Source of the DNA: Clostridia bacterium
Lineage (GTDB): Bacteria > Bacillota > Clostridia > Oscillospirales > Acutalibacteraceae
Reading direction: 5' to 3'
Assembly (NCBI GenBank): GCA_017416345.1
Contig: JAFQCR010000011.1
Span: forward strand, 41,110 to 105,109
Length of the DNA stretch: 64,000 nt
Shown here: in pieces, positions 1 to 64,000 of the stretch
Numbering within the stretch: the first letter of the stretch is position 1
How the letters are laid out: every line of letters begins with the position of its first letter
Notes under the pieces: generated by a model
Seen by the model: the letters and a program-made list of their open reading frames with translations, nothing else
Told to the model about the DNA's origin: nothing
Database searches by the model: none
Program-made: the position numbers and the translations under genes

Positions 1-303
1 TACGTTCTGATTGGCACGCAAGGTTATGGTAAGGAAGCTGTAGATCAGCGTCATTATAAGCGATCCCAGCATACAACTGAGCAACGGGATCAGAATGCAA
101 AGAGCAGTGTTGGGATCTTCGGTATAATGCTCGTAAATATAGCCGCCGATAATACCCGAAATGCCACCGACATACATAATACCGGGGATACCAAGGTTAA
201 GGTTGCCCGATTTTTCGGTGATGATCTCGCCCGTGGCACCGAAGAGCAACGGCGTACCCTGAATGATCGCAGCATTGATAAATGCAAAAATCGTATTTAA
301 CAC
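1..303 (-). CDS. ABC transporter permease, second subunit (partial, runs off the window)
   Basis: This is the start of an inner-membrane permease of the BMP/nucleoside-type ABC importer; only the first 101 codons lie in the window and the reading frame is open to base 1. The visible part begins LNTIFAFINAAIIQGTPLL and continues with the family signature around residues 24-43 (ATGEIITEKSGNLNLGIPG), which is typical of the second permease (NupQ/YufQ-like). I chose a GTG start at 303 because a strong AAGGAGGG site lies just upstream and the gene begins 2 bases after the preceding permease ends. It is the last visible gene of a four-gene operon. Substrate class is inferred from the neighbours: purine nucleosides or related sugars. 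Confidence 0.88.
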   Translation of the reverse strand, partial: MLNTIFAFINAAIIQGTPLLFGATGEIITEKSGNLNLGIPGIMYVGGISGIIGGYIYEHYTEDPNTALCILIPLLSCMLGSLIMTLIYSFLTITLRANQNV

Positions 304-305
304 CG

Positions 306-1451
306 TTATCCCTCCTTATGCTTTGTGCGAAGATTAACCTTGTAGTTTATAAAGAATTCGCAACCGATAATAAAGAAAATAATAATACCGGTCAGAATAT
401 CCGAAACGCTTTGGTTAAGGCCGAAGGTTGTTGCAATGGCGCCTGCACCTCTTTGCATAAACACAACAAGGAACGAGGTGATAACCATCATACCGGGATT
501 GAATTTAGCCAACCAGGCAACCATAATTGCCGTAAAGCCCATACCGCCTGCAATGTCTTTAGAAACGGTATAATTGGTACCGGAAACCAATAAGAAGCCT
601 GCAATACCGCAAATAGCACCCGAAACGATCAAGGTTCTGATGATAACCTTTTTGACGTTGATGCCGATATATCTGGCGGTATTTTCGCTCTCACCGACAA
701 CCGAGATCTCATATCCCTGCTTACTGTACTTCAAGTAAATGTACATAGCCACGGTAAGCAATCCGACGATCAAAATATTAAAGCCGTATTTCTGTCCGAA
801 AAGCTCGGGAAGCCAACCGCTTTCGGTATTGGGATTGATGATACCCATAACGCTTGAGCCGTTGGGGACCCACACCATTATGAAAAACGCAACCAACTGC
901 ATTGCCACATAGTTCATCATAAGGGTAAACAGACTTTCGTTGGTTCCCCAAATTGCTTTGAAAATTGCAGGAATAACGGCCCAAATAATACCGGCCGCCA
1001 TACTTGCCACAAGCATCATGGGAATGAGCACAGCGTTTGATAACGGAGCCTCATACACCAACGGCAACGTATCACCCATACGCACTTCTTTAAAATAGAA
1101 CATACAAGCCGCCGAAGCAAGCGCACCGACAAGCACCTGACCTTCTGCACCAAGGTTCCAGAACTTCATTTTAAAGGCAGGTGTGACCGCCAATGAAATA
1201 CACAAAAGCATTGCTATGTTCTGCAAAAGGATCCAGAACTTACGCTCGGTACCAAAGCTTCCCTCGATCATCTCCGAATAAACGTCTAACGGGTTTAGCT
1301 TGGTCAACAAAACAATGAGAGCCGAGCAAACGATCAAAGCTGCTACAATAGCAATGGCTCTGATGATAACTCCCTTATACCAAACCATAGCATCACGCTT
1401 GGTGATGTGCAGCAACGGCTCTGAGTGCTGTGCCAATCTTTTACTACTCAT
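306..1451 (-). CDS. ABC transporter permease, first subunit (NupP/YufP-like)
   Basis: About 381 residues with a short cytoplasmic N-terminus followed by some eight to ten hydrophobic segments, typical of the BPD_transp_2 family of simple-sugar/nucleoside ABC permeases. It would form the transmembrane channel with the permease encoded next and would be driven by the double-domain ATPase encoded just before it. I chose ATG 1451: a GGAG site sits 8 bases upstream, and this start overlaps the end of the ATPase gene by 8 bases, suggesting translational coupling. A GTG 9 bases further upstream (1460) is possible but sits too close to the ribosome site. Conserved internal sequence such as NLGAEGQVLVGALAS (around residue 100) is characteristic of this subunit. 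Confidence 0.92.
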   Translation of the reverse strand: MSSKRLAQHSEPLLHITKRDAMVWYKGVIIRAIAIVAALIVCSALIVLLTKLNPLDVYSEMIEGSFGTERKFWILLQNIAMLLCISLAVTPAFKMKFWNLGAEGQVLVGALASAACMFYFKEVRMGDTLPLVYEAPLSNAVLIPMMLVASMAAGIIWAVIPAIFKAIWGTNESLFTLMMNYVAMQLVAFFIMVWVPNGSSVMGIINPNTESGWLPELFGQKYGFNILIVGLLTVAMYIYLKYSKQGYEISVVGESENTARYIGINVKKVIIRTLIVSGAICGIAGFLLVSGTNYTVSKDIAGGMGFTAIMVAWLAKFNPGMMVITSFLVVFMQRGAGAIATTFGLNQSVSDILTGIIIFFIIGCEFFINYKVNLRTKHKEG

Positions 1452-2979
1452 TGTCGTCACTCCTTTCGGTCTTGGTCATAAGGATTCCTATTTCTTCCTT
1501 TTTGGCGGTACGTCCGTCAACAATACCGGTGATTCGTCCCGAGCCGATGACCATTATACGGTCGCAAAGCTCGATCAAAACGTCAAGATCCTCACCGACG
1601 AAAATAACGGCAACGCCTTTTTTCTTCTGCTCATTAAGCAGGTTGTATATCGTGTAGGAGGAGTTGATATCAAGTCCTCTTACGGGGTAAGCCGCCATCA
1701 AAACAGTAGGCGATGCGGCTATCTCACGTCCGACGAGTACCTTCTGAACGTTACCGCCCGAAAGTCTGCGGACAGGGGTGGATGCGCTGGGAGTAACGAC
1801 CTGCAGGTCGTTGATTATCTTGTTGGCAAGCTCCTTGGGTGCCTTGCGCTCAACAAAAACGGTTCTACCCTTTTTGTAGCTGCGGAGCATCATATTGTCG
1901 ATAATATCCATATTTCCGACAAGACCCATACCGAGACGGTCCTCGGGGACAAACGAAAGACGGACACCAAGCTCACGTATCTGCAACGGAGTTTTGTCAC
2001 GCAGATTTTCGACATCACCCGTTTTGGGGTTGTGGTACAGTATCTGTCCGTCGTTGAGATGCTGAAGGCCTGCGATGGCCTCAAGCAGCTCACGCTGACC
2101 GCTGCCTGCGATACCGGCAATACCCAATATCTCGCCCGATCTTGCGGTAAAGCTGACGTCATCCAAAAGCTTAACTCCCTCACGGCTGACACAGCTTATG
2201 TTGTTGACCTCAAGACGGTCTACCGGGTTTTCGGGCTCACTGCGCTCGATATTAAGGTCGATCTTCTGACCGACCATCATCTCGGTCAGTTGGGCTTCGT
2301 CGGTCTCGGCGGTATTAACGGTGCCTATATATTCACCCTTGCGGAGAACCGCAACACGGTCGGAAAGCGACAAAACCTCGTGCAGCTTATGGGTGATGAT
2401 GATGATGGCCTTGCCGTCATCACGCATGGAGCGCAGGATCTTGAACAGCTTCTGGGTCTCCTGCGGGGTGAGAACTGCGGTGGGCTCATCAAGAATAAGA
2501 ATGTTGGCGCCACGGTAAAGCACCTTGATTATCTCAACGGTCTGCTTTTCCGAAACCGACATCTCATATATTTTCTTTCTGGGGTCGATATCGAAGCCAT
2601 ATTTGTCGGATATCTCCTGAACCTTTTTGGAAATGGCGTTTATATCAAACTTGCCCTCGTTTTCAAGGCCAAGAACAATATTTTCGGCAGCAGAAAAAAC
2701 ATCAACAAGCTTAAAATGCTGATGTATCATGCCGATCTTATAGTCAAATGCATCCTTGGGGGAAGAAATTACGGCTTCTTTGCCGTCGATAAGTATCTGT
2801 CCCTCGTCGGGGAAATATATTCCCGAGATCATATTCATCAAAGTGGTCTTACCGCTTCCGTTTTCGCCCAGCAATGACAAAATCTCTCCGTTATAGACCG
2901 AGAGATTTACATCCTTATTGGCAACAACAGAACCGAATCGCTTTGAGATATTGCGAAGTTCTATAGCAACGTTTCCCAT
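1444..2979 (-). CDS. ABC transporter ATPase with two nucleotide-binding domains (NupO/YufO-like)
   Basis: About 511 residues made of two fused ABC ATPase domains, as in the ribose/nucleoside importer class. The N-terminal half has a normal Walker A (GENGSGKTT), a Q-loop region, an SVSEKQ signature-like segment and Walker B LILDEPTAVL. The C-terminal half has a degenerate Walker A (GIAGSGQRE) and signature LSGGNVQK. The usual QPTRGLD after Walker B appears here as YPVRGLD. This half is typically catalytically impaired in the family. I chose ATG 2979 rather than ATG 2988 because the AAAGGA site ends right at 2988, leaving 8 bases of spacing to 2979. The gene lies between the lipoprotein and permease genes on the same strand. 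Confidence 0.93.
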   Translation of the reverse strand: MGNVAIELRNISKRFGSVVANKDVNLSVYNGEILSLLGENGSGKTTLMNMISGIYFPDEGQILIDGKEAVISSPKDAFDYKIGMIHQHFKLVDVFSAAENIVLGLENEGKFDINAISKKVQEISDKYGFDIDPRKKIYEMSVSEKQTVEIIKVLYRGANILILDEPTAVLTPQETQKLFKILRSMRDDGKAIIIITHKLHEVLSLSDRVAVLRKGEYIGTVNTAETDEAQLTEMMVGQKIDLNIERSEPENPVDRLEVNNISCVSREGVKLLDDVSFTARSGEILGIAGIAGSGQRELLEAIAGLQHLNDGQILYHNPKTGDVENLRDKTPLQIRELGVRLSFVPEDRLGMGLVGNMDIIDNMMLRSYKKGRTVFVERKAPKELANKIINDLQVVTPSASTPVRRLSGGNVQKVLVGREIAASPTVLMAAYPVRGLDINSSYTIYNLLNEQKKKGVAVIFVGEDLDVLIELCDRIMVIGSGRITGIVDGRTAKKEEIGILMTKTERSDDNE

Positions 2980-3048
2980 TCTTTGCATCCTTTCGGTTTA
3001 ATTTTCAAAACAAAAAGCCTTATATAAGACCTGCTCTTTTAAAAATTA

Positions 3049-3084
3049 AAACGAAATTCAGGCGGGACGTTTGCCCCGCCTGAA
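3049..3084 (-). terminator. Intercistronic stem-loop between the lipoprotein and ATPase genes
   Basis: A perfect 10-bp stem (3057-3066 with 3075-3084, arms TTCAGGCGGG/CCCGCCTGAA) with an 8-base loop lies 12 bases after the lipoprotein stop codon. On the minus strand it is followed by ATTTCGTTTT, a weak U-tract. Such hairpins after a binding-protein gene usually cause partial termination or protect the upstream message from 3' decay, giving more binding protein than transporter. That role here is inferred. Confidence 0.7.
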
Positions 3085-3096
3085 AAGAGCTTGAAA

Positions 3097-4302
3097 TTAC
3101 TCGCTGATACCGTCGATGTACTTGATATCGAAGTAAGGAGCCGATCTCTTGGAAGACTCGGTGAATGCACCGTTCTCAATAGCCTCGGTCTCGGGCTTGA
3201 AGTCGCCCATATCAACAACGTCAGCAGAATAGGTGGTGAGCTCATTGCCGCCAACTTTGAAGGTCTTGGTATCGAATACCTTGATCTCCTTGGAGATGAG
3301 CTTTGCCTTGATCTCCTCGATCTTCTCTGCGGTGCCGGGAGCTGCAACCTTATCGTTGAGTTCGGTAAGAGCAACAGAGCCGGTCTCGATGGTTCCGCAG
3401 TAATCGGTGGGGATAGCCTTGCCTGCCTTGTAGTTCTCGATGATCATCTTGAAGTAAGGAGTCCAATCGATCTTGGAAGAAATGATGGCGGTGTTGGGGC
3501 CCATGGAAATGGTGCTGATGTTGTAAGCAACGTTGGGAACACCCTTCTCTTCGCAAGCCTTGGGAGCACCCTCGGAGTCAGCATGCTGGCTGATGAGGAC
3601 GCAACCGCTGTTGATGAGGTTAAGAGCAGCTTCCTTCTCCTTGGCAATGTCAAACCAGGAGTTGGTGTACTGAACCTTCATGGTAACAGAGGGGCAGATA
3701 TAGCGAACGCCGAGATAGAAAGAAGTAAGACCGGAAACGACCTCTGCATAGTTGAAAGCACCGACATAGCCGATCTTGGCCTGGTCTGCGGTGATCTTTC
3801 CTTCAGAGATCATCTGGTTGAGCTTCATACCTGCTGCAATACCTGCAAGGAAACGACCCTCGTAGATGGATGCGAATGCGTTGTGATAGTTGGGAAGGTT
3901 CTCAACCTGAGCCTTGGTACCGGTTGCATGGCAGAACTGAACATCCTTGAATTCCTTAGCAGCCTTGATCATATAGGTCTCATGGCCGAAAGAGTCAGCA
4001 AAAACGATGTTACAGCCTTCGTCAACGAGCTCTGCAGCTGCGTTGTAGCAAGCCTCATTTTCACCGATGTTGACCTTTACGAGAACCTGATCGTCCTTAA
4101 GGCCGAGTTCCTTCTGTGCGGCATAGATAGCCTGGATGAAGTTGTTGTCGTAGGTGGAGTTTTCGTCGTGCAGGCAGATGATACCGATTTTGAAATCATC
4201 GGCTGCTGCGCTGCCGGTGCTGCCGGTGTCATCAGAGCCACCGCAAGCGGCAAACGAGAACAACATTACTGCGACTAACAAAAGTGCGAGAAGTTTTTTC
4301 AT
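3097..4302 (-). CDS. BMP-family substrate-binding lipoprotein of ABC transporter
   Basis: 401 residues. The N-terminus MKKLLALLLVAVMLFSFAAC is a lipoprotein signal with lipobox FAAC and lipidated Cys20, followed by a Gly/Ser/Asp-rich linker and then a PnrA/Med/BmpA-type ligand-binding fold (start DFKIGIICLHDENSTYDNNF; later ADSFGHETYMIKAAKEF and VGAFNYAEVVSGL). In this family the protein captures purine nucleosides outside the cell and delivers them to the NupPQ-like permeases encoded downstream. I chose ATG 4302, with GGAGG 8 bases upstream, over a longer in-frame extension to 4431, because the signal peptide starts here and the upstream sequence forms a hairpin and U-tract rather than plausible protein. 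It is the first gene of the operon and is preceded by a clear promoter and attenuator-like hairpin. Confidence 0.93.
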   Translation of the reverse strand: MKKLLALLLVAVMLFSFAACGGSDDTGSTGSAAADDFKIGIICLHDENSTYDNNFIQAIYAAQKELGLKDDQVLVKVNIGENEACYNAAAELVDEGCNIVFADSFGHETYMIKAAKEFKDVQFCHATGTKAQVENLPNYHNAFASIYEGRFLAGIAAGMKLNQMISEGKITADQAKIGYVGAFNYAEVVSGLTSFYLGVRYICPSVTMKVQYTNSWFDIAKEKEAALNLINSGCVLISQHADSEGAPKACEEKGVPNVAYNISTISMGPNTAIISSKIDWTPYFKMIIENYKAGKAIPTDYCGTIETGSVALTELNDKVAAPGTAEKIEEIKAKLISKEIKVFDTKTFKVGGNELTTYSADVVDMGDFKPETEAIENGAFTESSKRSAPYFDIKYIDGISE

Positions 4303-4351
4303 TTTTCTAACCTCCAAAAAAATTATATGTAAATTTAATTTACACCGAAAT

Positions 4352-4413
4352 AAAACAAAAAATCGGAAGGCATAAGACGACCCTGATGCTTGTCCTCTTT
4401 TTGCCTTCACCGA
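4352..4413 (-). promoter_or_regulatory. Attenuator-like hairpin in the transporter operon leader
   Basis: On the minus strand a long hairpin forms from 4413 down to 4363. The outer pairs are TCGG/CCGA and AAGGCA/TGCCTT, and the inner pairs are AAGAGGAC/GTCGTCTT with one mismatch. It is immediately followed by TTTTTTGTTTT (4362-4352). That is the form of an intrinsic terminator placed about 50 bases before the lipoprotein start and about 55 bases after the predicted transcription start, so it could act as a conditional terminator. The leader does not contain the conserved purine-riboswitch core, and I do not recognise the trigger. Confidence 0.6.
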
Positions 4414-4472
4414 CCTCCTCGTATAAACCAAGAATATTGTCTAAATTTAAAATGAAGAATATTTACACAGAT

Positions 4473-4501
4473 ATGTTACCACAAACCGCAAAAATTGTCA
4501 A
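4473..4501 (-). promoter_or_regulatory. Sigma-A type promoter of the nucleoside-type transporter operon
   Basis: On the minus strand TTGACA (4501-4496) is separated by exactly 17 bases from TAACAT (4478-4473). Transcription would start near 4466, giving a leader of roughly 165 bases that contains the attenuator-like hairpin at 4352-4413. Confidence 0.75.
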
Positions 4502-4559
4502 CAGAATTTGACTTATTTTGCGTTGGTATACATAATACTATATCTTGTGGTTTAATTAA

Positions 4560-5354
4560 CTATATAACCGATAATATCTTATCGGGTGTGGTTCCCGTTA
4601 TCTTCTTAAAGGTGTCGTAAAAGCCGCTTATGCTGTTAAAGCCGCACTCATAAGCAACGTCCACGACCTTTAGATCGGTGGTCTTAAGCAGCTTGACCGC
4701 TTTTTCGGTCTTCTTTATCATTATATAACGCTTAAAGGATATCCCGAAATGCTTTGAAAAGCTTCTTGAAAAGGCGCTTTCGGATAGCCCCACCGTCCGT
4801 GCGGCTTCGGATAGACTGACCCCTATGCCTGCCTTTTCCTCAATGCGATCCAATATCCCGATCATTTTACCGTTCGCTTCATCTGCATGGTCGGTCGTTA
4901 AATACAACCGTTGCGCCTTGATGAAAAACTCGGTCATTTTGGCCGAGATCAGATCGTATTTACCTTTGCTGTCACCGGTCGCCTCTGTAAATATCTCCTT
5001 TACCACATTTGAAAGCATCTCATTTTTTATAACGCAATCAGTAGCCTTTATGAGCCTTCCGAAAGAATGATAGTACCTTCGGTCGGCAAATGCATTTCGG
5101 TCGAACTGCATTATAAATAACTTAAGCTCGGTCTCCCCGTGGTCGGTAAAACGCCTTCTCTGCATTTCATTGAATGCTACTATATCGCCTGCTTCGACAC
5201 GGCGGTCAACGCCGTTTATCCTCCATACGGCATTACCTTGAACGATATAGCACAGCCTTGATCCCGGAAACGTCATATCCGTTTTGAATAACGGGTCGTC
5301 TCTCGTCTTGGTCATCACGTTGCATATAAAATTGCTTCTATCGAGAACGATCAT
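4560..5354 (-). CDS. AraC-family transcriptional regulator
   Basis: 264 residues with an N-terminal cupin-like sensor part (for example RLCYIVQGNAVWRINGVDRR and GDIVAFNEMQRR) and a C-terminal pair of helix-turn-helix motifs (GVSLSEAARTVGLSESAFSR and VDVAYECGFNSISGFYDTFK, ending in the classic GTTPDKI tail). It probably binds a small, sugar-like ligand and regulates the divergently transcribed FAD-oxidoreductase pair that begins 148 bases away. I chose ATG 5354 because AAAGGGG lies 8 bases upstream; a longer in-frame start at 5402 has no ribosome site. The gene ends close to the transporter promoter region, so this regulator might alternatively act on the transporter operon. Confidence 0.88.
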   Translation of the reverse strand: MIVLDRSNFICNVMTKTRDDPLFKTDMTFPGSRLCYIVQGNAVWRINGVDRRVEAGDIVAFNEMQRRRFTDHGETELKLFIMQFDRNAFADRRYYHSFGRLIKATDCVIKNEMLSNVVKEIFTEATGDSKGKYDLISAKMTEFFIKAQRLYLTTDHADEANGKMIGILDRIEEKAGIGVSLSEAARTVGLSESAFSRSFSKHFGISFKRYIMIKKTEKAVKLLKTTDLKVVDVAYECGFNSISGFYDTFKKITGTTPDKILSVI

Positions 5355-5449
5355 ACCTTCATCCCCTTTATTGATCTGAATCAATTTTATCATAATCTTC
5401 ACAAAAATGCAAGAAAACGAAATAATTATACATATAATCGGTAGATTTT

Positions 5450-5470
5450 CAGCGGTACAGCGGTTATAAT
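5450..5470 (+). promoter_or_regulatory. Candidate regulated promoter of the oxidoreductase pair with tandem CAGCGGT repeat
   Basis: A perfect TATAAT -10 box lies at 5465-5470, but there is no good -35 box at the proper distance. Instead two adjacent 8-base direct repeats (CAGCGGTA 5450-5457, CAGCGGTT 5458-5465) abut the -10. A weak -35 with a direct repeat nearby is what one expects of an activator-dependent promoter. Control by the adjacent AraC protein is inferred. Confidence 0.4.
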
Positions 5471-5501
5471 CGAAATATAAAGTGATCTAAAGGGTGATAA
5501 A

Positions 5502-6245
5502 ATGGGATTTGACGTAATTGTTTTGGGAGCCACCTTTTTGGGTGCAGGCATAGCCGAAGCCTTGGGCGACCGATGCCTTATGATCGACCGACGTCCGCAA
5601 GCAGGCTATGAATTTATCAATTCTTTGAAATTCGGCCATAGGTTTGACAAACCGCTCAAAACCGAAGCCGCAAGGTCGTTGCTTGAAGATTTCAAACAAA
5701 ACGGTGCATTTGAGGGTGACAGAATATGCCTTTTTGAGTGTGCGCCGCATTTTTATTCTCTTTTGCTTGATAAAAACGTGTTGCTGAATACCGAGATCAT
5801 CTCGGTCGAGCATAATGATGACGGCTTCACCGTCACAACACACGGCGTTTCGGGTTACCGTGTTCACAAGGCAAAAACCGTTATTGATACCCGTTCTCTG
5901 CCCGATGCTGCAACCGAAAAATACTTGAATTTCATCGTCAATACCGACAAAGGTGCCACGCTGCCCGACCGACTTGACACCGAAAAATTCGGCTATGAGT
6001 GTGACACCGTTGTAAAGTGCAGGGTCAATATGAGCGACGGTTATCAGACTGCACGCAAAAAGGTCTTTGATATTGTGACGACCCTTGAAGGCTTCAAGGT
6101 TGCTATGGTTGCCGATGAATTTGAATACACCTTCAAAAATGAAATTCCAAAATCAGAAACCGGCATTACCCTTTTCCCCTCGCAAAGCTATGCCAACCCC
6201 CTGCTTGCATACGATGCAGGTGTAATTCTGGGAGGTGAGCTTTAA
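5502..6245 (+). CDS. Short FAD-dependent oxidoreductase-like protein
   Basis: 247 residues. The N-terminus (FDVIVLGATFLGAGIAEAL, residues 3-21) has the beta-alpha-beta dinucleotide-binding look of FAD oxidoreductases but with an irregular glycine motif, GATFLGAG. The end (YANPLLAYDAGVILGGEL) resembles the closing FAD-binding segment of the same superfamily. The middle is much shorter than in full-length enzymes, so it may be a reduced paralogue or an accessory subunit. A good AAAGGGTG ribosome site precedes ATG 5502. The stop codon overlaps the start of the next gene (TAATG), so the two are almost certainly translationally coupled and may act together. Substrate unknown. Confidence 0.75.
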   Translation: MGFDVIVLGATFLGAGIAEALGDRCLMIDRRPQAGYEFINSLKFGHRFDKPLKTEAARSLLEDFKQNGAFEGDRICLFECAPHFYSLLLDKNVLLNTEIISVEHNDDGFTVTTHGVSGYRVHKAKTVIDTRSLPDAATEKYLNFIVNTDKGATLPDRLDTEKFGYECDTVVKCRVNMSDGYQTARKKVFDIVTTLEGFKVAMVADEFEYTFKNEIPKSETGITLFPSQSYANPLLAYDAGVILGGEL

Positions 6246-8116
6246 TGTATATTTCCGAAGTTTTTAACGGAAAATCGCAAAAAACCAACGTATCCTCGGT
6301 TGATTTTACCGAAACCTATGACGTTATAGTCTGCGGTCTCGGTACTGCAGGCTCGATGGCGGCGCTGATGTCTTCGGAAAACGGGCTTAAGGTCTTAGGC
6401 ATCGAAAGCTTCAACTGTGTCGGCGGCACTACCACCATCGGCGGCATTCAGACCCATTATTTCGGTTGTCCCGGGGGACGCTACACCGAGATCGATGACA
6501 AGGTATCCGAGTTTCAGCGGCTTTATACAAGAAATCAGATAGAAAGCCGAAAGTTCGTGGTTGAAAGCCTTATAGACGAGACTGACGGCGAGATACTTTA
6601 CGAGTTCTCGGTAATCGGCGTTTACATTGACGGCAACGAGGTCAAGGGCGTTAAAGCCATAACTCCGCAAGGCATAGCAGACTACGGTTGCAGGGTGATT
6701 ATGGACTGCACAGGCGATGCCTATGTTGCTCATATGGCAGGTTGCGATTCGCACTTGGGCCGTGCTTTGGACGGCTTGACCCAACCCTACAGTATGGTTT
6801 CCAGCACCCGCAACAAAATGTGGGTAGGTCACACCAATCGGGATTTTGGACGTGTTGACCAATACGACGACGAGGCCTTAAGCAAGGCGCTCATTTTCTC
6901 CCGCTCGTACAATATGGAGGAGGAACGCAACTCCAACCAACTGATGATACATATGCCTCTTATCGGTGTTCGTGAAGGCCGCCACATCGTTTGCGAAGAA
7001 ACCGTTACGATGCAGAGCATTTTAGACGGCAAAAAGACGGCCACCCCTATGTTTTATTCCTATGCCGATTTTGACAAGCACGGCTGGGACAACACCTTTG
7101 ACGGTGAGACCTTAGGCGATTGGTGCATCGGTTCAAACCTTAACGCATATAACGCCACCGTTCCCGTGCCTTACAGATCGGTCATACCCAAAAGCCTTGA
7201 CGGTCTGCTTATCCCCTGCCGTGCACTGGACGTTGACCGAGATGTTGCAAGCTGTGTACGAATGGTCGTTGATATGAAAAAGCTGGGCGAGGTCGGTGCC
7301 GATATTGCTGCGCTTGCCATAAAGCACAACTGCAGGCTTCGTGACATTCCTTATTATGAGTTGTCCGAAATGCTCAAAACCAGCGGTTGTCTTGACGACG
7401 CATACGACCGTGGCTTCAGAATTGACGGAACTAAAAATTGGGACGGCACACCCTTGGTGAACCGCTCGGTGAAATTCACCGATGACCTTTCGGCAATCAG
7501 TGATATGCTTGGCACGTTATCCCCCGGTGAAGCGATCTGGTCGTCACGGCTTTTAGGAGAAAAGGCCGTGACGACACTTAAAAAGCTACTTGCTTCCGAC
7601 AATGAAAACGCCCGCAAGCACGCCGCCTTTGCTTTGGCCAACGTCGGTAACTTGAGTGGTGAGGACGTGTTGATAAGCACAGTCATTGAGCGTGACGCGA
7701 CCCAACTGCAGGATTGCCGAAAGAACAATCAGCGACGAGGCAGCATGGCTGTTTATTGGTTGGGCAGACTTAAAAGTGCAAAAGCCGTCGACGCTTTGTG
7801 CGAGTTTTTGACTAACCCACGGGAAAACGAACGTCCCGAGCTTTATGAGAAGGACTCATCGGGCACCTGGTATGTGATAAAAGGCTTTAACAACCGATAT
7901 TTTCAGTTTATGATAAACACCGTAATGGCCTTGATCCGTATAGGCGAAGCCCACGAGGAGTGGCGTGCCAAAATCTCATCTGCATTTAAAACTGCCTTTT
8001 TGGACGGTTCGTTCTACGATAGAATTACCGACCGCCCAAAACAAAGCAGCGAAGGAAATATGATTCTTAATATGCAAAATGTTGCCGAGAGATACTGTAG
8101 ACGCTGGGGTCACTAA
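6245..8116 (+). CDS. FAD-dependent oxidoreductase with C-terminal HEAT-like region
   Basis: 623 residues. Residues 27-50 carry a standard FAD-binding Rossmann motif (VIVCGLGTAGSMAALMSS). Further FAD_oxidored-family (PF12831-like) segments are GGTTTIGGIQTHYFG, VIMDCTGDAYVAHMAGC and IPCRALDVDRDVASCVRMV. After about residue 430 the sequence changes to helical repeats (EKAVTTLKKLLASDNENARK, HAAFALANVGNLSGEDVL) that look like HEAT/PBS-lyase repeats, probably a protein- or glycan-binding scaffold. In Firmicutes such enzymes are often linked to carbohydrate use, but the reaction is unknown. It is co-transcribed with the short oxidoreductase just upstream and followed by a strong terminator. Confidence 0.87.
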   Translation: MYISEVFNGKSQKTNVSSVDFTETYDVIVCGLGTAGSMAALMSSENGLKVLGIESFNCVGGTTTIGGIQTHYFGCPGGRYTEIDDKVSEFQRLYTRNQIESRKFVVESLIDETDGEILYEFSVIGVYIDGNEVKGVKAITPQGIADYGCRVIMDCTGDAYVAHMAGCDSHLGRALDGLTQPYSMVSSTRNKMWVGHTNRDFGRVDQYDDEALSKALIFSRSYNMEEERNSNQLMIHMPLIGVREGRHIVCEETVTMQSILDGKKTATPMFYSYADFDKHGWDNTFDGETLGDWCIGSNLNAYNATVPVPYRSVIPKSLDGLLIPCRALDVDRDVASCVRMVVDMKKLGEVGADIAALAIKHNCRLRDIPYYELSEMLKTSGCLDDAYDRGFRIDGTKNWDGTPLVNRSVKFTDDLSAISDMLGTLSPGEAIWSSRLLGEKAVTTLKKLLASDNENARKHAAFALANVGNLSGEDVLISTVIERDATQLQDCRKNNQRRGSMAVYWLGRLKSAKAVDALCEFLTNPRENERPELYEKDSSGTWYVIKGFNNRYFQFMINTVMALIRIGEAHEEWRAKISSAFKTAFLDGSFYDRITDRPKQSSEGNMILNMQNVAERYCRRWGH

Positions 8117-8124
8117 AGTACAAA

Positions 8125-8159
8125 AAAACACCGATTGGAATTGATCCGATCGGTGTTTT
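8125..8159. terminator. Bidirectional terminator between oxidoreductase operon and rplQ
   Basis: AAAACACCGAT pairs with ATCGGTGTTTT, extended inward by a U.G wobble and GGA/TCC around an ATTGA loop. The A-rich left and T-rich right flanks make it usable on both strands. It separates the convergent FAD-oxidoreductase and ribosomal operons and would end both. Confidence 0.9.
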
Positions 8160-8172
8160 AATTTTGGGATAA

Positions 8173-8517
8173 TTACTTCACAAGCTCGATGATAGCCATC
8201 TCTGCAGCGTCACCACGGCGGGGGCCGGTCTTGGTGATACGGCAGTAGCCGCCATTCTTAGAAGCATAGGCAGGTGCGATCTCTTCGAAGAGTTTCTTTG
8301 CAACAGCTTCCTTGGTGATAAAGCTGAGTGCCTGTCTGTAGTTGGCGAGATTGTTATCCTTAGCGAGTGTGATATATTTCTCGGTCATAGCAACAACTTC
8401 TTTTGCTCTGGTAACGGTGGTTTCGATCTTACCGCTCTCAAGCAGGAAGGTAACCATAGCTCTGAGCATAGCAGTTCTGTGATCGCTGGTTCTACCGAGT
8501 TTTCTTGTTCCGGGCAT
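8173..8517 (-). CDS. rplQ: 50S ribosomal protein L17
   Basis: 114 residues beginning [20 protein letters not shown], the diagnostic start of bacterial L17, which binds 23S rRNA near the exit tunnel. Length is usual for the family (about 112-127). It has an AAGGAG site 8 bases before the ATG. It is the last gene of the alpha part of the ribosomal superoperon, directly after rpoA, and the bidirectional terminator follows. No energy-coupling-factor transporter genes follow it, unlike in Bacillus. Confidence 0.98.
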
Positions 8518-8549
8518 TTAACTCACTCCTTAACTAAATAAGACTGTTG

Positions 8550-9497
8550 TTATTCGTCGTCGCTCTTCAAAGCAAAGCCAAGAGACTGAAGCTTGGCAAC
8601 AACTTCTTCAAGCGACTTTCTTCCGAGGTTTCTGACCTTCATCATATCTTCCTCGGTCTTTTCGGTGAGGTCTTCAACCGTGTTGATGTTGGCACGCTTC
8701 AAGCAATTGAAGCTACGTACCGACAGATCAAGCTCTTCAATGGTCATCTCAAGGATCTTATCCTTGCCGTCGCCGGCCTTCTCAACCATGATCTCGCTAT
8801 TGGATGCATCCGCAGAAAGATCGGTGAAAAGCTTGAGGTGTTCAGTGAGGATCTTGGCGGACCATGAAACTGCTTCCTTTGCGGTAAGAACACCGTTGGT
8901 CCAAACCTCAATGGTAAGTCTGTCATAGTCGGTCTGCTGTCCGACACGGGTGTTATCAACACTGTAATCGGCCTTAACAACAGGATTGTAAATGGAATCA
9001 ACGGGAATAACGCCGATCGGGGTATGCTCGGTCTTGTTCATTTCGGCCGGAACATATCCTCTGCCCTTGTCAAGAGTAAGCTCCATTACGAGCTTAGCGC
9101 CCTCATCCAGAGTTGCGATGTGCAGCTCGGGGTTGAGGATCTCGACTTCGCTGTCTGCCTTGATGGAAGCAGCGGTGACCTCACAAGGACCCTCTGCCTC
9201 AATATAGACAGTCTTGACGCTGTCCGAATGAAGCTTTGCGGTCAGACCTTTGATGTTGAGAACGATCTCGGTAACATCCTCCTTAACGTGGGGGATGGTC
9301 GAGAACTCGTGCTGAACACCGTCGATCTTGACGGAAGTAACAGCAACACCCTGCAAAGAAGAAAGCAGAGTTCTGCGAAGGCTGTTGCCTATCGTAGTGC
9401 CGTAACCTCTCTCGAGCGGTTCAAGAGTAAATCTGCCGTATTTGCCATCAGGCGTCATATCCAGTGTTTCAATTCTGGGCTTTTCAATTTCTATCAT
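8550..9497 (-). CDS. rpoA: DNA-directed RNA polymerase alpha subunit
   Basis: 315 residues, the usual length. The N-terminal assembly domain begins [20 protein letters not shown] and contains [20 protein letters not shown], which contacts beta and beta prime. The C-terminal domain (about residues 245-310) contains the DNA- and activator-binding segment [20 protein letters not shown] and [12 protein letters not shown] chose ATG 9497 because GGAG lies 5 bases upstream and the protein starts at the conserved position; the frame is open further upstream but carries no homologous sequence. It lies between rpsD and rplQ as in other Firmicutes. A stable stem-loop lies in the gap between rpsD and rpoA. 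Confidence 0.98.
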
Positions 9498-9606
9498 AAA
9501 AGCTCCATTTCTCCGCACTTGAGTAGTTTTGGTTAAGCAACGGCGTTCTGTGCGGAATTCGCCGTGCATAAATCGTGTTCAACAAATAAAAAACGTAAAG
9601 GCTTGG

Positions 9607-9641
9607 TGCCCTCGGTCTCCAAAAGGAGACCGAATAAGCAC
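9607..9641 (-). promoter_or_regulatory. Stable stem-loop in the rpsD-rpoA gap
   Basis: A perfect 9-bp stem (9612-9620 with 9625-9633, arms TCGGTCTCC/GGAGACCGA) with a 4-base loop is extended by outer GTGC/GCAC pairing. On the minus strand a T-rich stretch (ACGTTTTTTATTTG) follows about 10 bases later. It lies in a 156-base gap between tightly packed genes. It may be a partial terminator, an RNA-processing site or a translational control site for rpoA; which one cannot be told from sequence. Confidence 0.55.
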
Positions 9642-9653
9642 TGATAAACCTTA

Positions 9654-10280
9654 TTATTTAGAGTAGAACTCGACGATGAGCTGCTCATCAACGGGAGCGT
9701 CGATAGCATCACGATCGGGAAGGTTGACGACCTTAACAGAGAAGCTCTCTGCGTTAGCGTCAAGCCAGGAAGGAACAGGACGTCCTGCGTTTGCCTCGAG
9801 AACTGCCTTGATCTTCTCGGAAGAACGGCTCTTCTCGCAAACGGTGATAACGTCACCAGCCTTCAGAAGGTAAGAAGCGATGTCTACACGACCGCCGTTT
9901 ACCTCGAAGTGACCGTGGCCGACAAGCTGTCTGGCCTCGGCACGGGAGGAAGCAAGACCTGCTCTGTAAACAACGTTGTCAAGTCTTGATTCGAGGATTC
10001 TGAGGAGGTTCTCGCCGGTAACACCGACTTTACGCTTAGCCATCTCAAAATAGTGGCTGAACTGAACCTCGTTTACGCCGTAGTAACGTCTTGCTCTCTG
10101 CTTTGCACGAAGATGCAAACCGTACTCGGAAGTTTTCTTACGTCCCTGTCCATGCTGGCCGGGAGCATACTCTCTACGACCAATGGAACACTTTTCGGAG
10201 TAGCAGCGCTCACCCTTGAGGAACAATTTCTGACCCTCACGACGGCAAAGTCTGCAAACTGCACCGGTATATCTAGCCAT
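9654..10280 (-). CDS. rpsD: 30S ribosomal protein S4, zinc-binding form
   Basis: 208 residues, the usual length. S4 is a primary 16S rRNA-binding assembly protein. The N-terminus has four cysteines (C9, C12, C26, C31 in CRLCRREG and CYSEKC), the zinc-binding C+ form. The S4 RNA-binding domain follows from about residue 98 ([20 protein letters not shown]). In many bacteria S4 represses its own operon. GGAGG precedes the ATG, and the gene lies after rpsK and before rpoA in the normal order. Confidence 0.98.
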
Positions 10281-10298
10281 ATTTACACCTCCAAAAAA

Positions 10299-10688
10299 TT
10301 AGACACGTCTTCTCTTGGGAGGACGGCAACCATTGTGAGGAATCGGGGTAACATCTTTGATCATGCTGACCTCGAGACCTGCGGACTGGAGAGCACGAAT
10401 TGCGGCTTCACGTCCGGCACCGGGACCCTTGACGTATACTTCAACTGACTTAAGACCGTGCTCCATAGCAGCCTTGGCAGCAGTCTCAGCTGCGCTCTGT
10501 GCTGCGAAAGGAGTAGACTTTCTGGAACCGCGGAAGCCAAGCTCACCGGCGGAAGCCCAGGAAAGTGCGTTACCGTTTACATCGGTAATAGTAACGATAG
10601 TATTGTTGAAGGTTGACTGAATATGGGCAGCACCGCGCTCAATGTTCTTTTTCTCACGGCGTCTGCGGATTGTTGTCTGTTTAGCCAT
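10299..10688 (-). CDS. rpsK: 30S ribosomal protein S11
   Basis: 129 residues, normal length. Contains [21 protein letters not shown] and ends with [11 protein letters not shown], both diagnostic of S11, a platform protein of the small subunit that interacts with S18 and 16S rRNA. GGGGGAGG precedes the start. It sits between rpsM and rpsD with short gaps. Confidence 0.98.
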
Positions 10689-10705
10689 ATTATTCTTCCT
10701 CCCCC

Positions 10706-11074
10706 TTACTTCTTCTTGTTAGCAATGGTCTTCTTGGGACCTTTGCGGGTACGGGCATTGGTCTTGGAGCGCTGTCCTCTTACGGGAAGGCCCTTCTTAT
10801 GACGGCTGCCACGGAAACTGCCGATTTCGACAAGTCTCTTGATATCGAAAGCGATTGCACGACGGCGATCACCTTCAACCTGAAGATTATGGTCGATATA
10901 CTCACGGAGTTTGGAGATATCGTCCTCGGTAAGATCCTTAACGCGGATGTCGGGATTGATACCGGTATCTGCAAGGATTTTCTTGGATGTTGTAAGACCG
11001 ATACCGAAAATGTAGGTAAGTCCGATTTCGACTCGCTTGTTGTTCGGAAGGTCAACACCAGCTATACGCGCCAT
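10706..11074 (-). CDS. rpsM: 30S ribosomal protein S13
   Basis: 122 residues, normal length. Begins [20 protein letters not shown] and ends in the basic tail [14 protein letters not shown] that reaches the decoding region and contacts tRNA in the P site. GAGAGG lies about 10 bases upstream of the ATG. It follows rpmJ in the canonical infA-rpmJ-rpsM-rpsK-rpsD-rpoA-rplQ order. Confidence 0.98.
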
Positions 11075-11108
11075 TTATAATGCACCTCTCATTCTAAGTT
11101 GCGCAGGA

Positions 11109-11222
11109 TTAACCCTGGCGCTGCTTGTGATTGGGATTCTCACAGATAACCATGATTTTTCCCTTTCTCTTAATAACTTTGCACTTATCGCACATCTTTT
11201 TGACAGAAGGTCTGACTTTCAT
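11109..11222 (-). CDS. rpmJ: 50S ribosomal protein L36
   Basis: A 37-codon gene read directly from the sequence: it begins [20 protein letters not shown] and ends in [11 protein letters not shown]. Cysteines and histidine in CDKC ... CENPNH form the zinc ribbon of the C+ type L36. A TTGGAGG ribosome site lies just upstream, and it sits in the usual place between infA and rpsM. Confidence 0.97.
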
Positions 11223-11250
11223 TCTTTGTACCTCCAATTTGTTTCCTGAC

Positions 11251-11469
11251 TTACTTCGAACGCCAGGTAATGCGTCCCTTGGTCAGGTCGTAGGGTGACA
11301 TTTCAACCGTTACCTTATCACCGGGAAGAATGCGTATGAAGTTCATACGGAGCTTACCCGAGATATGGGCAAGGATCTGGTGTCCGCCCTGAATTTCAAC
11401 CTTGAACATCGCATTCGGCATTGCCTCAACGACTGTTCCTTCCAATTCAATCATATCCTCTTTGGACAT
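11251..11469 (-). CDS. infA: Translation initiation factor IF-1
   Basis: 72 residues, the exact usual length, made of one S1/OB-fold domain ([20 protein letters not shown], later [20 protein letters not shown]). IF-1 occupies the A site of the 30S subunit and helps IF-2 and IF-3 during initiation. The ATG directly follows the stop codon of the KOW-protein gene (TGA then ATG), so translation is likely coupled. Confidence 0.98.
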
Positions 11470-11730
11470 TCAAATCTCTCCTTGACAGTGTAGGCTTTGA
11501 AGATCATTCAAAGCGTGTCGTATTGATCTGTTTGTGAGCATCTGTTCCTCTGTGACGGTCGCATTTGTCAGCGAAAGGTGTTTGATGTTTTTCTGTTTGG
11601 GTCGGTCAACGGGACGTTCCTTGCCGTCTGCGACAAGCACCTTACCGTCCTTCTGACCCAAAACCACCATAAAGCTTCCGCAATCTCTGCCGGCTAACGA
11701 ACAGACTATCGTTCCTCTTTCGGGCAACAT
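11470..11730 (-). CDS. KOW-domain RNA-binding protein (L14e/L6e/L27e-like)
   Basis: 86 residues. A KOW/SH3-like barrel occupies the first 60 residues (GTIVCSLAGRDCGSFMVVLG, VADGKERPVDRPKQKNIKHL). Small proteins of this kind are found between map and infA in many Clostridia and related Firmicutes and are thought to bind RNA, probably at the ribosome; the precise role is unknown. GAGGAGG lies upstream of the ATG. It fits exactly between map and infA with a 15-base gap on one side and none on the other. Confidence 0.88.
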   Translation of the reverse strand: MLPERGTIVCSLAGRDCGSFMVVLGQKDGKVLVADGKERPVDRPKQKNIKHLSLTNATVTEEQMLTNRSIRHALNDLQSLHCQGEI

Positions 11731-11745
11731 AACTTCCTCCTCAAA

Positions 11746-12495
11746 TTACGGCAATGTCATAATTTTCGGACCGTCGGCCGTGATGGCAACGGTATGCTCA
11801 AAATGAGCGGAAAGTGAGCCGTCCGAGGTCAATACTGTCCAGCCGTCCGGCATGACCTTGACATCATAAGAACCGGCGTTTACCATCGGTTCGATTGCGA
11901 TCGTCATACCCGGAACAAGACGTACTCCTCTGCCGGATACTCCGAAATTGGGTATCTCCGGGGCTTCATGAAGACTCGTGCCTACGCCGTGCCCAACGTA
12001 TTTGCGGACCACCGAGTAACCGCGAGACTCGACATACTGTTGAACTGCTGCCGATATATCACCGACTCTACCGCCGGGAAGTGCGTGCTTGATGCCTTCG
12101 TAAAGGCTCTCCTTGGTCACTTCCATCAGCCGCTTCGCCTCGTCACTTACGTCACCGCAGGCAAAAGTGGCGGCATTGTCGCCGTTATATCCTTCAAACT
12201 CCGCACCAAGATCCACGCTGACAATGTCACCGGCTCTTATTATGCGGTTTTTGGCAGGTATGCCGTGAATAACCTCGTTGTTAATAGATATACAAGCGGT
12301 CGCCGGAAAGCCGTAAAGTCCTTTAAAGTTGGGTCTTGCGCCCTTGCTTCTTATGAACTTCTCGGCAAGAGTGTCGAGCTCTAAGGTTGATACTCCCGGC
12401 TCGACCGCCTCACCTATTAACTTCAGCGCCTGCGCCGAAATAACACAGGCTTCTTTCATTATAGCCAGCTCCCTGGCTGTTTTAAGCACTACCAT
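11746..12495 (-). CDS. map: Methionine aminopeptidase, type I
   Basis: 249 residues, normal for bacterial type Ia enzymes. It removes the N-terminal methionine from nascent proteins. Metal-binding residues are recognisable in VSVDLGAEFEGYNGDNAATF (two Asp), KYVGHGVGTSLHE (His), TIAIEPMVNAG (Glu) and SAHFEHTVAI (Glu). It starts 2 bases after adk ends; the ribosome site is weak (AGGT), so translation may depend on coupling to adk. The N-terminal zinc-finger extension seen in some homologues is absent. Confidence 0.97.
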   Translation of the reverse strand: MVVLKTARELAIMKEACVISAQALKLIGEAVEPGVSTLELDTLAEKFIRSKGARPNFKGLYGFPATACISINNEVIHGIPAKNRIIRAGDIVSVDLGAEFEGYNGDNAATFACGDVSDEAKRLMEVTKESLYEGIKHALPGGRVGDISAAVQQYVESRGYSVVRKYVGHGVGTSLHEAPEIPNFGVSGRGVRLVPGMTIAIEPMVNAGSYDVKVMPDGWTVLTSDGSLSAHFEHTVAITADGPKIMTLP

Positions 12496-12497
12496 AA

Positions 12498-13130
12498 TTA
12501 GATACCTAAAGCTTCAAATACAAGCTTGGTAGTGTCGGCTACTTCTTCCTGACCGGGAACCGATTTCAGCTTGCCGGTTTTGGAATAGTAGTTTTTGAGC
12601 GGCTCGGTCTGCTCGTGGTAGATCGCAAGACGCTCAAGCACTGTTTCAGGTGCGTCATCCTTACGTTGGATAAGCTCGGCACCGCAGAGATTACAGATGC
12701 CGTCTTTAGCCGGCTTCTTGTACTCAAGGTGATAGCTTGCTCCGCATGCGGGACACACGCGTCTTCCGCCCAGACGGGCTGCGATGGCTTCGTCCTTAAC
12801 ATCAATGTCAAGCACGCAGTCGATCTCGACGCCGAGTGAATCAAGTGCTTCGGCCTGAGGTATTGTTCTGGGGAAACCGTCAAGGATGAAACCGTTATTA
12901 CAGTCATCCTTTGCCAGGCGTTCCTTGATGATGCCGATCACGACATCATCCGAAACAAGCTGGCCGGCTTCAACAGCAGCCTTGGCCTTCAACCCCATCT
13001 CGGTACCGTTTTTCATTGCCTCACGGATAATGTTTCCGGTCGAGATGGTGGGGATTGAAAGTTTTTCACAGATGATCTCTGCCTGCGTGCCCTTACCGGC
13101 ACCGGGTGCACCGAGAAGTATCAGTTTCAT
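12498..13130 (-). CDS. adk: Adenylate kinase with zinc-binding LID
   Basis: 210 residues. Interconverts ATP + AMP and 2 ADP. The P-loop is GAPGAGKGTQ at residues 7-16; the AMP-binding segment is STGNIIREAM; DGFPRTIPQA is the catalytic-core motif. The LID (about residues 127-164) has four cysteines in CPACGASY and CNLCGAEL, the zinc-carrying form of Gram-positive adenylate kinases. AAGAGG lies upstream of the ATG. The secY-adk-map order is standard. Confidence 0.98.
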   Translation of the reverse strand: MKLILLGAPGAGKGTQAEIICEKLSIPTISTGNIIREAMKNGTEMGLKAKAAVEAGQLVSDDVVIGIIKERLAKDDCNNGFILDGFPRTIPQAEALDSLGVEIDCVLDIDVKDEAIAARLGGRRVCPACGASYHLEYKKPAKDGICNLCGAELIQRKDDAPETVLERLAIYHEQTEPLKNYYSKTGKLKSVPGQEEVADTTKLVFEALGI

Positions 13131-13142
13131 ATCTGTTACCTC

Positions 13143-14426
13143 TTAATCAAGGAAGCCCTTGTAGTGGCGCATCATCATCTGGGATTCGAGATTGTTAACG
13201 ATCTCAAGTGCAACACCGACAACGATGAGTACCGAAGTACCGCCGATGGAGATGTTTGCAAATGCGGGGCTGAACAATCCGAAGAGGATCGGTCCTACAG
13301 CGACAACGCTGAGGCAGATGGCTCCGATAAGAGTGATTCTGGAAAGAACTCTCTTGATGAAGTCTGCGGTGGACTGACCGGGGCGGATACCGGGGATGGA
13401 TCCGCTGTTCTTTCTGAGGTTGTTTGCCATCTCAACAGGATTGTACTGAATGGTTACATAGAAGTAAGCAAATGCAATGATCATTGCAAAGTACAGAACT
13501 GCGTAGAAGACACCCTGAGTGCTGAACATTGAAAGGATCTTGTAGAACCAGTTCGGCTCCTTGGGGTTCCAGAAAGAAAGAACCATAGTGGGGATCATCA
13601 GGATGGAGCTGGCGAAGATGATGGGCATAACACCGGACATATTGACCTTGATGGGAATATGGGTGTTCTGGCCACCGTACATCTTACGGCCGACAACACG
13701 CTTGGCATACTGAACAGGCAGTCTGCGCTCGGCGTTAGTCATCCAGACGATGAAAGCAATAACAAGAAGGAACACGACAACGATCAGGACGGTAGCGATC
13801 GGCTCTCCTGCCTGCCACCAAGCAATAAGCTGGCCGACAGCATCGGGGAAGCGGGAAAGGATACCTGCGAACAACAGTATCGAAATACCGTTGCCAATGC
13901 CCTTTTCGTCGATCTGCTCACCAAGCCACATAACGAGTGCGGAACCGGCTGCCAAGGTAAGAACGATGACGAATCCGGCAAACCACTCTGCGAAGGTGCC
14001 GCTGATCTTGAGCAGGTTGCTTCGGTTGAGGTAGATGTAAAATGCCAATCCCTGGATAATACCGAGGATTACGGTTGCAACACGGGTGTGCTTTGCAATG
14101 ATCTTACGTCCCTCTTCTCCTTCTTTGGAGATCCTCTCATAGTAGGGAATTGCTACTGTGAGAAGCTGCATAATGATGGAAGAGTTGATGTACGGGGTAA
14201 CGCCCATTGCGAAGATAGCGCCGTACTGCAACGCACCACCGGTGAATGTTGAGAAATAGCTTCCGAAAACATTGCTCTCGGACATGGTCTTGCCAAGTGC
14301 CACGGGATCAATAAACGGAACAGGAATGACAGAACCGATACGGAATATCAAGATAATAAAGAGAGTGAAAAGAATCTTCTTACGAAGGTCAGCGACCTTC
14401 CATGCATTCTTAATTGTCTCTAACAT
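13143..14426 (-). CDS. secY: Preprotein translocase subunit SecY
   Basis: 427 residues with ten transmembrane segments. SecY forms the protein-conducting channel with SecE and SecG. Conserved features include the N-terminal IRSVIPVPFIDP-like segment (here RIGSVIPVPFIDP), GVTPYINSSIIMQLL of helix 2, which lines the pore and lateral gate, and the C-terminal SFLDRY-like region ending MMRHYKGFLD. I chose ATG 14426 because GAGG lies 9 bases upstream and the next in-frame region upstream overlaps rplO. The start lies 1 base beyond the rplO stop codon, so the two are tightly linked. Confidence 0.98.
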   Translation of the reverse strand: MLETIKNAWKVADLRKKILFTLFIILIFRIGSVIPVPFIDPVALGKTMSESNVFGSYFSTFTGGALQYGAIFAMGVTPYINSSIIMQLLTVAIPYYERISKEGEEGRKIIAKHTRVATVILGIIQGLAFYIYLNRSNLLKISGTFAEWFAGFVIVLTLAAGSALVMWLGEQIDEKGIGNGISILLFAGILSRFPDAVGQLIAWWQAGEPIATVLIVVVFLLVIAFIVWMTNAERRLPVQYAKRVVGRKMYGGQNTHIPIKVNMSGVMPIIFASSILMIPTMVLSFWNPKEPNWFYKILSMFSTQGVFYAVLYFAMIIAFAYFYVTIQYNPVEMANNLRKNSGSIPGIRPGQSTADFIKRVLSRITLIGAICLSVVAVGPILFGLFSPAFANISIGGTSVLIVVGVALEIVNNLESQMMMRHYKGFLD

Positions 14427-14427
14427 A

Positions 14428-14868
14428 TCAGAGTACCTCGTACTTTCCACCTGCTGCCACGATCTTATCCTTTGCAGCGGCAGAGAAGGCAACAGCCTTC
14501 ACGGTAATCTTCTTGGTCAATTCACCGTTACCAAGAACTTTAAGTCCGTCATACTCCTTCTTGATAATGCCCTTTTCGATGAGAGCTGCAGCATCTACAA
14601 CTGCTCCGTCCTCAAATACATTGAGGGCTGCGATGTTGACGGTTGCAAACTCACTGGCAAAAATGTTGTTAAAACCTCTCTTGGGAACACGTCTCTGAAG
14701 GGGCATCTGTCCGCCTTCAAAACCGAATCTCTGGCCGCGACCTGCACGTGCCTTCTGACCTTTGTGTCCCTTACCGGCAGTTTTACCGTTGCCGGAACCA
14801 TGACCTCTACCGATGCGCTTTACCTCTTTAGTAGAACCCTCAACGGCTTTAAGCTCATGAATTTTCAT
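14428..14868 (-). CDS. rplO: 50S ribosomal protein L15
   Basis: 146 residues, usual length. Begins [20 protein letters not shown] followed by the basic, glycine-rich RNA-binding segment [20 protein letters not shown] that is diagnostic of L15, a late-assembly 23S rRNA-binding protein. ATG 14868 has GGAGG 8 bases upstream; a GTG 9 bases further up overlaps the ribosome site and is rejected. It sits between rpmD and secY. Confidence 0.98.
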
Positions 14869-14881
14869 AGTTCGCACCTCC

Positions 14882-15064
14882 TTAGTTAGCTTCAGTTACC
14901 TCGACGAGGTGGATAATTTTCTTGATCTTACCCTGGGTGGCTGCGTTGTCGGGCTGAACGGTGACATCGCCGCGCTTGTGAAGTCCGAGGGCTTTGGCGG
15001 TTGCGATCTGATCAGGCTTGCAGCAGATCAGGCTCTTAACCAGCTTTACGTTAAGATTAGCCAT
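14882..15064 (-). CDS. rpmD: 50S ribosomal protein L30
   Basis: 60 residues, the usual short bacterial length. Begins [20 protein letters not shown] and continues [20 protein letters not shown], matching the small L30 fold. AAGGAGG lies 9 bases before the ATG. It sits between rpsE and rplO. Confidence 0.97.
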
Positions 15065-15078
15065 TTTACTCGTCCTCC

Positions 15079-15582
15079 TTAACCTAAGATTTCTTTAACG
15101 GTCTTTCCGCGGATAGCAGCAACCTCTTCAGCGGTGCGGAGAGCCTTGAGTCCTTCGATGGTAGCTCTTACAACGTTGTAGGGGTTATTGGTGCGGAGAG
15201 CCTTGGTACGGATATCGGTGATGCCGACAGTCTCAACAACTGCACGGACAGCGCCACCGGCGATAACACCGGTACCTGGAGCGGCGGGCTTCATAAGAAC
15301 AGAGCCTGCGCCGTAAACACCGAGAATCTCGTGCGGAATGGTGGTACCCTTCAAGGAAACCTTGATAAGGTTCTTCTTTGCGTCCTCGATGCCCTTGCGG
15401 ATAGCGTCAGGAACTTCTCCTGCCTTTCCAACACCGAAGCCGACAGTGCCGTTACCGTCACCAACAACTACCAGAGCTGCGAACTTCATAATACGTCCGC
15501 CCTTAACAGTCTTGGAAACACGGTTGATGGCAACAACTTTTTCTTTAAGATCCATAGTGGATGCGTCGATCATAGTAGCCAA
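15079..15582 (-). CDS. rpsE: 30S ribosomal protein S5
   Basis: 167 residues, normal for S5, which lies near the decoding centre and helps maintain accuracy and helicase activity at mRNA entry. Contains [20 protein letters not shown] and [20 protein letters not shown], the double-stranded RNA-binding segment. The start is a TTG at 15582: GGAGG lies 9 bases upstream of it, whereas the first ATG (15573) is 18 bases away. An uncommon start codon in a highly expressed gene. Confidence 0.97.
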
Positions 15583-15600
15583 AAGTATTCTCCTCCTTCT

Positions 15601-15960
15601 TTAGAACTTGAGGCCGCCCTCACGGGCTCCTTCGGCCAGCTCCTTGACACGGCCGTGATAGATATATCCGCCGCGGTCAAATACGCAAACTTCAATACCC
15701 TTGTCTTTAGCACGTGCAGCAATCAACTGTCCAACTTTACGGGCTTCTTCTTTGTTACCCTTAGCAGTTCCGAAGTCCTTCTCGAGAGAAGAAGCGGAAG
15801 CCAAAGTAACTCCGTTTACATCGTCGATAAGCTGGGCGTAAATGTTGCTGTTGGAGCGGAAAACATCGAGACGGGGGCACTCAGCAGTACCGCTGATCTT
15901 GCCACGTACACGAGCATGTCTCTTAAGACGAGCTTTGTTAGTATCAGGTCTTGAAACCAT
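15601..15960 (-). CDS. rplR: 50S ribosomal protein L18
   Basis: 119 residues, usual length. L18 binds 5S rRNA together with L5. Contains [20 protein letters not shown] near the start and the C-terminal [20 protein letters not shown], both typical. GGAG lies 10 bases before the ATG. It sits between rplF and rpsE. Confidence 0.98.
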
Positions 15961-15978
15961 TTTATTTTCTCTCCTTTA

Positions 15979-16527
15979 TTACTTTTTAGCGCCCTTACCG
16001 GCTTTACCTTCTTTGCGGCGGATGTGTTCGCCGGCGTACTTGATACCCTTGCCCTTGTACGGCTCAGGAGGACGCTTCTCGCGAATCTCTGCTGCAATCT
16101 GACCTACAACCTGCTTATCGGCACCGGAAACTACGATTGAGTTCGGGTTGGGAACGTCAATGGTGATTCCGTCTACCTCAGGCATAATTACCTGATGAGA
16201 GTAACCAAGGTTCATAACCAGGTTCTTACCCTGCTTCTGAACACGGTAACCAACACCGTTGACCTCGAGCTCCTTTTTGAAGCCCTCGGTAACACCGATT
16301 ACCATATTGCTTACCAAAGTGCGGGTAAGTCCGTGCAGTGCACGATCTTCCTTGTCATCCGAAGGACGGGTTACAAGGATCTCGCTGCCCTCGACCTTGA
16401 TGGTCATACGCTCGCTGAAAGTCTGAGTAAGGGTGCCCTTGGGGCCCTTAACGGTGACCTCTGCGCCGTTGACTTTAACATCAACTCCGGCCGGGATGGC
16501 GATAGGCTTTCTACCTATTCTTGACAT
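15979..16527 (-). CDS. rplF: 50S ribosomal protein L6
   Basis: 182 residues with the duplicated L6 fold, beginning MSRIGRKPIAIPAGVDVKVN and ending with the conserved RRKEGKAGKGAKK after PEPYKGKGIKYAGEHI. L6 lies near the sarcin-ricin loop. ATG 16527 has GGGGAGG 9 bases upstream; the frame stays open beyond it but that extension overlaps rpsH and has no family match. Confidence 0.98.
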   Translation of the reverse strand: MSRIGRKPIAIPAGVDVKVNGAEVTVKGPKGTLTQTFSERMTIKVEGSEILVTRPSDDKEDRALHGLTRTLVSNMVIGVTEGFKKELEVNGVGYRVQKQGKNLVMNLGYSHQVIMPEVDGITIDVPNPNSIVVSGADKQVVGQIAAEIREKRPPEPYKGKGIKYAGEHIRRKEGKAGKGAKK

Positions 16528-16543
16528 TTCACTGCACCTCCCC

Positions 16544-16942
16544 TTACCAGATGAAAGCGAGGACTTCGCCGCCGACATTCTCACGGCGTGCCTGCTTGTC
16601 AGTCATAATACCTTTTGAAGTGGAAACGATAGCGATTCCAAGGCCTCTCATGACCTTGGGCATATCCTCCACGTTGGAATAAATACGCAGACCGGGCTTG
16701 GATACTCTGCGAAGACCGGTGATGATCTGCGACTTGTTCGGACCGTACTTAAGTGCGATCTTGATAACTCCCTGCTTGCCGTCTTCCAAAACGGTGAAGC
16801 CGTTGATGTAACCCTCGTCGAGAAGGATCTGTGCGATAGCCTTCTTAACGTTAGAAGCGGGCACGTCAACCGAGTCATGCTTTGCCGAACTAGCGTTACG
16901 AATTCGTGTCAGCATATCGGCTATTGTATCGGTGATTTGCAT
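16544..16942 (-). CDS. rpsH: 30S ribosomal protein S8
   Basis: 132 residues, normal length. Begins [20 protein letters not shown] and ends with [20 protein letters not shown] followed by VLAFIW, the classic S8 C-terminus. S8 binds helix 21 of 16S rRNA early in assembly and in enteric bacteria represses the spc operon. It sits between rpsN and rplF. Confidence 0.98.
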
Positions 16943-16969
16943 ACCGTCAACCTCCTTTACGTATTGCTG

Positions 16970-17155
16970 TTACCAGCTTGCCTTCTTTACTCCGGGGATC
17001 TCGCCCTTGTAGGCCAGCTCTCTGAAGCAAATTCGGCAGATACCGTACTTGCGGAGATAAGCATGGGGGCGACCGCAGATCTTACATCTGGTGTACTCTC
17101 TGGTCGAAAACTTAGCAGGTCTCTGCTGCTTGATTTTCATAGATGTCTTAGCCAT
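16970..17155 (-). CDS. rpsN: 30S ribosomal protein S14, zinc-binding short form
   Basis: 61 residues, the short zinc-type S14 (sometimes rpsZ). Cysteines C24, C27, C40 and C43 (CKIC and CRIC) form a zinc ribbon, and the end GVKKASW is characteristic. AAGGAG lies upstream of the ATG. It sits between rplE and rpsH, its usual place. Confidence 0.98.
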
Positions 17156-17166
17156 GTTTACACTCC

Positions 17167-17706
17167 TTACTTCGCAAACGGGGCGCCCATAAGAGTCAAG
17201 AGCTCTCTGGCTTCCTCGTCGGTATTTGCGGTGGTAACAAAAATGATATCCATACCGCGTACCTTGTCGATTTTATCGTAGTCGATTTCAGGGAAGATCA
17301 ACTGTTCCTTAACGCCCATTGCATAGTTGCCACGACCGTCGAAGGAGTTGGGGTTGATACCTCTGAAGTCTCTGACTCTCGGAAGAGCGGTGTTGAAGAG
17401 TCTGTCAACAAACTCATACATCTTTTCGCCTCTGAGAGTTACCTTGGCACCGATCGGCATACCTTCACGAAGTTTGAAGTTTGCAACCGACTTTCTTGCC
17501 TTACAGACGACCGGATGCTGTCCGGTGATCTGGCTGAGATCGTTAACGATGGCATCGATAACCTTTGCGTTATCTCTTGCCTCGCCACAACCAACGTTGA
17601 TAACAACCTTGTCAAGCTTAGGAATCTGCATGACACTCTTGTAGTTATACTTGGCTCTCAGAGCAGGTGCTACGTTGGCTTTGTATTCTTCTCTTAATCT
17701 TGCCAT
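17167..17706 (-). CDS. rplE: 50S ribosomal protein L5
   Basis: 179 residues. L5 binds 5S rRNA and contacts tRNA in the P site. Recognised by [20 protein letters not shown] near the start, [20 protein letters not shown] in the middle and the [20 protein letters not shown] segment. Two starts are possible: ATG 17706 (MARLREEY, matching the family start, 10 bases after GGAGG) and ATG 17712 (only 4 bases after it). I prefer 17706. Confidence 0.97.
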
Positions 17707-17724
17707 ATTCATGCGTCCTCCTTA

Positions 17725-18048
17725 TCAGATTGTTTCGCCGCACTTCTTGCAGATGCGGTCTTTTTTACCATCCTCGTACAGCTTGTGGCCGATACGGGTG
17801 GGCTGCTTGCACTTGGGGCAGACAACCTGTACCTTGCAGGCATAGATTGCGCTTTCTGCCTCGATTATACCGGAAGGATCGCCGGCCTTGCGGGGCTTAA
17901 CATGCTTCTTAACCATGTTGCGACCCTCAACAATAACCTTGCCCTCTTTGGGGCTGACCTCGAGGACCTTACCGGTCTTTCCACGGTCTGCGTCTCCTCC
18001 GGTGAGGATAACGACGGTATCGCCGACTTTAATATTCATTTTATTCAT
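17725..18048 (-). CDS. rplX: 50S ribosomal protein L24
   Basis: 107 residues. The KOW motif lies at the start (KVGDTVVILTGGDADRGKTG) and the C-terminal part has a zinc-ribbon-like cysteine set (VCPKCKQPTRIG and RICKKCGETI). L24 starts large-subunit assembly. ATG 18048 has GGAGG 9 bases upstream; an internal ATG at 18039 would match the family start too but is 18 bases from the ribosome site. Confidence 0.97.
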   Translation of the reverse strand: MNKMNIKVGDTVVILTGGDADRGKTGKVLEVSPKEGKVIVEGRNMVKKHVKPRKAGDPSGIIEAESAIYACKVQVVCPKCKQPTRIGHKLYEDGKKDRICKKCGETI

Positions 18049-18063
18049 GTCAGTGTACCTCCA

Positions 18064-18432
18064 TCAAAGAACTTCGGGAGCGAGAGAGAGGATCTTCATA
18101 TAATCCTTCTCACGGAGCTCACGTGCGACGGGTCCAAAGATACGGGTACCTCTGGGGGTCTTGTCTTCTCTGATTATAACCGCGGCATTTTCATCAAAAC
18201 GGATATATGAACCGTCATTACGGCGAAGACCTTTGCAAGAACGTACTACTACGGCCTTGACTACATCGCCCTTTTTGACGGTACCGCCGGGAGCTGCTTT
18301 CTTAACGGAAGCAACTACGACGTCGCCAATGTTGGCATACCTTCTGCCGGAACCGCCAAGCACTCTGATGCACATAAGCTCTTTTGCACCGGTGTTGTCG
18401 GCAACCTTAAGGTAAGTCTGTTGCTGTATCAC
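18064..18432 (-). CDS. rplN: 50S ribosomal protein L14
   Basis: 122 residues, the exact usual length, beginning [20 protein letters not shown] and containing [21 protein letters not shown]14 lies at the subunit interface (bridge B8). The start codon is GTG at 18432 with GGAGG 8 bases upstream. It sits between rpsQ and rplX. Confidence 0.98.
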
Positions 18433-18451
18433 AGTCTTTTCCTCCTTTAGA

Positions 18452-18709
18452 CTACTTTGCCTTCTCTATGATTTCAACTACGCGCCATCTCTTGTCTTTC
18501 GAGAGGGGACGTGTCTCCATAATCAGGACACGGTCACCGATGCCGCACTCATTGTTCTCATCATGGGCTTTGAACTTAACGGTGTTCTTAACAATTTTCT
18601 TGTAGAGCGGATGCTTTACGTTGTCTTCGATAGCAACTACAACGGTCTTGTCCATCTTGTCGCTGACAACCTTACCGACTCTTGTTTTACGAAGGTTTCT
18701 TTCGCTCAT
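18452..18709 (-). CDS. rpsQ: 30S ribosomal protein S17
   Basis: 85 residues, usual length. Begins [20 protein letters not shown] and contains [20 protein letters not shown], the conserved OB-fold core of S17, a primary 16S rRNA-binding protein. GGAGG precedes the ATG. It sits between rpmC and rplN. Confidence 0.98.
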
Positions 18710-18729
18710 AGCTTTCGTCCTCCCTTACA

Positions 18730-18933
18730 TTAAGAATTGGCGCCGTTCAGTTCGATCTCGCGGAGAAGAGTCTTAACTCTTGCGATATCCTTTTTAACGG
18801 CTGCAATTCTGGTCGGGTTGTCGAGCTGATTAATGGCATGCTGGAAACGAAGATTGAAGAGTTCTTCTTTCAGATCCTTCAGCTGCTTCTCGAGCTCTGC
18901 CGGGGTCTTATCTCTGAGTTCCTTTACATTCAT
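18730..18933 (-). CDS. rpmC: 50S ribosomal protein L29
   Basis: 67 residues, usual length for this small helical protein at the tunnel exit. Contains [40 protein letters not shown] and [11 protein letters not shown]. Its ATG overlaps the rplP stop codon (TAATG), so translation is probably coupled. Confidence 0.98.
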
Positions 18934-19355
18934 TACTGCTCACCACCCTGTTCTTTAGTCACAAACTTGCATTTGATAGGCAGCTTGTTAGCGGCAAGAC
19001 GCATAGCTTCGCGGGCGACCTCTTCGGATACACCGCCGATTTCAAACATAACTCTGCCCGGTTTTACCACGGCTACCCAATACTCGGGAGAACCTTTACC
19101 TGAACCCATTCGGGTCTCGGCAGGCTTCTCGGTGATCGGCTTGTCGGGGAAAATCTTGATCCAGACCTGACCGCCACGCTTGATGTAACGGGTCATGGCA
19201 ATACGAGCTGCCTCGATCTGGTTTGAGGTGATCCATGCGGGCTCAGTTGCCTGAAGACCGAAATCACCGTTGGAAACGAAATTGCCGCGGAGTGCCTGAC
19301 CTTTAAGGCGGCCTCTGTGTACACGGCGGTACTTAACACGCTTAGGTAACAGCAT
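18933..19355 (-). CDS. rplP: 50S ribosomal protein L16
   Basis: 140 residues, usual length. Begins [20 protein letters not shown] and contains [20 protein letters not shown], the loop that reaches the A-site tRNA. ATG 19355 has GGAGG 9 bases upstream and overlaps the stop codon of rpsC by one base (TAATG); the longer open frame upstream lies inside rpsC and is not coding. Confidence 0.98.
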
Positions 19356-20026
19356 TAGCGGTGGCCTCCTTCCTTGCGGGGCTTTCTGGCATCGTGCAGA
19401 ACCTCGCCGGTGTAGATCCATACCTTAACGCCGATGCGGCCGTAGGTGGTATGTGCCTCTGCGAAGCCATAGTCGATGTCAGCACGGATAGTCTGAAGGG
19501 GAATGGTTCCCTCTCTGTAGCTCTCGGAACGGGCGATCTCAGCACCGCCGAGACGACCGGAAACCTGAGTTTTGATACCCTTAACGCCGCAACGCATTGC
19601 ACGTCCCAAGGACAGCTTCATTGCACGACGGAAGGATACACGCTTCTCAAGCTGAGCTGCGATGCTCTCTGCAACCAGGGTTGCATTGACATCGGGGTTC
19701 TTGATCTCAACGATATTGATGTAAACATCCTTATCGGTGTTGAGAAGCTTCTTGCACTGTGCCTTGAGCTTTTCGATCTCCTCGCCCTTGCGGCCGATGA
19801 CCATACCGGGCTTTGCACAGTGGATGTGGATGCGAACGCGCTTTTCGTCACGCTCGATCTCTACTTTAGGAACACCTGCCGAATAAAGGGTCTTCTTCAG
19901 GTACTTACGGAGGTTGTAGTCCTCAACCAAAGTATCGCCGAAATCCTTATCCTTGGTGAACCAACGAGAATCCCAGTTTTTAATAACGCCAACACGGAAA
20001 CCGTGCGGATTTACTTTCTGGCCCAT
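19355..20026 (-). CDS. rpsC: 30S ribosomal protein S3
   Basis: 223 residues. Begins [23 protein letters not shown] domain around residues 40-110 contains [20 protein letters not shown], and the C-terminal domain contains [13 protein letters not shown] and [21 protein letters not shown]3 lies at the mRNA entry site. ATG 20026 has AAGGAGG upstream and is chosen over a farther upstream start without family similarity. Confidence 0.98.
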
Positions 20027-20042
20027 AACTTTAACCTCCTTC

Positions 20043-20381
20043 TTAGTCTTCACGCTCTCTGAGAACCAGAGTTACGTGAGATGTTCTCTTCAGGATGCGG
20101 TGTGCACGTCCGTGGTCCTTAGCGCGGATTCGTTTCAGAATCGGGCCGGGGCCTACGAAGCACTCTGCTACATAGAGCTTGGATACATCCATCTGATGGT
20201 TGTTTTCTGCATTAGCGATTGCTGATTTGAGCGATTTTTCAAGATACTCGCAAGCGGCCTTCGGTGTGAACCTAAGAATAGCCATGGCTTTGTCAGCGTC
20301 CTTGTTGCGGATAAGATCCAGGACGATCTGCACCTTGCGAGGTGATATGCGGGCATATCTGAGTGTTGCCCTTGCTTCCAT
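20043..20381 (-). CDS. rplV: 50S ribosomal protein L22
   Basis: 112 residues. Contains [20 protein letters not shown], the helical core [12 protein letters not shown] and the end [20 protein letters not shown], whose preceding loop reaches into the exit tunnel. ATG 20381 (9 bases after GGAG) is preferred to ATG 20387 (3 bases after it). It sits between rpsS and rpsC. Confidence 0.97.
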
Positions 20382-20404
20382 AGTCATACTCTCCTTTCGA
20401 CCGC

Positions 20405-20677
20405 TTACTTCGTAGTCTTTGCGCCGGCATGACCCTTAAAGGTTCTGGTCGGTGCAAACTCGCCGAATTTATGACCTACCATGTCTTCGGTAACGTATAC
20501 CGGAACATGCTTTCTACCGTCATGAACTGCCACCGTATGTCCGACGAAATCGGGGAAAATAGTGGATGAACGGCTCCAGGTCTTCAAAACACGCTTCTCG
20601 CCGGCTTTATTCATTTCCTGTACTCTTTTCAGAAGCACGGGCTGAATGTAAGGGCCTTTTTTAACGCTTCTTCCCAT
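20405..20677 (-). CDS. rpsS: 30S ribosomal protein S19
   Basis: 90 residues, usual length. Begins [20 protein letters not shown] and ends [21 protein letters not shown]19 forms a complex with S13 in the head of the small subunit. AAAGGAG precedes the ATG. Confidence 0.98.
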
Positions 20678-20698
20678 TGTTCTTTCTCCTTTCGTCGA

Positions 20699-21532
20699 TT
20701 ACTTAGCATTACGACGCTTGACAATATTCTTGTCAGACTGCTTATGCTTCTTACGGGTCTTGTAACCCAAGGTGGGTTTACCCCAAGGTGTAACAGGACC
20801 GGAACGGCCGATAGGTGCACGTCCCTCACCACCACCGTGGGGGTGATCACACGGGTTCATGACAGAACCGCGAACGGTGGGACGCCAGCCCATGTGGCGC
20901 TTACGACCTGCTTTACCGATGTTAACATTCTCGTGCTCGGGGTTGGAAACGCTGCCGATGGTTGCCATGCAAGAAGCAGGAACGTTACGGAGCTCGCCGG
21001 AAGGAAGTCTCAGAAGAGCCATTCCGTTTTCCTTAGCCATGAGCTGAGCCATGTTACCGGCAGAACGGGCAAGCTGTGCGCCCTTGCCGGGGTAAAGTTC
21101 AACGTTGTGAACAACGGTACCGACAGGGATATCGGAAAGCTTCAGTGCATTACCGGGCTTGATATCTGCGTCGGGACCGGAAACGATCTTATCGCCGACC
21201 TTGAGATCCTGAGGAGCGATGATGTAACGCTTCTCGCCGTCCTCGTACTGAACGAGTGCAATGAATGCGGAACGGTTGGGATCGTACTCGAGGGTCATAA
21301 CCTCGGCGGGGATGCCGAACTTATCACGCTTGAAGTCGATGATACGGTACTTGATTCTGTTGCCGCCGCCGTGATGACGGACGGTGATGCGGCCATAGCT
21401 GTTACGGCCGGCATGCTTCTTAATTACGCCCAAAAGACTCTTTTCGGGAGCAACCTTGGAAAGCTCGGAGTAGTCCATAACGGTCATACCACGTCTACCG
21501 TTGGTTGTGGGCTTGTAATGTTTGATAGCCAT
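20699..21532 (-). CDS. rplB: 50S ribosomal protein L2
   Basis: 277 residues, the usual length. L2 is needed for subunit association and peptidyl-transferase activity. Recognised by [20 protein letters not shown] at the start, [20 protein letters not shown], and near the end [20 protein letters not shown], which contains the conserved histidine next to the catalytic centre. ATG 21532 matches the family start; it is 13 bases from the GGAG site, a rather long spacing. Confidence 0.98.
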
Positions 21533-21605
21533 TTTAAGTTTCACTCTCCTATTTAAGCTTAGCGGAGCTTATGCTCCATACATTGCTTTGAATCGTTCTG
21601 TCTGA

Positions 21606-21899
21606 TTACATCAAGCCGTCGAAGAACTCGATGGTCTTGGAATCAGCCTTGAGGGTGACGATCGCCTTTTTCCAATCAGCGGTGTAACCCTCGTAACGAC
21701 CCATACGGCGCTTGTGGCCGCTTACGTTTACGGTGTTGACCTTTTCTACCTTGACACCGAAGAGCTCTTCACAAGCACGTGCGATGTCGATCTTGGTAGC
21801 GTCTGTAGCTACCTTGAAGGTGTACTTCTTGTCAGCAAAACCGCCCATTGCACGCTCGGTAACTACCGGAGCAAGAATGATATCCTGAGCTGCTTTCAT
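21606..21899 (-). CDS. rplW: 50S ribosomal protein L23
   Basis: 97 residues, usual length. L23 lies at the tunnel exit and docks trigger factor and signal recognition particle. Contains DIILAPVVTERAMGGFADKK and the extended loop VNTVNVSGHKRRMGRYEGYT. Its ATG overlaps the rplD stop codon (TAATG). Confidence 0.98.
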   Translation of the reverse strand: MKAAQDIILAPVVTERAMGGFADKKYTFKVATDATKIDIARACEELFGVKVEKVNTVNVSGHKRRMGRYEGYTADWKKAIVTLKADSKTIEFFDGLM

Positions 21900-22522
21900 T
21901 ATGCGTATACCTCCTCGATAGTCTTGACGGCATCCTTAACAATGATGAGTGTATCAGCATTGATGATGTCATAGGTGTTGATGGTGTTGACCTGTGCGGT
22001 CTTTACGCCGGGGATGTTAGCAGCAGACTTCACAACGTTTGCTTCGTTGGAAGCGAGAACGATGAGAGTCTTCTTGCCGGCCTCAAGAGCCTTCAGGCAC
22101 TCAACAACGGTCTTGGTCTTGTAGCCTTCAACGGTGAGGGCATCCAGAACGATGAGAGATTCAGTGAGAACCTTGTCAGAAAGAGCAGACTTCAATGCAA
22201 GCTGTCTTTCCTTCTTGTTGATGGTGAAGTAGTAATCTCTGGGCTTGGGACCGAGAGCGATACCACCGTGTCTCCACTGAGGTGAACGGGTAGAACCCTG
22301 TCTTGCATGGCCTGTACCCTTCTGTCTCCAGGGCTTCTTGCCGCCGCCGGAAACTTCGGAGCGGGTCAATGTCGACTGTGTGCCCTGACGCTGATTAGCG
22401 AGGAAGTTCACAACAGCCATGTGCATAACGGCCTCGTTAGGCTCAACACCGAAAACAGCTGCGCTCAATTCGATATCTGCGACCTTCTTACCGGCCATAT
22501 CCTTAACTGCAACAATAGGCAT
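21899..22522 (-). CDS. rplD: 50S ribosomal protein L4
   Basis: 207 residues, usual length. The extended loop with VSGGGKKPWRQKGTGHARQG and STRSPQWRHGGIALGPKPRD reaches into the exit tunnel. In several bacteria L4 represses its own S10 operon through the mRNA leader; a long structured leader is present here before rpsJ. AAGGAG precedes the ATG. Confidence 0.98.
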   Translation of the reverse strand: MPIVAVKDMAGKKVADIELSAAVFGVEPNEAVMHMAVVNFLANQRQGTQSTLTRSEVSGGGKKPWRQKGTGHARQGSTRSPQWRHGGIALGPKPRDYYFTINKKERQLALKSALSDKVLTESLIVLDALTVEGYKTKTVVECLKALEAGKKTLIVLASNEANVVKSAANIPGVKTAQVNTINTYDIINADTLIIVKDAVKTIEEVYA

Positions 22523-22539
22523 TTTCCTTCACTCCTTCC

Positions 22540-23169
22540 TTAAGCTTTAACGCTGTCGAAAACAACTACGATCGAGCCCTTGGGACCGGGAACGGCACCC
22601 TTAACTGCGATGATGTTGTTCTCAGCGTCGATCTTGACAACCTCAAGATTCTGAACGGTTACGCGCTCAGCACCGAGATGTCCTGCCATCTTCTTTCCTT
22701 TGAAGATTCTGGCGGGGTCGATAACACCCAAAGAACCGCCGTGACGGTGAACAGGGCCGGTACCGTGAGTCTCTTTGAGTCTCGCGAAGTTCCAGCGCTT
22801 GATTACGCCGGCATAGCCCTTACCTTTGCTGGTGCCTCTTACGTCAACCTTGTCGCCCTCTGCGAAAACGTCAGCCTTGATGATGTCGCCTACATTATAA
22901 GCTGAGCAATCATCGAATCTGAACTCGCGGAGAACCTTCTTAGGTGCAACGTCGCCCTTTGCGAAGTGTCCCTTCATGGGCTTGTTGACCTTGTGGGCCT
23001 TCAGATCGCCGAAGCCGACCTGAACTGCCTCGTAGCCGTCGTTTTCAGCGGTCTTCTTCTGGCTGATGGCACAGGGGCCTGCCTCGATGACCGTTACGGG
23101 AACGACGTTACCGTTTGCGTCAAAAAGCTGGGTCATACCGAGCTTCTTGCCTACGATACCTTTTTGCAT
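22540..23169 (-). CDS. rplC: 50S ribosomal protein L3
   Basis: 209 residues, usual length. Begins [20 protein letters not shown] and contains [20 protein letters not shown] and the tip [20 protein letters not shown] that approaches the peptidyl-transferase centre. CAGGAGG precedes the ATG. It is the second gene of the operon. Confidence 0.98.
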
Positions 23170-23232
23170 TTTATTTTCCTCCTGAATGGTTATTGGTTGA
23201 CATTTCTGCCAACATGACCTGCCGCTTTAAGA

Positions 23233-23544
23233 TCAGAGCTTGATCTCGATCTCAACGCCGGCGGGGAGCTCAAGACCTGTCAGAGCTTCAACGGTTTTGT
23301 TGGAAGGTCTGAGAATGTCGATAAGCCTTTTGTGGGTTCTGCTTTCAAACTGCTCACGGCTGTCCTTGTACTTGTGGACTGCGCGAAGGATGGTTACGAC
23401 TTCTTTCTCGGTCGGGAGCGGTACGGGACCTGAAACACGAGCGCCGGTGCGCTTTGCGGTTTCGATGATCTTCTCCGAAGCCTGATCGATGAGAGCATGG
23501 TCGTAGCTCTTCAGTCTGATTCTGATTTTCTCCTTGACTGCCAT
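23233..23544 (-). CDS. rpsJ: 30S ribosomal protein S10
   Basis: 103 residues, the usual length. Begins [20 protein letters not shown] and contains KVTILR-like [20 protein letters not shown] and [21 protein letters not shown]10 also acts in transcription antitermination as NusE. GGAGG lies 11 bases before ATG 23544. First gene of the ribosomal superoperon, behind a leader of about 275 bases. Confidence 0.98.
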
Positions 23545-23820
23545 TGTGACTTTCGCCTCCTTGTTAAATTTGGCGGGCAACGCCGCTTTTGTCTGCAATG
23601 TTTACATTGTGCCGGGTGTTTCATCCCTGTCCAATATAAAATCCGGATCGCAGCATCATTTTTGCAAGCAATCCGGGGCCGACATTCGGCGTTCTTGCTT
23701 TGGCTTGCCAAAGCAACGCAAATTCTTGTCGCCCGGTTTAAAATCGGACATACTCCGCGGAAATTCCCCAACTCGAGGTTGGCCACCTCCCGCATCAACG
23801 CATATCTGCACATCACATGC
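23545..23820 (-). promoter_or_regulatory. Structured 5' leader of the S10 superoperon
   Basis: About 275 bases lie between the predicted transcription start and rpsJ. On the minus strand they contain a near-perfect hairpin of TTGCTTTGGC and GCCAAAGCAA (23716-23695). A second hairpin (23676-23643) pairs CCGGATTGC with GCGATCCGG and is directly followed by ATTTTATATT, the form of an attenuator. Upstream GC-rich segments (GGGAGGTGGCC, CCGCGGA, AACCGGG) can pair further. Length, position and an internal terminator-like element match the leaders through which L4 controls S10 operons in other bacteria; that function here is inferred. Confidence 0.6.
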
Positions 23821-23826
23821 CCGATT

Positions 23827-23855
23827 AGTTTACCATAACAGCCCTCAAAATGCAA
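23827..23855 (-). promoter_or_regulatory. Promoter of the S10 ribosomal superoperon
   Basis: On the minus strand TTGCAT (23855-23850) is followed after exactly 17 bases by TAAACT (23832-23827). The flanking sequence is A/T-rich upstream of the -35, as expected of a strong growth-rate-controlled promoter. Transcription would start near 23820. Confidence 0.7.
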
Positions 23856-23976
23856 GTGTTTTTTCAAATTTTTTGAGAAAATTTTGATATTTTCACCATG
23901 TTGCGCCGATTTGCAATATATTTGTGCAAATCTTTGCGTTTTATAGCAACTTTATCGGGTATTTTCGGCATTTGTG

Positions 23977-24005
23977 TTGACTTTGCGCACGCGTATATAT
24001 ATAAT
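23977..24005 (+). promoter_or_regulatory. Sigma-A promoter of the sugar isomerase/epimerase-like gene
   Basis: TTGACT (23977-23982), 17 bases, TATAAT (24000-24005): a near-consensus promoter about 33 bases before the ATG of the downstream gene. It is divergent from the S10 promoter. Confidence 0.75.
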
Positions 24006-24037
24006 GTAAGAAAATAACACAAAATGAGGTGTTTTTT

Positions 24038-24940
24038 ATGAAAAAAGTCGGATTATCGATCGGCAGACTTCAATCTAATTTTGGTTTCCCGCTGGCTTTG
24101 GATAAAGCAAAGGAGGTCGGCTGCGATACGGTTGACATCGGTCTTGAAAGCCGAGATTACCGCCGTGAGGGCGACAAATACTCTCTGCCCGAGGAGGAAA
24201 TAGTGGCTTATTACTCCGAGATCGGCCGCCACGCAAAGGAGATCGGCATTGAGATCTCGCAGACCCACGGCCGAATCAGGGGCTACTCTCTTGATGAGGA
24301 AGAAAACAAGGCAGTTTTGAAAAACGCAAGGCTCGACTGTATGGTCACCGCCGCTTTGGGTGCACCCGTAACCGTTATGCATATTTGTGCAACGGGTCGT
24401 GTAGGTCCTGACTACCCTGCCGAAAAAATGCGTGAGCTCGGCTTCAGAATGTTTGCCGACATTTTGCCCTTTGCCAAGGAGTTTGGCGTAAACGTTGCGC
24501 TTGAGACCTTTGGCGATTCGCCCAAATACGAATGCTGTGATTTCTTTGGTGATCCCAACGAGCTGTTTGCAGTTTTCAACCGTTTAAAGAACGAGACTCC
24601 TTACGGCGACTACGTTTCCATCTGTGTCGACACAGGTCACAGCAACAAGGCAAGCCGCTTCGGTCATCCCAAGCCTGCCGATGCCATCCGTTTGTTCGGC
24701 AATAACATTTCGACCTTACACCTCAACGATAACGACACTCTGACCGATCAGCACAAGCCGCCCAGAACCGGATGTATCGATTGGGTCGATGTTATGGCCG
24801 CACTAAAAGAGGTCGGCTATAACGGTGTTTACAATATGGAGCTCTCTCTTTGCTGCTTCGGCAAGGAGCTGTACCTTGATACCGCCGCACTTTCGACCAA
24901 GATAATGCGCGACATTTTGAAAGAAAGCGAAGATCAATAA
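24038..24940 (+). CDS. TIM-barrel sugar-phosphate isomerase/epimerase-like protein
   Basis: 300 residues of the xylose-isomerase-like TIM-barrel (AP endonuclease 2) family. The likely metal ligands fall in VALETFGDSP (Glu), SICVDTGHSN (Asp, His), STLHLNDND (His) and NGVYNMELS (Glu), in the expected order. These enzymes act on keto- or phospho-sugars such as inositol or hexulose intermediates; the exact substrate cannot be told. ATG 24038 has GAGG 8 bases upstream and a near-consensus promoter before it. It is a single-gene unit closed by a bidirectional terminator, so the neighbours give no functional hint. Confidence 0.82.
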   Translation: MKKVGLSIGRLQSNFGFPLALDKAKEVGCDTVDIGLESRDYRREGDKYSLPEEEIVAYYSEIGRHAKEIGIEISQTHGRIRGYSLDEEENKAVLKNARLDCMVTAALGAPVTVMHICATGRVGPDYPAEKMRELGFRMFADILPFAKEFGVNVALETFGDSPKYECCDFFGDPNELFAVFNRLKNETPYGDYVSICVDTGHSNKASRFGHPKPADAIRLFGNNISTLHLNDNDTLTDQHKPPRTGCIDWVDVMAALKEVGYNGVYNMELSLCCFGKELYLDTAALSTKIMRDILKESEDQ

Positions 24941-24947
24941 GTACACA

Positions 24948-24980
24948 AAAACCGTTCGGGGATGCTTCCCGAACGGTTTT
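24948..24980. terminator. Bidirectional terminator after the isomerase-like gene
   Basis: A perfect 13-bp stem (AAAACCGTTCGGG/CCCGAACGGTTTT) with a 7-base loop lies between the convergent isomerase-like gene and the repeat-rich surface-protein gene. It works on either strand. Confidence 0.92.
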
Positions 24981-24988
24981 GTTATACC

Positions 24989-25729
24989 TTATTTTTTACG
25001 GCGATGGGGACCTTCCGATCCGTTTGAGCCACGGTGCGAAACACCGTTTCCTGCAGTTTTGGGATATTTCTTTCTGAACATAATGTTGACCGCGATAAGC
25101 GCCGCAATGCACAGAACAGCCAGCAAAATGGGGATCCAGATGATCTTGTAAATATCCTTGGCAACGGTCGAAGCCTTGCCTTGATAGTGATCTCCCTCTT
25201 CTTCGTCGTCGGTATACTCATCACTTATCGGCTCATCCGACACCGTAGCCGATACCGTTGAGGATGAGGAATCTGTTGACGAGGTCGTTGTGCTCGAGGT
25301 TCCCGAAGAGTAATTCTCTTCTATAAAGGTGCTTCCGCCGTGACCGCCGCCGCTGTAGATCGGCTTATTGGGTCTTGAAGAGGTGGTTTCCTCCGAAGAA
25401 GTACCCTCATCAGAGCTTGTGTCACCGTCGGAACTCGTCTCACCGTCCGAAGAGGTCTCTCCGTCAGAGCTTGTTTCTCCATCGGAAGAAGTCTCACCGT
25501 CGGATGAGGTCTCATCCCCCGAGGATGCATCCCCACTTTCGGTGGTGTCACTTCCCGTGCTTACGGTTTCATCGGACGAAACATCCTCCGACGAAGCCTG
25601 CTCGGAAGAGGCTCCCGCCGGCACAGAACCGATCGGATCGGACTCGGTCGCCGTGGCGGTCATTCCGAAAGCCACGGTCAAAGCCATACAAAGTATAACA
25701 ACGAGAACCGCTGTCAGTCTTTTGTTCAT
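24989..25729 (-). CDS. Secreted or surface-anchored Ser/Asp/Glu-rich repeat protein
   Basis: 246 residues of unknown function. A signal peptide (NKRLTAVLVVILCMALTVAF, cleavage near residue 27) is followed by a long acidic, Ser/Thr-rich low-complexity stretch with five perfect ETSSDG units. After a glycine-rich patch (YSGGGHGGSTF) and a second Ser-rich run comes a C-terminal membrane helix (IIWIPILLAVLCIAALIAVN) and a basic tail ending PHRRKK. This looks like a membrane-anchored stalk with the repeats outside. ATG 25729 (10 bases after AAAGGA) is chosen over ATG 25738, which abuts the ribosome site. It starts 34 bases after proS stops on the same strand, so it is probably co-transcribed with it; the functional link is unclear. 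Confidence 0.75.
   Translation of the reverse strand: MNKRLTAVLVVILCMALTVAFGMTATATESDPIGSVPAGASSEQASSEDVSSDETVSTGSDTTESGDASSGDETSSDGETSSDGETSSDGETSSDGETSSDGDTSSDEGTSSEETTSSRPNKPIYSGGGHGGSTFIEENYSSGTSSTTTSSTDSSSSTVSATVSDEPISDEYTDDEEEGDHYQGKASTVAKDIYKIIWIPILLAVLCIAALIAVNIMFRKKYPKTAGNGVSHRGSNGSEGPHRRKK
25424..25513 (-). repeat. Five 18-bp tandem repeats encoding ETSSDG
   Basis: Five consecutive 18-base units each encode E-T-S-S-D-G. The amino acids are identical between units while several third-codon positions differ, so the repeat is old enough for silent drift yet kept at protein level. Flanking units (DTSSDE, GTSSEE) are decayed copies. Copy number may vary between strains. Confidence 0.85.
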
Positions 25730-25763
25730 TAAACTCATATCCTTTTTTAATGGAATATATCTA

Positions 25764-27212
25764 TCAGTATGCCTTGCCCCAGTAGACCAGCTTCTTGGCA
25801 GGCTTGCCGCAGCAGACACACTTACCTTCGATATTGTCCTGCTGACCCAAGGGCATACAGCGTGAGGTCACACCGGCAACCTCTTTGAGCTTATCCTCGC
25901 ACTCACGGTCCATACACCACAGAGCCTTGATAAAGCCGGGCTTGTTGTCGGCGGTATCCTTCATCTCGTCGAGATCGTTGACCGAATAGGTCATGGTCTC
26001 ACGGCGCTCGAGAGCCTTATTGTACATAGAGGTCGAAATGTCCTCAAGCAGCTTTTCTATAGTCTCCTCGATTCCGTCAAGCGATACAAACAGCTTCTCG
26101 GCGGTATCACGGCGAACAAGAACACACTGGTTCTTTTCGATATCCTTGGGACCGAGTTCAAGACGTACGGGAACGCCCTTCATCTCATACTCCGAGAACT
26201 TCCAACCGGGCGACTGCTCGCTGACATCAATACCTGCTCTGAACTTCTTTCGGAGGCTCTCGTAGACCTCGGTTGCCTTCTCGATAACGCCTTCCTTGTG
26301 CTGGGCAATAGGAATGACCATAACCTGCTTGGGAGCAACTGCAGGAGGCAGAATAAGACCGCTGTCGTCACCGTGGGTCATAATGACGGCACCGATAAGA
26401 CGGGTGGTCATACCCCACGAGGTCTGATGCGGAGTTGCAAGCTTGTTGTCCTTATCGGCATAGGTAATGCCGAATGCCTTGGCAAAGCCGTCGCCGAAGA
26501 AGTGCGAGGTACCGCTCTGCAGAGCCTTACCGTCGTGCATCAAGGCCTCGATGGTGTAGGTCTCAACAGCGCCTGCAAAACGCTCCTTCTCGGTCTTGAT
26601 ACCCTTTACAACGGGGATACAGAGGTACTTCTCACAGAACTCGGCATAAACATCCAGCATTCTGACGGTCTCGGCCTGAGCCTCCTCAGCGGTTGCGTGG
26701 ATGGTGTGACCCTCCTGCCACAAAAACTCTCTCGAGCGCAGGAAAGGACGGGTGGTCTTTTCCCAACGGACGACCGATACCCACTGATTGTAGAGCTTGG
26801 GCAGGTCACGCCAGGAATGGATGATATTCTTGTAATGATCGCAGAAAAGAGTCTCGGACGTAGGACGGACGCAAAGGCGCTCCTCCAATTTTTCGCTTCC
26901 GCCGTGGGTCACCCAAGCAACCTCGGGGGCGAAACCCTCAACATGATCCTTTTCCTTCTGCAAAAGGCTTTCAGGAATGAACATAGGCATGCAGACGTTC
27001 TCGTGTCCGGTCTCTTTGAACATACCGTCAAGGATGCGCTGAATGTTCTCCCAGATAGCATAACCGTAAGGTCTGATGACCATACAGCCCTTTACGCTTG
27101 TGTAATCGATAAGCTCGGACTTCAAGCACACGTCGGTATACCATTGTGCAAAATCGTCCTCCATCGATGTAATCTCTTTAACTAACTTCTCTTTAGCCAA
27201 TTTACTCACCAT
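25764..27212 (-). CDS. proS: Prolyl-tRNA synthetase, short (eukaryote/archaeal-like) type
   Basis: 482 residues. Charges tRNA-Pro with proline. This is the short ProRS class without the editing insertion: motif 2 region [20 protein letters not shown] and [15 protein letters not shown], motif 3 region [20 protein letters not shown], an anticodon-binding domain ([20 protein letters not shown]) and the C-terminal zinc-like domain unique to this class ([18 protein letters not shown]). The ATG at 27212 is only 2 bases after GAGG; a GTG 3 bases later (27209) would have better spacing. A near-consensus promoter lies directly upstream. A repeat-rich surface-protein gene follows 34 bases behind the stop codon. 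Confidence 0.97.
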
Positions 27213-27240
27213 TTCCTCAAGTTACTTTGGTATAAATAAT

Positions 27241-27269
27241 ATTATATTAGAAAGCAACAAGAATTTCAA
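27241..27269 (-). promoter_or_regulatory. Sigma-A promoter of proS
   Basis: On the minus strand TTGAAA (27269-27264), 17 bases, TATAAT (27246-27241). Transcription would start only about 25 bases before the proS ATG, leaving no room for a T-box leader. Confidence 0.75.
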
Positions 27270-27320
27270 CACTAAATTGTAAACAATAGCCGAAATTTCG
27301 ACATCTTTAAAACAAAGACA

Positions 27321-27345
27321 GCGCAGCAAACAGAATTTGCCGCGC
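27321..27345. terminator. Terminator downstream of acpP
   Basis: A 10-bp stem with one wobble pair (GCGCAGCAAA 27321-27330 with TTTGCCGCGC 27336-27345) and a 5-base loop, with a T-rich flank on both sides (AGTTTTTG on plus; TGTCTTTGTTTT on minus). It lies 29 bases behind the acpP stop and would separate acpP from proS. Confidence 0.75.
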
Positions 27346-27373
27346 AGTTTTTGAATATTTTTCGAAAATACGA

Positions 27374-27601
27374 TTAGTTCAGATTCTCAATATAGTTGAC
27401 AACGTCGCCAACGGTCTTGATGTTCTCGACCTGATCATCGGGCACCTCAAGTCCAAACTCGTCCTCAATGGACATGATGAGATCAACAACATCCAAGCTG
27501 TCAGCACCGAGATCCTCGGCGATGTTGGAATCCATAGTGACCTGATCTTCCTCAATGTCAAGCTGCTCACAAAGAATTGCTCTGATTTTTTCAAAAACCA
27601 T
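27374..27601 (-). CDS. acpP: Acyl carrier protein
   Basis: 75 residues, acidic and helical, the usual length. The phosphopantetheine attachment site is Ser35 in GADSLDVVDLIMSIED. It carries growing acyl chains in fatty acid synthesis. AGGAGG lies 8 bases before the ATG. It stands alone: divergent from the aromatic pathway operon, and no fab or rnc genes lie next to it in this window. Confidence 0.97.
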   Translation of the reverse strand: MVFEKIRAILCEQLDIEEDQVTMDSNIAEDLGADSLDVVDLIMSIEDEFGLEVPDDQVENIKTVGDVVNYIENLN

Positions 27602-27697
27602 TATCGGTTCCTCCTAAAAGAAATTATAGACTTAAACTCAAAACTGTGGTATACTGTAAAAAGTACCGTTTTGGTATCAGGATAACGAAAATCGCAC

Positions 27698-27725
27698 TTG
27701 ATTTTTGCTACTGTTTAATTATAAT
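27698..27725 (+). promoter_or_regulatory. Promoter of the aromatic amino acid operon
   Basis: TTGATT (27698-27703), 16 bases, TATAAT (27720-27725), about 60 bases before the aroE start. No T-box or tryptophan-type leader is visible in the short region after it. Confidence 0.55.
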
Positions 27726-27787
27726 ATGTTGACAAGGACGATTTGTCAATAGAAAAAATGAAAAATTTTGCTTTTGAGGTAGATTTT

Positions 27788-28633
27788 ATGAAGCAGAAGT
27801 ATGCCGTTATAGGACATCCGATAGGTCACACGATGTCCCCTTTTATACACAAGAGTCTTTTTGAACTGCAAGGAATCGAAATGGAATACTTTGCTTTCGA
27901 CATAGCTCCCGAAAAACTCGGTAATGAAATGAACGGTGTTTTGGGCGACCTTCAGGGCTTTAATGTGACTATTCCCCACAAGGAAGCAATTATTCCTTTT
28001 ATAGATTCGGTCGACGAATCAGCCTTGAAATACAATGCCGTAAACTGTGTTTTGCGCCGTGACGGTAAAACACACGGCTGCAGCACCGATGCCTACGGCT
28101 TTACTCAGGCCTTGAAGGCTAACAACGTTCCTCTTTCGGGACGTGTGCTGGTGCTGGGTGCGGGCGGTGCCGCAAGGACACTTGCACGTGAGGCTGCGGA
28201 CGCCGGCTGTGAGGTCACGATAGCAGTAAGACAGAGCAGTTTGATAAAGGCTGAAGAACTGAAAAAATGGCTGATATCAAGCGATGGTAAGGTCTCGGTC
28301 TGTGAGCTTAAAGACGTTCTGGGCGAATTTGACCTTTGCGTTAATGCAACACCGGTGGGAATGTACCCCAACCCCGATGCAATGCCGCTGACCGAAGGGC
28401 AATTGAAGGGCTGCAAGGCCCTTTTTGATGCCGTTTACAACCCCGAAAAGACCCTGCTGATAAAGGTGGCCGAAGGCCTTGGTATCAAGACCGTAGGCGG
28501 TATGGCAATGCTGGTCTGGCAGGCCGTAAAGGCACACGAATTCTGGTACGGTGCCGAGTTTAAGACTGCTGATATTGAGGAGATAATAGAAGCCGCCAAC
28601 CGTGAAATGGAGAGGATATTTTATGAAAAATAA
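27788..28633 (+). CDS. aroE: Shikimate dehydrogenase
   Basis: 281 residues. Reduces 3-dehydroshikimate to shikimate with NADPH. The shikimate-binding segment is YAVIGHPIGHTMSPFIHKSL (residues 5-24), with catalytic lysine in FNVTIPHKEA. The NADP-binding loop is LVLGAGGAARTLAREAADAG and the closing motif is GGMAMLVWQAVKAHEFW. ATG 27788 has GAGG 8 bases upstream; a longer open frame begins at 27743 without a ribosome site. First gene of a seven-gene pathway operon, overlapping aroK by 11 bases. No aroD/aroQ (dehydroquinate dehydratase) is present in the cluster. Confidence 0.96.
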   Translation: MKQKYAVIGHPIGHTMSPFIHKSLFELQGIEMEYFAFDIAPEKLGNEMNGVLGDLQGFNVTIPHKEAIIPFIDSVDESALKYNAVNCVLRRDGKTHGCSTDAYGFTQALKANNVPLSGRVLVLGAGGAARTLAREAADAGCEVTIAVRQSSLIKAEELKKWLISSDGKVSVCELKDVLGEFDLCVNATPVGMYPNPDAMPLTEGQLKGCKALFDAVYNPEKTLLIKVAEGLGIKTVGGMAMLVWQAVKAHEFWYGAEFKTADIEEIIEAANREMERIFYEK

Positions 28634-29144
28634 CATCGTTCTCTGCGGCTTTATGGGTTGCGGAAAATCCACCGTTGGACGTGCCTTGGCCGCAAGATTG
28701 AACTATGAATTTTGCGACAGCGATGCGGTCATCGAGCAGCGTGAAGGCACCGCAATAAGCACCATTTTTGCCGAAAAAGGCGAACCTTATTTCCGTGAGC
28801 TTGAGAAGACCGTTATCCGTGAGCTTTCCGAGCAAAAGGGGCTGATAATCGCCACGGGAGGCGGTGCGGTCTTAAACCCCGAAAATGCCGAAAGCTTACG
28901 CAAAACAGGGCTTGTGATATTCCTTGACATCACGCCCAAAGCAGTGCTGAAGCGCCTTGAGGGCGATACCACAAGGCCTTTGCTTATGCGTGACGATAAG
29001 GAGGCCGCCGTCAACGAGCTGATGACAAAGCGCAAGCCTTTGTATGCCGCCGCAGGACATCACACCGTAAATGCAGAGTTGCCGGTTGAAAAGGCGGTTG
29101 AAAAAATTGTTGAACTTTATGTTAAGAACGGTTCAAAATCTTGA
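28623..29144 (+). CDS. aroK: Shikimate kinase
   Basis: 173 residues, the usual length. Phosphorylates shikimate at O3 with ATP. P-loop GFMGCGKSTVGRALA (residues 8-22), substrate residues in DSDAVIEQREG and ATGGGAVLNPENAE, and LID arginine in TRPLL. ATG 28623 has GAGAGG 7 bases upstream and lies inside the last codons of aroE. Confidence 0.96.
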   Translation: MKNNIVLCGFMGCGKSTVGRALAARLNYEFCDSDAVIEQREGTAISTIFAEKGEPYFRELEKTVIRELSEQKGLIIATGGGAVLNPENAESLRKTGLVIFLDITPKAVLKRLEGDTTRPLLMRDDKEAAVNELMTKRKPLYAAAGHHTVNAELPVEKAVEKIVELYVKNGSKS

Positions 29145-29169
29145 CATTACTTACGTAATGTAGTAAAAT
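29141..29169 (+). promoter_or_regulatory. Internal promoter before DAHP synthase with nested palindrome
   Basis: TTGACA (29141-29146), 17 bases, TAAAAT (29164-29169), overlapping the end of aroK. The interval contains the inverted repeat CATTAC-TTAC-GTAATG (29145-29160), ideally placed for a repressor to block polymerase. This could give DAHP synthase, the committed step, separate control. Both points are read from sequence; the regulator is not known. Confidence 0.6.
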
Positions 29170-29203
29170 ATTAGAATAAATTTCCCCAAAAGAAGGTCCT
29201 TTT

Positions 29204-30223
29204 ATGATCGTTATTTTGAAAAGCGGAGTTTCACGTGAGCAGGTCTCCGATTTTTCCGATATATTACGCAAAAAATACGGTGTGGACGTTCACACCTCGT
29301 TTGGTGAGCAATCGACCGTTTTAGGTCTTGTCGGTGACACCAAGGCCGTTGATATTGACTCGGTCAGCGCATTCCCCATTGTTGAGACGGTACGCCGTGT
29401 TCAGGAGCCTTATAAAAAGGTCAACCGCAAGTTCCACCCCGATGACACCGTTATCGACGTTGCAGGTCACAAGATCGGCAACGGAGAGCTGCAGATAATG
29501 GCAGGCCCCTGCTCGGTCGAATCCGAGGAGCAGATAGTAGGCATTGCCGAATCGGTCAAGAAAAGCGGTGCCAATTTCCTTCGTGGCGGTGCGTTTAAGC
29601 CCAGGACCTCTCCCTATGCCTTCCAGGGCTTGAGAGCCGACGGACTTGAGCTTTTGAAGCACGCCAAGTTAAAGACCGGAATGCCCATCGTCACCGAGAT
29701 AATGAGTGCCGACCATCTTCCCCTTTTTGAGGATGTCGACGTTATTCAGGTCGGCGCAAGAAATATGCAGAATTTTGAGCTTTTAAAGGAGCTCGGCAAA
29801 TGCAACAAGCCCATTCTTTTGAAAAGAGGCCTTGCCAATACCATTGAAGAGACCCTTATGAGTGCCGAGTACATTATGAGCAACGGCAACGAAAACGTTA
29901 TCCTTTGCGAGCGTGGCATCAGAACCTATGAGACCTTCACCCGCAACACTCTGGACGTTTCGGCGGTACCCGTTTTCAAAAAGCTTTCTCACCTTCCCGT
30001 TGTGGTCGATCCTTCGCACGCATCGGGTATAACATGGTTGGTCGAGCCTTTGTCGTTGGCTGCAGTTGCCGCAGGTGCCGACGGTCTTATGATCGAGGTC
30101 CACAACGATCCTCCCCACGCCTTGTCGGACGGTGCGCAGTCCGTCACACCCGAGCAGTTCCAAAGGCTTTGCGACAAGCTTTTTGCGGTGACCAACGCCA
30201 TCCACAGCATTACACACAATTGA
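29204..30223 (+). CDS. aroF: 3-deoxy-D-arabino-heptulosonate 7-phosphate synthase, type I-beta
   Basis: 339 residues. Condenses phosphoenolpyruvate and erythrose 4-phosphate, the committed step into aromatic synthesis. It has the two-part form of the Thermotoga/Bacillus branch: an N-terminal ferredoxin-like regulatory domain (residues 1-70, MIVILKSGVSREQVSDFSDI) thought to bind Phe or Tyr, and a KDPG-like barrel with IMAGPCSVES, FLRGGAFKPRTSPYAFQG, ILLKRGLANTIEE and VVVDPSHASG. AAGAAGG lies upstream of the ATG. It has its own promoter with a nested palindrome. The symbol is used loosely; aroG/aroA(G) are used for the same enzyme elsewhere. Confidence 0.95.
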   Translation: MIVILKSGVSREQVSDFSDILRKKYGVDVHTSFGEQSTVLGLVGDTKAVDIDSVSAFPIVETVRRVQEPYKKVNRKFHPDDTVIDVAGHKIGNGELQIMAGPCSVESEEQIVGIAESVKKSGANFLRGGAFKPRTSPYAFQGLRADGLELLKHAKLKTGMPIVTEIMSADHLPLFEDVDVIQVGARNMQNFELLKELGKCNKPILLKRGLANTIEETLMSAEYIMSNGNENVILCERGIRTYETFTRNTLDVSAVPVFKKLSHLPVVVDPSHASGITWLVEPLSLAAVAAGADGLMIEVHNDPPHALSDGAQSVTPEQFQRLCDKLFAVTNAIHSITHN

Positions 30224-30242
30224 TTTGGGAGATGACCCATTT

Positions 30243-31304
30243 ATGTCAGCCATAAAGATTTCGGTAACCAAGCCCGAAGCTTACGATATACTCATTGAAA
30301 ACGGCAGTCTGAAGAACTGCGGCGAGCTGATAAAGCCCGTAGCACGTGGCAAAAGCTGTCTTGTTGTGACCGACACCAACGTTGAGCCGTTATATCTCGA
30401 CACGGTGGTCGATTCGCTAAAAAGCGCAGGCTTTACCGTCAACTCACACGTGTTCCCCGCGGGTGAGGAAAGCAAGACCTTCCGCACCGTTGAAAATATG
30501 TTGGGTGCCTTTGTTTCGGCAGGCTTGACGAGAACCGATTTTGCCGTTGCCTTGGGCGGCGGTGTTACGGGTGACCTTACAGGCTTTGCCGCCGCTATCT
30601 ATCAGCGAGGCATTGACTATATCGGCATCCCCACCACCCTTTTGTCGCAGATCGATTCTTCGGTCGGCGGTAAAACGGGTTGTGACCTTGTTTACGGCAA
30701 AAATCTTGCAGGTGCTTTTCATGCACCCAAGAGGGTCATTATCGACCCCGATTGCCTTGACACTCTACCGCAAAAGTTTTTCAGCGACGGCTTGGCCGAA
30801 GCTATCAAGTACGGCGTTATCAAGTCGAAAAAGCTGTTTGACCGATTATTGGAAGAGGATGCTCACGGTTTTATCAACGAGCTTATCGAGGAATGTGTTT
30901 CCATCAAGCGTGACGTCACCGAAAACGACTTTTTTGAAAACGGCGAAAGAATGCTTTTGAACTTCGGTCACACCATCGGACATTCAATCGAAAAATACTA
31001 CAATTTTAAAGATATAACCCACGGTGAGGCAGTTGGTATCGGTATGGTCATTATGGCCGTTGCCGCCGAAAGAAACGGTGAGTGTGAATTGGGCACCGCC
31101 AAGCTGATAACCCAAGCATTGCACAAATACAATCTGCCTGCCACCACCTCTATTGATACACAAAAGCTGTGCGAGGGCGCATTTAACGACAAAAAGCGCC
31201 GTGGCAAGGATATAAAGCTGGTTGTTCCCGAGAGAATCGGTGTCTGCACGGTCAAGACCTTGCCCTGCGACCGACTTGTTGACTATATCGGAGGCGACCG
31301 ATGA
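30243..31304 (+). CDS. aroB: 3-dehydroquinate synthase
   Basis: 353 residues, usual length. Converts DAHP to 3-dehydroquinate using NAD and a divalent metal. NAD-binding segment ALGGGVTGDLTGFAAAIYQR; active-site segments IPTTLLSQIDSSVGGKTGCD and LLNFGHTIGHSIEKYYNF (metal-binding histidines). ATG 30243 has GGGAG 11 bases upstream; a TTG 18 bases earlier would begin at the ribosome site itself. Its stop overlaps the aroA start (ATGA). Confidence 0.96.
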   Translation: MSAIKISVTKPEAYDILIENGSLKNCGELIKPVARGKSCLVVTDTNVEPLYLDTVVDSLKSAGFTVNSHVFPAGEESKTFRTVENMLGAFVSAGLTRTDFAVALGGGVTGDLTGFAAAIYQRGIDYIGIPTTLLSQIDSSVGGKTGCDLVYGKNLAGAFHAPKRVIIDPDCLDTLPQKFFSDGLAEAIKYGVIKSKKLFDRLLEEDAHGFINELIEECVSIKRDVTENDFFENGERMLLNFGHTIGHSIEKYYNFKDITHGEAVGIGMVIMAVAAERNGECELGTAKLITQALHKYNLPATTSIDTQKLCEGAFNDKKRRGKDIKLVVPERIGVCTVKTLPCDRLVDYIGGDR

Positions 31305-32566
31305 AGGTATCCATTTCCCCTTGTGCCCTTAACGGCACCGTTTGGGCTCCGCCGTCAAAATCGGCAGGTCATCGCAGTCTTATCTGCGCCGCTTTGTCAG
31401 ATCGACCGACCGCCGTTTTCAATTTCGGTGAGTCAAACGATATGACGGCAACCGCCAATGCGTTGATCGCCTTGGGCGCAACCGTCACACGTGACGGAAA
31501 CACCGTCAAGGTGACCCCCGTTAAGAAAAATAACAAAAACCTTACCATAGATTTCAACGAATCGGGCTCTACCGCTCGGTTTATGATACCGGTTGCCGCC
31601 GCTTTGGGTGCTGAAAACATCACCTTTACGGGTCGTGGCAGATTGCCCGAGCGTCCGTTTGACACCTTGGTCGAGGCCTTGCGCCAAAACGGTGTGACCT
31701 GCTCGTCGGACAAGCTTCCGATGACGGTCTCGGGTCAGCTTAAAGCAGGACATTTTGAGCTTCCGGGCAACATCAGCTCGCAGTATATCAGCGGTCTTTT
31801 GCTTGCACTTTCAATAGTTGAGGGTGACAGCGAGATAGTGCTGACCAGCGAGCTTCAGTCCCGTGATTACGTTTTGATGACGGTCAACGAGCTTCGTGCC
31901 TTCGGTGCCAAGATCGGCATTGAAAATGACCGTTTTACCGTAAAAGGCAGACCCTTTCTTACCGCAACCACTCGCACCGTTGAGGGTGATTGGTCGCAGG
32001 CGGCCTTCCACCTTGCCGCAGGTGCCATAGGCGGTGACATCACCGTAAAAGGTGTCGGTCTTGACACCCTGCAGGGTGACAGCGCAATTGTCGACCTGCT
32101 CAAAGAGTTTGGTGCCGATATTACGGTTACCGATGACGGAATAAACGTCAAAAGATCCCGATTGCACAGCATCACCATTGACGCTTCGCAAATACCCGAC
32201 CTTGTGCCGATTCTGGCGGTCACCGCCGCCTTTGCCGAAGGCACCACGGTCATCACCAACGCAGAGCGCCTGCGTATTAAGGAAAGCGACCGCCTTTTGG
32301 AAACGGCCGTGCGCTTAAAAGCCTTCGGTATTGACGCTGTCGAAACAGCCGATGGCTTGAAGATCGTAGGCGGTAAGCCGATCGGTGCCGAAATAACCTC
32401 AGCCAACGACCATCGGATCGTTATGGCCTTCACCGTTATGGCGGCAAATTCAAGCGGCAACAGCACTATTGACGGTGCCGAAGCCATAAACAAATCTTAT
32501 CCCCTGTTTTTTGAAGATATATCTTCCCTCGGAGGCGAATGTAATGTCATCTGCGATAGGCAGTAA
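31301..32566 (+). CDS. aroA: 5-enolpyruvylshikimate-3-phosphate synthase
   Basis: 421 residues. Transfers enolpyruvyl from PEP to shikimate 3-phosphate. Conserved motifs: APPSKSAGHRSLICAALSDR, NESGSTARFMIPVAAALG, RGRLPERPFDTLV and AERLRIKESDRLLETAVRL. The sequence around the PEP-binding loop has Ala in place of Gly in one position (NESGSTARFM; many class I enzymes have NAGTAMRPL), which is the pattern of class II, glyphosate-tolerant-like enzymes. ATG 31301 overlaps the aroB stop. Confidence 0.95.
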   Translation: MKVSISPCALNGTVWAPPSKSAGHRSLICAALSDRPTAVFNFGESNDMTATANALIALGATVTRDGNTVKVTPVKKNNKNLTIDFNESGSTARFMIPVAAALGAENITFTGRGRLPERPFDTLVEALRQNGVTCSSDKLPMTVSGQLKAGHFELPGNISSQYISGLLLALSIVEGDSEIVLTSELQSRDYVLMTVNELRAFGAKIGIENDRFTVKGRPFLTATTRTVEGDWSQAAFHLAAGAIGGDITVKGVGLDTLQGDSAIVDLLKEFGADITVTDDGINVKRSRLHSITIDASQIPDLVPILAVTAAFAEGTTVITNAERLRIKESDRLLETAVRLKAFGIDAVETADGLKIVGGKPIGAEITSANDHRIVMAFTVMAANSSGNSTIDGAEAINKSYPLFFEDISSLGGECNVICDRQ

Positions 32567-33632
32567 ATTCAAGACCACCGTTTTCGGTGAAAGCCACGGT
32601 CCCGCTATCGGAGCCGTTATTGATGCGCCTCCTGCAGGCTATAAAATAGATCTCGACGGGATACTCGTTCAAGCCGCAAGAAGAGCACCCGGGCAGGACC
32701 CCTCGGCCACCGCAAGAAAGGAAGCCGACACCCCCGAAATTCTGTCGGGACTGCTTGACGGAGTGACCACGGGCGCACCTTTGGCACTTATCATCCGCAA
32801 TTCCGACCACCGTTCACATAATTATGAAAACATCGCCGCACGACCCAGACCGTCACACGCCGATTATGCGGCAGGTGTGCGCTATAACGGTCATAACGAC
32901 ATTCGCGGCGGTGGAAACTTTTCGGGTCGCTTGACCGCACCCTTGACGGTTGCAGGTGCCGTTGCACGTCAGATCTTAAAGGCTCACGGCATTACTATCG
33001 GAGGACACGTTTCGTTTATCGGAAGCACCGCAGATGTGCCGTTTGACCCCGTAAACGTTGACGAAGAGCTGTTGAACAGCCTTAACACACAGTATTTCTC
33101 AGTCGTGTCAAGCGAGGCCAAGGCACAAATGCAGGCTGAAATTTCCGAAGCCAGAAAAAGCGGCGACAGCATAGGTGGCGAGGTTGAAATTGCCGTAACG
33201 GGCTTTCCCACAGGCATCGGCTCACCCACCGCACGTGGAATCGAAAATGCTGTTTCCAACGCAGTTTTCTGCGTTCCTGCCGTTAAGGGCATTGAGTTTG
33301 GCGCAGGCTTTGGTTTTACGTCTATGCTTGGTTCAGAAGCCAACGACGCAATGTACTTTGACGGTGACACCGTTAAGTGTAAAACCAACAACTGCGGCGG
33401 TATCACGGGCGGAATCTCCAACGGAATGCCGCTGCTGCTACGCTGCGCAATAAAGCCTACCCCGTCCATTGCCAAAGAGCAGGACACAATTAACTTAAAA
33501 ACAAAATCCAACGATAAACTTATCATTGAAGGCAGACACGACCCCTGCATCGTACCCCGTGCTTTACCAGCTATTGAAGCCGCCGTAGCTATCGCACTCG
33601 TCGACCTGCTTTGGGAGGTAAAGCCCTTATGA
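32544..33632 (+). CDS. aroC: Chorismate synthase
   Basis: 362 residues. Converts EPSP to chorismate with reduced FMN. Signatures: FKTTVFGESHGPAIGAVIDA, NDIRGGGNFSGRLTAPLTVA, CGGITGGISNGMPLLLRCAI and EGRHDPCIVPRALPAIEAAV, where the histidines are catalytic. ATG 32544 has GGAGG 8 bases upstream and lies 23 bases inside the end of aroA. Reduced FMN has to come from elsewhere; no flavin reductase gene lies nearby. Confidence 0.96.
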   Translation: MSSAIGSKFKTTVFGESHGPAIGAVIDAPPAGYKIDLDGILVQAARRAPGQDPSATARKEADTPEILSGLLDGVTTGAPLALIIRNSDHRSHNYENIAARPRPSHADYAAGVRYNGHNDIRGGGNFSGRLTAPLTVAGAVARQILKAHGITIGGHVSFIGSTADVPFDPVNVDEELLNSLNTQYFSVVSSEAKAQMQAEISEARKSGDSIGGEVEIAVTGFPTGIGSPTARGIENAVSNAVFCVPAVKGIEFGAGFGFTSMLGSEANDAMYFDGDTVKCKTNNCGGITGGISNGMPLLLRCAIKPTPSIAKEQDTINLKTKSNDKLIIEGRHDPCIVPRALPAIEAAVAIALVDLLWEVKPL

Positions 33633-34741
33633 GCCTTGATGAAATAAGGTTGAAGATCGACGAGATCGACCGTGAGCTTATTCCGCTCATCAAAAAACGA
33701 ATGGAATGCTCACTTGAGGTTGCACGCATAAAGCAGGCAGAAAATCTGCCGATATACCATCCGGGACGTGAGCAGCAGATACTTGACCGTGTTGCCACAG
33801 CCGCAGGTGAGGATTACGGCGTATACGTCAGCAGCGTTTACCGCAATATGATGGCGGTCAGCCGTGCCTTGCAGAGCGATACTCTCTTTAAAAATGCCGA
33901 ATTTGGCGAAAAAATACTCTCCTACCCCGAGGATATGACCTTTAAAAGGGTCATCTGCCAGGGTGCCGAGGGCGCTTTTTCACACGCCGCCGCAAACAAG
34001 ATGTTCCCCGAGCTGACCCCGGAATTTATGCACAACTTCGAGGACGTTTTCAAGGCGGTCGAGGCTGATGAGTCGGCCGTTGGCATTCTCCCCGTCGAAA
34101 ATTCCACCGCAGGCTCGGTCAACCCCGTGTATGACCTTATCTTAAAATACAAGCATTGCATTGTCAAAGCCACACCCGTGGATGTTTCGCAGAATCTTCT
34201 CAGCATCGGCTTGGCCGAGGAGGTCAGGACGGTCTATTCCCATCCCCATGCCTTAAAGCAATGCGAAAACTACATAAAACAGCACGGCTTGAAGGCGGTT
34301 GAGTTTGAAAATACCGCTTTGGCGGCAAAATATGTCGCAGAGCTTAACGACCCCACCGTTGCAGCCATCGGATCGATCACGGCAGCCGAGATCTACGGCC
34401 TTGCCGTTACCGCAGAAAAGATACAGAACAATCAGGAAAACATCACACGCTTTATTGCGGTGTCCAAAAAGCCGTTTATTGCGCCCGACAGTAACACCGT
34501 AAGTCTGGCCTTTACGATCCCTCACGAAAAAGGTTCGCTATATTCCATACTCGGACGCTTTGCCGATTGCGGACTTAATCTTACCAAGATCGAATCCCGT
34601 CCGTTGGGACACGGCTTTGAGTATAAGTTTTATATTGATTTTTCGGGCAATATTAAGGATGAAAGAACTTTAAGCCTGCTCTCATCTTTAGAGTCTGAGC
34701 TTTCTTATTTCGTATTTTTAGGTAACTACGTTGAACGCTGA
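33629..34741 (+). CDS. pheA: Bifunctional chorismate mutase / prephenate dehydratase
   Basis: 370 residues. Residues 1-85 form an AroQ-type chorismate mutase (LDEIRLKIDEIDRELIPLIK, RMECSLEVARIKQ). Residues 105-280 form prephenate dehydratase (QGAEGAFSHAAANKMFPELT, VGILPVENSTAGSVNPVYDL and NITRFIAVSKKP, whose Thr-Arg-Phe is catalytic). Residues 290-365 form an ACT domain with the ESRP phenylalanine-binding motif, so Phe feedback inhibition is expected. GGGAGG lies upstream of ATG 33629, which overlaps the aroC stop. It commits chorismate to phenylalanine and closes the operon; tyrosine and tryptophan branch genes are absent here. Confidence 0.96.
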   Translation: MSLDEIRLKIDEIDRELIPLIKKRMECSLEVARIKQAENLPIYHPGREQQILDRVATAAGEDYGVYVSSVYRNMMAVSRALQSDTLFKNAEFGEKILSYPEDMTFKRVICQGAEGAFSHAAANKMFPELTPEFMHNFEDVFKAVEADESAVGILPVENSTAGSVNPVYDLILKYKHCIVKATPVDVSQNLLSIGLAEEVRTVYSHPHALKQCENYIKQHGLKAVEFENTALAAKYVAELNDPTVAAIGSITAAEIYGLAVTAEKIQNNQENITRFIAVSKKPFIAPDSNTVSLAFTIPHEKGSLYSILGRFADCGLNLTKIESRPLGHGFEYKFYIDFSGNIKDERTLSLLSSLESELSYFVFLGNYVER

Positions 34742-34755
34742 ATGAGGTGATTATA

Positions 34756-35781
34756 ATGGAACAAAAGCGTAAAAAAGCAAAATACCGCAAGGATAAAAGA
34801 AATTTAATACTGTTTAATTCTTTGATCTCGATCGTTCTGGCGGCTTGTATACTGTTGGCCGGCGGTCTCGGTGCCGCCGCATACCTCTTCGGCGATATGA
34901 AGCAGGGCCTTATATCGGACGACCACGATCAGCTCGGTATCAGCTCGGAGGTCGTTGAAAAGCTTCCTAAAGAGATCGTTAATATCGCACTTTTCGGTCT
35001 TGATTCACGTGATAAAAACGCAACCGACCGTGATAAGGCGCTTAAGGGACGCTCGGATACCACCATTGTCGTATCCATCAACACTGTTGACAATACCATC
35101 AAGCTGACCTCGATACTTCGTGACAGCTGGGTACCCATTTCCAACGGCAAGGGCGGCTCTTATTACAACAAGATAAATGCCGCTTACAGCACGGGCGGCC
35201 CCCAGCGTGCTATTCACACGCTTAATAACAACTTCGGTCTTAATATCAAGGATTACGTTTCGATAAGCCTTTATCAGCTCTGGAACGTTATTGACATTAT
35301 GGGCGGAATAGACATTCACATTACCGAATGGGAACGCCAGAAGCTTAACTACTTCGGCGACCAGGAGGGCTTTAACGTTGAGGACGTCACCGAATCGGGT
35401 CTTGTCCACCTTTCGGGCGGTCAGGCTATGTGCTATGCACGTATCCGTAATGACAGCGAGGAGGTCCGAGTGCTCCGTCAGCAGAAGGTCATCAGCGCCC
35501 TTTTTGAAAAGGCCAAGACCCTTCCCAAGACCCAGTACCCTGAAATGCTCAGAAAGGTGCTTTCCAACGTCGAAACCTCGATGACCTATGACGAGATATT
35601 CAAATACGCACCTATGCTGGCTATTGCCGACCTTCACATCCAGAGCACCTCGGTTCCCGGTGAAGAGGTCGTAGCACGTGGCGGTGTCTTTGAGGACACC
35701 CGTGGCGGCTGGGTATGGAAATACGATATCGAAGAAGCCAAAAAGTATATCTATAAATGGATATTCGGCATAGAGGATTGA
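34756..35781 (+). CDS. LytR-CpsA-Psr (LCP) family protein
   Basis: 341 residues. A short basic cytoplasmic tail, one membrane helix (NSLISIVLAACILLAGGLGA, about residues 22-45) and an extracellular LCP domain. Conserved substrate residues are visible in IALFGLDSRD, SDTTIVVSIN, LTSILRDSWV, YYNKINAAY and the arginine-rich IRNDSEEVRVLRQQKVI. LCP enzymes transfer polyprenyl-phosphate-linked polymers (teichoic acid, capsule) onto peptidoglycan. GAGG lies 8 bases before ATG 34756. It begins 14 bases after pheA, so it may be read from the aromatic operon, and a paralogue follows. Confidence 0.92.
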   Translation: MEQKRKKAKYRKDKRNLILFNSLISIVLAACILLAGGLGAAAYLFGDMKQGLISDDHDQLGISSEVVEKLPKEIVNIALFGLDSRDKNATDRDKALKGRSDTTIVVSINTVDNTIKLTSILRDSWVPISNGKGGSYYNKINAAYSTGGPQRAIHTLNNNFGLNIKDYVSISLYQLWNVIDIMGGIDIHITEWERQKLNYFGDQEGFNVEDVTESGLVHLSGGQAMCYARIRNDSEEVRVLRQQKVISALFEKAKTLPKTQYPEMLRKVLSNVETSMTYDEIFKYAPMLAIADLHIQSTSVPGEEVVARGGVFEDTRGGWVWKYDIEEAKKYIYKWIFGIED

Positions 35782-35813
35782 TATAACAAAACGCTAAAAG
35801 GAGGTTGTCCCGC

Positions 35814-37289
35814 TTGAACGATAACGAGCTTGAAAATCAGAATACGGGCGACCTTACAGAAGGCGTTACTTCTGAAGAAAACGCGTCTTTGGGATCCGCA
35901 GCAGACGGCCTGCCGACCGAAGAAACGGCCGTAACCGCAGAAGACGAACAGCCACAAAAAAAGCGACCTGTCGCTTTGCTTGTCATCTTCAACGTAACGG
36001 TTAGCCTTATTCTCGCCGCAAGCCTCCTTTGGACCGCTGTGTTGGGGGTGAGCATATACCTGTTTCAGGATATGCGCTACGACGCAAACTTTCCAAAGCC
36101 CAACGACTATGAGAATCTCGGCATTGACCCCGAGATAATTGAGAAGCTCCCCACCGATAAGATAACCAACATCGCGCTTTTCGGTGTTGATTACGCCGAA
36201 CACGAGGACCTGAACGAGGTGATCACCACCTTCGGACGTTCCGATGCCATTATAATTCTTTCTATCAACGAGACCGACCGAACCATCAAGCTGACCTCTA
36301 TCTTGCGTGACAGTTGGGTGCCTATTGAGATCAACGGGGCCGAACGTTATTGCAAGATCAATGCCGCGTATGAAAACGGCGGTGCGTTGCTTGCGGTAAA
36401 GACCTTGAACCGCCACTTTGGTCTTGATATTTCGGAATACGTAACCGTCAGTTTCGCACAGTTGTTGACCGTTATCGACAAGCTGGGCGGAATAGAGCTT
36501 GAGATCACCGAAAAAGAAAGACTGTTTATGAACGACCACCCGTGGGTCAACTATGTTAAGGCCGAACCCGTGGAAAAATCGGGCTACGTTCACCTCAACG
36601 GAAGACAGGCGGTGGTCTACTCGCGAATCCGTAAGCTGGACGGTGAGGTTTCAAGAACTCAACGTCAGCAAAAGGTTTTGTTTGCCATACTTAAAAAGAT
36701 CCAGTCCAAACCCTTAACGCAGTATCCCGAGCTGCTGAGATCAATGCTTGCCAATGTTGAGACATCCATGTCTTACGACGAAATACTGGGTTACACCGAC
36801 CTGGTTTTATCCAACGATCTGAAACTGAACAACATAACCGTCCCCGGCGGTGCCGTTCCTGCAGAGCGCGGCGTATTTGATGATACCAACGGCCTGTGGG
36901 TATACAAATACGACCTGAAAACGGCGCAAGAGTTCATCCACGAGTGGATCTACGGTACGACCGAGTTTAATAACTCGGACCTCGAGTCCACCATCACGAC
37001 CCGTCCCGATCCGCCAAAGCCCTCACAGCCAAGCCCCTCTTCAGACACCCAAACTTCAAACGGCAGTTCGTCTGAACCGACGTCATCGAATGAGACCTCG
37101 TCAGACCAAACCACATCAGATAACACAGCATCAGATCCCGTTTCATCCGACTTGAGCAACGATTCACAAGTGTCAAGCAGTGAAACGTCATCCGATATAC
37201 CGACCGAAGGTGATACGACCGACACAAGTTCTGACACCGAGGTCAACAGTCAAGACCAATCAAGCGAAAACACTTCCCAAGGAGGATAA
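35814..37289 (+). CDS. LCP family protein with Ser/Thr-rich C-terminal tail
   Basis: 491 residues. An acidic cytoplasmic N-terminus (about 50 residues), one membrane helix (VALLVIFNVTVSLILAASLL), an LCP domain closely similar to the preceding gene (IALFGVDYAEH, SDAIIILSIN, LTSILRDSWV, YCKINAAYENG, RIRKLDGEVSRTQRQQKVLF) and a tail of about 110 residues rich in Ser, Thr, Asp and Glu, likely a wall-spanning or glycosylated stalk. The start is TTG 35814, 9 bases after GGAGG; the TTG at 35805 directly abuts that site and no ATG is available. The two LCP genes look like a tandem duplication. Confidence 0.88.
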   Translation: MNDNELENQNTGDLTEGVTSEENASLGSAADGLPTEETAVTAEDEQPQKKRPVALLVIFNVTVSLILAASLLWTAVLGVSIYLFQDMRYDANFPKPNDYENLGIDPEIIEKLPTDKITNIALFGVDYAEHEDLNEVITTFGRSDAIIILSINETDRTIKLTSILRDSWVPIEINGAERYCKINAAYENGGALLAVKTLNRHFGLDISEYVTVSFAQLLTVIDKLGGIELEITEKERLFMNDHPWVNYVKAEPVEKSGYVHLNGRQAVVYSRIRKLDGEVSRTQRQQKVLFAILKKIQSKPLTQYPELLRSMLANVETSMSYDEILGYTDLVLSNDLKLNNITVPGGAVPAERGVFDDTNGLWVYKYDLKTAQEFIHEWIYGTTEFNNSDLESTITTRPDPPKPSQPSPSSDTQTSNGSSSEPTSSNETSSDQTTSDNTASDPVSSDLSNDSQVSSSETSSDIPTEGDTTDTSSDTEVNSQDQSSENTSQGG

Positions 37290-37294
37290 ATAAA

Positions 37295-37558
37295 ATGAAA
37301 ATTGCTGAAGGATTTGTATTGAAGAACATTGCCGGCACCAATGTTGTAGTGCCCGTAGGCACAAACACCGTTTCTTTCAAGGCAGTCATCACCCTTAACG
37401 AGACCGGTGCATTTTTGTGGCAGCAGCTTGAAAATGACATTACCGAGGCCGACCTTTTGAAGGCTATGCTTTCGGAATATGCCGTTGACGAGGCTACCGC
37501 CAAGGCCGACATTGCCGAGTTTATCGAGAATCTCAAAAAGGCCAACCTGCTCGCATGA
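37295..37558 (+). CDS. PqqD-like peptide-chaperone protein
   Basis: 87 residues of the PqqD superfamily: a small winged-helix-like fold (residues 1-87) with the typical LNETGAFLWQQLENDITEAD and the C-terminal FIENLKKANLLA. PqqD proteins bind leader peptides of ribosomally made peptides and present them to modifying enzymes such as radical SAM proteins. Neither a precursor peptide nor a radical SAM gene is seen here. AAGGAGG precedes the ATG. Its stop overlaps the start of the adjacent small peptidase (ATGA), so the two are probably a functional pair. Confidence 0.82.
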   Translation: MKIAEGFVLKNIAGTNVVVPVGTNTVSFKAVITLNETGAFLWQQLENDITEADLLKAMLSEYAVDEATAKADIAEFIENLKKANLLA

Positions 37559-38037
37559 GACCGCAGATGAAGTCCGTTCCCATGGAGGAGCTTGCCCCTA
37601 TGATCGAAGGCCTCATAAAGGAAGGCGTCGATGTGACCTTAACGGTCACGGGCAACAGTATGCGACCGCTCTGGACGACCCACCGTGACAGCGTGGTACT
37701 GACGGGGTGTGATCCCTGCGTTCTGAAAAAGGGAGATGTTCCTCTCTACCGACGGGACGACGGCAAGTACATACTTCACCGCATCATAAAGGTGCACGAA
37801 ACCACCTACGATATGATCGGTGACCATCAGTATGAGGTCGAATACGGCGTAAATAAGCAGAACGTTATCTGCGTCGTAAAAGCCTTTACCCGAAACGGAA
37901 AGCAGCACACCTGCGATGAATTGGGTTACCGATTCTACACCTGGGTGTGGTGTCATTCGGTGCCGTTCAGGCGTTTTATGCTTTGGCTGCACCGTCTGCC
38001 TTTGCGCCTTTTTAAGCGCAAAAAAGCACAGGATTGA
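37555..38037 (+). CDS. Small S26/S24-type signal-peptidase-like protein
   Basis: 160 residues. Serine-protease core with nucleophile Ser35 in TVTGNSMRPLW, the KKGDVPLYRR segment, and His75 in YILHRII at the position where SipW/archaeal-type signal peptidases use His instead of Lys. A second GD motif follows (YDMIGDHQYEVE). No clear membrane helix is seen at either end, unlike normal signal peptidases, although the C-terminus is basic and amphipathic. Coupled to the PqqD-like gene by a 4-base overlap; together they may trim a peptide. The substrate is unknown. Confidence 0.72.
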   Translation: MRPQMKSVPMEELAPMIEGLIKEGVDVTLTVTGNSMRPLWTTHRDSVVLTGCDPCVLKKGDVPLYRRDDGKYILHRIIKVHETTYDMIGDHQYEVEYGVNKQNVICVVKAFTRNGKQHTCDELGYRFYTWVWCHSVPFRRFMLWLHRLPLRLFKRKKAQD

Positions 38038-38051
38038 TATATTCCACCTTG

Positions 38052-38080
38052 GCTCGACATCTGTGTCGGGCTTTAAAACT
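38052..38080 (+). terminator. Weak terminator-like hairpin before metF
   Basis: GCTCGACA (38052-38059) pairs with TGTCGGGC (38064-38071) with one wobble and a 4-base loop, followed by TTTAAAACTTT. It could partly separate the LCP/PqqD group from the methionine genes. Confidence 0.4.
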
Positions 38081-38110
38081 TTAAGCAGATCACGACTGAA
38101 GGATTGAACT

Positions 38111-38971
38111 ATGAAAATAACAGATATCATTAATTCCGAAAAATTAAGCTTATCCTTTGAGGTGTTCCCTCCCAAGACATCAGATGCTTTTGAAAGCGTT
38201 AAGGAGGCTACCGAAAGAATAGCCGAGCTGAACCCCTCTTATATGAGCGTCACCTACGGTGCAGGCGGCGGAACCTCTGAATACACACTTAAAATAGCCG
38301 AAAATCTTAAAAACCACGGTGTTCCCGCCTTGGCTCATTTGAGCTGTATGTCATCCTCCAAAGATGAGATCCACGCAAAGCTCGCCGAACTTCGTGAGCA
38401 CGGCATTGAGAATATTCTGGCGTTAAGAGGTGATGCGCCCGAGGATAAGACGCTCGTCAAGACCGACTACCACTACGCAAGTGAGCTGACGGCCGATATC
38501 AAGGCTTTCGGCGGCTTTTGTATCGGCGGTGCCTGCTACCCCGAATCGCACCCCGAAAGTGCGTCAAGCATTACCGACATCGACAATCTTCGTCGTAAGG
38601 TCGAGGCAGGCTGTGAGTTTTTGACCACGCAGATGTTTTTTGACAACAACATCTACTATAATTTCCTTTACCGTCTGAACAATGCAGGCGTAAACGTGCC
38701 GGTTGTTGCAGGTATTATGCCGGTGACCAACCCAAAGTCGATAAAGCGCATCTGCCGTATTTCGGGAAGCGCTCTGCCCCAGCGCTTTGTGCGTATCGTC
38801 GACCGCTTCGGCGATGACCCCGAGGCTATGACGCAGGCAGGTATTGCCTATGCCACCGAGCAGATAATCGACCTTTTTGCCAACGGTGTCAAGGCAGTGC
38901 ACGTGTACTCCATGAACAAGCCCGAGATCGCAGAAAGAATAAAAAATAACATCAGCGGTATAATCAAATGA
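38111..38971 (+). CDS. metF: 5,10-methylenetetrahydrofolate reductase
   Basis: 286 residues. Reduces methylene-THF to methyl-THF, the methyl donor for MetH. FAD-dependent TIM barrel with LSFEVFPPKT near the start (catalytic Glu), SVTYGAGGG, NILALRGDAP and TTQMFFDNNIYYNF. AAGGA lies 7 bases before the ATG. First gene of a metF - reactivation domain - metH unit with overlapping stops and starts. No SAM riboswitch is visible in the 73-base gap before it. Confidence 0.96.
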   Translation: MKITDIINSEKLSLSFEVFPPKTSDAFESVKEATERIAELNPSYMSVTYGAGGGTSEYTLKIAENLKNHGVPALAHLSCMSSSKDEIHAKLAELREHGIENILALRGDAPEDKTLVKTDYHYASELTADIKAFGGFCIGGACYPESHPESASSITDIDNLRRKVEAGCEFLTTQMFFDNNIYYNFLYRLNNAGVNVPVVAGIMPVTNPKSIKRICRISGSALPQRFVRIVDRFGDDPEAMTQAGIAYATEQIIDLFANGVKAVHVYSMNKPEIAERIKNNISGIIK

Positions 38972-39525
38972 TACATATTGATGCTGAAATCCTTACGCTC
39001 GACCGAAGTGAGCTTGTTGCACGGATGATGTGCACCGATATCGACACGGTTCTGTCGCTGTCCGACAAGGCCGAACAAGAGATAAAATCCGTTGCCGTCT
39101 GCGGCTACAGCTTTGCCAAAACGGCAGTCAAAACCGACGGTGACACCGTAACGCTTGGCTTCGGCAGCTTCAAAAGCCGTGGATTGGCAGGCTTTTTGAA
39201 GGAATACAGCAAAGCATACGTCGTTGCGGTGACGTTAGGTCACGGAGTCGACCGATTACTCCGTCAAAAGGCGGTTGTTTCGACCGTTGAGCAGTTTGCG
39301 ACCGATGCCGTTGCATCCACGCTTGCCGAATCGCTTTGCGACCGTGTTCAGGGTCTTTTGCCCGAAAAAACCGGTCGGAGATTCAGCCCGGGCTATTCCG
39401 ACCTGCCCTTAACGGTGCAGGAGCCTTTGCTTCGGTTTTTGGGCAATACCGATATAACATTGACCGAAACGGGACTTATGATCCCCTCAAAATCAGTAAC
39501 CTTTATTGCAGGTGTAAAAGAATGA
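38968..39525 (+). CDS. Free-standing MetH reactivation (AdoMet-binding) domain protein
   Basis: 185 residues matching the C-terminal activation domain of cobalamin-dependent methionine synthase, encoded as a separate protein. The signature RRFSPGYSDLPLTVQEPLLR matches the RxSPGYxxxP AdoMet-binding segment of MetH, and MIPSKSVTFIAGVKE the end of that domain. In full-length MetH this domain binds S-adenosylmethionine and re-methylates oxidised cobalamin. Here the adjacent metH lacks it, so this protein probably does so in trans. It overlaps metF by 4 bases and metH by 4 bases (ATGA). Confidence 0.88.
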   Translation: MIHIDAEILTLDRSELVARMMCTDIDTVLSLSDKAEQEIKSVAVCGYSFAKTAVKTDGDTVTLGFGSFKSRGLAGFLKEYSKAYVVAVTLGHGVDRLLRQKAVVSTVEQFATDAVASTLAESLCDRVQGLLPEKTGRRFSPGYSDLPLTVQEPLLRFLGNTDITLTETGLMIPSKSVTFIAGVKE

Positions 39526-41873
39526 ATTTAAGAGAGCTTATAACCAAAAAACGGCTTTATCTTGACGGCGGCACGGGTACGATGCTGCAAAAAAGAGGCC
39601 TCAGATCGGGCGAAGGCACCGAGGAATGGAGCCTTACCCACCCCGAAGAAATAATCAAACTCCACCATGAATACCTAACGGCGGGGTCAGACATTTTCTG
39701 CACCAACACCTTTTCGGTAAACTGCTTAAAGCAGGAGAATTTTGAAGAATACATAGCCGCCGCATTTGACTGCGCTAAAAAAGCAAGGGACGGCTTTGAA
39801 AACAGATTCATCGCATTCGATATCGGCCCCACGGGACGGCTTTTGAAGCCGTTGGGCGACCTCGATTTTGAGGATGCGGTGGAGGTTTTTGCAAAAAACA
39901 TCCGTCTTGCGGTGAAATACGGTGCCGATCTTTTAATGATCGAGACTATGAACGACCTTTACGAGACCAAGGCGGCCGTGCTTGCGGCTAAAGAAAATTG
40001 CGACCTGCCGATATTCGTCAGTAACGCCTTCGGTGAGGACGGCAAGCTGATGACGGGTGCCGATGCCGACACCGTTATCACCACCCTTACCTCACTTGGC
40101 GTTGATGCCATCGGAATGAACTGTTCGTTTGGTCCTGATAAGATGTTACCGTTGGTCAAAAGCTATGCTAAGCTTTCACCGTTGCCCATAATCGTCAAGC
40201 CCAACGCAGGTCTGCCTCGTGTTGTTGACGGCAAAACGGTCTTTGGCATTGATCCCGATCGCTTTGGCGAGATAATGACCGAAATAGCCTCGACAGGCGG
40301 CGTTATCTTAGGCGGCTGTTGCGGCACAACGCCCGACCACATCAAAGGATTGGTCGAAAATACGAGCAAGCTCCCCTATCCCGTGCGTGAGGTCAAAAAG
40401 CGCACCGCGGTGTCGTCCTACACCCACACCGTTGAGTTTGGCAAGACGCCCATCCTCATCGGTGAGCGCATCAACCCCACGGGCAAGAAGAAAATAAAAG
40501 AAGCATTAAGGGAAAAGAACTATTCCTTTATTTTAAACGAGGGCATCCGTCAGGTCGATGCAGGCGTTCACCTGCTTGACGTCAACGCAGGTCTGCCCGA
40601 AATTGACGAGGCCGAAGCCTTGAAGGAGATCGTTTTCGGGCTGCAGAGCATAACCGATACTCCCTTGCAGATCGACACCACCAACCCATCGGCACTTGAA
40701 GCCTCAATGCGTATCTATAACGGCAAACCGTTGGTCAACTCGGTCAACGGCACCAAGGACAGTATGGCGACCGTTCTGCCGTTGGTCAAAAAATACGGCG
40801 GTGCCGTGATTGCGCTGACCATCGGTGAAAACGGGATCCCCGAAACCGCCGAGGGGCGTCTTGCCGTGGCCGAAACCATTGTAAATGAGGCCGCAAAGTA
40901 CGGAATCGACAAGTCTGATATAATCGTTGACCCCCTTACCCTCACGGTTTCGTCCGAGCCTAATAGTGCCAAGGTCACGCTCCGGGCTGTTCGCCTTATC
41001 CGTGAAAAGCTGGGTGTATGCACAAGCCTTGGTGTATCCAATATTTCGTTTGGCCTCCCCGAAAGAGATCGCATAAACTCGGTGTTCTTCACCATGGCTT
41101 TGCAGGCGGGTCTTGATGCCGCTATTATGAACCCGTTTTCCGATGCGATGATGACATCGTACCATTCATTCAAGGCCTTGAACCGACTTGACGAAAACTT
41201 TGCGGAGTACATCGCCTTTACTGAATCGGGTTCGGCCACCGCCGTAACTCAATCCGAGGCAAAGGATGTTGACCTTAAAACAGCAATTATAAAAGGATTA
41301 AAGGATTCCGCCGCCCAAGTTACGGCCACAATGCTTGAAGCGACCGACCCTATGGCACTTATTTCGGAGCATATTGTTCCTGCCTTGAATGAGATCGGCA
41401 CCGCTTTTGAGCAAAAGAAGGCCTATCTGCCGCAGTTGCTTATTGCCGCCGATGCCGCTTCTGCCGCATTCGGTGTGATAAAGGAAAAGCTTCCCTCATC
41501 GGCCGATGAATCCAAGAAAATCGTCATTGCCACCGTTAAGGGCGATATTCACGATATTGGCAAAAACATTGTCAAGGTTTTGCTTGAAAACTACGGCTTT
41601 TACGTAGTCGACCTTGGTCGTGACGTTTCCCCCGAGGCAGTTGTCGAAAACGCCAAAGGTGCCAAAATGGTTGCGTTATCGGCGCTTATGACCACCACCG
41701 TCCCCGCAATGGAGGAGACCATCCGTCTTTTAAGAAAAACAACACCCGAAACCAAGATAATGGTCGGCGGTGCAGTTTTGACCCAAACCTATGCCGATAT
41801 GATCGGCGCAGACTTTTATGGCAAAGATGCAATGGATGCCGTGAGAATTGCACAAAAGGTTTTTGAAATTTAA
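39522..41873 (+). CDS. metH: Cobalamin-dependent methionine synthase, lacking the C-terminal reactivation domain
   Basis: 783 residues, against about 1,200 for full-length MetH. Residues 1-300: homocysteine domain (YLDGGTGTMLQKRG; zinc cysteines in GGCCGTT, C266-C267). Residues 310-570: pterin-binding barrel (IGERINPTGKKKIKEAL, DVNAGLPEIDEAEAL). Residues 580-783: cobalamin domain with DIHDIG (H677 ligates cobalt), then DLGRDVSPE and VGGAVLTQTYA. The fourth domain is missing and is supplied by the gene just upstream, a split seen in other Firmicutes. ATG 39522 overlaps the preceding stop codon; a longer open frame upstream lies in another gene. Confidence 0.95.
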   Translation: MNLRELITKKRLYLDGGTGTMLQKRGLRSGEGTEEWSLTHPEEIIKLHHEYLTAGSDIFCTNTFSVNCLKQENFEEYIAAAFDCAKKARDGFENRFIAFDIGPTGRLLKPLGDLDFEDAVEVFAKNIRLAVKYGADLLMIETMNDLYETKAAVLAAKENCDLPIFVSNAFGEDGKLMTGADADTVITTLTSLGVDAIGMNCSFGPDKMLPLVKSYAKLSPLPIIVKPNAGLPRVVDGKTVFGIDPDRFGEIMTEIASTGGVILGGCCGTTPDHIKGLVENTSKLPYPVREVKKRTAVSSYTHTVEFGKTPILIGERINPTGKKKIKEALREKNYSFILNEGIRQVDAGVHLLDVNAGLPEIDEAEALKEIVFGLQSITDTPLQIDTTNPSALEASMRIYNGKPLVNSVNGTKDSMATVLPLVKKYGGAVIALTIGENGIPETAEGRLAVAETIVNEAAKYGIDKSDIIVDPLTLTVSSEPNSAKVTLRAVRLIREKLGVCTSLGVSNISFGLPERDRINSVFFTMALQAGLDAAIMNPFSDAMMTSYHSFKALNRLDENFAEYIAFTESGSATAVTQSEAKDVDLKTAIIKGLKDSAAQVTATMLEATDPMALISEHIVPALNEIGTAFEQKKAYLPQLLIAADAASAAFGVIKEKLPSSADESKKIVIATVKGDIHDIGKNIVKVLLENYGFYVVDLGRDVSPEAVVENAKGAKMVALSALMTTTVPAMEETIRLLRKTTPETKIMVGGAVLTQTYADMIGADFYGKDAMDAVRIAQKVFEI

Positions 41874-41879
41874 ATTAGC

Positions 41880-41917
41880 ACAGCCCAATTTCCAAAGGGA
41901 GTTGGGCTGTTTTTTTT
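41880..41917 (+). terminator. Terminator after metH
   Basis: ACAGCCCAA (41880-41888) pairs with TTGGGCTGT (41902-41910), followed by seven further T bases: a strong intrinsic terminator ending the methionine operon. Confidence 0.93.
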
Positions 41918-41959
41918 ATATCATAAATCGAAAAATCGGCCAATTAGCCCACCTTTCGC

Positions 41960-41998
41960 CAATATCGTTATAGTTTGGGCAATATTGTTATATTGACA
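41960..41998 (+). promoter_or_regulatory. Direct repeat with 20-bp period upstream of GH16 gene
   Basis: Two copies of CAATATNGTTATA lie at 41960 and 41980, exactly 20 bases apart (two helix turns). The second copy runs into the -35 box (TTGACA 41993-41998). This is the usual geometry of a site for a dimeric or AraC-type activator. The binding protein is unknown. Confidence 0.45.
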
Positions 41999-42022
41999 CA
42001 CCCTTTCAGAGAATTGTATAAT
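41993..42022 (+). promoter_or_regulatory. Sigma-A promoter of the GH16 gene
   Basis: TTGACA (41993-41998), 18 bases, TATAAT (42017-42022). Transcription would start near 42029, about 28 bases before the ATG. Confidence 0.75.
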
Positions 42023-42056
42023 TAAATAGAAATTTAGATTTTGAAAGGGATATCCA

Positions 42057-43799
42057 ATGAAAAAATTATTGTCTTTGATTCTTATTTGCCTAATCTTTGT
42101 TGGTGTTTTGGCCGCTTGCGGCAACGGTGATACCTCATCTACCAACAATAATAACAACGGCACCACCATCACCGATGCTATTTTTTCAACCGAAAAGGTT
42201 ATGTTCATCGATTCCAACAATGAGTCGGTTTATCGCATCGTTCGTCCCGAGGGTGACAGTGAATTGACCACAACGGCAGGCACTTTGTTCAAAAAGATGA
42301 AGGAAACACTTGGCGTGAATATTAAGAACGTTTCCGACACAACCGACGGCGCCGACACCTACGAAATACTTGTTGGTCACACCAACCGTCCCGAATCGCA
42401 ACAAGCGCTTGACTACCTCAACCAAAAGGCTTCGGGTCGATACAACGACTACATAATCTGCACCATCGGTAAAAAGATTGTACTCAATGCCGAAAGCGTT
42501 GCAGGCATCAAATCCGCTTGTGAATATTTTGCCGAAAACTTCCTTAAAACCGAGGGCGTAAACGGTGGCCTTGCCTTTATCCACGAGGCCGAGGGCAACT
42601 TTGAAAACATCACCGTTTCGGGTGAAAATATCGGCCGATATACCATTGTGCGCCCGATTTACAATTCATCCTATCTCACCCAGCTTGAGATGGAAAAGTT
42701 GGTAAATATGGTTTATGAAAAGACGGGTTATATGCTGAAAATGGCTTATGACGACACCGCCGCAACCGCCCTTGAGATTGTTGTTGGCAACTGTAAGCGT
42801 GACGGTGTGCAGTTTATCGGCGGTTATAACGATTGGTCGATAACCGTTTCGGGCAAAAAAGTTTATCTCAACGGCGGAAGCGCCCACGCAACGGCCATGG
42901 CGGTAACCGAATTCTGTAAAATGGTTTCGGGCAACATTACCGAAACCAACAACAAATCGGGCAATTACGAAGCCACCGTTGCCACCTATGACAGTGCAAC
43001 CACCTACAAACACGTTTGGGGTGACGACTTTGACGGCGACAAGATTGACGCTACAAAGTGGTGGCACATTGGCGAAAACGGTTGGAAATCCGAGGGTCTT
43101 AACGGCAAAACCTCGGTCCGTTCCTCCAATCCCAACGACGTTTACGTTGCCGACGGAATGTTTTATATCTGCGCCCGTGAGGACGACAATTTCTACTACG
43201 GCGGTATGCTCCGCACACAGATAACCATGACCTATAAGTACGGCTACGTTGAAACAAGCGCACTTTTGCCGCACGGTGACGGATTTTGGGTTGCAATCTG
43301 GCAGATGACATCAAAGGATAAGTCTGAAATCGATTCAGAACCCGAAATTGACGTGGTTGAGTGCTTCGGCAACTCGGCTTACTATGCCGTAAACGCTCAT
43401 TCCTGGCCCACCGATACCGGAACAGCCAAGGGTTGGGTACACACCTCGCTTGACGGTGGAAAATACGCCAACCAAAAGAAATACAGCCTTGCCGACACCT
43501 CCAAAAAGCTTGGTGACGGAATGCACACCTACGGTATGCTTTGGACCGACACGGCAATGACCTTTACCTGCGACGGTAACGCATTTTTAACCTATGACAC
43601 AACCGAAACCGAGCAGAGAATCGACTCGTTTAACCAGGCGCAGTACCTCATAATCAGTATGGCAACCGGCTATAAATCGGGTCCCGGAGCAATCACCTCC
43701 AACCCCGATGATTGGCAGTTCACCAACAAGCTTATGATTGATTGGTTGCACATTTATCAACCCTCTGACGGCAAACATGAATTGAATATTTTAAACTAA
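42057..43799 (+). CDS. Secreted lipoprotein glycoside hydrolase of family 16
   Basis: 580 residues. Lipoprotein signal (LILICLIFVGVLAAC, lipidated Cys21) and a Ser/Thr/Asn linker. Residues 40-320 hold two repeated alpha/beta units (YEILVGHTNRPES and LEIVVGNCKRDG), resembling the N-terminal accessory domain of beta-hexosaminidases. Residues 330-575 form the GH16 jelly roll with catalytic EIDVVE (E430 nucleophile, D432, E435 acid/base). GH16 enzymes cut beta-1,3 or beta-1,4 glucans and galactans; the substrate here is not clear. AAAGGG lies 7 bases before the ATG. It is a single-gene unit with its own promoter, convergent with the SGNH esterase. Confidence 0.9.
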   Translation: MKKLLSLILICLIFVGVLAACGNGDTSSTNNNNNGTTITDAIFSTEKVMFIDSNNESVYRIVRPEGDSELTTTAGTLFKKMKETLGVNIKNVSDTTDGADTYEILVGHTNRPESQQALDYLNQKASGRYNDYIICTIGKKIVLNAESVAGIKSACEYFAENFLKTEGVNGGLAFIHEAEGNFENITVSGENIGRYTIVRPIYNSSYLTQLEMEKLVNMVYEKTGYMLKMAYDDTAATALEIVVGNCKRDGVQFIGGYNDWSITVSGKKVYLNGGSAHATAMAVTEFCKMVSGNITETNNKSGNYEATVATYDSATTYKHVWGDDFDGDKIDATKWWHIGENGWKSEGLNGKTSVRSSNPNDVYVADGMFYICAREDDNFYYGGMLRTQITMTYKYGYVETSALLPHGDGFWVAIWQMTSKDKSEIDSEPEIDVVECFGNSAYYAVNAHSWPTDTGTAKGWVHTSLDGGKYANQKKYSLADTSKKLGDGMHTYGMLWTDTAMTFTCDGNAFLTYDTTETEQRIDSFNQAQYLIISMATGYKSGPGAITSNPDDWQFTNKLMIDWLHIYQPSDGKHELNILN

Positions 43800-43802
43800 G
43801 AA

Positions 43803-43841
43803 AAAATCACCTTACCGCAATCAAAGCCGTAAGGTGATTTT
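43803..43841. terminator. Bidirectional terminator between GH16 and SGNH genes
   Basis: AAAATCACCTTAC (43803-43815) pairs perfectly with GTAAGGTGATTTT (43829-43841). A/T flanks on both sides let it stop both convergent genes. Confidence 0.93.
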
Positions 43842-43852
43842 CATTTATATTG

Positions 43853-44764
43853 TCAAACTTTGCCGATGGCCTTCATCAATTCCTCAGCGTAGGTTTTATA
43901 GCCTGCTTCGGTGGGGTGAACCTTGTCGGAGCTTATCTCAACATCCCACTCCCTTGAACTGATATAGGTCATATTGCTATATTTGGCTTCAGCCTCTTTG
44001 GCGCACTTTTCAATGGTGTTGCGACGCCATCCCGAGCCGTCGACCGTATCGGCCGAGGGTAACAGCAGGTATGTCGGAACGTTGGGGTAAAGTTGGTGCA
44101 ACCTTGCCACAAATTCGGCATAAGCTTCTGCAAACCCCTTGACCCACGATTCATCGGTCAGGTGGTCGTTGGTGCCGATATTAAGTAGCACCATATCGGG
44201 ATATTCCTGCATGGAAAAATCATATTCTGTCATTTCACCCTGCTCACCCGGGTTTTGCAGCATAAAAAATGCCTTTGACATACCTTTATACGGTAAATGC
44301 TCGTCCGAAACCTTAAAGTATCCACGGTCAACACACAAGGCCATACTGCCTTGCGCAATGCAGGTGTAGTCCCAATCCCAAGTTTTGGGGATTATGACCG
44401 AGTGAGAAAACTTTGAGTGGGTCAGCGAGTCGCCGATAATAAGCATGTGCTTATCCCTTGACGGGGCGAATCTCACGTTGCCATCGGTCTCAATACCTTT
44501 AAAGGTCACCGTGTGGGCGGTCTCATCGGCCGTGAAACGGACAAGGCTTTCCTCGGCCAGCTTATAAACACCGTTTTCGGATCCAACAGCCTCGCCGTTG
44601 ACCCAAACCGAATACTCCCCTGCACCATCGGCCAAACAGAGCTTAAAATCAGCATCGCAGTAAAACTCAACATAAGGTCTTGTCCAATGCGATCTTTTAC
44701 CGCCTTCAACCGTTTCCCACCGTCCGTGGAAATTAAAAGCGCCGTTATCAAAATTATAAAACAT
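43853..44764 (-). CDS. SGNH/GDSL hydrolase, probable carbohydrate esterase
   Basis: 303 residues, no signal peptide. Residues 1-95 are a beta-sandwich-like part (FHGRWETVEG ... EFYCDADFKLCL). Residues 105-303 are an SGNH hydrolase: nucleophile S113 in IIGDSLTH, block III NIGTNDHLTD, and the Asp280/His283 pair in DKVHPTEAGY. The two-domain layout resembles CE2-type acetyl esterases that deacetylate plant polysaccharides. AGGAGGGG lies just before the ATG. It lies downstream of an FAD-oxidoreductase gene on the same strand (65-base gap), so they may be co-transcribed and share a carbohydrate substrate. Confidence 0.87.
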   Translation of the reverse strand: MFYNFDNGAFNFHGRWETVEGGKRSHWTRPYVEFYCDADFKLCLADGAGEYSVWVNGEAVGSENGVYKLAEESLVRFTADETAHTVTFKGIETDGNVRFAPSRDKHMLIIGDSLTHSKFSHSVIIPKTWDWDYTCIAQGSMALCVDRGYFKVSDEHLPYKGMSKAFFMLQNPGEQGEMTEYDFSMQEYPDMVLLNIGTNDHLTDESWVKGFAEAYAEFVARLHQLYPNVPTYLLLPSADTVDGSGWRRNTIEKCAKEAEAKYSNMTYISSREWDVEISSDKVHPTEAGYKTYAEELMKAIGKV

Positions 44765-44829
44765 AAAACCCCTCCTTGTAAGTTACTCCACCGCTTAATT
44801 ATAACTCTGAATATGAGGCTTTTCAATAC

Positions 44830-46062
44830 CTAATTATTCTTAATTAATTTAATCAGCTCATCGGGCACATCACGCACCGAGCACTTGTTTTTTGAAGCAA
44901 AGGCGGCCGCTTTGCCTGCCGCTTCACCCATTGCACAGCAGTTTCCCGTGACCCTGTAAGAAGCCATTGCAAGATGTGTACCCGAGATCGAACGTCCTGC
45001 CACCAAAAGACCCTCAAAGCCTTTAGGGATAAGACAACGGAACGGTATCTGATATATCTTGGTGCGAATTACGGTCTGAGCCGTTGCTTTGGCATTATGA
45101 ATATCCATACCGAAACCGCAGGTGCAAATTCCATCCGAGAATTTTGCTCCGTTTATCAGATCGTTCTCCGAAAGAATATACTCTCCCACAATACGGCGTG
45201 ATTCACGGACACCAAGTAACGGTGCGGCACCGACAAGCGACATATCTTTAAAGTCCTCATCATGATTTTTCAAGGCCTCAAACACCGTTATCATCTGCTG
45301 TCTGCCTTCCATAACGGCTTTTGTACGGTCAGAAGCCTTGAGTGGGTCATAACCCCTCATATGGGTCAGCTGAACGTTGGCAAAGTCGGAATTCGGAGCA
45401 GGGATAAGATAAGGTCGGTCGAAAGGCGTGTGATTGCCCTTGCCTTCCTTCAGGAAAGCCGCCTCACAAACATCATACATCTTTAGTCCTTCACGGTATT
45501 TTTCAGGGATGCCTGCGACCATAAACATCTGCGTCATTGCCTGGCACTCGGTGTGATCGCCATCATCTCCGATCTGCCACTCGACACCTGCATCGGCACA
45601 AAGCGAGGCATCGCCCGTTGCATCAATAAACACGTCGGCCTCGTAGTAAGAAATACCCTCGATATTGCTGACATAAATGCCCTTTACTCTGTTATTTTCG
45701 CACTCACAACCGATGTAATGGGTGTCATAAAGCACGTCAACGCCTGCCTTTATGCACTTTTCCTCAAGTAACAGCTTCATATATTCAAAAATAAAGCTAT
45801 CGCCCCAAAATCCGCCCCAGGCATTACGCTTTTTGAGATCGGATATCAGTTCCTCAAGAATGCCGCTTTTGGTCTTCCATGAAAAAATAGGATTCATAAA
45901 ACCGCCGGTCCACATGCCTCCGAGAGCATTTTGTGCCTCGATAACGGCCGTTTTTGCGCCTTGCCTTGCGGCGGCAATTGCCGCAGGCGCACCGCTCGGT
46001 CCGCCACCGACAACTACTACATCATACTTATATTTGCATTTTACTTTAAGGTTTACATTCAT
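44830..46062 (-). CDS. FAD-dependent oxidoreductase (FAD_oxidored family)
   Basis: 410 residues. Begins with a textbook FAD-binding motif (VVVVGGGPSGAPAAIAAARQ, residues 15-34) and has further family segments GGMWTGGFMNPIF, VFIDATGDASLCADAGVEW and LVAGRSISGTHLAMASYRVT. It is related to the larger oxidoreductase at 6245-8116 but lacks its HEAT-like tail. The substrate is unknown. AAAGGGG lies 7 bases before the ATG. Divergent from an AraC regulator that starts 112 bases away, and followed by the SGNH esterase gene; together they look like a small regulated catabolic unit. Confidence 0.88.
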   Translation of the reverse strand: MNVNLKVKCKYKYDVVVVGGGPSGAPAAIAAARQGAKTAVIEAQNALGGMWTGGFMNPIFSWKTKSGILEELISDLKKRNAWGGFWGDSFIFEYMKLLLEEKCIKAGVDVLYDTHYIGCECENNRVKGIYVSNIEGISYYEADVFIDATGDASLCADAGVEWQIGDDGDHTECQAMTQMFMVAGIPEKYREGLKMYDVCEAAFLKEGKGNHTPFDRPYLIPAPNSDFANVQLTHMRGYDPLKASDRTKAVMEGRQQMITVFEALKNHDEDFKDMSLVGAAPLLGVRESRRIVGEYILSENDLINGAKFSDGICTCGFGMDIHNAKATAQTVIRTKIYQIPFRCLIPKGFEGLLVAGRSISGTHLAMASYRVTGNCCAMGEAAGKAAAFASKNKCSVRDVPDELIKLIKNN

Positions 46063-46094
46063 ATCTATTCCCCTTTATCGTTATATTTTTCTTT

Positions 46095-46139
46095 ATTATG
46101 ACAAATTTTAATTGAATTCACAATGGAATCTGCTATAAT
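46095..46139. promoter_or_regulatory. Back-to-back divergent promoters around a TGAATTCA palindrome
   Basis: Plus strand: TTGAAT (46112-46117), 16 bases, TATAAT (46134-46139), for the AraC gene. Minus strand: TTGTGA (46123-46118), 17 bases, CATAAT (46100-46095), for the oxidoreductase. The two -35 boxes abut, and the palindrome TGAATTCA (46113-46120) straddles both. One protein or polymerase bound here would affect both genes. Confidence 0.6.
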
Positions 46140-46174
46140 AAATATGGATAAAACTTTAATTTTGGGGTAATAAT

Positions 46175-46921
46175 ATGAATTCTTTACCGAATATCAGACT
46201 GTATGCTCATTTCAAGGCAAAATCCCGATTTCAATACGAATGTGAAACCTACTCTGACGAGGCACTTTTCTTTTTGCGGTCAGGTAAATTTGAGTTTTTA
46301 AACAGCGACGGTCAATGGACGGCCGTCACGGCCGGCGATGCGGTCTTTTGCCCGAAAGGCTTCACATTTCACCGTAACGTGATCGAGACGGTTACGCTTG
46401 ATATGATAAAGTTCAGCACACACGCCGACACACCTCTGGAAACAACCGTTTTCAGAATAAATGACCGCATTTCTGAGGCACTTGACCGTACTGTATCGAG
46501 ATTTTGCACCGAAGCCGATATTGACAGCATAACCCGTCACTACTGCACCGACATCTGTCTTGAGGTTGAAAAGCTGCTTCTGTCCGCCGAAAAGGGCGGT
46601 ACGGCTCTGCCTTGTGAGATCGAAAGCTTAATTAACGACCGCTACACCGAAAATATTACCAACGATATGCTGTGTGAGCTGTTAAACTGCTCCGAGGCCA
46701 CCATGATTGCACTCATTAAGCGTGCAAAAAATAAGACACCGCAGCAGCTTTTAACCGAAAAACGGCTGAAGCTTGCACGGCGTCTTTTAGTCGAAACAAA
46801 TGACAACGTATATTCAATTGCCGAAAAATGCGGATACTCCGATCCGCTTTATTTCAGCAGGCTTTTTAAAAGTCAGACGGGACTGGCCGCCACTGAATTT
46901 CGCAAAAAATACCGAATATAA
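46175..46921 (+). CDS. AraC-family transcriptional regulator
   Basis: 248 residues. N-terminal cupin-like ligand domain (for example EALFFLRSGKFEFLNSDGQW, AGDAVFCPKGFTF) and a C-terminal double helix-turn-helix (ENITNDMLCELLNCSEATMI and VYSIAEKCGYSDPLYFSRLF, ending GLAATEFRKKYRI). It probably controls the divergent FAD-oxidoreductase/SGNH esterase genes and itself, since the promoters abut. The ribosome site is weak (TTGGGGTAAT). Confidence 0.88.
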   Translation: MNSLPNIRLYAHFKAKSRFQYECETYSDEALFFLRSGKFEFLNSDGQWTAVTAGDAVFCPKGFTFHRNVIETVTLDMIKFSTHADTPLETTVFRINDRISEALDRTVSRFCTEADIDSITRHYCTDICLEVEKLLLSAEKGGTALPCEIESLINDRYTENITNDMLCELLNCSEATMIALIKRAKNKTPQQLLTEKRLKLARRLLVETNDNVYSIAEKCGYSDPLYFSRLFKSQTGLAATEFRKKYRI

Positions 46922-46925
46922 GGCA

Positions 46926-47780
46926 TTACGCAAGCGTTGCCACGCAGATACCTGCGATGACGATCGCGGCACAAATCGCGCGCTTTAAAATATGCTTTTC
47001 CTTAAAGAACAGCTTACCTGTCAGCACAGTTATGACCACCGACGACTGCTTGATAAGGGTCATGACTGTGACCTGGCTTTGAGGATCCTCGTTTGCGATA
47101 AACAGCGCCCTGTCGGCCGCCACAAACAAAATGCTTAAAATAATTATCCAATAGTTGGTTTTCAGCGTACTCAGTCTCAACGGCACACGGCGTGCCAATA
47201 TGTAAGCACCGTAAAGCGCCGTCATATAAAGCATATACCAAAACTGAAGCTGCGAGGAATCAATATCCCCCGTGCCAAGCAGCTTTTTATCCATAAAGCC
47301 CGAAATTGCGTTTAGTAAGCAGGATGCCAGCGACAAAACAAGATACTTTGTCTTGACCTTTTCGTCGGCACCTTGGTTGCCCAAATTGACAATAACGATA
47401 CCGCACAGCACCAGTATGAGACCAACGCCTTTCGGAAGGGTCATACTCTCATTCAAAAAGAGCAACGCCAGAACGGTGGAAAAAATCATCCTTGCCGAGT
47501 CCATAATGCCGTAAAAGCTGACCGGCATCTTTTTGATGGACGAAAAAGCGAAGATCCACGCCAAAAATATTACAAACGACTTGATGAACACCCACAAATG
47601 ATAGATTGCGGGAATACCGAACACATTGTGCGAGAACGGTATCGTCATCAAAAAAGCAAGTGCCGTGTGAAAAAACAGCACCTCCATAAGACTGCTTTGC
47701 TGTAAAGCCTTCTTTTTCAAAGCGTCCCGAGCGCCCTTGGCCAGACCGTAAAACGCCACAAGACCTATCCACATTCCCAT
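46926..47780 (-). CDS. EamA/DMT-superfamily membrane transporter
   Basis: 284 residues with about ten hydrophobic helices in two EamA repeats (for example FIKSFVIFLAWIFAFSSIKK, ESMTLPKGVGLILVLCGIVI and, near the end, HILKRAICAAIVIAGICVAT). Drug/metabolite transporters of this type move amino acids, nucleotides or other small metabolites; the substrate cannot be told. AGGGAAG lies upstream of the ATG. Convergent with the AraC gene (4-base gap), with no terminator visible between them. Confidence 0.83.
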   Translation of the reverse strand: MGMWIGLVAFYGLAKGARDALKKKALQQSSLMEVLFFHTALAFLMTIPFSHNVFGIPAIYHLWVFIKSFVIFLAWIFAFSSIKKMPVSFYGIMDSARMIFSTVLALLFLNESMTLPKGVGLILVLCGIVIVNLGNQGADEKVKTKYLVLSLASCLLNAISGFMDKKLLGTGDIDSSQLQFWYMLYMTALYGAYILARRVPLRLSTLKTNYWIIILSILFVAADRALFIANEDPQSQVTVMTLIKQSSVVITVLTGKLFFKEKHILKRAICAAIVIAGICVATLA

Positions 47781-47817
47781 AAAACTTCCCTACACTTTAA
47801 AAAGCTGCACAAAACAG

Positions 47818-47879
47818 TGTCATTCTGAACGAAGTGAAGGATCTTAAATAAAAGATCCTTTGGTACGCTCAGAATGACA
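47818..47879. repeat. 62-bp inverted repeat, probable dispersed intergenic element
   Basis: Two 28-base arms (47818-47845 and 47852-47879) match at 23 positions around a 6-base loop; the outer 11 bases (TGTCATTCTGA) and inner 9 bases (AAGGATCTT) are perfect. The motif GTCATTCTGAnCGAAG resembles a repeat that I recall seeing dispersed in many bacterial genomes, so it may be a REP/MITE-like element. It could also serve as a terminator between the LOG and transporter genes. Confidence 0.7.
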
Positions 47880-47901
47880 TTCTTTGACTATTTAACCGTT
47901 G

Positions 47902-48459
47902 TCAGGCGTTTTTCTCGATATGATCGAGTATCTCGTTGATGTCCTCGCTGACAAACAGAAGTCCCATTACCTTTTCCTTGATAAAGCCTGCCTTGATGCC
48001 CGATTCCAGCACGGCCAGCAGACTGTCGTAATAGCCGTTGGTGTTAAGCACAGCCATGACCTTTTTGTGCTGACCCAGATTTTTGAGGGTCAACATCTCA
48101 AACAGCTCGTCATAGGTTCCGATGCCGCCGGGGGAGATGATGAACGCATCGGCCATTTCGTCAAGCAGCTTTTTGCGCTCACGCATATGGTCGGTCTCGA
48201 TATATTCGTCGATATGCTGAAACAAAAGGCCGTCAACGTGCTTGCCGTCCTCGGTGAAAAAATCGGGAACGATGCCGGTTATCTTAACGCCGCCCTGACG
48301 GTGAACACCTCTGGCAACAGCGCCCATAAGACCTCCGCCGCCACCGCCGAAGATAAGATTGTGACCTCTTTTGGCCATTTCCTCTCCCAGGCGCTCGCCT
48401 GCTTCGATAAAAGTTCTGTCAATGCTGTCGCTTGCAGCTCCGTATACACATATATTCAT
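47902..48459 (-). CDS. LOG-family protein (TIGR00730-type nucleotide phosphoribohydrolase)
   Basis: 185 residues, usual length. The nucleotide-binding glycine stretch is NLIFGGGGGGLMGAVA and the catalytic motif is SPGGIGTYDELFEMLT (PGGxGTxxE). LOG proteins cleave cytokinin-type or other nucleoside monophosphates to the base and ribose 5-phosphate; in bacteria they probably act in nucleotide salvage. AAAGGAG lies 8 bases before the ATG. The intergenic inverted repeat lies downstream, then the EamA gene on the same strand. Confidence 0.93.
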   Translation of the reverse strand: MNICVYGAASDSIDRTFIEAGERLGEEMAKRGHNLIFGGGGGGLMGAVARGVHRQGGVKITGIVPDFFTEDGKHVDGLLFQHIDEYIETDHMRERKKLLDEMADAFIISPGGIGTYDELFEMLTLKNLGQHKKVMAVLNTNGYYDSLLAVLESGIKAGFIKEKVMGLLFVSEDINEILDHIEKNA

Positions 48460-48664
48460 AAAATTTCTCCTTTCATACTCTTAATGCCGGTAAACATATA
48501 TCTGTATATATATCATAGTTTAATATGCCAAAAAAATCAAGTTTATTACCAAATATATTTTTTCATCTTTTTAAAAATTACTCTTTTATTTCGACAAGAT
48601 ATGTGTTATAATGAAAACAAAGTATGAATATTTATCAAATTTTCCGAAGATAAGGAGCTTTCCG

Positions 48665-49318
48665 ATGCTTGGTTTTTATAATTACACCGTTATTCTTACA
48701 TATCTGTCGCTTTGCTCGGGCGTAACCGGAATCTGGTTTTGTATGACCGGCCATCCCGTTATAGCCTCAATATGCCTGTTGTTCTCCGGCCTTTGCGATG
48801 CTTTTGACGGCCGTGTTGCCAGAATGCGTAAGCAAAGCACAGAACAGGAAAAACGCTTCGGCATCCAGCTGGATTCCCTTTGCGACCTTGTCTGCTTCGG
48901 CGTTCTGCCCTGCTTTATCGGCTACGCCGCAGGTATGAAGAGTCCTTTCTATATTCCCGTTTTCTGTTTGTTCACTCTGGCGGCACTTATCCGCCTGGCA
49001 TACTTCAATGTCACCGAGGAGGAGCGTCAGCAGCAGACCACCGAGAAGCGCAAGAACTACCTCGGTCTTCCCGTAACCTCATCCTCGCTCATCTTCCCTG
49101 CCTTTATTATGCTCATCTTTATCGAAAAGATAAAGACCTGCTATATGCAGTACATCTACCTTGCAGTACTGCTTATCACCGCAACGCTGTTCGTTGTCAA
49201 GAGCCTTAAGGTCAAAAAGCCCGGACTTAAGGGCATTCTGATGATGGTCGGCCTAGGTACCGTTATTGCCGTTGTTCTTATCGTATTCATCATTCCGAAG
49301 CTTCTGGGCAGAGCATGA
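48665..49318 (+). CDS. pssA: CDP-diacylglycerol-serine O-phosphatidyltransferase
   Basis: 217 residues, six or so membrane helices. Makes phosphatidylserine. The CDP-alcohol phosphatidyltransferase motif DGRVAR-x8-G-x3-D-x3-D spans CDAFDGRVARMRKQSTEQEK to LDSLCD (about residues 40-69). I chose ATG 48665, preceded by AAGGAG at 7 bases. The earlier in-frame ATG at 48611 overlaps a TATAAT box and has no ribosome site. Its stop overlaps the psd start (ATGA), so the two enzymes are made together. Confidence 0.93.
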   Translation: MLGFYNYTVILTYLSLCSGVTGIWFCMTGHPVIASICLLFSGLCDAFDGRVARMRKQSTEQEKRFGIQLDSLCDLVCFGVLPCFIGYAAGMKSPFYIPVFCLFTLAALIRLAYFNVTEEERQQQTTEKRKNYLGLPVTSSSLIFPAFIMLIFIEKIKTCYMQYIYLAVLLITATLFVVKSLKVKKPGLKGILMMVGLGTVIAVVLIVFIIPKLLGRA

Positions 49319-50163
49319 GAACCACCGAAAGTATAAATAAAACCGGAGCAGGCTCGCTCCGGTTTTTGTATAACACCGCAGTCGGAAGAATGTTGCTCCG
49401 ACCGTTAATATGTAAGCCTATATCGTCCGTTGCAGGCTGGTTTATGGACCGCCGTGTGTCCGCCTTGTTTGTCAAGGGCTTTATCAAATCCAACGGCATT
49501 GATATGAGCGATTATGAGGACCGCAAGTTCCGCTCGTTCAACGATTTCTTTACCCGTGGCCTTAAAGACGGCGCACGACCCGTTTCCGACGGTGAGGATG
49601 ATTTTATAAGCCCTGCCGATGCACGTCTTTCGGTTTATGACATCACCCCAGAGCGTTACTTTACCGTTAAAGGCGTTGACTACACGATAGCCGACCTTTT
49701 GGAAAATAAGAAGCTTGCCGAAAAATTTGACGGCGGTAAATGCCTTATTTTCCGCCTTGCGGTGGATAATTATCACCGCTACGGCTGGTGTGCCGACGGT
49801 CAGGCCGAAGCACCCGTGCGCATCAAGGGCAAATATCACACGGTTCAGCCCATTGCAATGCGCCGCTTCCCTATTTTCAGAGAAAACGTGCGTGAATACA
49901 CCGTTGTAGAGACCGAAAAATTCGGCACCGTTGTTCAGATCGAGGTCGGTGCTTTGATGGTCGGCCGAATTGTCAATAACGACAAAAACGGTGGCATTGC
50001 ACAAAAAGGCCATGAAAAGGGCAAGTTTGAGTTTGGCGGTTCGACCGTAGTGGTGCTTCTCGAAAAGAATAAGGTCGCCCTCGATGAGGAATTTATGACC
50101 AACACTCAAAACGACCTTGAAACCAACGTGAAATACGGCGAAAAAATCGGAACACGGATTTGA
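49315..50163 (+). CDS. psd: Phosphatidylserine decarboxylase
   Basis: 282 residues. Converts phosphatidylserine to phosphatidylethanolamine. The precursor is cleaved at the GST site in FEFGGSTVVVLLEK (near residue 240), turning the Ser into the pyruvoyl cofactor. Other conserved parts are FNDFFTRGLK, SPADARLSVYD and FRLAVDNYHRY with catalytic His. Length fits the Clostridium-type enzyme. Couples with pssA; the pair gives the cell phosphatidylethanolamine. A strong terminator follows. Confidence 0.94.
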   Translation: MRTTESINKTGAGSLRFLYNTAVGRMLLRPLICKPISSVAGWFMDRRVSALFVKGFIKSNGIDMSDYEDRKFRSFNDFFTRGLKDGARPVSDGEDDFISPADARLSVYDITPERYFTVKGVDYTIADLLENKKLAEKFDGGKCLIFRLAVDNYHRYGWCADGQAEAPVRIKGKYHTVQPIAMRRFPIFRENVREYTVVETEKFGTVVQIEVGALMVGRIVNNDKNGGIAQKGHEKGKFEFGGSTVVVLLEKNKVALDEEFMTNTQNDLETNVKYGEKIGTRI

Positions 50164-50175
50164 TCAATAAACAGC

Positions 50176-50215
50176 ACAAGGCATCTCCCTTTAAACGGAG
50201 GATGCCTTGTTTTTG
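50176..50215 (+). terminator. Terminator after psd
   Basis: ACAAGGCATC (50176-50185) pairs with GATGCCTTGT (50201-50210), extended by TCC/GGA with one bulge, then TTTTG. It ends the pssA-psd unit; the convergent operon ends nearby and may use it too. Confidence 0.88.
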
Positions 50216-50229
50216 TTTATGTACCTTGC

Positions 50230-51018
50230 CTACCCTACGATCTCTTGGGTCGCACAATAGGTCAGGTGCTTTACCCTACGCAATAAGGTCGCAGGAATCT
50301 CGGCGGTTTCGGGATCGTTCAAAGCGTGCTTAAAAGGACCGTTCTGCCACGGACGGTTGAGGGCAATATATATCTTTCTTGAAGCCAAGATCTGCTTCAT
50401 TCCCACCGTGATGCACCACTCTGGCATACCCTTGATGTCACCTCTCAAATAGCCGAAGCCATTGATGGTTTTGGTCTCACGGGACACCTGCAGAACTCGT
50501 GTGCCAAGCTCGGCAAACTCGTCTGCTGTCTTGGGCTCGTCGGCCTCGGGTGGCTCATTGAAGGCCACGTGACCGTTTATTCCCAAGCCTCCAAAGCAAT
50601 AGTCAACACCACCAAGCTCCTCAATGAGCCTGTCGTATTCGGCCTCTTTACCCACCTCGGGGAAGTGGCGGTGATCCTCGTCCATCACAAGGTCGGGACG
50701 TACCCTTTCGTAAAATTCCTTGTTCATACGGTATTTGAAGCTCATGGTATCGTTTTCGTCCATCATTCTGTCGGGCGACAGCATATATTCGTCCATATTG
50801 AAGAAATGTACATTTTTCAGCGAAACATTGAGACGGTTGACCATTTCGGCAAGTATTGGATATTGCTGTGTGGGGCCGACGGGGACTATCATAACGGTTT
50901 GTTCGTTAGCTTTATTGTGCTCGATTATTTCTTCCAACATGGTGAGTGCCATATCAAAATACACATCATACTCCGTGTCAACGGTTTTGAGTTTAATGTT
51001 ATTTATAGTATGTTCCAT
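50230..51018 (-). CDS. Glucosamine-6-phosphate deaminase-like protein (NagB family)
   Basis: 262 residues. NagB enzymes convert glucosamine 6-phosphate to fructose 6-phosphate and ammonia. Family motifs are visible: VPVGPTQQYP (substrate loop), FFNMDEYM with catalytic Asp, and GGLGINGHVAFNEP with the catalytic His. The sequence is a divergent member, so another amino-sugar phosphate is possible. ATG 51018 has AAGGAG 8 bases upstream. It is the last gene of a three-gene operon, 5 bases after the double-SIS gene, which supports a role in amino-sugar breakdown. Confidence 0.85.
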   Translation of the reverse strand: MEHTINNIKLKTVDTEYDVYFDMALTMLEEIIEHNKANEQTVMIVPVGPTQQYPILAEMVNRLNVSLKNVHFFNMDEYMLSPDRMMDENDTMSFKYRMNKEFYERVRPDLVMDEDHRHFPEVGKEAEYDRLIEELGGVDYCFGGLGINGHVAFNEPPEADEPKTADEFAELGTRVLQVSRETKTINGFGYLRGDIKGMPEWCITVGMKQILASRKIYIALNRPWQNGPFKHALNDPETAEIPATLLRRVKHLTYCATQEIVG

Positions 51019-51023
51019 TGTGA

Positions 51024-52727
51024 TCACTCCTTTTCTGACAGTCTTAAAATAGACTTTTCGGCAGGTGAACCAAGCTCACCCATCGCCTCACAAAGCAAGG
51101 CTGAATAATAGTTTTCCTCCAAAGCGGTCTCGTAAGGAATACCGCACACATCGGCAACGATTCGTGCGCTTCGGTCGACCAGCTTTTTGTTGGACATGGC
51201 AAGACAGATCATATAGTTGCCCTTGATCTTGCCCATTCGTGCCATAACGCCCGTGGACAGCACGTTGAGCGAAAGCTTTACGGCAAGGTGCTCAAAAATC
51301 TCCATAAACGTGGGCGCTACCGACACGCCCAAGCCTTCCAAGGTCAATTCGTTGTGTGCTGAGTAGTTTTTGGAAGCTGTTTTAAAGCTCTCGGGAGCCG
51401 ATTTAAGGCCGACCCAAAGTGCGTGAGAGCCTTTCCCCTCTCGTTTGGGCAGGCTTTCACAGCCAATCGGAAAACGCTCAAGTGCGTGACGGCTGATATC
51501 GATAATTTTTGCAACCTGTTCTTCAGTAAAACCAACCTTCAAATATTTTTCCTTTGACCATTCCATACAGCGCGGTGCTCTGCCAAAGCAATCGGTCCAC
51601 GCATCTTTGGTCGAAAGGCCGGGATTTTTGACAAATGCCCATGATTCGGGCTGACCCACCATATCAAGTGAACAAAACGGCGGTGTCATAAAGGTGGGGG
51701 CTCTTTCGGTGGTATCGGTCAGTACATCAAGCAGGCATTCCTCGGCAAAAAGGGTCATAAGTCCGCCGTTTTCATAAACCGCCTGCTCGGCTTCGGTCGC
51801 CGTGGCGATTTTTTCAACCGCAAAGTCACTCATTAACTGCTCGGTCATCGCCTTAAACTGTTGACCGTAGCTTCCAAGCTCGGGTGCATTTTTCTTTACA
51901 CCGCAGACTTCAAGAATGCCGTAAAGCGTGTTTTCAAGCGCCACCGCCGAGCATAGCTGCTCAAAGGTGGAGGACTGCATTCTTGACGAACCGGTCAGCG
52001 CAAACGGACCGCACGGGAGCACCAAGTATCCGCAATTTTTGTGGGAATAAACCTGCTTTATGCGCTCCATTTTGTCCATCAGCGGTATGGGATCGGAGCA
52101 GACCAGCATAAATACCCTTGCACCCTGCTCCAATGCACCCACGGCACTTCCAAGAATGGAAGTGGTTTCGGCTGTGGCGGTTATTCCGACAAGCAGGTCT
52201 TTGCTGTTCATTTCCCACTCGATGGCCTGCTGCTTGCCAAGCTCGGCCGAGTCCTCAAACGACTCAACAGCACGGATAACGGCATAGTCGCCACCCGTTT
52301 GTATGTAACCGACCGACTCGGTATATTTTAATACCGAGTCACGGACGGTGGGATTCATTTCGGCAAATTTTTTGATGGCCTTTCGCCACGAACTTTCAAG
52401 TCGCATACAGATTCGACCCGTTGAGCCGCAGCCCGAGAAAATGACCTTACCGCCACCGAGAATCGTGTCGGAAATGAGTGTGGCAAAGGCTTTGAATTGC
52501 TCGCCTTTAAGGGTTTCGGCGGCTCTTTTTGACATATCGTTGTCAACGCTGAATAAAAGTCTTACACCGTCAGCCGTCGATTCATCATAGGTTTGCGACA
52601 TTCTGCGTGTGATAGGATTGGACGTTTCGGCCGTGATGTAGCCCATTCGGTATTCGGAATCGTATTTCAAAAAATGCTCTGCCTCATTTCTTGCCTTGGC
52701 ACGGAGCGCCGCAGTATCGATCGTCAT
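51024..52727 (-). CDS. Double-SIS-domain sugar phosphate protein (MurQ/GKRP-like)
   Basis: 567 residues. Two sugar-isomerase (SIS) domains in tandem, as in glucokinase regulatory protein; bacterial MurQ has one. The first contains VIFSGCGSTGRICMRLESSW (compare GAGTSGR of MurQ) and LVGITATAETTSILGSAVGA; the second contains NELTLEGLGVSVAPTFMEIF and AVKLSLNVLSTGVMARMGKI. It may be an etherase or isomerase for N-acetylmuramate 6-phosphate or a related phospho-sugar. The ATG overlaps the stop of the glycosidase gene by 4 bases, and a GGAG site lies upstream. Operon position between a glycosidase and a NagB-like deaminase fits amino-sugar catabolism. Confidence 0.82.
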   Translation of the reverse strand: MTIDTAALRAKARNEAEHFLKYDSEYRMGYITAETSNPITRRMSQTYDESTADGVRLLFSVDNDMSKRAAETLKGEQFKAFATLISDTILGGGKVIFSGCGSTGRICMRLESSWRKAIKKFAEMNPTVRDSVLKYTESVGYIQTGGDYAVIRAVESFEDSAELGKQQAIEWEMNSKDLLVGITATAETTSILGSAVGALEQGARVFMLVCSDPIPLMDKMERIKQVYSHKNCGYLVLPCGPFALTGSSRMQSSTFEQLCSAVALENTLYGILEVCGVKKNAPELGSYGQQFKAMTEQLMSDFAVEKIATATEAEQAVYENGGLMTLFAEECLLDVLTDTTERAPTFMTPPFCSLDMVGQPESWAFVKNPGLSTKDAWTDCFGRAPRCMEWSKEKYLKVGFTEEQVAKIIDISRHALERFPIGCESLPKREGKGSHALWVGLKSAPESFKTASKNYSAHNELTLEGLGVSVAPTFMEIFEHLAVKLSLNVLSTGVMARMGKIKGNYMICLAMSNKKLVDRSARIVADVCGIPYETALEENYYSALLCEAMGELGSPAEKSILRLSEKE

Positions 52728-55633
52728 TTTCTGTCATCTCCGTTCCAGCCTACAACAACCACTCCCAAGGGTGCAAGCTTAAGGGTCAAGGTGGTTTTGC
52801 CGTTTTCAGAGGTCTGTGAGATAAGCTCCACTCCGTCGGAGACCTCAAATTCATTTATATCGTCAGGTAATCCGTACTCGTAGTTATTTACGGTTACGTT
52901 AACCTCGGCTTCGGAAAGACTGCTGTTGATAACAAACAGCTTGCGGTTTTGGTCTTCGTCCTCCCAGCCTGCCGCAACCACCGCCTTGTGGTGGTTCATA
53001 AACTTTCCTCGAAGGTACGGAGAGGTATCAACAAGCTCAAGCTTGCCGCCTACAACGGGAGGTCTTAACATTTCGGCAACGGTGAAAAAGTCGGCATATT
53101 GCCACCTTAAATTGGCCAGCTTTTTGAGTATCGGGAACTGCTTTTCATCGTCAACGATCTCGGGATGTATCCAGCCAAGCTGCTGTCCGTAGGCGAAGGC
53201 TTCGGCCGTCTGATAGCGGAAATAAACATCATCGTCACGCTTGGTTGGGGAGACGACTCGACCGAAGTTGACTATTCTTCCGCCGTAAACATAAGGGAAA
53301 GCAGGCACCTGATCGGGCAGCACCCACGTCCACGAAAGGAAGGCATCAAGACTTTCGGCATACACCTCAGAGTTTGATTCGCTGGTCATGGCGAACTCGG
53401 GCGGAACATCCTTTCTGAGGCCCTCAATAAGCTCGGCATAAGCCTTCCACCAATAGCTTCCGTAGCCCTTCGGATGCAGGTGATTTTCATCACAGCACAT
53501 ATTGTAGGCCGCCGAGATGACGTCAAGGTAGATTCCGTCAACCTTGTAATCGGTATAAAGTCGGTGCACAAGGTGACGCAACTCCTCTTTCCAGAAGGCG
53601 GTCGTGGGGCACATTCTGGCAAACTGAACACGGATGCCGTTTGGCTCGGTGCTGGCGTGGGCATTGACTATTGTTTCACCTGACATATTTTTGGCCGATG
53701 CAGGCATTGCTTCTTTTTCAAAGCGGAAATCGTCGCCTCGGTTGTCGTGGCGGTCCCACGAATATCCGCTGACATAAGGAACAACCTTTATGTCGGCATC
53801 CTTCAATAGCTTTACACCCTTTTTAAAGTCGGGGCGTGCAGGGAAATAGTGCGGATTATCGTTATTAAACGGCACCCAATGCCAGTTATAAACGTGATAT
53901 GCGGTGGGAACACCTATTTCTTTGCGGAAACGGATGGCGGTGTTGTACCAATCCTCGGTGGTCTTGTCGGGATAAATATCCTTTAAGTTTATGGGCACGG
54001 GGTTGGCGTCGGGGTTTTCGTTGGGCAAAAAGTGCATTATCCAGACAGGACATTTGCGTATCCACTCGGGGCTGTCGGTACGGCCTCGGAGCTTGGGGAA
54101 CCATGAGGCTTTGGTGTGCACGAATTCACGGTAGATCCTTGTGGCATCAAACCAATCGCCGTCAAAGCTCTGGTAAACCAGCTCACCCGGCATGGTGAAC
54201 GAATTTCCTGCCTTGTGCTGATACGGCAACGGTACACGTACACTTAAAAATGCGCTGTCGGTCTGAGCGGCACCGGCTATTCCGAAAAATTTCATCGTGC
54301 ACTCGGGGTCGTGAACGCCCATATAAATGCCTTTGCCATTCTCGTTGTATACGGCGGTAAAGCCCATCGGCGTTTTTACACCCACCGGATGCTTTGCCTG
54401 CTGACACGAAAATGTGCGTGTGAAGTCCTTGTATTCCACACCGCTGCCAACCGTCAAGAATAAAGTATCATAACCACCCGTTACAAGCTGGGGATAGGTC
54501 ATTTGGCTTATTGACCAACGCTCGCTGAGGTTGACCACCCTCGTTCTCCACGAAATTCGGTTGAGTTTGGGATCGCAATAGGCATCGGCAAACACCGTTA
54601 TGCCGCTTGCACGGCCGCAATCGGGGTCGGACAGAGTGATGCGCAAAAAGTTCTTCGTTTGCAAGACATCGACTTTGCTCCAGCCCTCGCCCGAATCAAG
54701 CTTGTAGCTTTTTTTAAACTGAGTGTCCCAAAGGTCAATGTTGAAAAGCGGCATAGGCTGACAGCCGTCGGCGCAGGTAAACACGCCACCCTCGGTCTTT
54801 AAAAGCGTGAGCTTAAGCTCTCCCGACAAAAGCGTAATACGCTCGGTTTCAAACGGAAGTCCGTTGACCGAAAGTAACGGTGTCTTGCTGTCGAGCTTTT
54901 CAAAAAGCTCAAACATATCATCGGCTTTTTCAAATATAAACCAGGCTCCCGGTGCATTTGCACCCGAGAAGAAACGGTAATCTCCGCCCAAAAATCCCGC
55001 AAAATCGGGAAAAACCGAAACAAATTCGGCCTCTACCTCAAAAACAGGAGTTCCACCGTAAACACAGAAGGATCTGCTGCCACCGCTGATGGCAACAGCC
55101 TTTTTAAAGCCGTGCGGCTGAGTCTTGGTCCGCTCATAAACGGTCGGGTTATGGGTGACTACCTTTTCCATATAGTCAAGACCGTCGGGATTCTTCGGCG
55201 GCATATCAAAGCTCTTTACAAACGGCTTGCCCTCGGCATCAAGGTCATAGCCTATAAAATGCTCGGCCGTCATATTCTCCCAGCTTACATCCATCAAGCG
55301 AAGCTCGATATCCGTGAGCCTCTGCTCGCAGCCGTAGTCCGCCGACAGATAAAAAGCCTCAAGCTCTTCATCAAAGGTAAAGGTATAGGTTACGATGAGA
55401 CCCTTTACAGGTGCACCGTTTTCACTCGAAATGACCGGTGTACGCACAATGGCACGGTTACCCTCCCAGCGGATGGTAGTCTTGGGGTGAAACATATAGT
55501 AGATTTTTCCGCCGCTTCTACCAAGGTCGTGAAAAACCAGGGTGTTCTCCTTTTTGCCCTTGACGGTCACGGCAAGAGTATGATCCTCACGGATCGAAAT
55601 GTCAATTTTTTTGAATTTTGTATTGCTTTGCAT
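52724..55633 (-). CDS. Large putative glycoside hydrolase (DUF6259-like)
   Basis: 969 residues, no signal peptide, so probably cytoplasmic. An N-terminal beta-sandwich (residues 1-480) is followed by a TIM-barrel-like region (from about 520; SPEWIRKCPVWIMHFLPNEN, YHVYNWHWVPF, VPYVSGYSWDRHD, DGIYLDVISAAYNMC, FAMTSESNSEVYAESLDAFL) and a C-terminal beta domain (VNVTVNNYEYGLP). The Asp of DGIYLD and a Glu of TSESNSE are plausible catalytic residues by comparison with GH36/GH101-like enzymes; this is inference. ATG 55633 has AAGGAG 8 bases upstream. It heads a glycosidase, double-SIS and NagB-like operon, so it may release amino sugars from imported glycans. Confidence 0.75.
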   Translation of the reverse strand: MQSNTKFKKIDISIREDHTLAVTVKGKKENTLVFHDLGRSGGKIYYMFHPKTTIRWEGNRAIVRTPVISSENGAPVKGLIVTYTFTFDEELEAFYLSADYGCEQRLTDIELRLMDVSWENMTAEHFIGYDLDAEGKPFVKSFDMPPKNPDGLDYMEKVVTHNPTVYERTKTQPHGFKKAVAISGGSRSFCVYGGTPVFEVEAEFVSVFPDFAGFLGGDYRFFSGANAPGAWFIFEKADDMFELFEKLDSKTPLLSVNGLPFETERITLLSGELKLTLLKTEGGVFTCADGCQPMPLFNIDLWDTQFKKSYKLDSGEGWSKVDVLQTKNFLRITLSDPDCGRASGITVFADAYCDPKLNRISWRTRVVNLSERWSISQMTYPQLVTGGYDTLFLTVGSGVEYKDFTRTFSCQQAKHPVGVKTPMGFTAVYNENGKGIYMGVHDPECTMKFFGIAGAAQTDSAFLSVRVPLPYQHKAGNSFTMPGELVYQSFDGDWFDATRIYREFVHTKASWFPKLRGRTDSPEWIRKCPVWIMHFLPNENPDANPVPINLKDIYPDKTTEDWYNTAIRFRKEIGVPTAYHVYNWHWVPFNNDNPHYFPARPDFKKGVKLLKDADIKVVPYVSGYSWDRHDNRGDDFRFEKEAMPASAKNMSGETIVNAHASTEPNGIRVQFARMCPTTAFWKEELRHLVHRLYTDYKVDGIYLDVISAAYNMCCDENHLHPKGYGSYWWKAYAELIEGLRKDVPPEFAMTSESNSEVYAESLDAFLSWTWVLPDQVPAFPYVYGGRIVNFGRVVSPTKRDDDVYFRYQTAEAFAYGQQLGWIHPEIVDDEKQFPILKKLANLRWQYADFFTVAEMLRPPVVGGKLELVDTSPYLRGKFMNHHKAVVAAGWEDEDQNRKLFVINSSLSEAEVNVTVNNYEYGLPDDINEFEVSDGVELISQTSENGKTTLTLKLAPLGVVVVGWNGDDRK

Positions 55634-55656
55634 CAAAACATCTCCTTTATACCAAC

Positions 55657-55685
55657 ATTCTAACTAATATTTTTACAACAAACAA
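55657..55685 (-). promoter_or_regulatory. Promoter of the glycosidase operon
   Basis: On the minus strand TTGTTT (55685-55680), 17 bases, TAGAAT (55662-55657). Only the -35 is weak, consistent with an activator-dependent promoter. Confidence 0.5.
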
Positions 55686-55693
55686 TCAACAAA

Positions 55694-55724
55694 TCGATAT
55701 TTTCTATTTCATTTTTCGATATTT
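55694..55724. promoter_or_regulatory. TCGATATTT direct repeats between divergent promoters
   Basis: Two identical 9-base copies of TCGATATTT (55694-55702 and 55716-55724), 22 bases apart, lie between the glycosidase-operon -35 and the AraC-gene -10 (extended form TGGTATACT, -10 at 55729-55734). Two-turn spacing of direct repeats is typical of AraC-family operators. Confidence 0.45.
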
Positions 55725-55751
55725 GTGGTATACTTGAATGGGTGATGCAAT

Positions 55752-56549
55752 GTGAGTATCGAAAAATTAAACGAAATTTTTACTGCAGATTTCAATATTG
55801 ACAGTATTATCGCGCTAAGGCAAAACCGACATAGCCGCCAACACAGTTGGATGGAAACGCCGAGACGCATCAACGGACTGTTTCTGATAACCGATTACCC
55901 TGCGCACTATACACTCGACGATGGCAGCAGCTTCAAGGCAGAGGTCGGCGATGTTTTGCTTATGTCAAAAGGCTCACGCTATATTGTGAATTTTTCCATC
56001 CCCGAAGGCAAAAAAACTCACCCGTTGATGATAAATTTTCGGCTTGTTGATGCCGAAAATAACGAGATCATTTTGCCGACGGGAGTTGAAAAGCTGACCC
56101 ACGACGACCACACCCTGCTTCCGCTTTTCAGTGCGGCGGCACAGCACTACAAAAATTCGGCACACGCTTTGTTAAAGTCACGTGTGTTTGAGATAATCGG
56201 CAACCTCTTCCCTATCGAACCAAAGGACGAGTGTATGATAGCCTACATAAACCGTCACTATACCCACAGCTTCAATATTTCCGAGCTTGCCAAAAGCTGT
56301 GCAATGTGCGAGGCCACATACCGCAAACGCTTTAAAGAGCTTACGGGAGTTTCGCCGGTTCAGTACATAAACACCTTAAAGGTTCAAAAGGCCTGCGAGC
56401 TGTTGACTGACGGCGACCTTAACGCCGCCGATATTGCCGAGTTTTTGAGCTTTTGCAGTGTCTCGTATTTTTACAGAGTGTTTAAGGATATCAAGGGCAT
56501 GACCCCGGCCGAATTCAAAACCCTTGCTATTCTCAATCCAAAAAAATGA
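55752..56549 (+). CDS. AraC-family transcriptional regulator
   Basis: 265 residues, GTG start at 55752 preceded by a GGGTGATGC stretch; no ATG alternative is available. N-terminal cupin-like sensor (FLITDYPAHYTLDDGSSFKA, GDVLLMSKGSRYIVNF) and C-terminal double helix-turn-helix (FNISELAKSCAMCEATYRKR and AADIAEFLSFCSVSYFYRVF, ending GMTPAEFKTL). Divergent from the glycosidase operon, which it probably activates when a sugar ligand is bound. Confidence 0.88.
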   Translation: MSIEKLNEIFTADFNIDSIIALRQNRHSRQHSWMETPRRINGLFLITDYPAHYTLDDGSSFKAEVGDVLLMSKGSRYIVNFSIPEGKKTHPLMINFRLVDAENNEIILPTGVEKLTHDDHTLLPLFSAAAQHYKNSAHALLKSRVFEIIGNLFPIEPKDECMIAYINRHYTHSFNISELAKSCAMCEATYRKRFKELTGVSPVQYINTLKVQKACELLTDGDLNAADIAEFLSFCSVSYFYRVFKDIKGMTPAEFKTLAILNPKK

Positions 56550-56610
56550 ACCGTTTTGTAACAAAATCAAATATATTGTGTCGAAAGAGGTATAAAACCG
56601 CAAAATATAC

Positions 56611-56639
56611 TTGACATAATACACATTTAGATATAAAAT
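56611..56639 (+). promoter_or_regulatory. Sigma-A promoter of rny
   Basis: TTGACA (56611-56616), 17 bases, TAAAAT (56634-56639). The transcript would have an approximately 130-base leader containing a small hairpin, CCGGCT (56702-56707) with AGCCGG (56715-56720), of unknown role. Confidence 0.7.
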
Positions 56640-56778
56640 ATAAAAGGATGTGTAGATGTATTTTCCCTATTTGGCGAAACGGGTCAATACTTTTTATAAC
56701 CCCGGCTTACCCGCAGCCGGTCTTAGGTCAACCGAAAGACCTATCAATGCGGTTAATATATAAAAGGAGGTACCGAAA

Positions 56779-58320
56779 ATGTGGTACATCATTGAGGGTG
56801 TTGCCGCTGTTGTCGTTGCCATCATAGCATTTGTGCTTGGCTCCGCACACCGCCGCCGCACCGCAGAAGCCGCTATCGGCTCTGCAGAAGACGAAGCCAG
56901 ACGTATTCTTAATGACGCCATGAAGAATGCCGAGGCCAAGAAAAAAGAAGCAATTTTAGAAGCAAAAGATGAAATCATCAAATCAAGAAACGAGACCGAG
57001 AAGGAACTCCGTGAGCGCAGAGCAGAAGTTCAGCGCCAGGAGCACCGAATCCAGCAGAAAGAGGAATCTCTTGACCGCAAGGTTGAAAATCTTGAAGTAA
57101 AGGAAAACAAGTTAGCCGAAAGAGTTAAGATCGTTGAGGAACGCTTGGCCGAAGCAGAACAGCTCAAAAAGAGCCAGTTCGATATGCTTGAAAAGATCTC
57201 CGGCTTTACCGCAGAGCAGGCTAAAGCACAGCTTCTCAGCATGCTTGACGGTGAGCTCCAGCACGAAAAGGCTCTTAAGATCTCTGAATATGAACAGCAG
57301 ATCAAGGAAGAGTCTGACACCCGTGCCCGTGAGCTTATCTCCATGGCTATTCAGCGTTGTGCCGCAGATCACTCGTCCGAAGCAACCGTTTCGGTCGTTG
57401 CTCTGCCCAACGATGAAATGAAGGGCCGCATCATCGGCCGTGAGGGACGTAATATCCGTGCCCTCGAAACTGCAACGGGTGTTGATCTTATTATCGACGA
57501 CACTCCCGAAGCCATCACCGTTTCCAGCTTTGACCCCGTCAGACGTGAAATTGCAAGAATTGCTCTTGAGAAGCTCATTGTTGACGGACGTATCCACCCT
57601 GCCCGCATTGAGGAGACCGTCGACAAGGCACGTGCCGAGGTCGAGCGTACCATCAAGCAGAAGGGTGAGCAGGCAATGCTTGATGCAGGCGTTCACAGCA
57701 TGCATCCCGAGATCGTAAAGCTTCTCGGCCGTCTGCATTTCAGAACCAGCTACGGTCAGAACGTACTTAACCATTCTCTTGAGGTCTGCTACCTCACCGG
57801 TCTTTTGGCCGCCGAGCTTGGCGAGGATGTGACCATGGCCAAGCGTGCAGGTCTGTTGCACGATATCGGTAAGGCTATCGACCACGAGCAGGAAGGCTCG
57901 CACATCCAGTTGGGTGTTGAGGTTGCCAAAAAATACAAGGAAAACGATGCCGTTGTTCACGCCATCCACGCTCACCACGGTGACGTTGAGGCCAAGACCG
58001 TCATCGCCTGCCTTGTTCAGGCCGCCGATGCTATTTCGGCCGCACGTCCCGGCGCTCGCAGAGAGAACATTGAAAGCTACATCAAGCGTCTTGAAAAGTT
58101 GGAGGAAATCGCCAATTCCTTCAACGGTGTTGAGACCTCGTTTGCTATTCAGGCCGGCCGTGAGATCAGAGTTATGATCAAGCCCGAAGCCATTAACGAC
58201 GATCAGATGGTTCTGGTTGCACGTGATATTGTCAAGGAGATCGAAAATAACCTCGATTATCCCGGACAGATCAAGGTCAACCTCATCCGTGAAAACCGTG
58301 TTGTTGACTACGCAAAATAA
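56779..58320 (+). CDS. rny: Ribonuclease Y
   Basis: 513 residues, the usual length. Endoribonuclease that starts mRNA decay in Gram-positive bacteria. N-terminal membrane helix ([20 protein letters not shown]), a long coiled coil (about 25-190, rich in Glu, Lys, Arg), a KH domain ([20 protein letters not shown], about 215-280) and an HD domain whose metal site is [11 protein letters not shown] (H361-D362). AAAAGGAGG lies 8 bases before the ATG. Single-gene unit between its own promoter and a strong terminator. Confidence 0.97.
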
Positions 58321-58332
58321 TAAAACGCAAAG

Positions 58333-58364
58333 CTTCCGCAGTTTTTTAGCTGCGGAAGTTTTTT
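58333..58364 (+). terminator. Terminator after rny
   Basis: CTTCCGCAG (58333-58341) pairs perfectly with CTGCGGAAG (58350-58358), followed by TTTTTTG. Strong intrinsic terminator. Confidence 0.94.
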
Positions 58365-58371
58365 GTTATTC

Positions 58372-58400
58372 TTGTAAACTACACTTTAATATGATATAAT
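58372..58400 (+). promoter_or_regulatory. Promoter of the tandem-TIR gene
   Basis: TTGTAA (58372-58377), 17 bases, TATAAT (58395-58400), about 30 bases before the ATG. It lies directly behind the rny terminator, so the gene is transcribed independently of rny. Confidence 0.65.
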
Positions 58401-58430
58401 TAAGTAACTAAACTTTTTCGGAGAGTTATT

Positions 58431-61175
58431 ATGAGTGATTTCGGTGCTTTTTTACATTATAAACCGCAGGATACGAACCCCAAGAACTCGTCGAGGGTGT
58501 ATTTTGCCTGCCATCCGAACGATTTTTCACAATACTTTAACGAAACCTATGAGGATATTCTGGCTGCGGGTAACAGATCGGGCGTAACACTTACATTCTG
58601 GTACCGTGACCCCGAGCTTGAAGTATCCGAATCCAACCGTGAGGCTTTGCTTACACAGTTGGACGGTATGCAGCTGCTGGTGACCCCCGTTACCGAATCT
58701 CTGCTTTCCGACACCGATGCTGTAATGTCGTTGGAAATAGCATATGCAAAGGAACGCAACATCCCCATTCTTCCCCTTCTTTCGGATCAGCAGCTCATTG
58801 AGGAGTACAGCCAACCCGAAAACTTCGGCGATACTCAGTTTTTGAGTAAAAGCATAGCAGATGCCGATGCCCTGCCCTTCAACAAAAAGCTTGCTGACTT
58901 TTTGTCCTCGGTGTTGGTTGGCGATGAATTGAGAAAAAAGGTGCAGGCCGCCTTTGATGCATATATATTCTTAAGCTACCGCAAAAAGGACCGTGCCGCC
59001 GCACAGGAGCTGATGAGGCTTATTCACAAAAACGACTTCTGCCGTGATATTGCGATATGGTACGATGAATTTCTTGTGCCGGGTGAAAACTTCACCGAGG
59101 CAATAAAAAGCGCTTTGAAAAAAAGCGAGCTTTTTGCGCTGGTGGTCACCCCCAACATAACCGAGCCCGAAAACTATGTTTTAAAGCACGAATACCCCAT
59201 GGCCGTTGAAGCCAACAAAAGAATACTTCCGTTGGAGACCGTAAAAACCGACCGAGAGGCTTTAAAAGCAGGCTTCAAAGATCTGCCCGAGGTGACCGAT
59301 GCCCACGATCCTGCCGTTTTATCGGAGGCTCTGCTTGAAAATCTTCGTGAGCTTGCTATCCGTGAGAACGACACCCCCGAGCACAACTATCTGATAGCGC
59401 TTGCTTACCTGCACGGCATCGACGTCGAGGTTGACCATCAAAAGGCCGAGGAGCTGATGCTCTCTTCTGCCGAAAGCGGCCTGCCCGAGGCCATGACCAC
59501 CCTTTACAGTATGTATAAAAACGGAAAGGGCGTTGCGCGCGATTACGCCAAAAGCCTTAGTTGGCTGGAAAAGGCCTGCGACGTGTATATCCAAAGAACA
59601 ATGGCAGACCCCAAAACTCACCGTGATGCACTTATAGACACCCTGACCAAGCTTGCGGAAAGTTATCTTAATTTTGGGTACCACAAGAAATGCGAACGCT
59701 ACGCACGTGAAGCCATAATGCACTGTAAATTCGCCTTTAAGGACAATAGCGACCCCAAATATGCTTTGGAAGCACTTAAAAACGCTTTTGAAAGGATATC
59801 GGCTCAAATTGCCATGAGGGCGAAGGAAAACAACGGTTTTTCCATTGAGGATAGCTCAAGGTACTCTCTTGAGCTGTATCTTGAGCTTGAAAAGCTTTAT
59901 GATGAATTCGGCGTGCCGCAAGGCCAATCTGAAACGCTCGACACACTCATAGGCTCGGCATACTCGCAGATAAGTGTTTACTATTCCGCATTGAAAGAAC
60001 GTGAAAAAGCCGAATCCTATCGCCAAAAGGCCGAAACTTATATTGACATTCCTTCAGTGGTCAGCGACATAACTACCCAGATGTTTGATATGCTATCGTC
60101 AAACTCGCTTGATTACAATAAATACTTCGAGCTTGTTGACCGAATGATTGCGTATTATAAATCGGAGGTTGACAAACTTGCGACAGCGCAAAAACAAAGC
60201 TACATTGAGGAAATGATTTTGGTTGGTTCTTCTATAATTGTAACGACCGAATCGTTGGCCAAGCAAATATACGATACAAAGGTTGACGATCTGCCACAGT
60301 TGCTTGAAAAGGTTCACTCCATCATGGGAAAATGGAACAGCATTATCGGGCAATACGACACCGATATGGCCGGCAATGTGCCTTTGGACAGTCTTGCTTC
60401 GGTCTATGACTCTATGTGCAACATTGCACATCTTTGTAATAACGATGCCGATGTCGAGCACTTCAACGCCCTGCATTATAAGCTGGCCAAGCAGAGCTTT
60501 GATCTGTATCCAACCGAAAAGTCATTGGAAAAAATGGCCGTGGCGGCCAACACCTTCTGCTCCTTCAAATTACCGTCAGAGAGTACGCTTAACATCCTTC
60601 ACGAGGTGGAAAACGCCTTCTCGCTTGTTTACCGCGACGGTGAGCCACCTGCCGAAAGAACGACGTATATCAGCGCAATATATGAACTGACGATGCTGAC
60701 CTGCGAGGCTTTGGGCGATTTTGAAAACGCCTACATATACGCTGAAAAGCTGTACGGCATCGCACGCAAAAAGTTCCGTCATACCGGTAAATTTTCCGAT
60801 GAACTCTTTATGATCTCGTGTCATCTCAGCGTGTTTGAGTACAAGATCAAATCCGAAGACGATTACTACTCCCTTGTAAATTCATTCAAAAGCATCATTT
60901 CCCGTTGTGCCGAATTTATTAACCAACCGCAGAAATTCGGAATTTCGCAAAAGGATTATACCGAAGTATGCGTCAACTACTGCAACGCAATGTTTATGCA
61001 GGCTATAGCGTATTCCGACGGCGGCAATGACGAGCAGGCCGAAAGCAATCTCAATGAATGCTATAACGTTGCCAAACAGATACTTCCCCATTGCACCGAA
61101 ACTCAGCAGGCCGGATTGCAGGAAAAAATGGCACTTATCGAAAACTATTTCAACGGTGATGACGAAGAGGAATAA
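58431..61175 (+). CDS. Tandem TIR-domain protein with Sel1/TPR repeats
   Basis: 914 residues. Two TIR-like domains: about residues 20-160 (VYFACHPNDF ... MSLEIAYAKERNIPILPL) and about 176-290 (DAYIFLSYRKKDRAAAQELM, IWYDEFLVPGENFTEAIKSA, VLKHEYPMAVEANKRILPLE). Each keeps a Glu (E102, E254) where TIR NADases such as SARM1 have the catalytic one. Residues 325-400 contain Sel1-like repeats (NYLIALAYLHGIDVEVDHQK, YKNGKGVARDYAKSLSWLEK); the rest is helical and TPR-like. No signal peptide or membrane helix. TIR proteins of bacteria often degrade NAD or make cyclic-ADP-ribose signals in phage defence, but here no partner defence gene lies nearby, so the role is unknown. GGAGAG lies 5 bases before the ATG; own promoter. 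Confidence 0.82.
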   Translation: MSDFGAFLHYKPQDTNPKNSSRVYFACHPNDFSQYFNETYEDILAAGNRSGVTLTFWYRDPELEVSESNREALLTQLDGMQLLVTPVTESLLSDTDAVMSLEIAYAKERNIPILPLLSDQQLIEEYSQPENFGDTQFLSKSIADADALPFNKKLADFLSSVLVGDELRKKVQAAFDAYIFLSYRKKDRAAAQELMRLIHKNDFCRDIAIWYDEFLVPGENFTEAIKSALKKSELFALVVTPNITEPENYVLKHEYPMAVEANKRILPLETVKTDREALKAGFKDLPEVTDAHDPAVLSEALLENLRELAIRENDTPEHNYLIALAYLHGIDVEVDHQKAEELMLSSAESGLPEAMTTLYSMYKNGKGVARDYAKSLSWLEKACDVYIQRTMADPKTHRDALIDTLTKLAESYLNFGYHKKCERYAREAIMHCKFAFKDNSDPKYALEALKNAFERISAQIAMRAKENNGFSIEDSSRYSLELYLELEKLYDEFGVPQGQSETLDTLIGSAYSQISVYYSALKEREKAESYRQKAETYIDIPSVVSDITTQMFDMLSSNSLDYNKYFELVDRMIAYYKSEVDKLATAQKQSYIEEMILVGSSIIVTTESLAKQIYDTKVDDLPQLLEKVHSIMGKWNSIIGQYDTDMAGNVPLDSLASVYDSMCNIAHLCNNDADVEHFNALHYKLAKQSFDLYPTEKSLEKMAVAANTFCSFKLPSESTLNILHEVENAFSLVYRDGEPPAERTTYISAIYELTMLTCEALGDFENAYIYAEKLYGIARKKFRHTGKFSDELFMISCHLSVFEYKIKSEDDYYSLVNSFKSIISRCAEFINQPQKFGISQKDYTEVCVNYCNAMFMQAIAYSDGGNDEQAESNLNECYNVAKQILPHCTETQQAGLQEKMALIENYFNGDDEEE

Positions 61176-61233
61176 GCAGTTCTGTCTTCCCTGCATTTTG
61201 CAAGCAAAACAATAATTTAAAAGGATGAAAAAT

Positions 61234-61881
61234 ATGAACGACAGTATCAGAAAAACTATGGAAAATCTCAACAAAAACCGTATGGAGAGCTTCTTTGTTG
61301 AGACTAAAGAGGAAGCGCTCAAGACGGCTTTGTCGCTTATTTCCGACGGTGACACCGTGTCGGTCGGCGGCTCGGTGACCCTAAATGAGGTCGGAATTCT
61401 TGAGGCGCTCAAATGCGGCAAGTACAACTATCTTGACCGCTATGCCGCAAGCAGCCCCCAAGAAATGCATGATATTTTCCGTCAGAGCTTTTCGGCCGAT
61501 GCTTATTTCACATCGTCCAACGCCGTGACTGAAGAGGGCGAGCTTTTCAACTGCGACGGCAACGCCAACCGTGTTGCAGCTATGATGTACGGCCCCAAAA
61601 AGGTCATCGTTATCGTGGGCAAAAACAAGATAGTCAAGGACCTTGACGAGGCGCTCATCCGCCTTAAAACGGTGGCCGCACCGCTCAACGCAAAACGCCT
61701 TAATAAAGAGACCTACTGCGCAAAAATAGGTCATTGCGTGACAATGGACAACGGCAAGGAGCGGGATATGACCTGCGGTTGCCGCTCAAAAGACCGCATC
61801 TGCCGCAACTACACCGTTATGGGCGAACACCTCCCCGACCGTGTAAAGGTCATCATCGTAAACGAGGATCTGGGATATTAA
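61234..61881 (+). CDS. LUD-domain protein (LutC/YkgG-like)
   Basis: 215 residues of the LUD family (formerly DUF162). Conserved parts: VSVGGSVTLNEVGILEALKC, the SSNAVTEEGELFNCDGNANR segment and the cysteine cluster TYCAKIGHC ... CGCRSKDRICRNY. LutC-like members take part in lactate oxidation with iron-sulphur proteins, but LutA and LutB partners are absent here, and stand-alone LUD proteins are of unknown function. ATG 61234 has AAAGGA 8 bases upstream; an ATG 9 bases earlier lies too close. It follows the tandem-TIR gene by 58 bases on the same strand and may share its transcript. Confidence 0.85.
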   Translation: MNDSIRKTMENLNKNRMESFFVETKEEALKTALSLISDGDTVSVGGSVTLNEVGILEALKCGKYNYLDRYAASSPQEMHDIFRQSFSADAYFTSSNAVTEEGELFNCDGNANRVAAMMYGPKKVIVIVGKNKIVKDLDEALIRLKTVAAPLNAKRLNKETYCAKIGHCVTMDNGKERDMTCGCRSKDRICRNYTVMGEHLPDRVKVIIVNEDLGY

Positions 61882-61911
61882 CCTGCCGTCTCGGTTGAAT
61901 TGAACCTTAAC

Positions 61912-61940
61912 TTGACAAAACGCACGGTTCACGGTATAAT
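61912..61940 (+). promoter_or_regulatory. Promoter of the first paralogous secreted-protein gene
   Basis: TTGACA (61912-61917), 17 bases, TATAAT (61935-61940): consensus promoter. Transcription near 61947 produces a leader of about 113 bases that contains the duplicated structured element. Confidence 0.8.
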
Positions 61941-61942
61941 GA

Positions 61943-62045
61943 TTATAGAAGCAATTGACCGGCCGCCGAGAGGTGTGCAGCCGAAAACTTAAAATGTTTT
62001 TGAGAATAGCACACCGGCGAAACAGTTAGTGTGCTATTATGTTTT
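61943..62045 (+). ncRNA. Duplicated structured 5' leader RNA, copy 1 (candidate cis-regulatory element)
   Basis: An invariant 40-base core (61955-61994) begins TTGACCGGCC. CGGC near 61959-61962 can pair with GCCG at 61980-61983, enclosing CGCC-GAGA-GGTG, a hairpin with a GNRA tetraloop. GTGTGC in the core (61973-61978) is complementary to GCACAC (62009-62014), which itself forms a 9-bp stem ATAGCACAC/GTGTGCTAT (62006-62014 with 62029-62037) ending 8 bases before the AAGGAG site. The two pairings exclude each other, the logic of a riboswitch. A second copy precedes the paralogous gene. I do not recognise it as a known class. Confidence 0.65.
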
Positions 62046-62059
62046 AAGGAGATGTCGTT

Positions 62060-63133
62060 GTGAAAAAGAAAATTATCACTATTGTTGTTTCCGTTTGTGT
62101 TGTTGCGGCTGCCGCAATAACAAGTGTCGTTATTTTCAACCGACCCGACAACGACGGCGGCAACTCCGGAACAACAGCTTCTGATCTGCTTGCAAGCTGG
62201 AACAGCATAACTGACGGTCCGCAGGCAGACGACATCACCGATGTTGAAAACATCAGTTATACCAATAATTCCGCCAACTCGACTATCTCGAATTTTGGCA
62301 ATGTTGCTATGTGCGGTAATTATATATACATTGCTAACGATAAAGCGTTAATTGAGTACGATATAAATACAAATGTTGCAATAGAACTTGATGTAGTTCC
62401 AACGGCAGTAATGGGATTGGCCGCAAGTGAGGACTATCTCTATTTTAAATCTCAGCCTTTCCGTGGTGTACAGCGAATCGCTAAAGAAGGAGACACCATC
62501 GAAAATGTTTTTTACAGCAACAATTGCAGTGACCGTATGTACATCGATGGCAACAACGTTTTTTATGTCAGTAGCATGATAGAAAATAAAGCAAAACGTT
62601 TATATCACTATGATGTATCGCAAGGAAAAGAAACACAGTTGTTGGATCTTGTAAACTCTTATTTTGTCGACGAGAATTATATTTATGCAATATGTCTGGA
62701 ATGCGAAGGCTCAGATAATACAATTTTGATGAGAGCCAACCGCCAAACGATGGAATTTGAGCAGATACAACTATCTTTTTCTCCCAATACAGTCTTTGCT
62801 TCCGATGATGAACTTTACATAATGGGAGCATTATCAAACGATATAGATGCAAAAATCATAAAAGTATCAAATGGCGCAGAAACAACTTTGCCTATCTCGA
62901 GCAACTCTTATCAGGTGTATGGAAATAAGCTTGTTTATCAGACTCGTTTTGGTAACAGCTTAGAGGTTTACGATCTTATGACCGGCAAGATCACAACCAT
63001 ATATAAAGGAAATGCAAAAGGTCTTTATGTTCTAAAAGGACGGTATGTGTGCTATTCAACCTATGGCCAAATGTGGTATAAGTTGTATGATCTTGAGACC
63101 GGAGAGACTAAGTTGATCTACGGTGAAGAGTAG
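62060..63133 (+). CDS. Membrane-anchored extracellular protein, paralogue 1 (DUF5050/beta-propeller-like)
   Basis: 357 residues, GTG start at 62060 with AAGGAG 8 bases upstream. The N-terminus KKKIITIVVSVCVVAAAAIT is a signal anchor or uncleaved signal peptide; no lipobox Cys. A short linker (about residues 28-70) is followed by repeated beta-strand blades of the form GNYIYIANDKALIEYDINTN, EDYLYFKSQP and DGNNVFYVSS, which look like a six- or seven-bladed propeller of the DUF5050 type. Function unknown; probably binds a ligand outside the cell. The region is more A/T-rich than its neighbours. A paralogue with near-identical leader and N-terminus follows. Confidence 0.75.
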   Translation: MKKKIITIVVSVCVVAAAAITSVVIFNRPDNDGGNSGTTASDLLASWNSITDGPQADDITDVENISYTNNSANSTISNFGNVAMCGNYIYIANDKALIEYDINTNVAIELDVVPTAVMGLAASEDYLYFKSQPFRGVQRIAKEGDTIENVFYSNNCSDRMYIDGNNVFYVSSMIENKAKRLYHYDVSQGKETQLLDLVNSYFVDENYIYAICLECEGSDNTILMRANRQTMEFEQIQLSFSPNTVFASDDELYIMGALSNDIDAKIIKVSNGAETTLPISSNSYQVYGNKLVYQTRFGNSLEVYDLMTGKITTIYKGNAKGLYVLKGRYVCYSTYGQMWYKLYDLETGETKLIYGEE

Positions 63134-63178
63134 TTTTCACAGACTTGCTTACAGCAATGGCAATAATAATATCTTACA

Positions 63179-63207
63179 TTGACAATATTGGCAAAATAAT
63201 GTATACT
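63179..63207 (+). promoter_or_regulatory. Promoter of the second paralogous secreted-protein gene
   Basis: TTGACA (63179-63184), 17 bases, TATACT (63202-63207). The promoter spacer sequence differs from that of the first copy although the transcribed leader is conserved, so selection seems to act on the RNA. Confidence 0.78.
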
Positions 63208-63209
63208 GT

Positions 63210-63311
63210 TTATAGAAGCTGTTGACCGGCCGCCGAGAGGTGTGCAGCCGAAAACTTAAAACGTTCTAAGCATAGCACACTGACTAAAGGGTTGGTGTGC
63301 TATTGTGTTTT
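63210..63311 (+). ncRNA. Duplicated structured 5' leader RNA, copy 2 (candidate cis-regulatory element)
   Basis: The core at 63222-63261 is identical to copy 1 over 40 bases. The spacer and hairpin loop differ in sequence (loop TGACTAAAGGGTTG against CGGCGAAACAGTTA in copy 1), but both arms of the ATAGCACAC/GTGTGCTAT stem (63272-63280 with 63295-63303) and the competing GTGTGC in the core are kept. The variable loop with invariant arms supports a selected RNA structure rather than simple recent duplication. Confidence 0.65.
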
Positions 63312-63325
63312 AAGGAGATGTCGTT

Positions 63326-64000
63326 GTGAAAAAGAAAATCATCGCCATTGTTGTTTCCGTTTGCGTTGTTGCAGTTGTCGCAGTAACAAGCGCTATCATT
63401 TTTAACCGACCCGACAATGATGACGGCACTTCCGGGACAACAGTTTCCGATCTGCTTGCAAGCTGGAACAGCATAACTGACGGTCCGCAGGCTGATGACG
63501 TCACCGATGTTGAAAATATTGAAAATGTTAAAAATTCGGCAAATACAATAATGGAACTCGGTAAAGTGACTATTCAAGGAGATTATATTTATTTTTCAAA
63601 TGATAAGCAGGTTGTTGAATATGATATAAACACCGGAGTCGCCATCGAAGTTGATACATCCGGCAAAATAATGTTCAGTATGGCTGCAAGCGATGATTAC
63701 ATATATTTCCGATTGTCCCGAGGAGGCGTAGTTCAACGTATTTCAAAGGATGACGGAAATGTTGAGACGGTTTTCACATCAAATGCAGTTGGTAATATAT
63801 ATATCGATGGCAACCATGCGTTTTACGCGACCTATGATAACGGCTTGCAAAGAGTCGGGTTATACCACCGTGATATTATCTCTGATACAGAAACGTTGCT
63901 TGTGGAAGGGTCTGTAAAAACATTTTTTATTGACGAGAGTAACATTTATGTTATTTTGCAGCACGATGAATCGGGCACTGACAGTTTCACTCTTATGAAA
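63326..64000 (+). CDS. Membrane-anchored extracellular protein, paralogue 2 (partial, runs off the window)
   Basis: The first 225 codons of a second gene, GTG start at 63326 with AAGGAG 8 bases upstream, open to the window end. The first 65 residues are almost the same as in paralogue 1 (signal anchor KKKIIAIVVSVCVVAVVAVT; linker SDLLASWNSITDGPQADD). The following propeller-like part keeps the blade pattern (GDYIYFSNDKQVVEYDINTG, DDYIYFRLSR, DGNHAFYATY, DESNIYVILQ) but has diverged strongly. It probably performs a related but distinct binding role. Confidence 0.78.
   Translation, partial: MKKKIIAIVVSVCVVAVVAVTSAIIFNRPDNDDGTSGTTVSDLLASWNSITDGPQADDVTDVENIENVKNSANTIMELGKVTIQGDYIYFSNDKQVVEYDINTGVAIEVDTSGKIMFSMAASDDYIYFRLSRGGVVQRISKDDGNVETVFTSNAVGNIYIDGNHAFYATYDNGLQRVGLYHRDIISDTETLLVEGSVKTFFIDESNIYVILQHDESGTDSFTLMK

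What the first reader, a model, noticed from the sequence alone, without database searches (positions are those of the whole stretch)
61943..63311. Two copies of an unrecognised structured leader RNA with switch-like geometry
Seen directly: a 40-base invariant core (61955-61994 and 63222-63261) with a GAGA-capped hairpin, then a GCACAC element that can pair either with GTGTGC in the core or with GTGTGC just before the ribosome site. Loop and spacer sequences differ between copies while all three complementary segments are kept. The element is transcribed (each copy sits behind its own consensus promoter) and ends 8 bases from the start-site AAGGAG. It matches no riboswitch class I can recall (checked by memory against c-di-GMP, ZTP, fluoride, glycine, guanidine, preQ1, purine and cobalamin). 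It may be a new riboswitch-like or protein-binding leader controlling secreted proteins.
Basis: partly seen in the sequence, partly recalled or inferred. Interest (0 to 1): 0.78.

Follow-up and report, generated by a model that had tools for sequence, protein, structure and literature searches.

The report
Duplicated mRNA leader with alternative folds
Two neighbouring, duplicated bacterial genes begin with the same folded RNA leader, which can pair in two mutually exclusive ways next to the ribosome-binding site; it may be a small local control element, but nothing shows a widespread new switch.

Summary
Two leaders (61948-62059, 63215-63325) follow good promoter-like sites, share a 40-base identical core and keep GTGTGC / GCACAC / GTGTGC. 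I add CTTAAAA:TTTTAAG, which overlaps AAGGAG. Both fold better than 200 shuffles. In RNA lacking the last arm, GCACAC is predicted to pair upstream with GUGUGC; 0.4% and 2.1% of shuffles do as well. In full-length RNA the long hairpin wins, narrowly in copy 1 and by far in copy 2.

The family claim is not borne out: Rfam gives nothing up to E=10, and a covariance model finds no convincing further copy in the own genome or in 394 order, 398 family and 391 class genomes (overlapping draws). The genes are tandem paralogs whose first 58 codons are as alike as the leaders and hold a longer identical run, so duplication explains much of the invariance. Whether changes avoid paired bases depends on the pairs chosen: p 2.5e-4 for my core set, 0.003 for the consensus fold, none for each copy's own fold. 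Local translational tuning and a passive duplicated leader are about equally likely; ligand switching is unsupported.

The parts
61912..61940 (+). promoter-like site of copy 1 (TTGACA-17-TATAAT, 12/12)
61948..62059 (+). leader copy 1, from the inferred transcription start to the base before GTG
   Evidence: start inferred from the -10
61960..61983 (+). P1 hairpin, GAGA loop, with a TGCA bulge; holds GTGTGC at 61973-61978
61988..61994 (+). CTTAAAA, pairs with TTTTAAG at 62042-62048 (outer part of P2)
62006..62037 (+). P2 hairpin, ATAGCACAC...GTGTGCTAT (GCACAC 62009-62014, GTGTGC 62029-62034)
62042..62051 (+). TTTTAAGGAG: partner of CTTAAAA overlapping the ribosome-binding site AAGGAG (62046-62051)
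62060..63133 (+). gene 1, 357 aa, N-terminal hydrophobic segment, predicted beta-rich domain
63179..63207 (+). promoter-like site of copy 2 (TTGACA-17-TATACT, 11/12)
63215..63325 (+). leader copy 2
63227..63250 (+). P1 hairpin of copy 2; GTGTGC at 63240-63245
63255..63261 (+). CTTAAAA of copy 2
63272..63303 (+). P2 hairpin of copy 2 (GCACAC 63275-63280, GTGTGC 63295-63300)
63308..63317 (+). TTTTAAGGAG of copy 2, ribosome-binding site 63312-63317
63326..64000 (+). gene 2, paralog of gene 1, cut by the contig end; DUF5050 match

Best explanation
A lineage-restricted, structured 5' leader that was duplicated together with its gene and tunes translation. Seen in the sequence and by folding: a 5' hairpin P1, then a long hairpin P2 whose outer helix CUUAAAA:UUUUAAG overlaps the first bases of AAGGAG. 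Predicted: while the RNA is being made, GUGUGC of P1 captures GCACAC before its final partner exists, which leaves the downstream region open; when the last GUGUGC arm is made the RNA refolds, P1 re-forms and P2 partly covers the ribosome-binding site. Inferred: this limits translation of the finished mRNA to early rounds or to a trigger that opens P2. Whether a trigger exists is unknown, and nothing points to a metabolite.
For: 0 of 200 shuffles fold as well, each copy. In the RNA lacking the last arm, the middle pair of the alternative helix has P 0.992 and 0.991; the mean probability that GCACAC is paired with anything upstream is 0.998 and 0.993, reached in 0.4% and 2.1% of 1000 shuffles; upstream:arm duplex energy equalled in 0 and 0.9% of 2000 shuffles. 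0 of 12 changes fall in the 48 columns that I took as core pairs, p 2.5e-4, and 2 of 12 in the 58 columns of the consensus fold, p 0.003. Changes at 41/87 (U-G to C-G) and 63/72 (G-U to A-U) keep the pair, and at 61/74 (C.A to U-G) add one. Copy 2: cost of opening the ribosome site 6.5 kcal/mol, reached in 2% of 300 shuffles.
Against: Only two related copies from one array, no two-sided change, no convincing further copy. The avoidance of paired columns disappears when each copy's own fold is used: 5 of 12 changes in 62 paired columns for copy 1 (p 0.13) and 8 of 12 in 64 for copy 2 (p 0.73); pairs 43/85 and 51/84 of copy 1 are not kept in copy 2. The core set and the consensus favour pairs shared by both copies, so they lean towards this result. 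In copy 1 the outer helix is predicted 34% formed at 37 C and opening the ribosome site costs 1.5 kcal/mol, which 52% of shuffles reach. The balance of the two folds differs greatly: 1.1-2.1 against 7.5-9.6 kcal/mol. In the 121-base version of copy 2 the minimum fold loses P1's lower stem. In the minimum folds only AAG of AAGGAG is in P2.
Confidence: 0.36

Rival explanations
1. By-product of gene duplication: the leader is a constitutive 5' UTR whose hairpins at most protect the mRNA or set a fixed expression level; no switching.
For: Leader identity (98 of 111 columns, 88%) is like that of the first 58 codons (150 of 174, 86%), and a 44-base identical run lies in the coding part. No convincing other copies. 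Changes do not avoid the pairs of each copy's own fold. P1 starts about 12 bases from the inferred 5' end, where hairpins are known to protect mRNAs (recalled).
Against: Changes avoid the pairs of the consensus fold (p 0.003) and of my core set (p 2.5e-4); the alternative pairing exceeds shuffles.
Confidence: 0.36
2. Ligand- or protein-binding leader (riboswitch-like), with P1 as the sensor, stabilising P1 and so the closed form.
For: P1 is identical in both copies and its 3' strand takes part in the alternative helix.
Against: P1 is a 24-base hairpin with 8 pairs, small for an aptamer; no convincing homologs, whereas riboswitch classes are normally spread over many genomes (recalled); no Rfam match to E=10; the genes suggest no ligand.
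Confidence: 0.12
3. Transcription attenuator: P2 as a terminator, GUGUGC(P1):GCACAC as antiterminator.
For: The scan lists copy 2 P2 as terminator-like; the geometry would fit.
Against: Copy 1 P2 is not listed, and the scan finds 2 sites in all against 1.7 expected; the T run is short and interrupted (TATGTTTT, TGTGTTTT).
Confidence: 0.08
4. DNA operator: inverted half-sites AGCACAC / GTGTGCT (plus GTGTGC in P1) bind a local regulator just downstream of the promoter.
For: The palindrome with 14-base spacer is kept in both copies; the exact half-sites with a 10-20 base spacer occur nowhere else in the genome held.
Against: Does not explain the conserved CTTAAAA/TTTTAAG pair, nor the spacer changes that keep or add RNA pairs.
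Confidence: 0.08

Closest known systems
Metastable, Shine-Dalgarno-covering hairpins in the aapA3 toxin mRNA of Helicobacter pylori (PMC6733600; abstract and section list seen)
   Same: Hairpins in and near a 5' UTR proposed to form in order during transcription, covering the Shine-Dalgarno sequence.
   Different: There the transient hairpins are the closed form, in a toxin mRNA with an antisense RNA; here the predicted transient form is the open one and the final form is partly closed. I made no sequence comparison.
Translational riboswitch expression platforms (for example the preQ1 classes; review PMC11625349, only the search listing with the start of its abstract seen)
   Same: A competing strand decides whether the ribosome site is paired (recalled).
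   Different: No aptamer or ligand known, no Rfam match, no phylogenetic spread found.
Rare candidate motifs of intergenic-region surveys (PMC11109978, passages seen), such as the yjbM motif with three representatives
   Same: Small structured motif near the Shine-Dalgarno with very few representatives; the authors call classifications of rare motifs highly speculative.
   Different: Here both representatives come from one tandem duplication, so comparative support is weaker still.

Membership tests
Any Rfam 15 family | match to a covariance model at the curated score | tested here: not met
   whole window: only S10-Clostridia at 23726-23806; 61850-63400, none up to E=10
Riboswitch class | aptamer conserved across genomes with covariation | tested here: not met
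   no convincing further copy; no two-sided change. The model rests on two sequences and strict filters were used, so distant copies could be missed.
Riboswitch class | ligand-dependent change in fold or expression | not testable with these tools
   needs probing or reporters
Riboswitch class (works like) | two mutually exclusive pairings, one covering the ribosome site | tested here: inconclusive
   alternative helix exceeds shuffles; balance in full-length RNA near in copy 1, far in copy 2
RNA thermometer | ribosome site closed at low and open at high temperature | tested here: inconclusive
   predicted mean unpaired rises only from 0.42 to 0.59 (copy 1) and 0.23 to 0.38 (copy 2) from 20 to 50 C; opening cost falls from 2.1 to 1.2 and from 8.2 to 3.7 kcal/mol; no sharp opening, prediction only
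Intrinsic terminator / attenuator | GC-rich stem followed at once by a T run | tested here: inconclusive
   copy 2 listed, copy 1 not; no excess over shuffles
DUF5050 (PF16472) for the encoded proteins | score over the curated cut-off | tested here: inconclusive
   gene 2 33.0 bits (cut-off 27); gene 1 has no DUF5050 match at E<=0.001, only Kelch_6 at 19.9 bits, below its cut-off of 25.3

The most novel reading that the evidence does not exclude
A switch used by a tandem gene family to choose between paralogs: the same sensor hairpin in every leader, but loop changes that set different balances (copy 1 near-balanced, copy 2 strongly closed), so that one signal or the speed of transcription sets the order in which the paralogs are translated.
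Probability: 0.1. Interest if true: 0.6.

Novelty: new member of a known kind. Interest (0 to 1): 0.28.

Why it matters
If the folds act as predicted, this is a compact natural case in which duplicated genes keep one leader architecture while loop mutations retune it, testable with a few reporter constructs. If not, it shows how a recent tandem duplication can mimic a conserved regulatory RNA when only one genome is read.

Tried and rejected
Rfam at gathering threshold on the window and at E up to 10 on 61850-63400: nothing for the leader. BLASTN of the leader in 148 genomes drawn as relatives, E<=0.01: besides the two own copies two short matches (G108, G063), where I saw neither P1 nor P2 by eye. 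Covariance model R1 in the own genome, E<=10: two further weak matches, 21.2 and 18.6 bits; the first, read, begins by eye at the end of an open frame and looks like a terminator; the second was not read.

In 394 order genomes 13 besides the own had a match at E<=0.1, where the per-genome E-value alone would allow about 39 (strict filters lose some). I gave 11 of those 13 loci (not L028 and L033, partial matches) and the two own-genome loci, which listed 15 matches and printed 10, from 9 loci. These keep a hairpin like P2; one (L022) also has a stem at P1, but none shows P1 with GUGUGC. One (L026, genome G022, found) ends in AGGAGG before a 327-aa ORF, so it may be a leader of another kind. 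In 398 family genomes the strangers at E<=0.01 were G169 and G022; in 391 class genomes G799 at E<=0.001. The G169 (30.8 bits) and G799 (32.1 bits) matches overlap the end of an ORF and run past its stop, and look like terminators. The flanks of the other loci were not read.

Exact 18-base core in genome contigs: 4 places, in a Pseudomonas, a Rhodospirillales MAG, a Porphyromonas and a Streptomyces record; the model finds at most the P1 part there (3 of 4, E<=1). 20-base core in viral contigs: none. Protein relatives: none confirmed in genome contigs or viral contigs, none in plasmids or phages, no PDB sequence or NCBIfam match up to E=1. In 200 family genomes: the own genome and one weak match (G022, 30% over residues 2-78, E 4.8e-4), which by eye is the signal-like start of another long ORF. 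A leader peptide was considered by eye and set aside: I saw no ribosome site at a usable distance, and a one-base deletion changes the frame between the copies. A thermometer has only weak support.

On checking I found that the p value of 2.5e-4 depends on my choice of core pairs; one search gives the other choices. I therefore lowered the best explanation from a drafted 0.42 to 0.36 and the interest from 0.30 to 0.28, and raised the passive-duplication rival from 0.30 to 0.36.

Full report
What is there. Two leaders, 61948-62059 and 63215-63325, precede two tandem genes (62060-63133; 63326 to the end of the window). Each follows a promoter-like site with the same 17-base spacing, 12 of 12 and 11 of 12 consensus matches. 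The -35 boxes are identical, the 17-base promoter spacer differs at 12 of 17 positions, the -10 to the inferred start at 2 of 13, the leader at 13 of 111 columns (plus one gap), the first 58 codons at 24 of 174, and codons 59-200 at 183 of 419. So the leader belongs to a block, from the -10 box to about codon 58, that is much more alike than the rest. That is what a duplication followed by gene conversion, or a conserved 5' cassette, would give. In codons 1-60 dS is 0.44 (NG86), though only 4 of 26 fourfold sites differ. The block has identical runs of 40, 34 and 44 bases, the longest inside the coding sequence; runs of 40 and 44 have p about 0.02 and 0.013 under even spread. The invariant core is therefore not by itself evidence of function.

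The fold. The 100- and 97-base leaders fold alike: P1 (CGGCCGCC GAGA GGTG TGCA GCCG, 8 pairs) and a long P2, z -4.20 and -4.19, 0 of 200 shuffles each. Longer versions give -3.82 and -2.88, and in the 121-base version of copy 2 the minimum fold loses P1's lower stem. The consensus fold has 29 pairs, none with a two-sided change.

Do changes respect the fold? There are 12 (11 substitutions, one deletion) in 102 aligned columns. None falls in the 48 columns of P1, the 7-pair outer helix and the 9-pair P2 arms (p 2.5e-4); within columns 41-85 none falls in the 18 arm columns (p 6e-4). With all 58 paired columns of the consensus fold, 2 of 12 (p 0.003). With the columns paired in both minimum folds, 4 of 12 in 59 (p 0.065). 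With copy 1's own fold, 5 of 12 in 62 (p 0.13); with copy 2's, 8 of 12 in 64 (p 0.73); with columns paired in either, 9 of 12 in 67 (p 0.85). The first choices favour pairs that both copies share, so they lean towards the result; all assume even rates. Changes at 41/87 and 63/72 keep the pair and at 61/74 add one, but 43/85 and 51/84 of copy 1 are lost in copy 2. Selection on the helices is thus suggested, not established.

The alternative pairing. GUGUGC of P1 can take GCACAC. In the RNA that ends just before the last arm (81 and 80 bases), the middle pair of that helix has probability 0.992 and 0.991 and P1's lower stem 0.0 and 0.008. The mean probability that GCACAC is paired with anything upstream is 0.998 and 0.993; 0.4% and 2.1% of 1000 shuffles of the upstream part reach these values, and 3.1% and 5.0% reach 0.9. 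Duplex energy: 0 and 0.9% of 2000 shuffles. The two copies are not independent. In the longer RNA with the gene start, the alternative lies 2.1 kcal/mol (copy 1) and 7.5 (copy 2) above the minimum; without the gene start 1.1 and 9.6. Copy 1 might populate both forms (about 4% alternative at 37 C); copy 2 at equilibrium would not.

Against a firm switch. In copy 1, with the full 5' end, the outer helix is formed only 34% at 37 C and opening the ribosome site costs 1.5 kcal/mol, which 52% of 300 shuffles reach. In copy 2 it is 97% and 6.5 kcal/mol, reached in 2%. There is no sharp opening between 20 and 50 C.

Spread. Rfam: none up to E=10. A covariance model of the two copies (R1; 126 and 123.5 bits for themselves) finds no convincing third copy in the own genome, in 394 genomes of the order, 398 of the family or 391 of the class. 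These draws overlap, include the own genome, and use stricter filters that lose weak matches. Of the best strangers, G799 (32.1 bits) and G169 (30.8) look like terminators in their flanks; the third (G109, 29.8) was judged from its alignment alone. The exact 18-base core occurs in four genome contigs records of distant bacteria, where the model finds no more than the P1 part. The model rests on two sequences, so distant relatives could be missed, and other strains of this species were not searchable.

The genes. Gene 1 (357 aa) and gene 2 (224 aa to the contig end) share an N-terminal hydrophobic segment; 55 of the first 65 residues are identical. Gene 2 matches DUF5050 (33.0 bits, cut-off 27) and gene 1 does not. 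The AlphaFold2 model of gene 1 (mean pLDDT 68.1, two sequences; residues 1-79 below 50) is all beta-strands after residue 79; that this is a beta-propeller is inference, and I did no fold search. A third paralog's last 49 residues (69% identical) end at the tip of contig C5, followed by an ABC transporter ATPase gene and two ORFs without a Pfam match. The window ends at the end of contig C9, so the array probably continues into the unassembled gap; this is inference.

Conclusion. A real, structured, duplicated leader with statistical signs of a transient alternative pairing, but found only in one tandem array and with only choice-dependent signs of selection on its helices. Local translational tuning (0.36) and a passive leader carried by duplication (0.36) are about equal. 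One paper describes comparable sequential hairpins in another setting (PMC6733600, abstract and section list), and a survey treats motifs with so few representatives as highly speculative (PMC11109978, passages). Paper searches made: DUF5050 (3 papers, none opened), candidate structured RNAs and metastable cotranscriptional folds, of which only listings were seen apart from the two papers named. I did not see this leader described in them, but no search was made for the leader's own sequence in print.

Noticed in passing
23726-23806 (-): S10-Clostridia ribosomal protein leader, the only Rfam match in the window at gathering threshold (48.7 bits).
   Followed up: no
58431-61175: 914-aa protein with a TIR domain and a Sel1 repeat match; weak matches to the PADLOC models ThsB and SAVED_TIR over the TIR part only. 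Possibly a defence or signalling protein.
   Followed up: partly
window end 64000 = end of contig C9; L035 6200-6388: The tandem array appears to break the assembly: gene 2 runs off C9, and the C-terminus of a paralog lies at the end of contig C5 before an ABC transporter ATPase gene. More copies may lie in the gap.
   Followed up: partly
62183-62226: 44-base run inside the coding region identical in both genes, synonymous positions included, pointing to gene conversion or a conserved 5' cassette.
   Followed up: partly
L027, L029, L031 (position 1501-1592): Three genomes share a nearly identical hairpin element (AAAAGCAGACUGA...UCAGUCUGCUUUU), possibly a mobile or repeated element; no P1 of the leader.
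   Followed up: no
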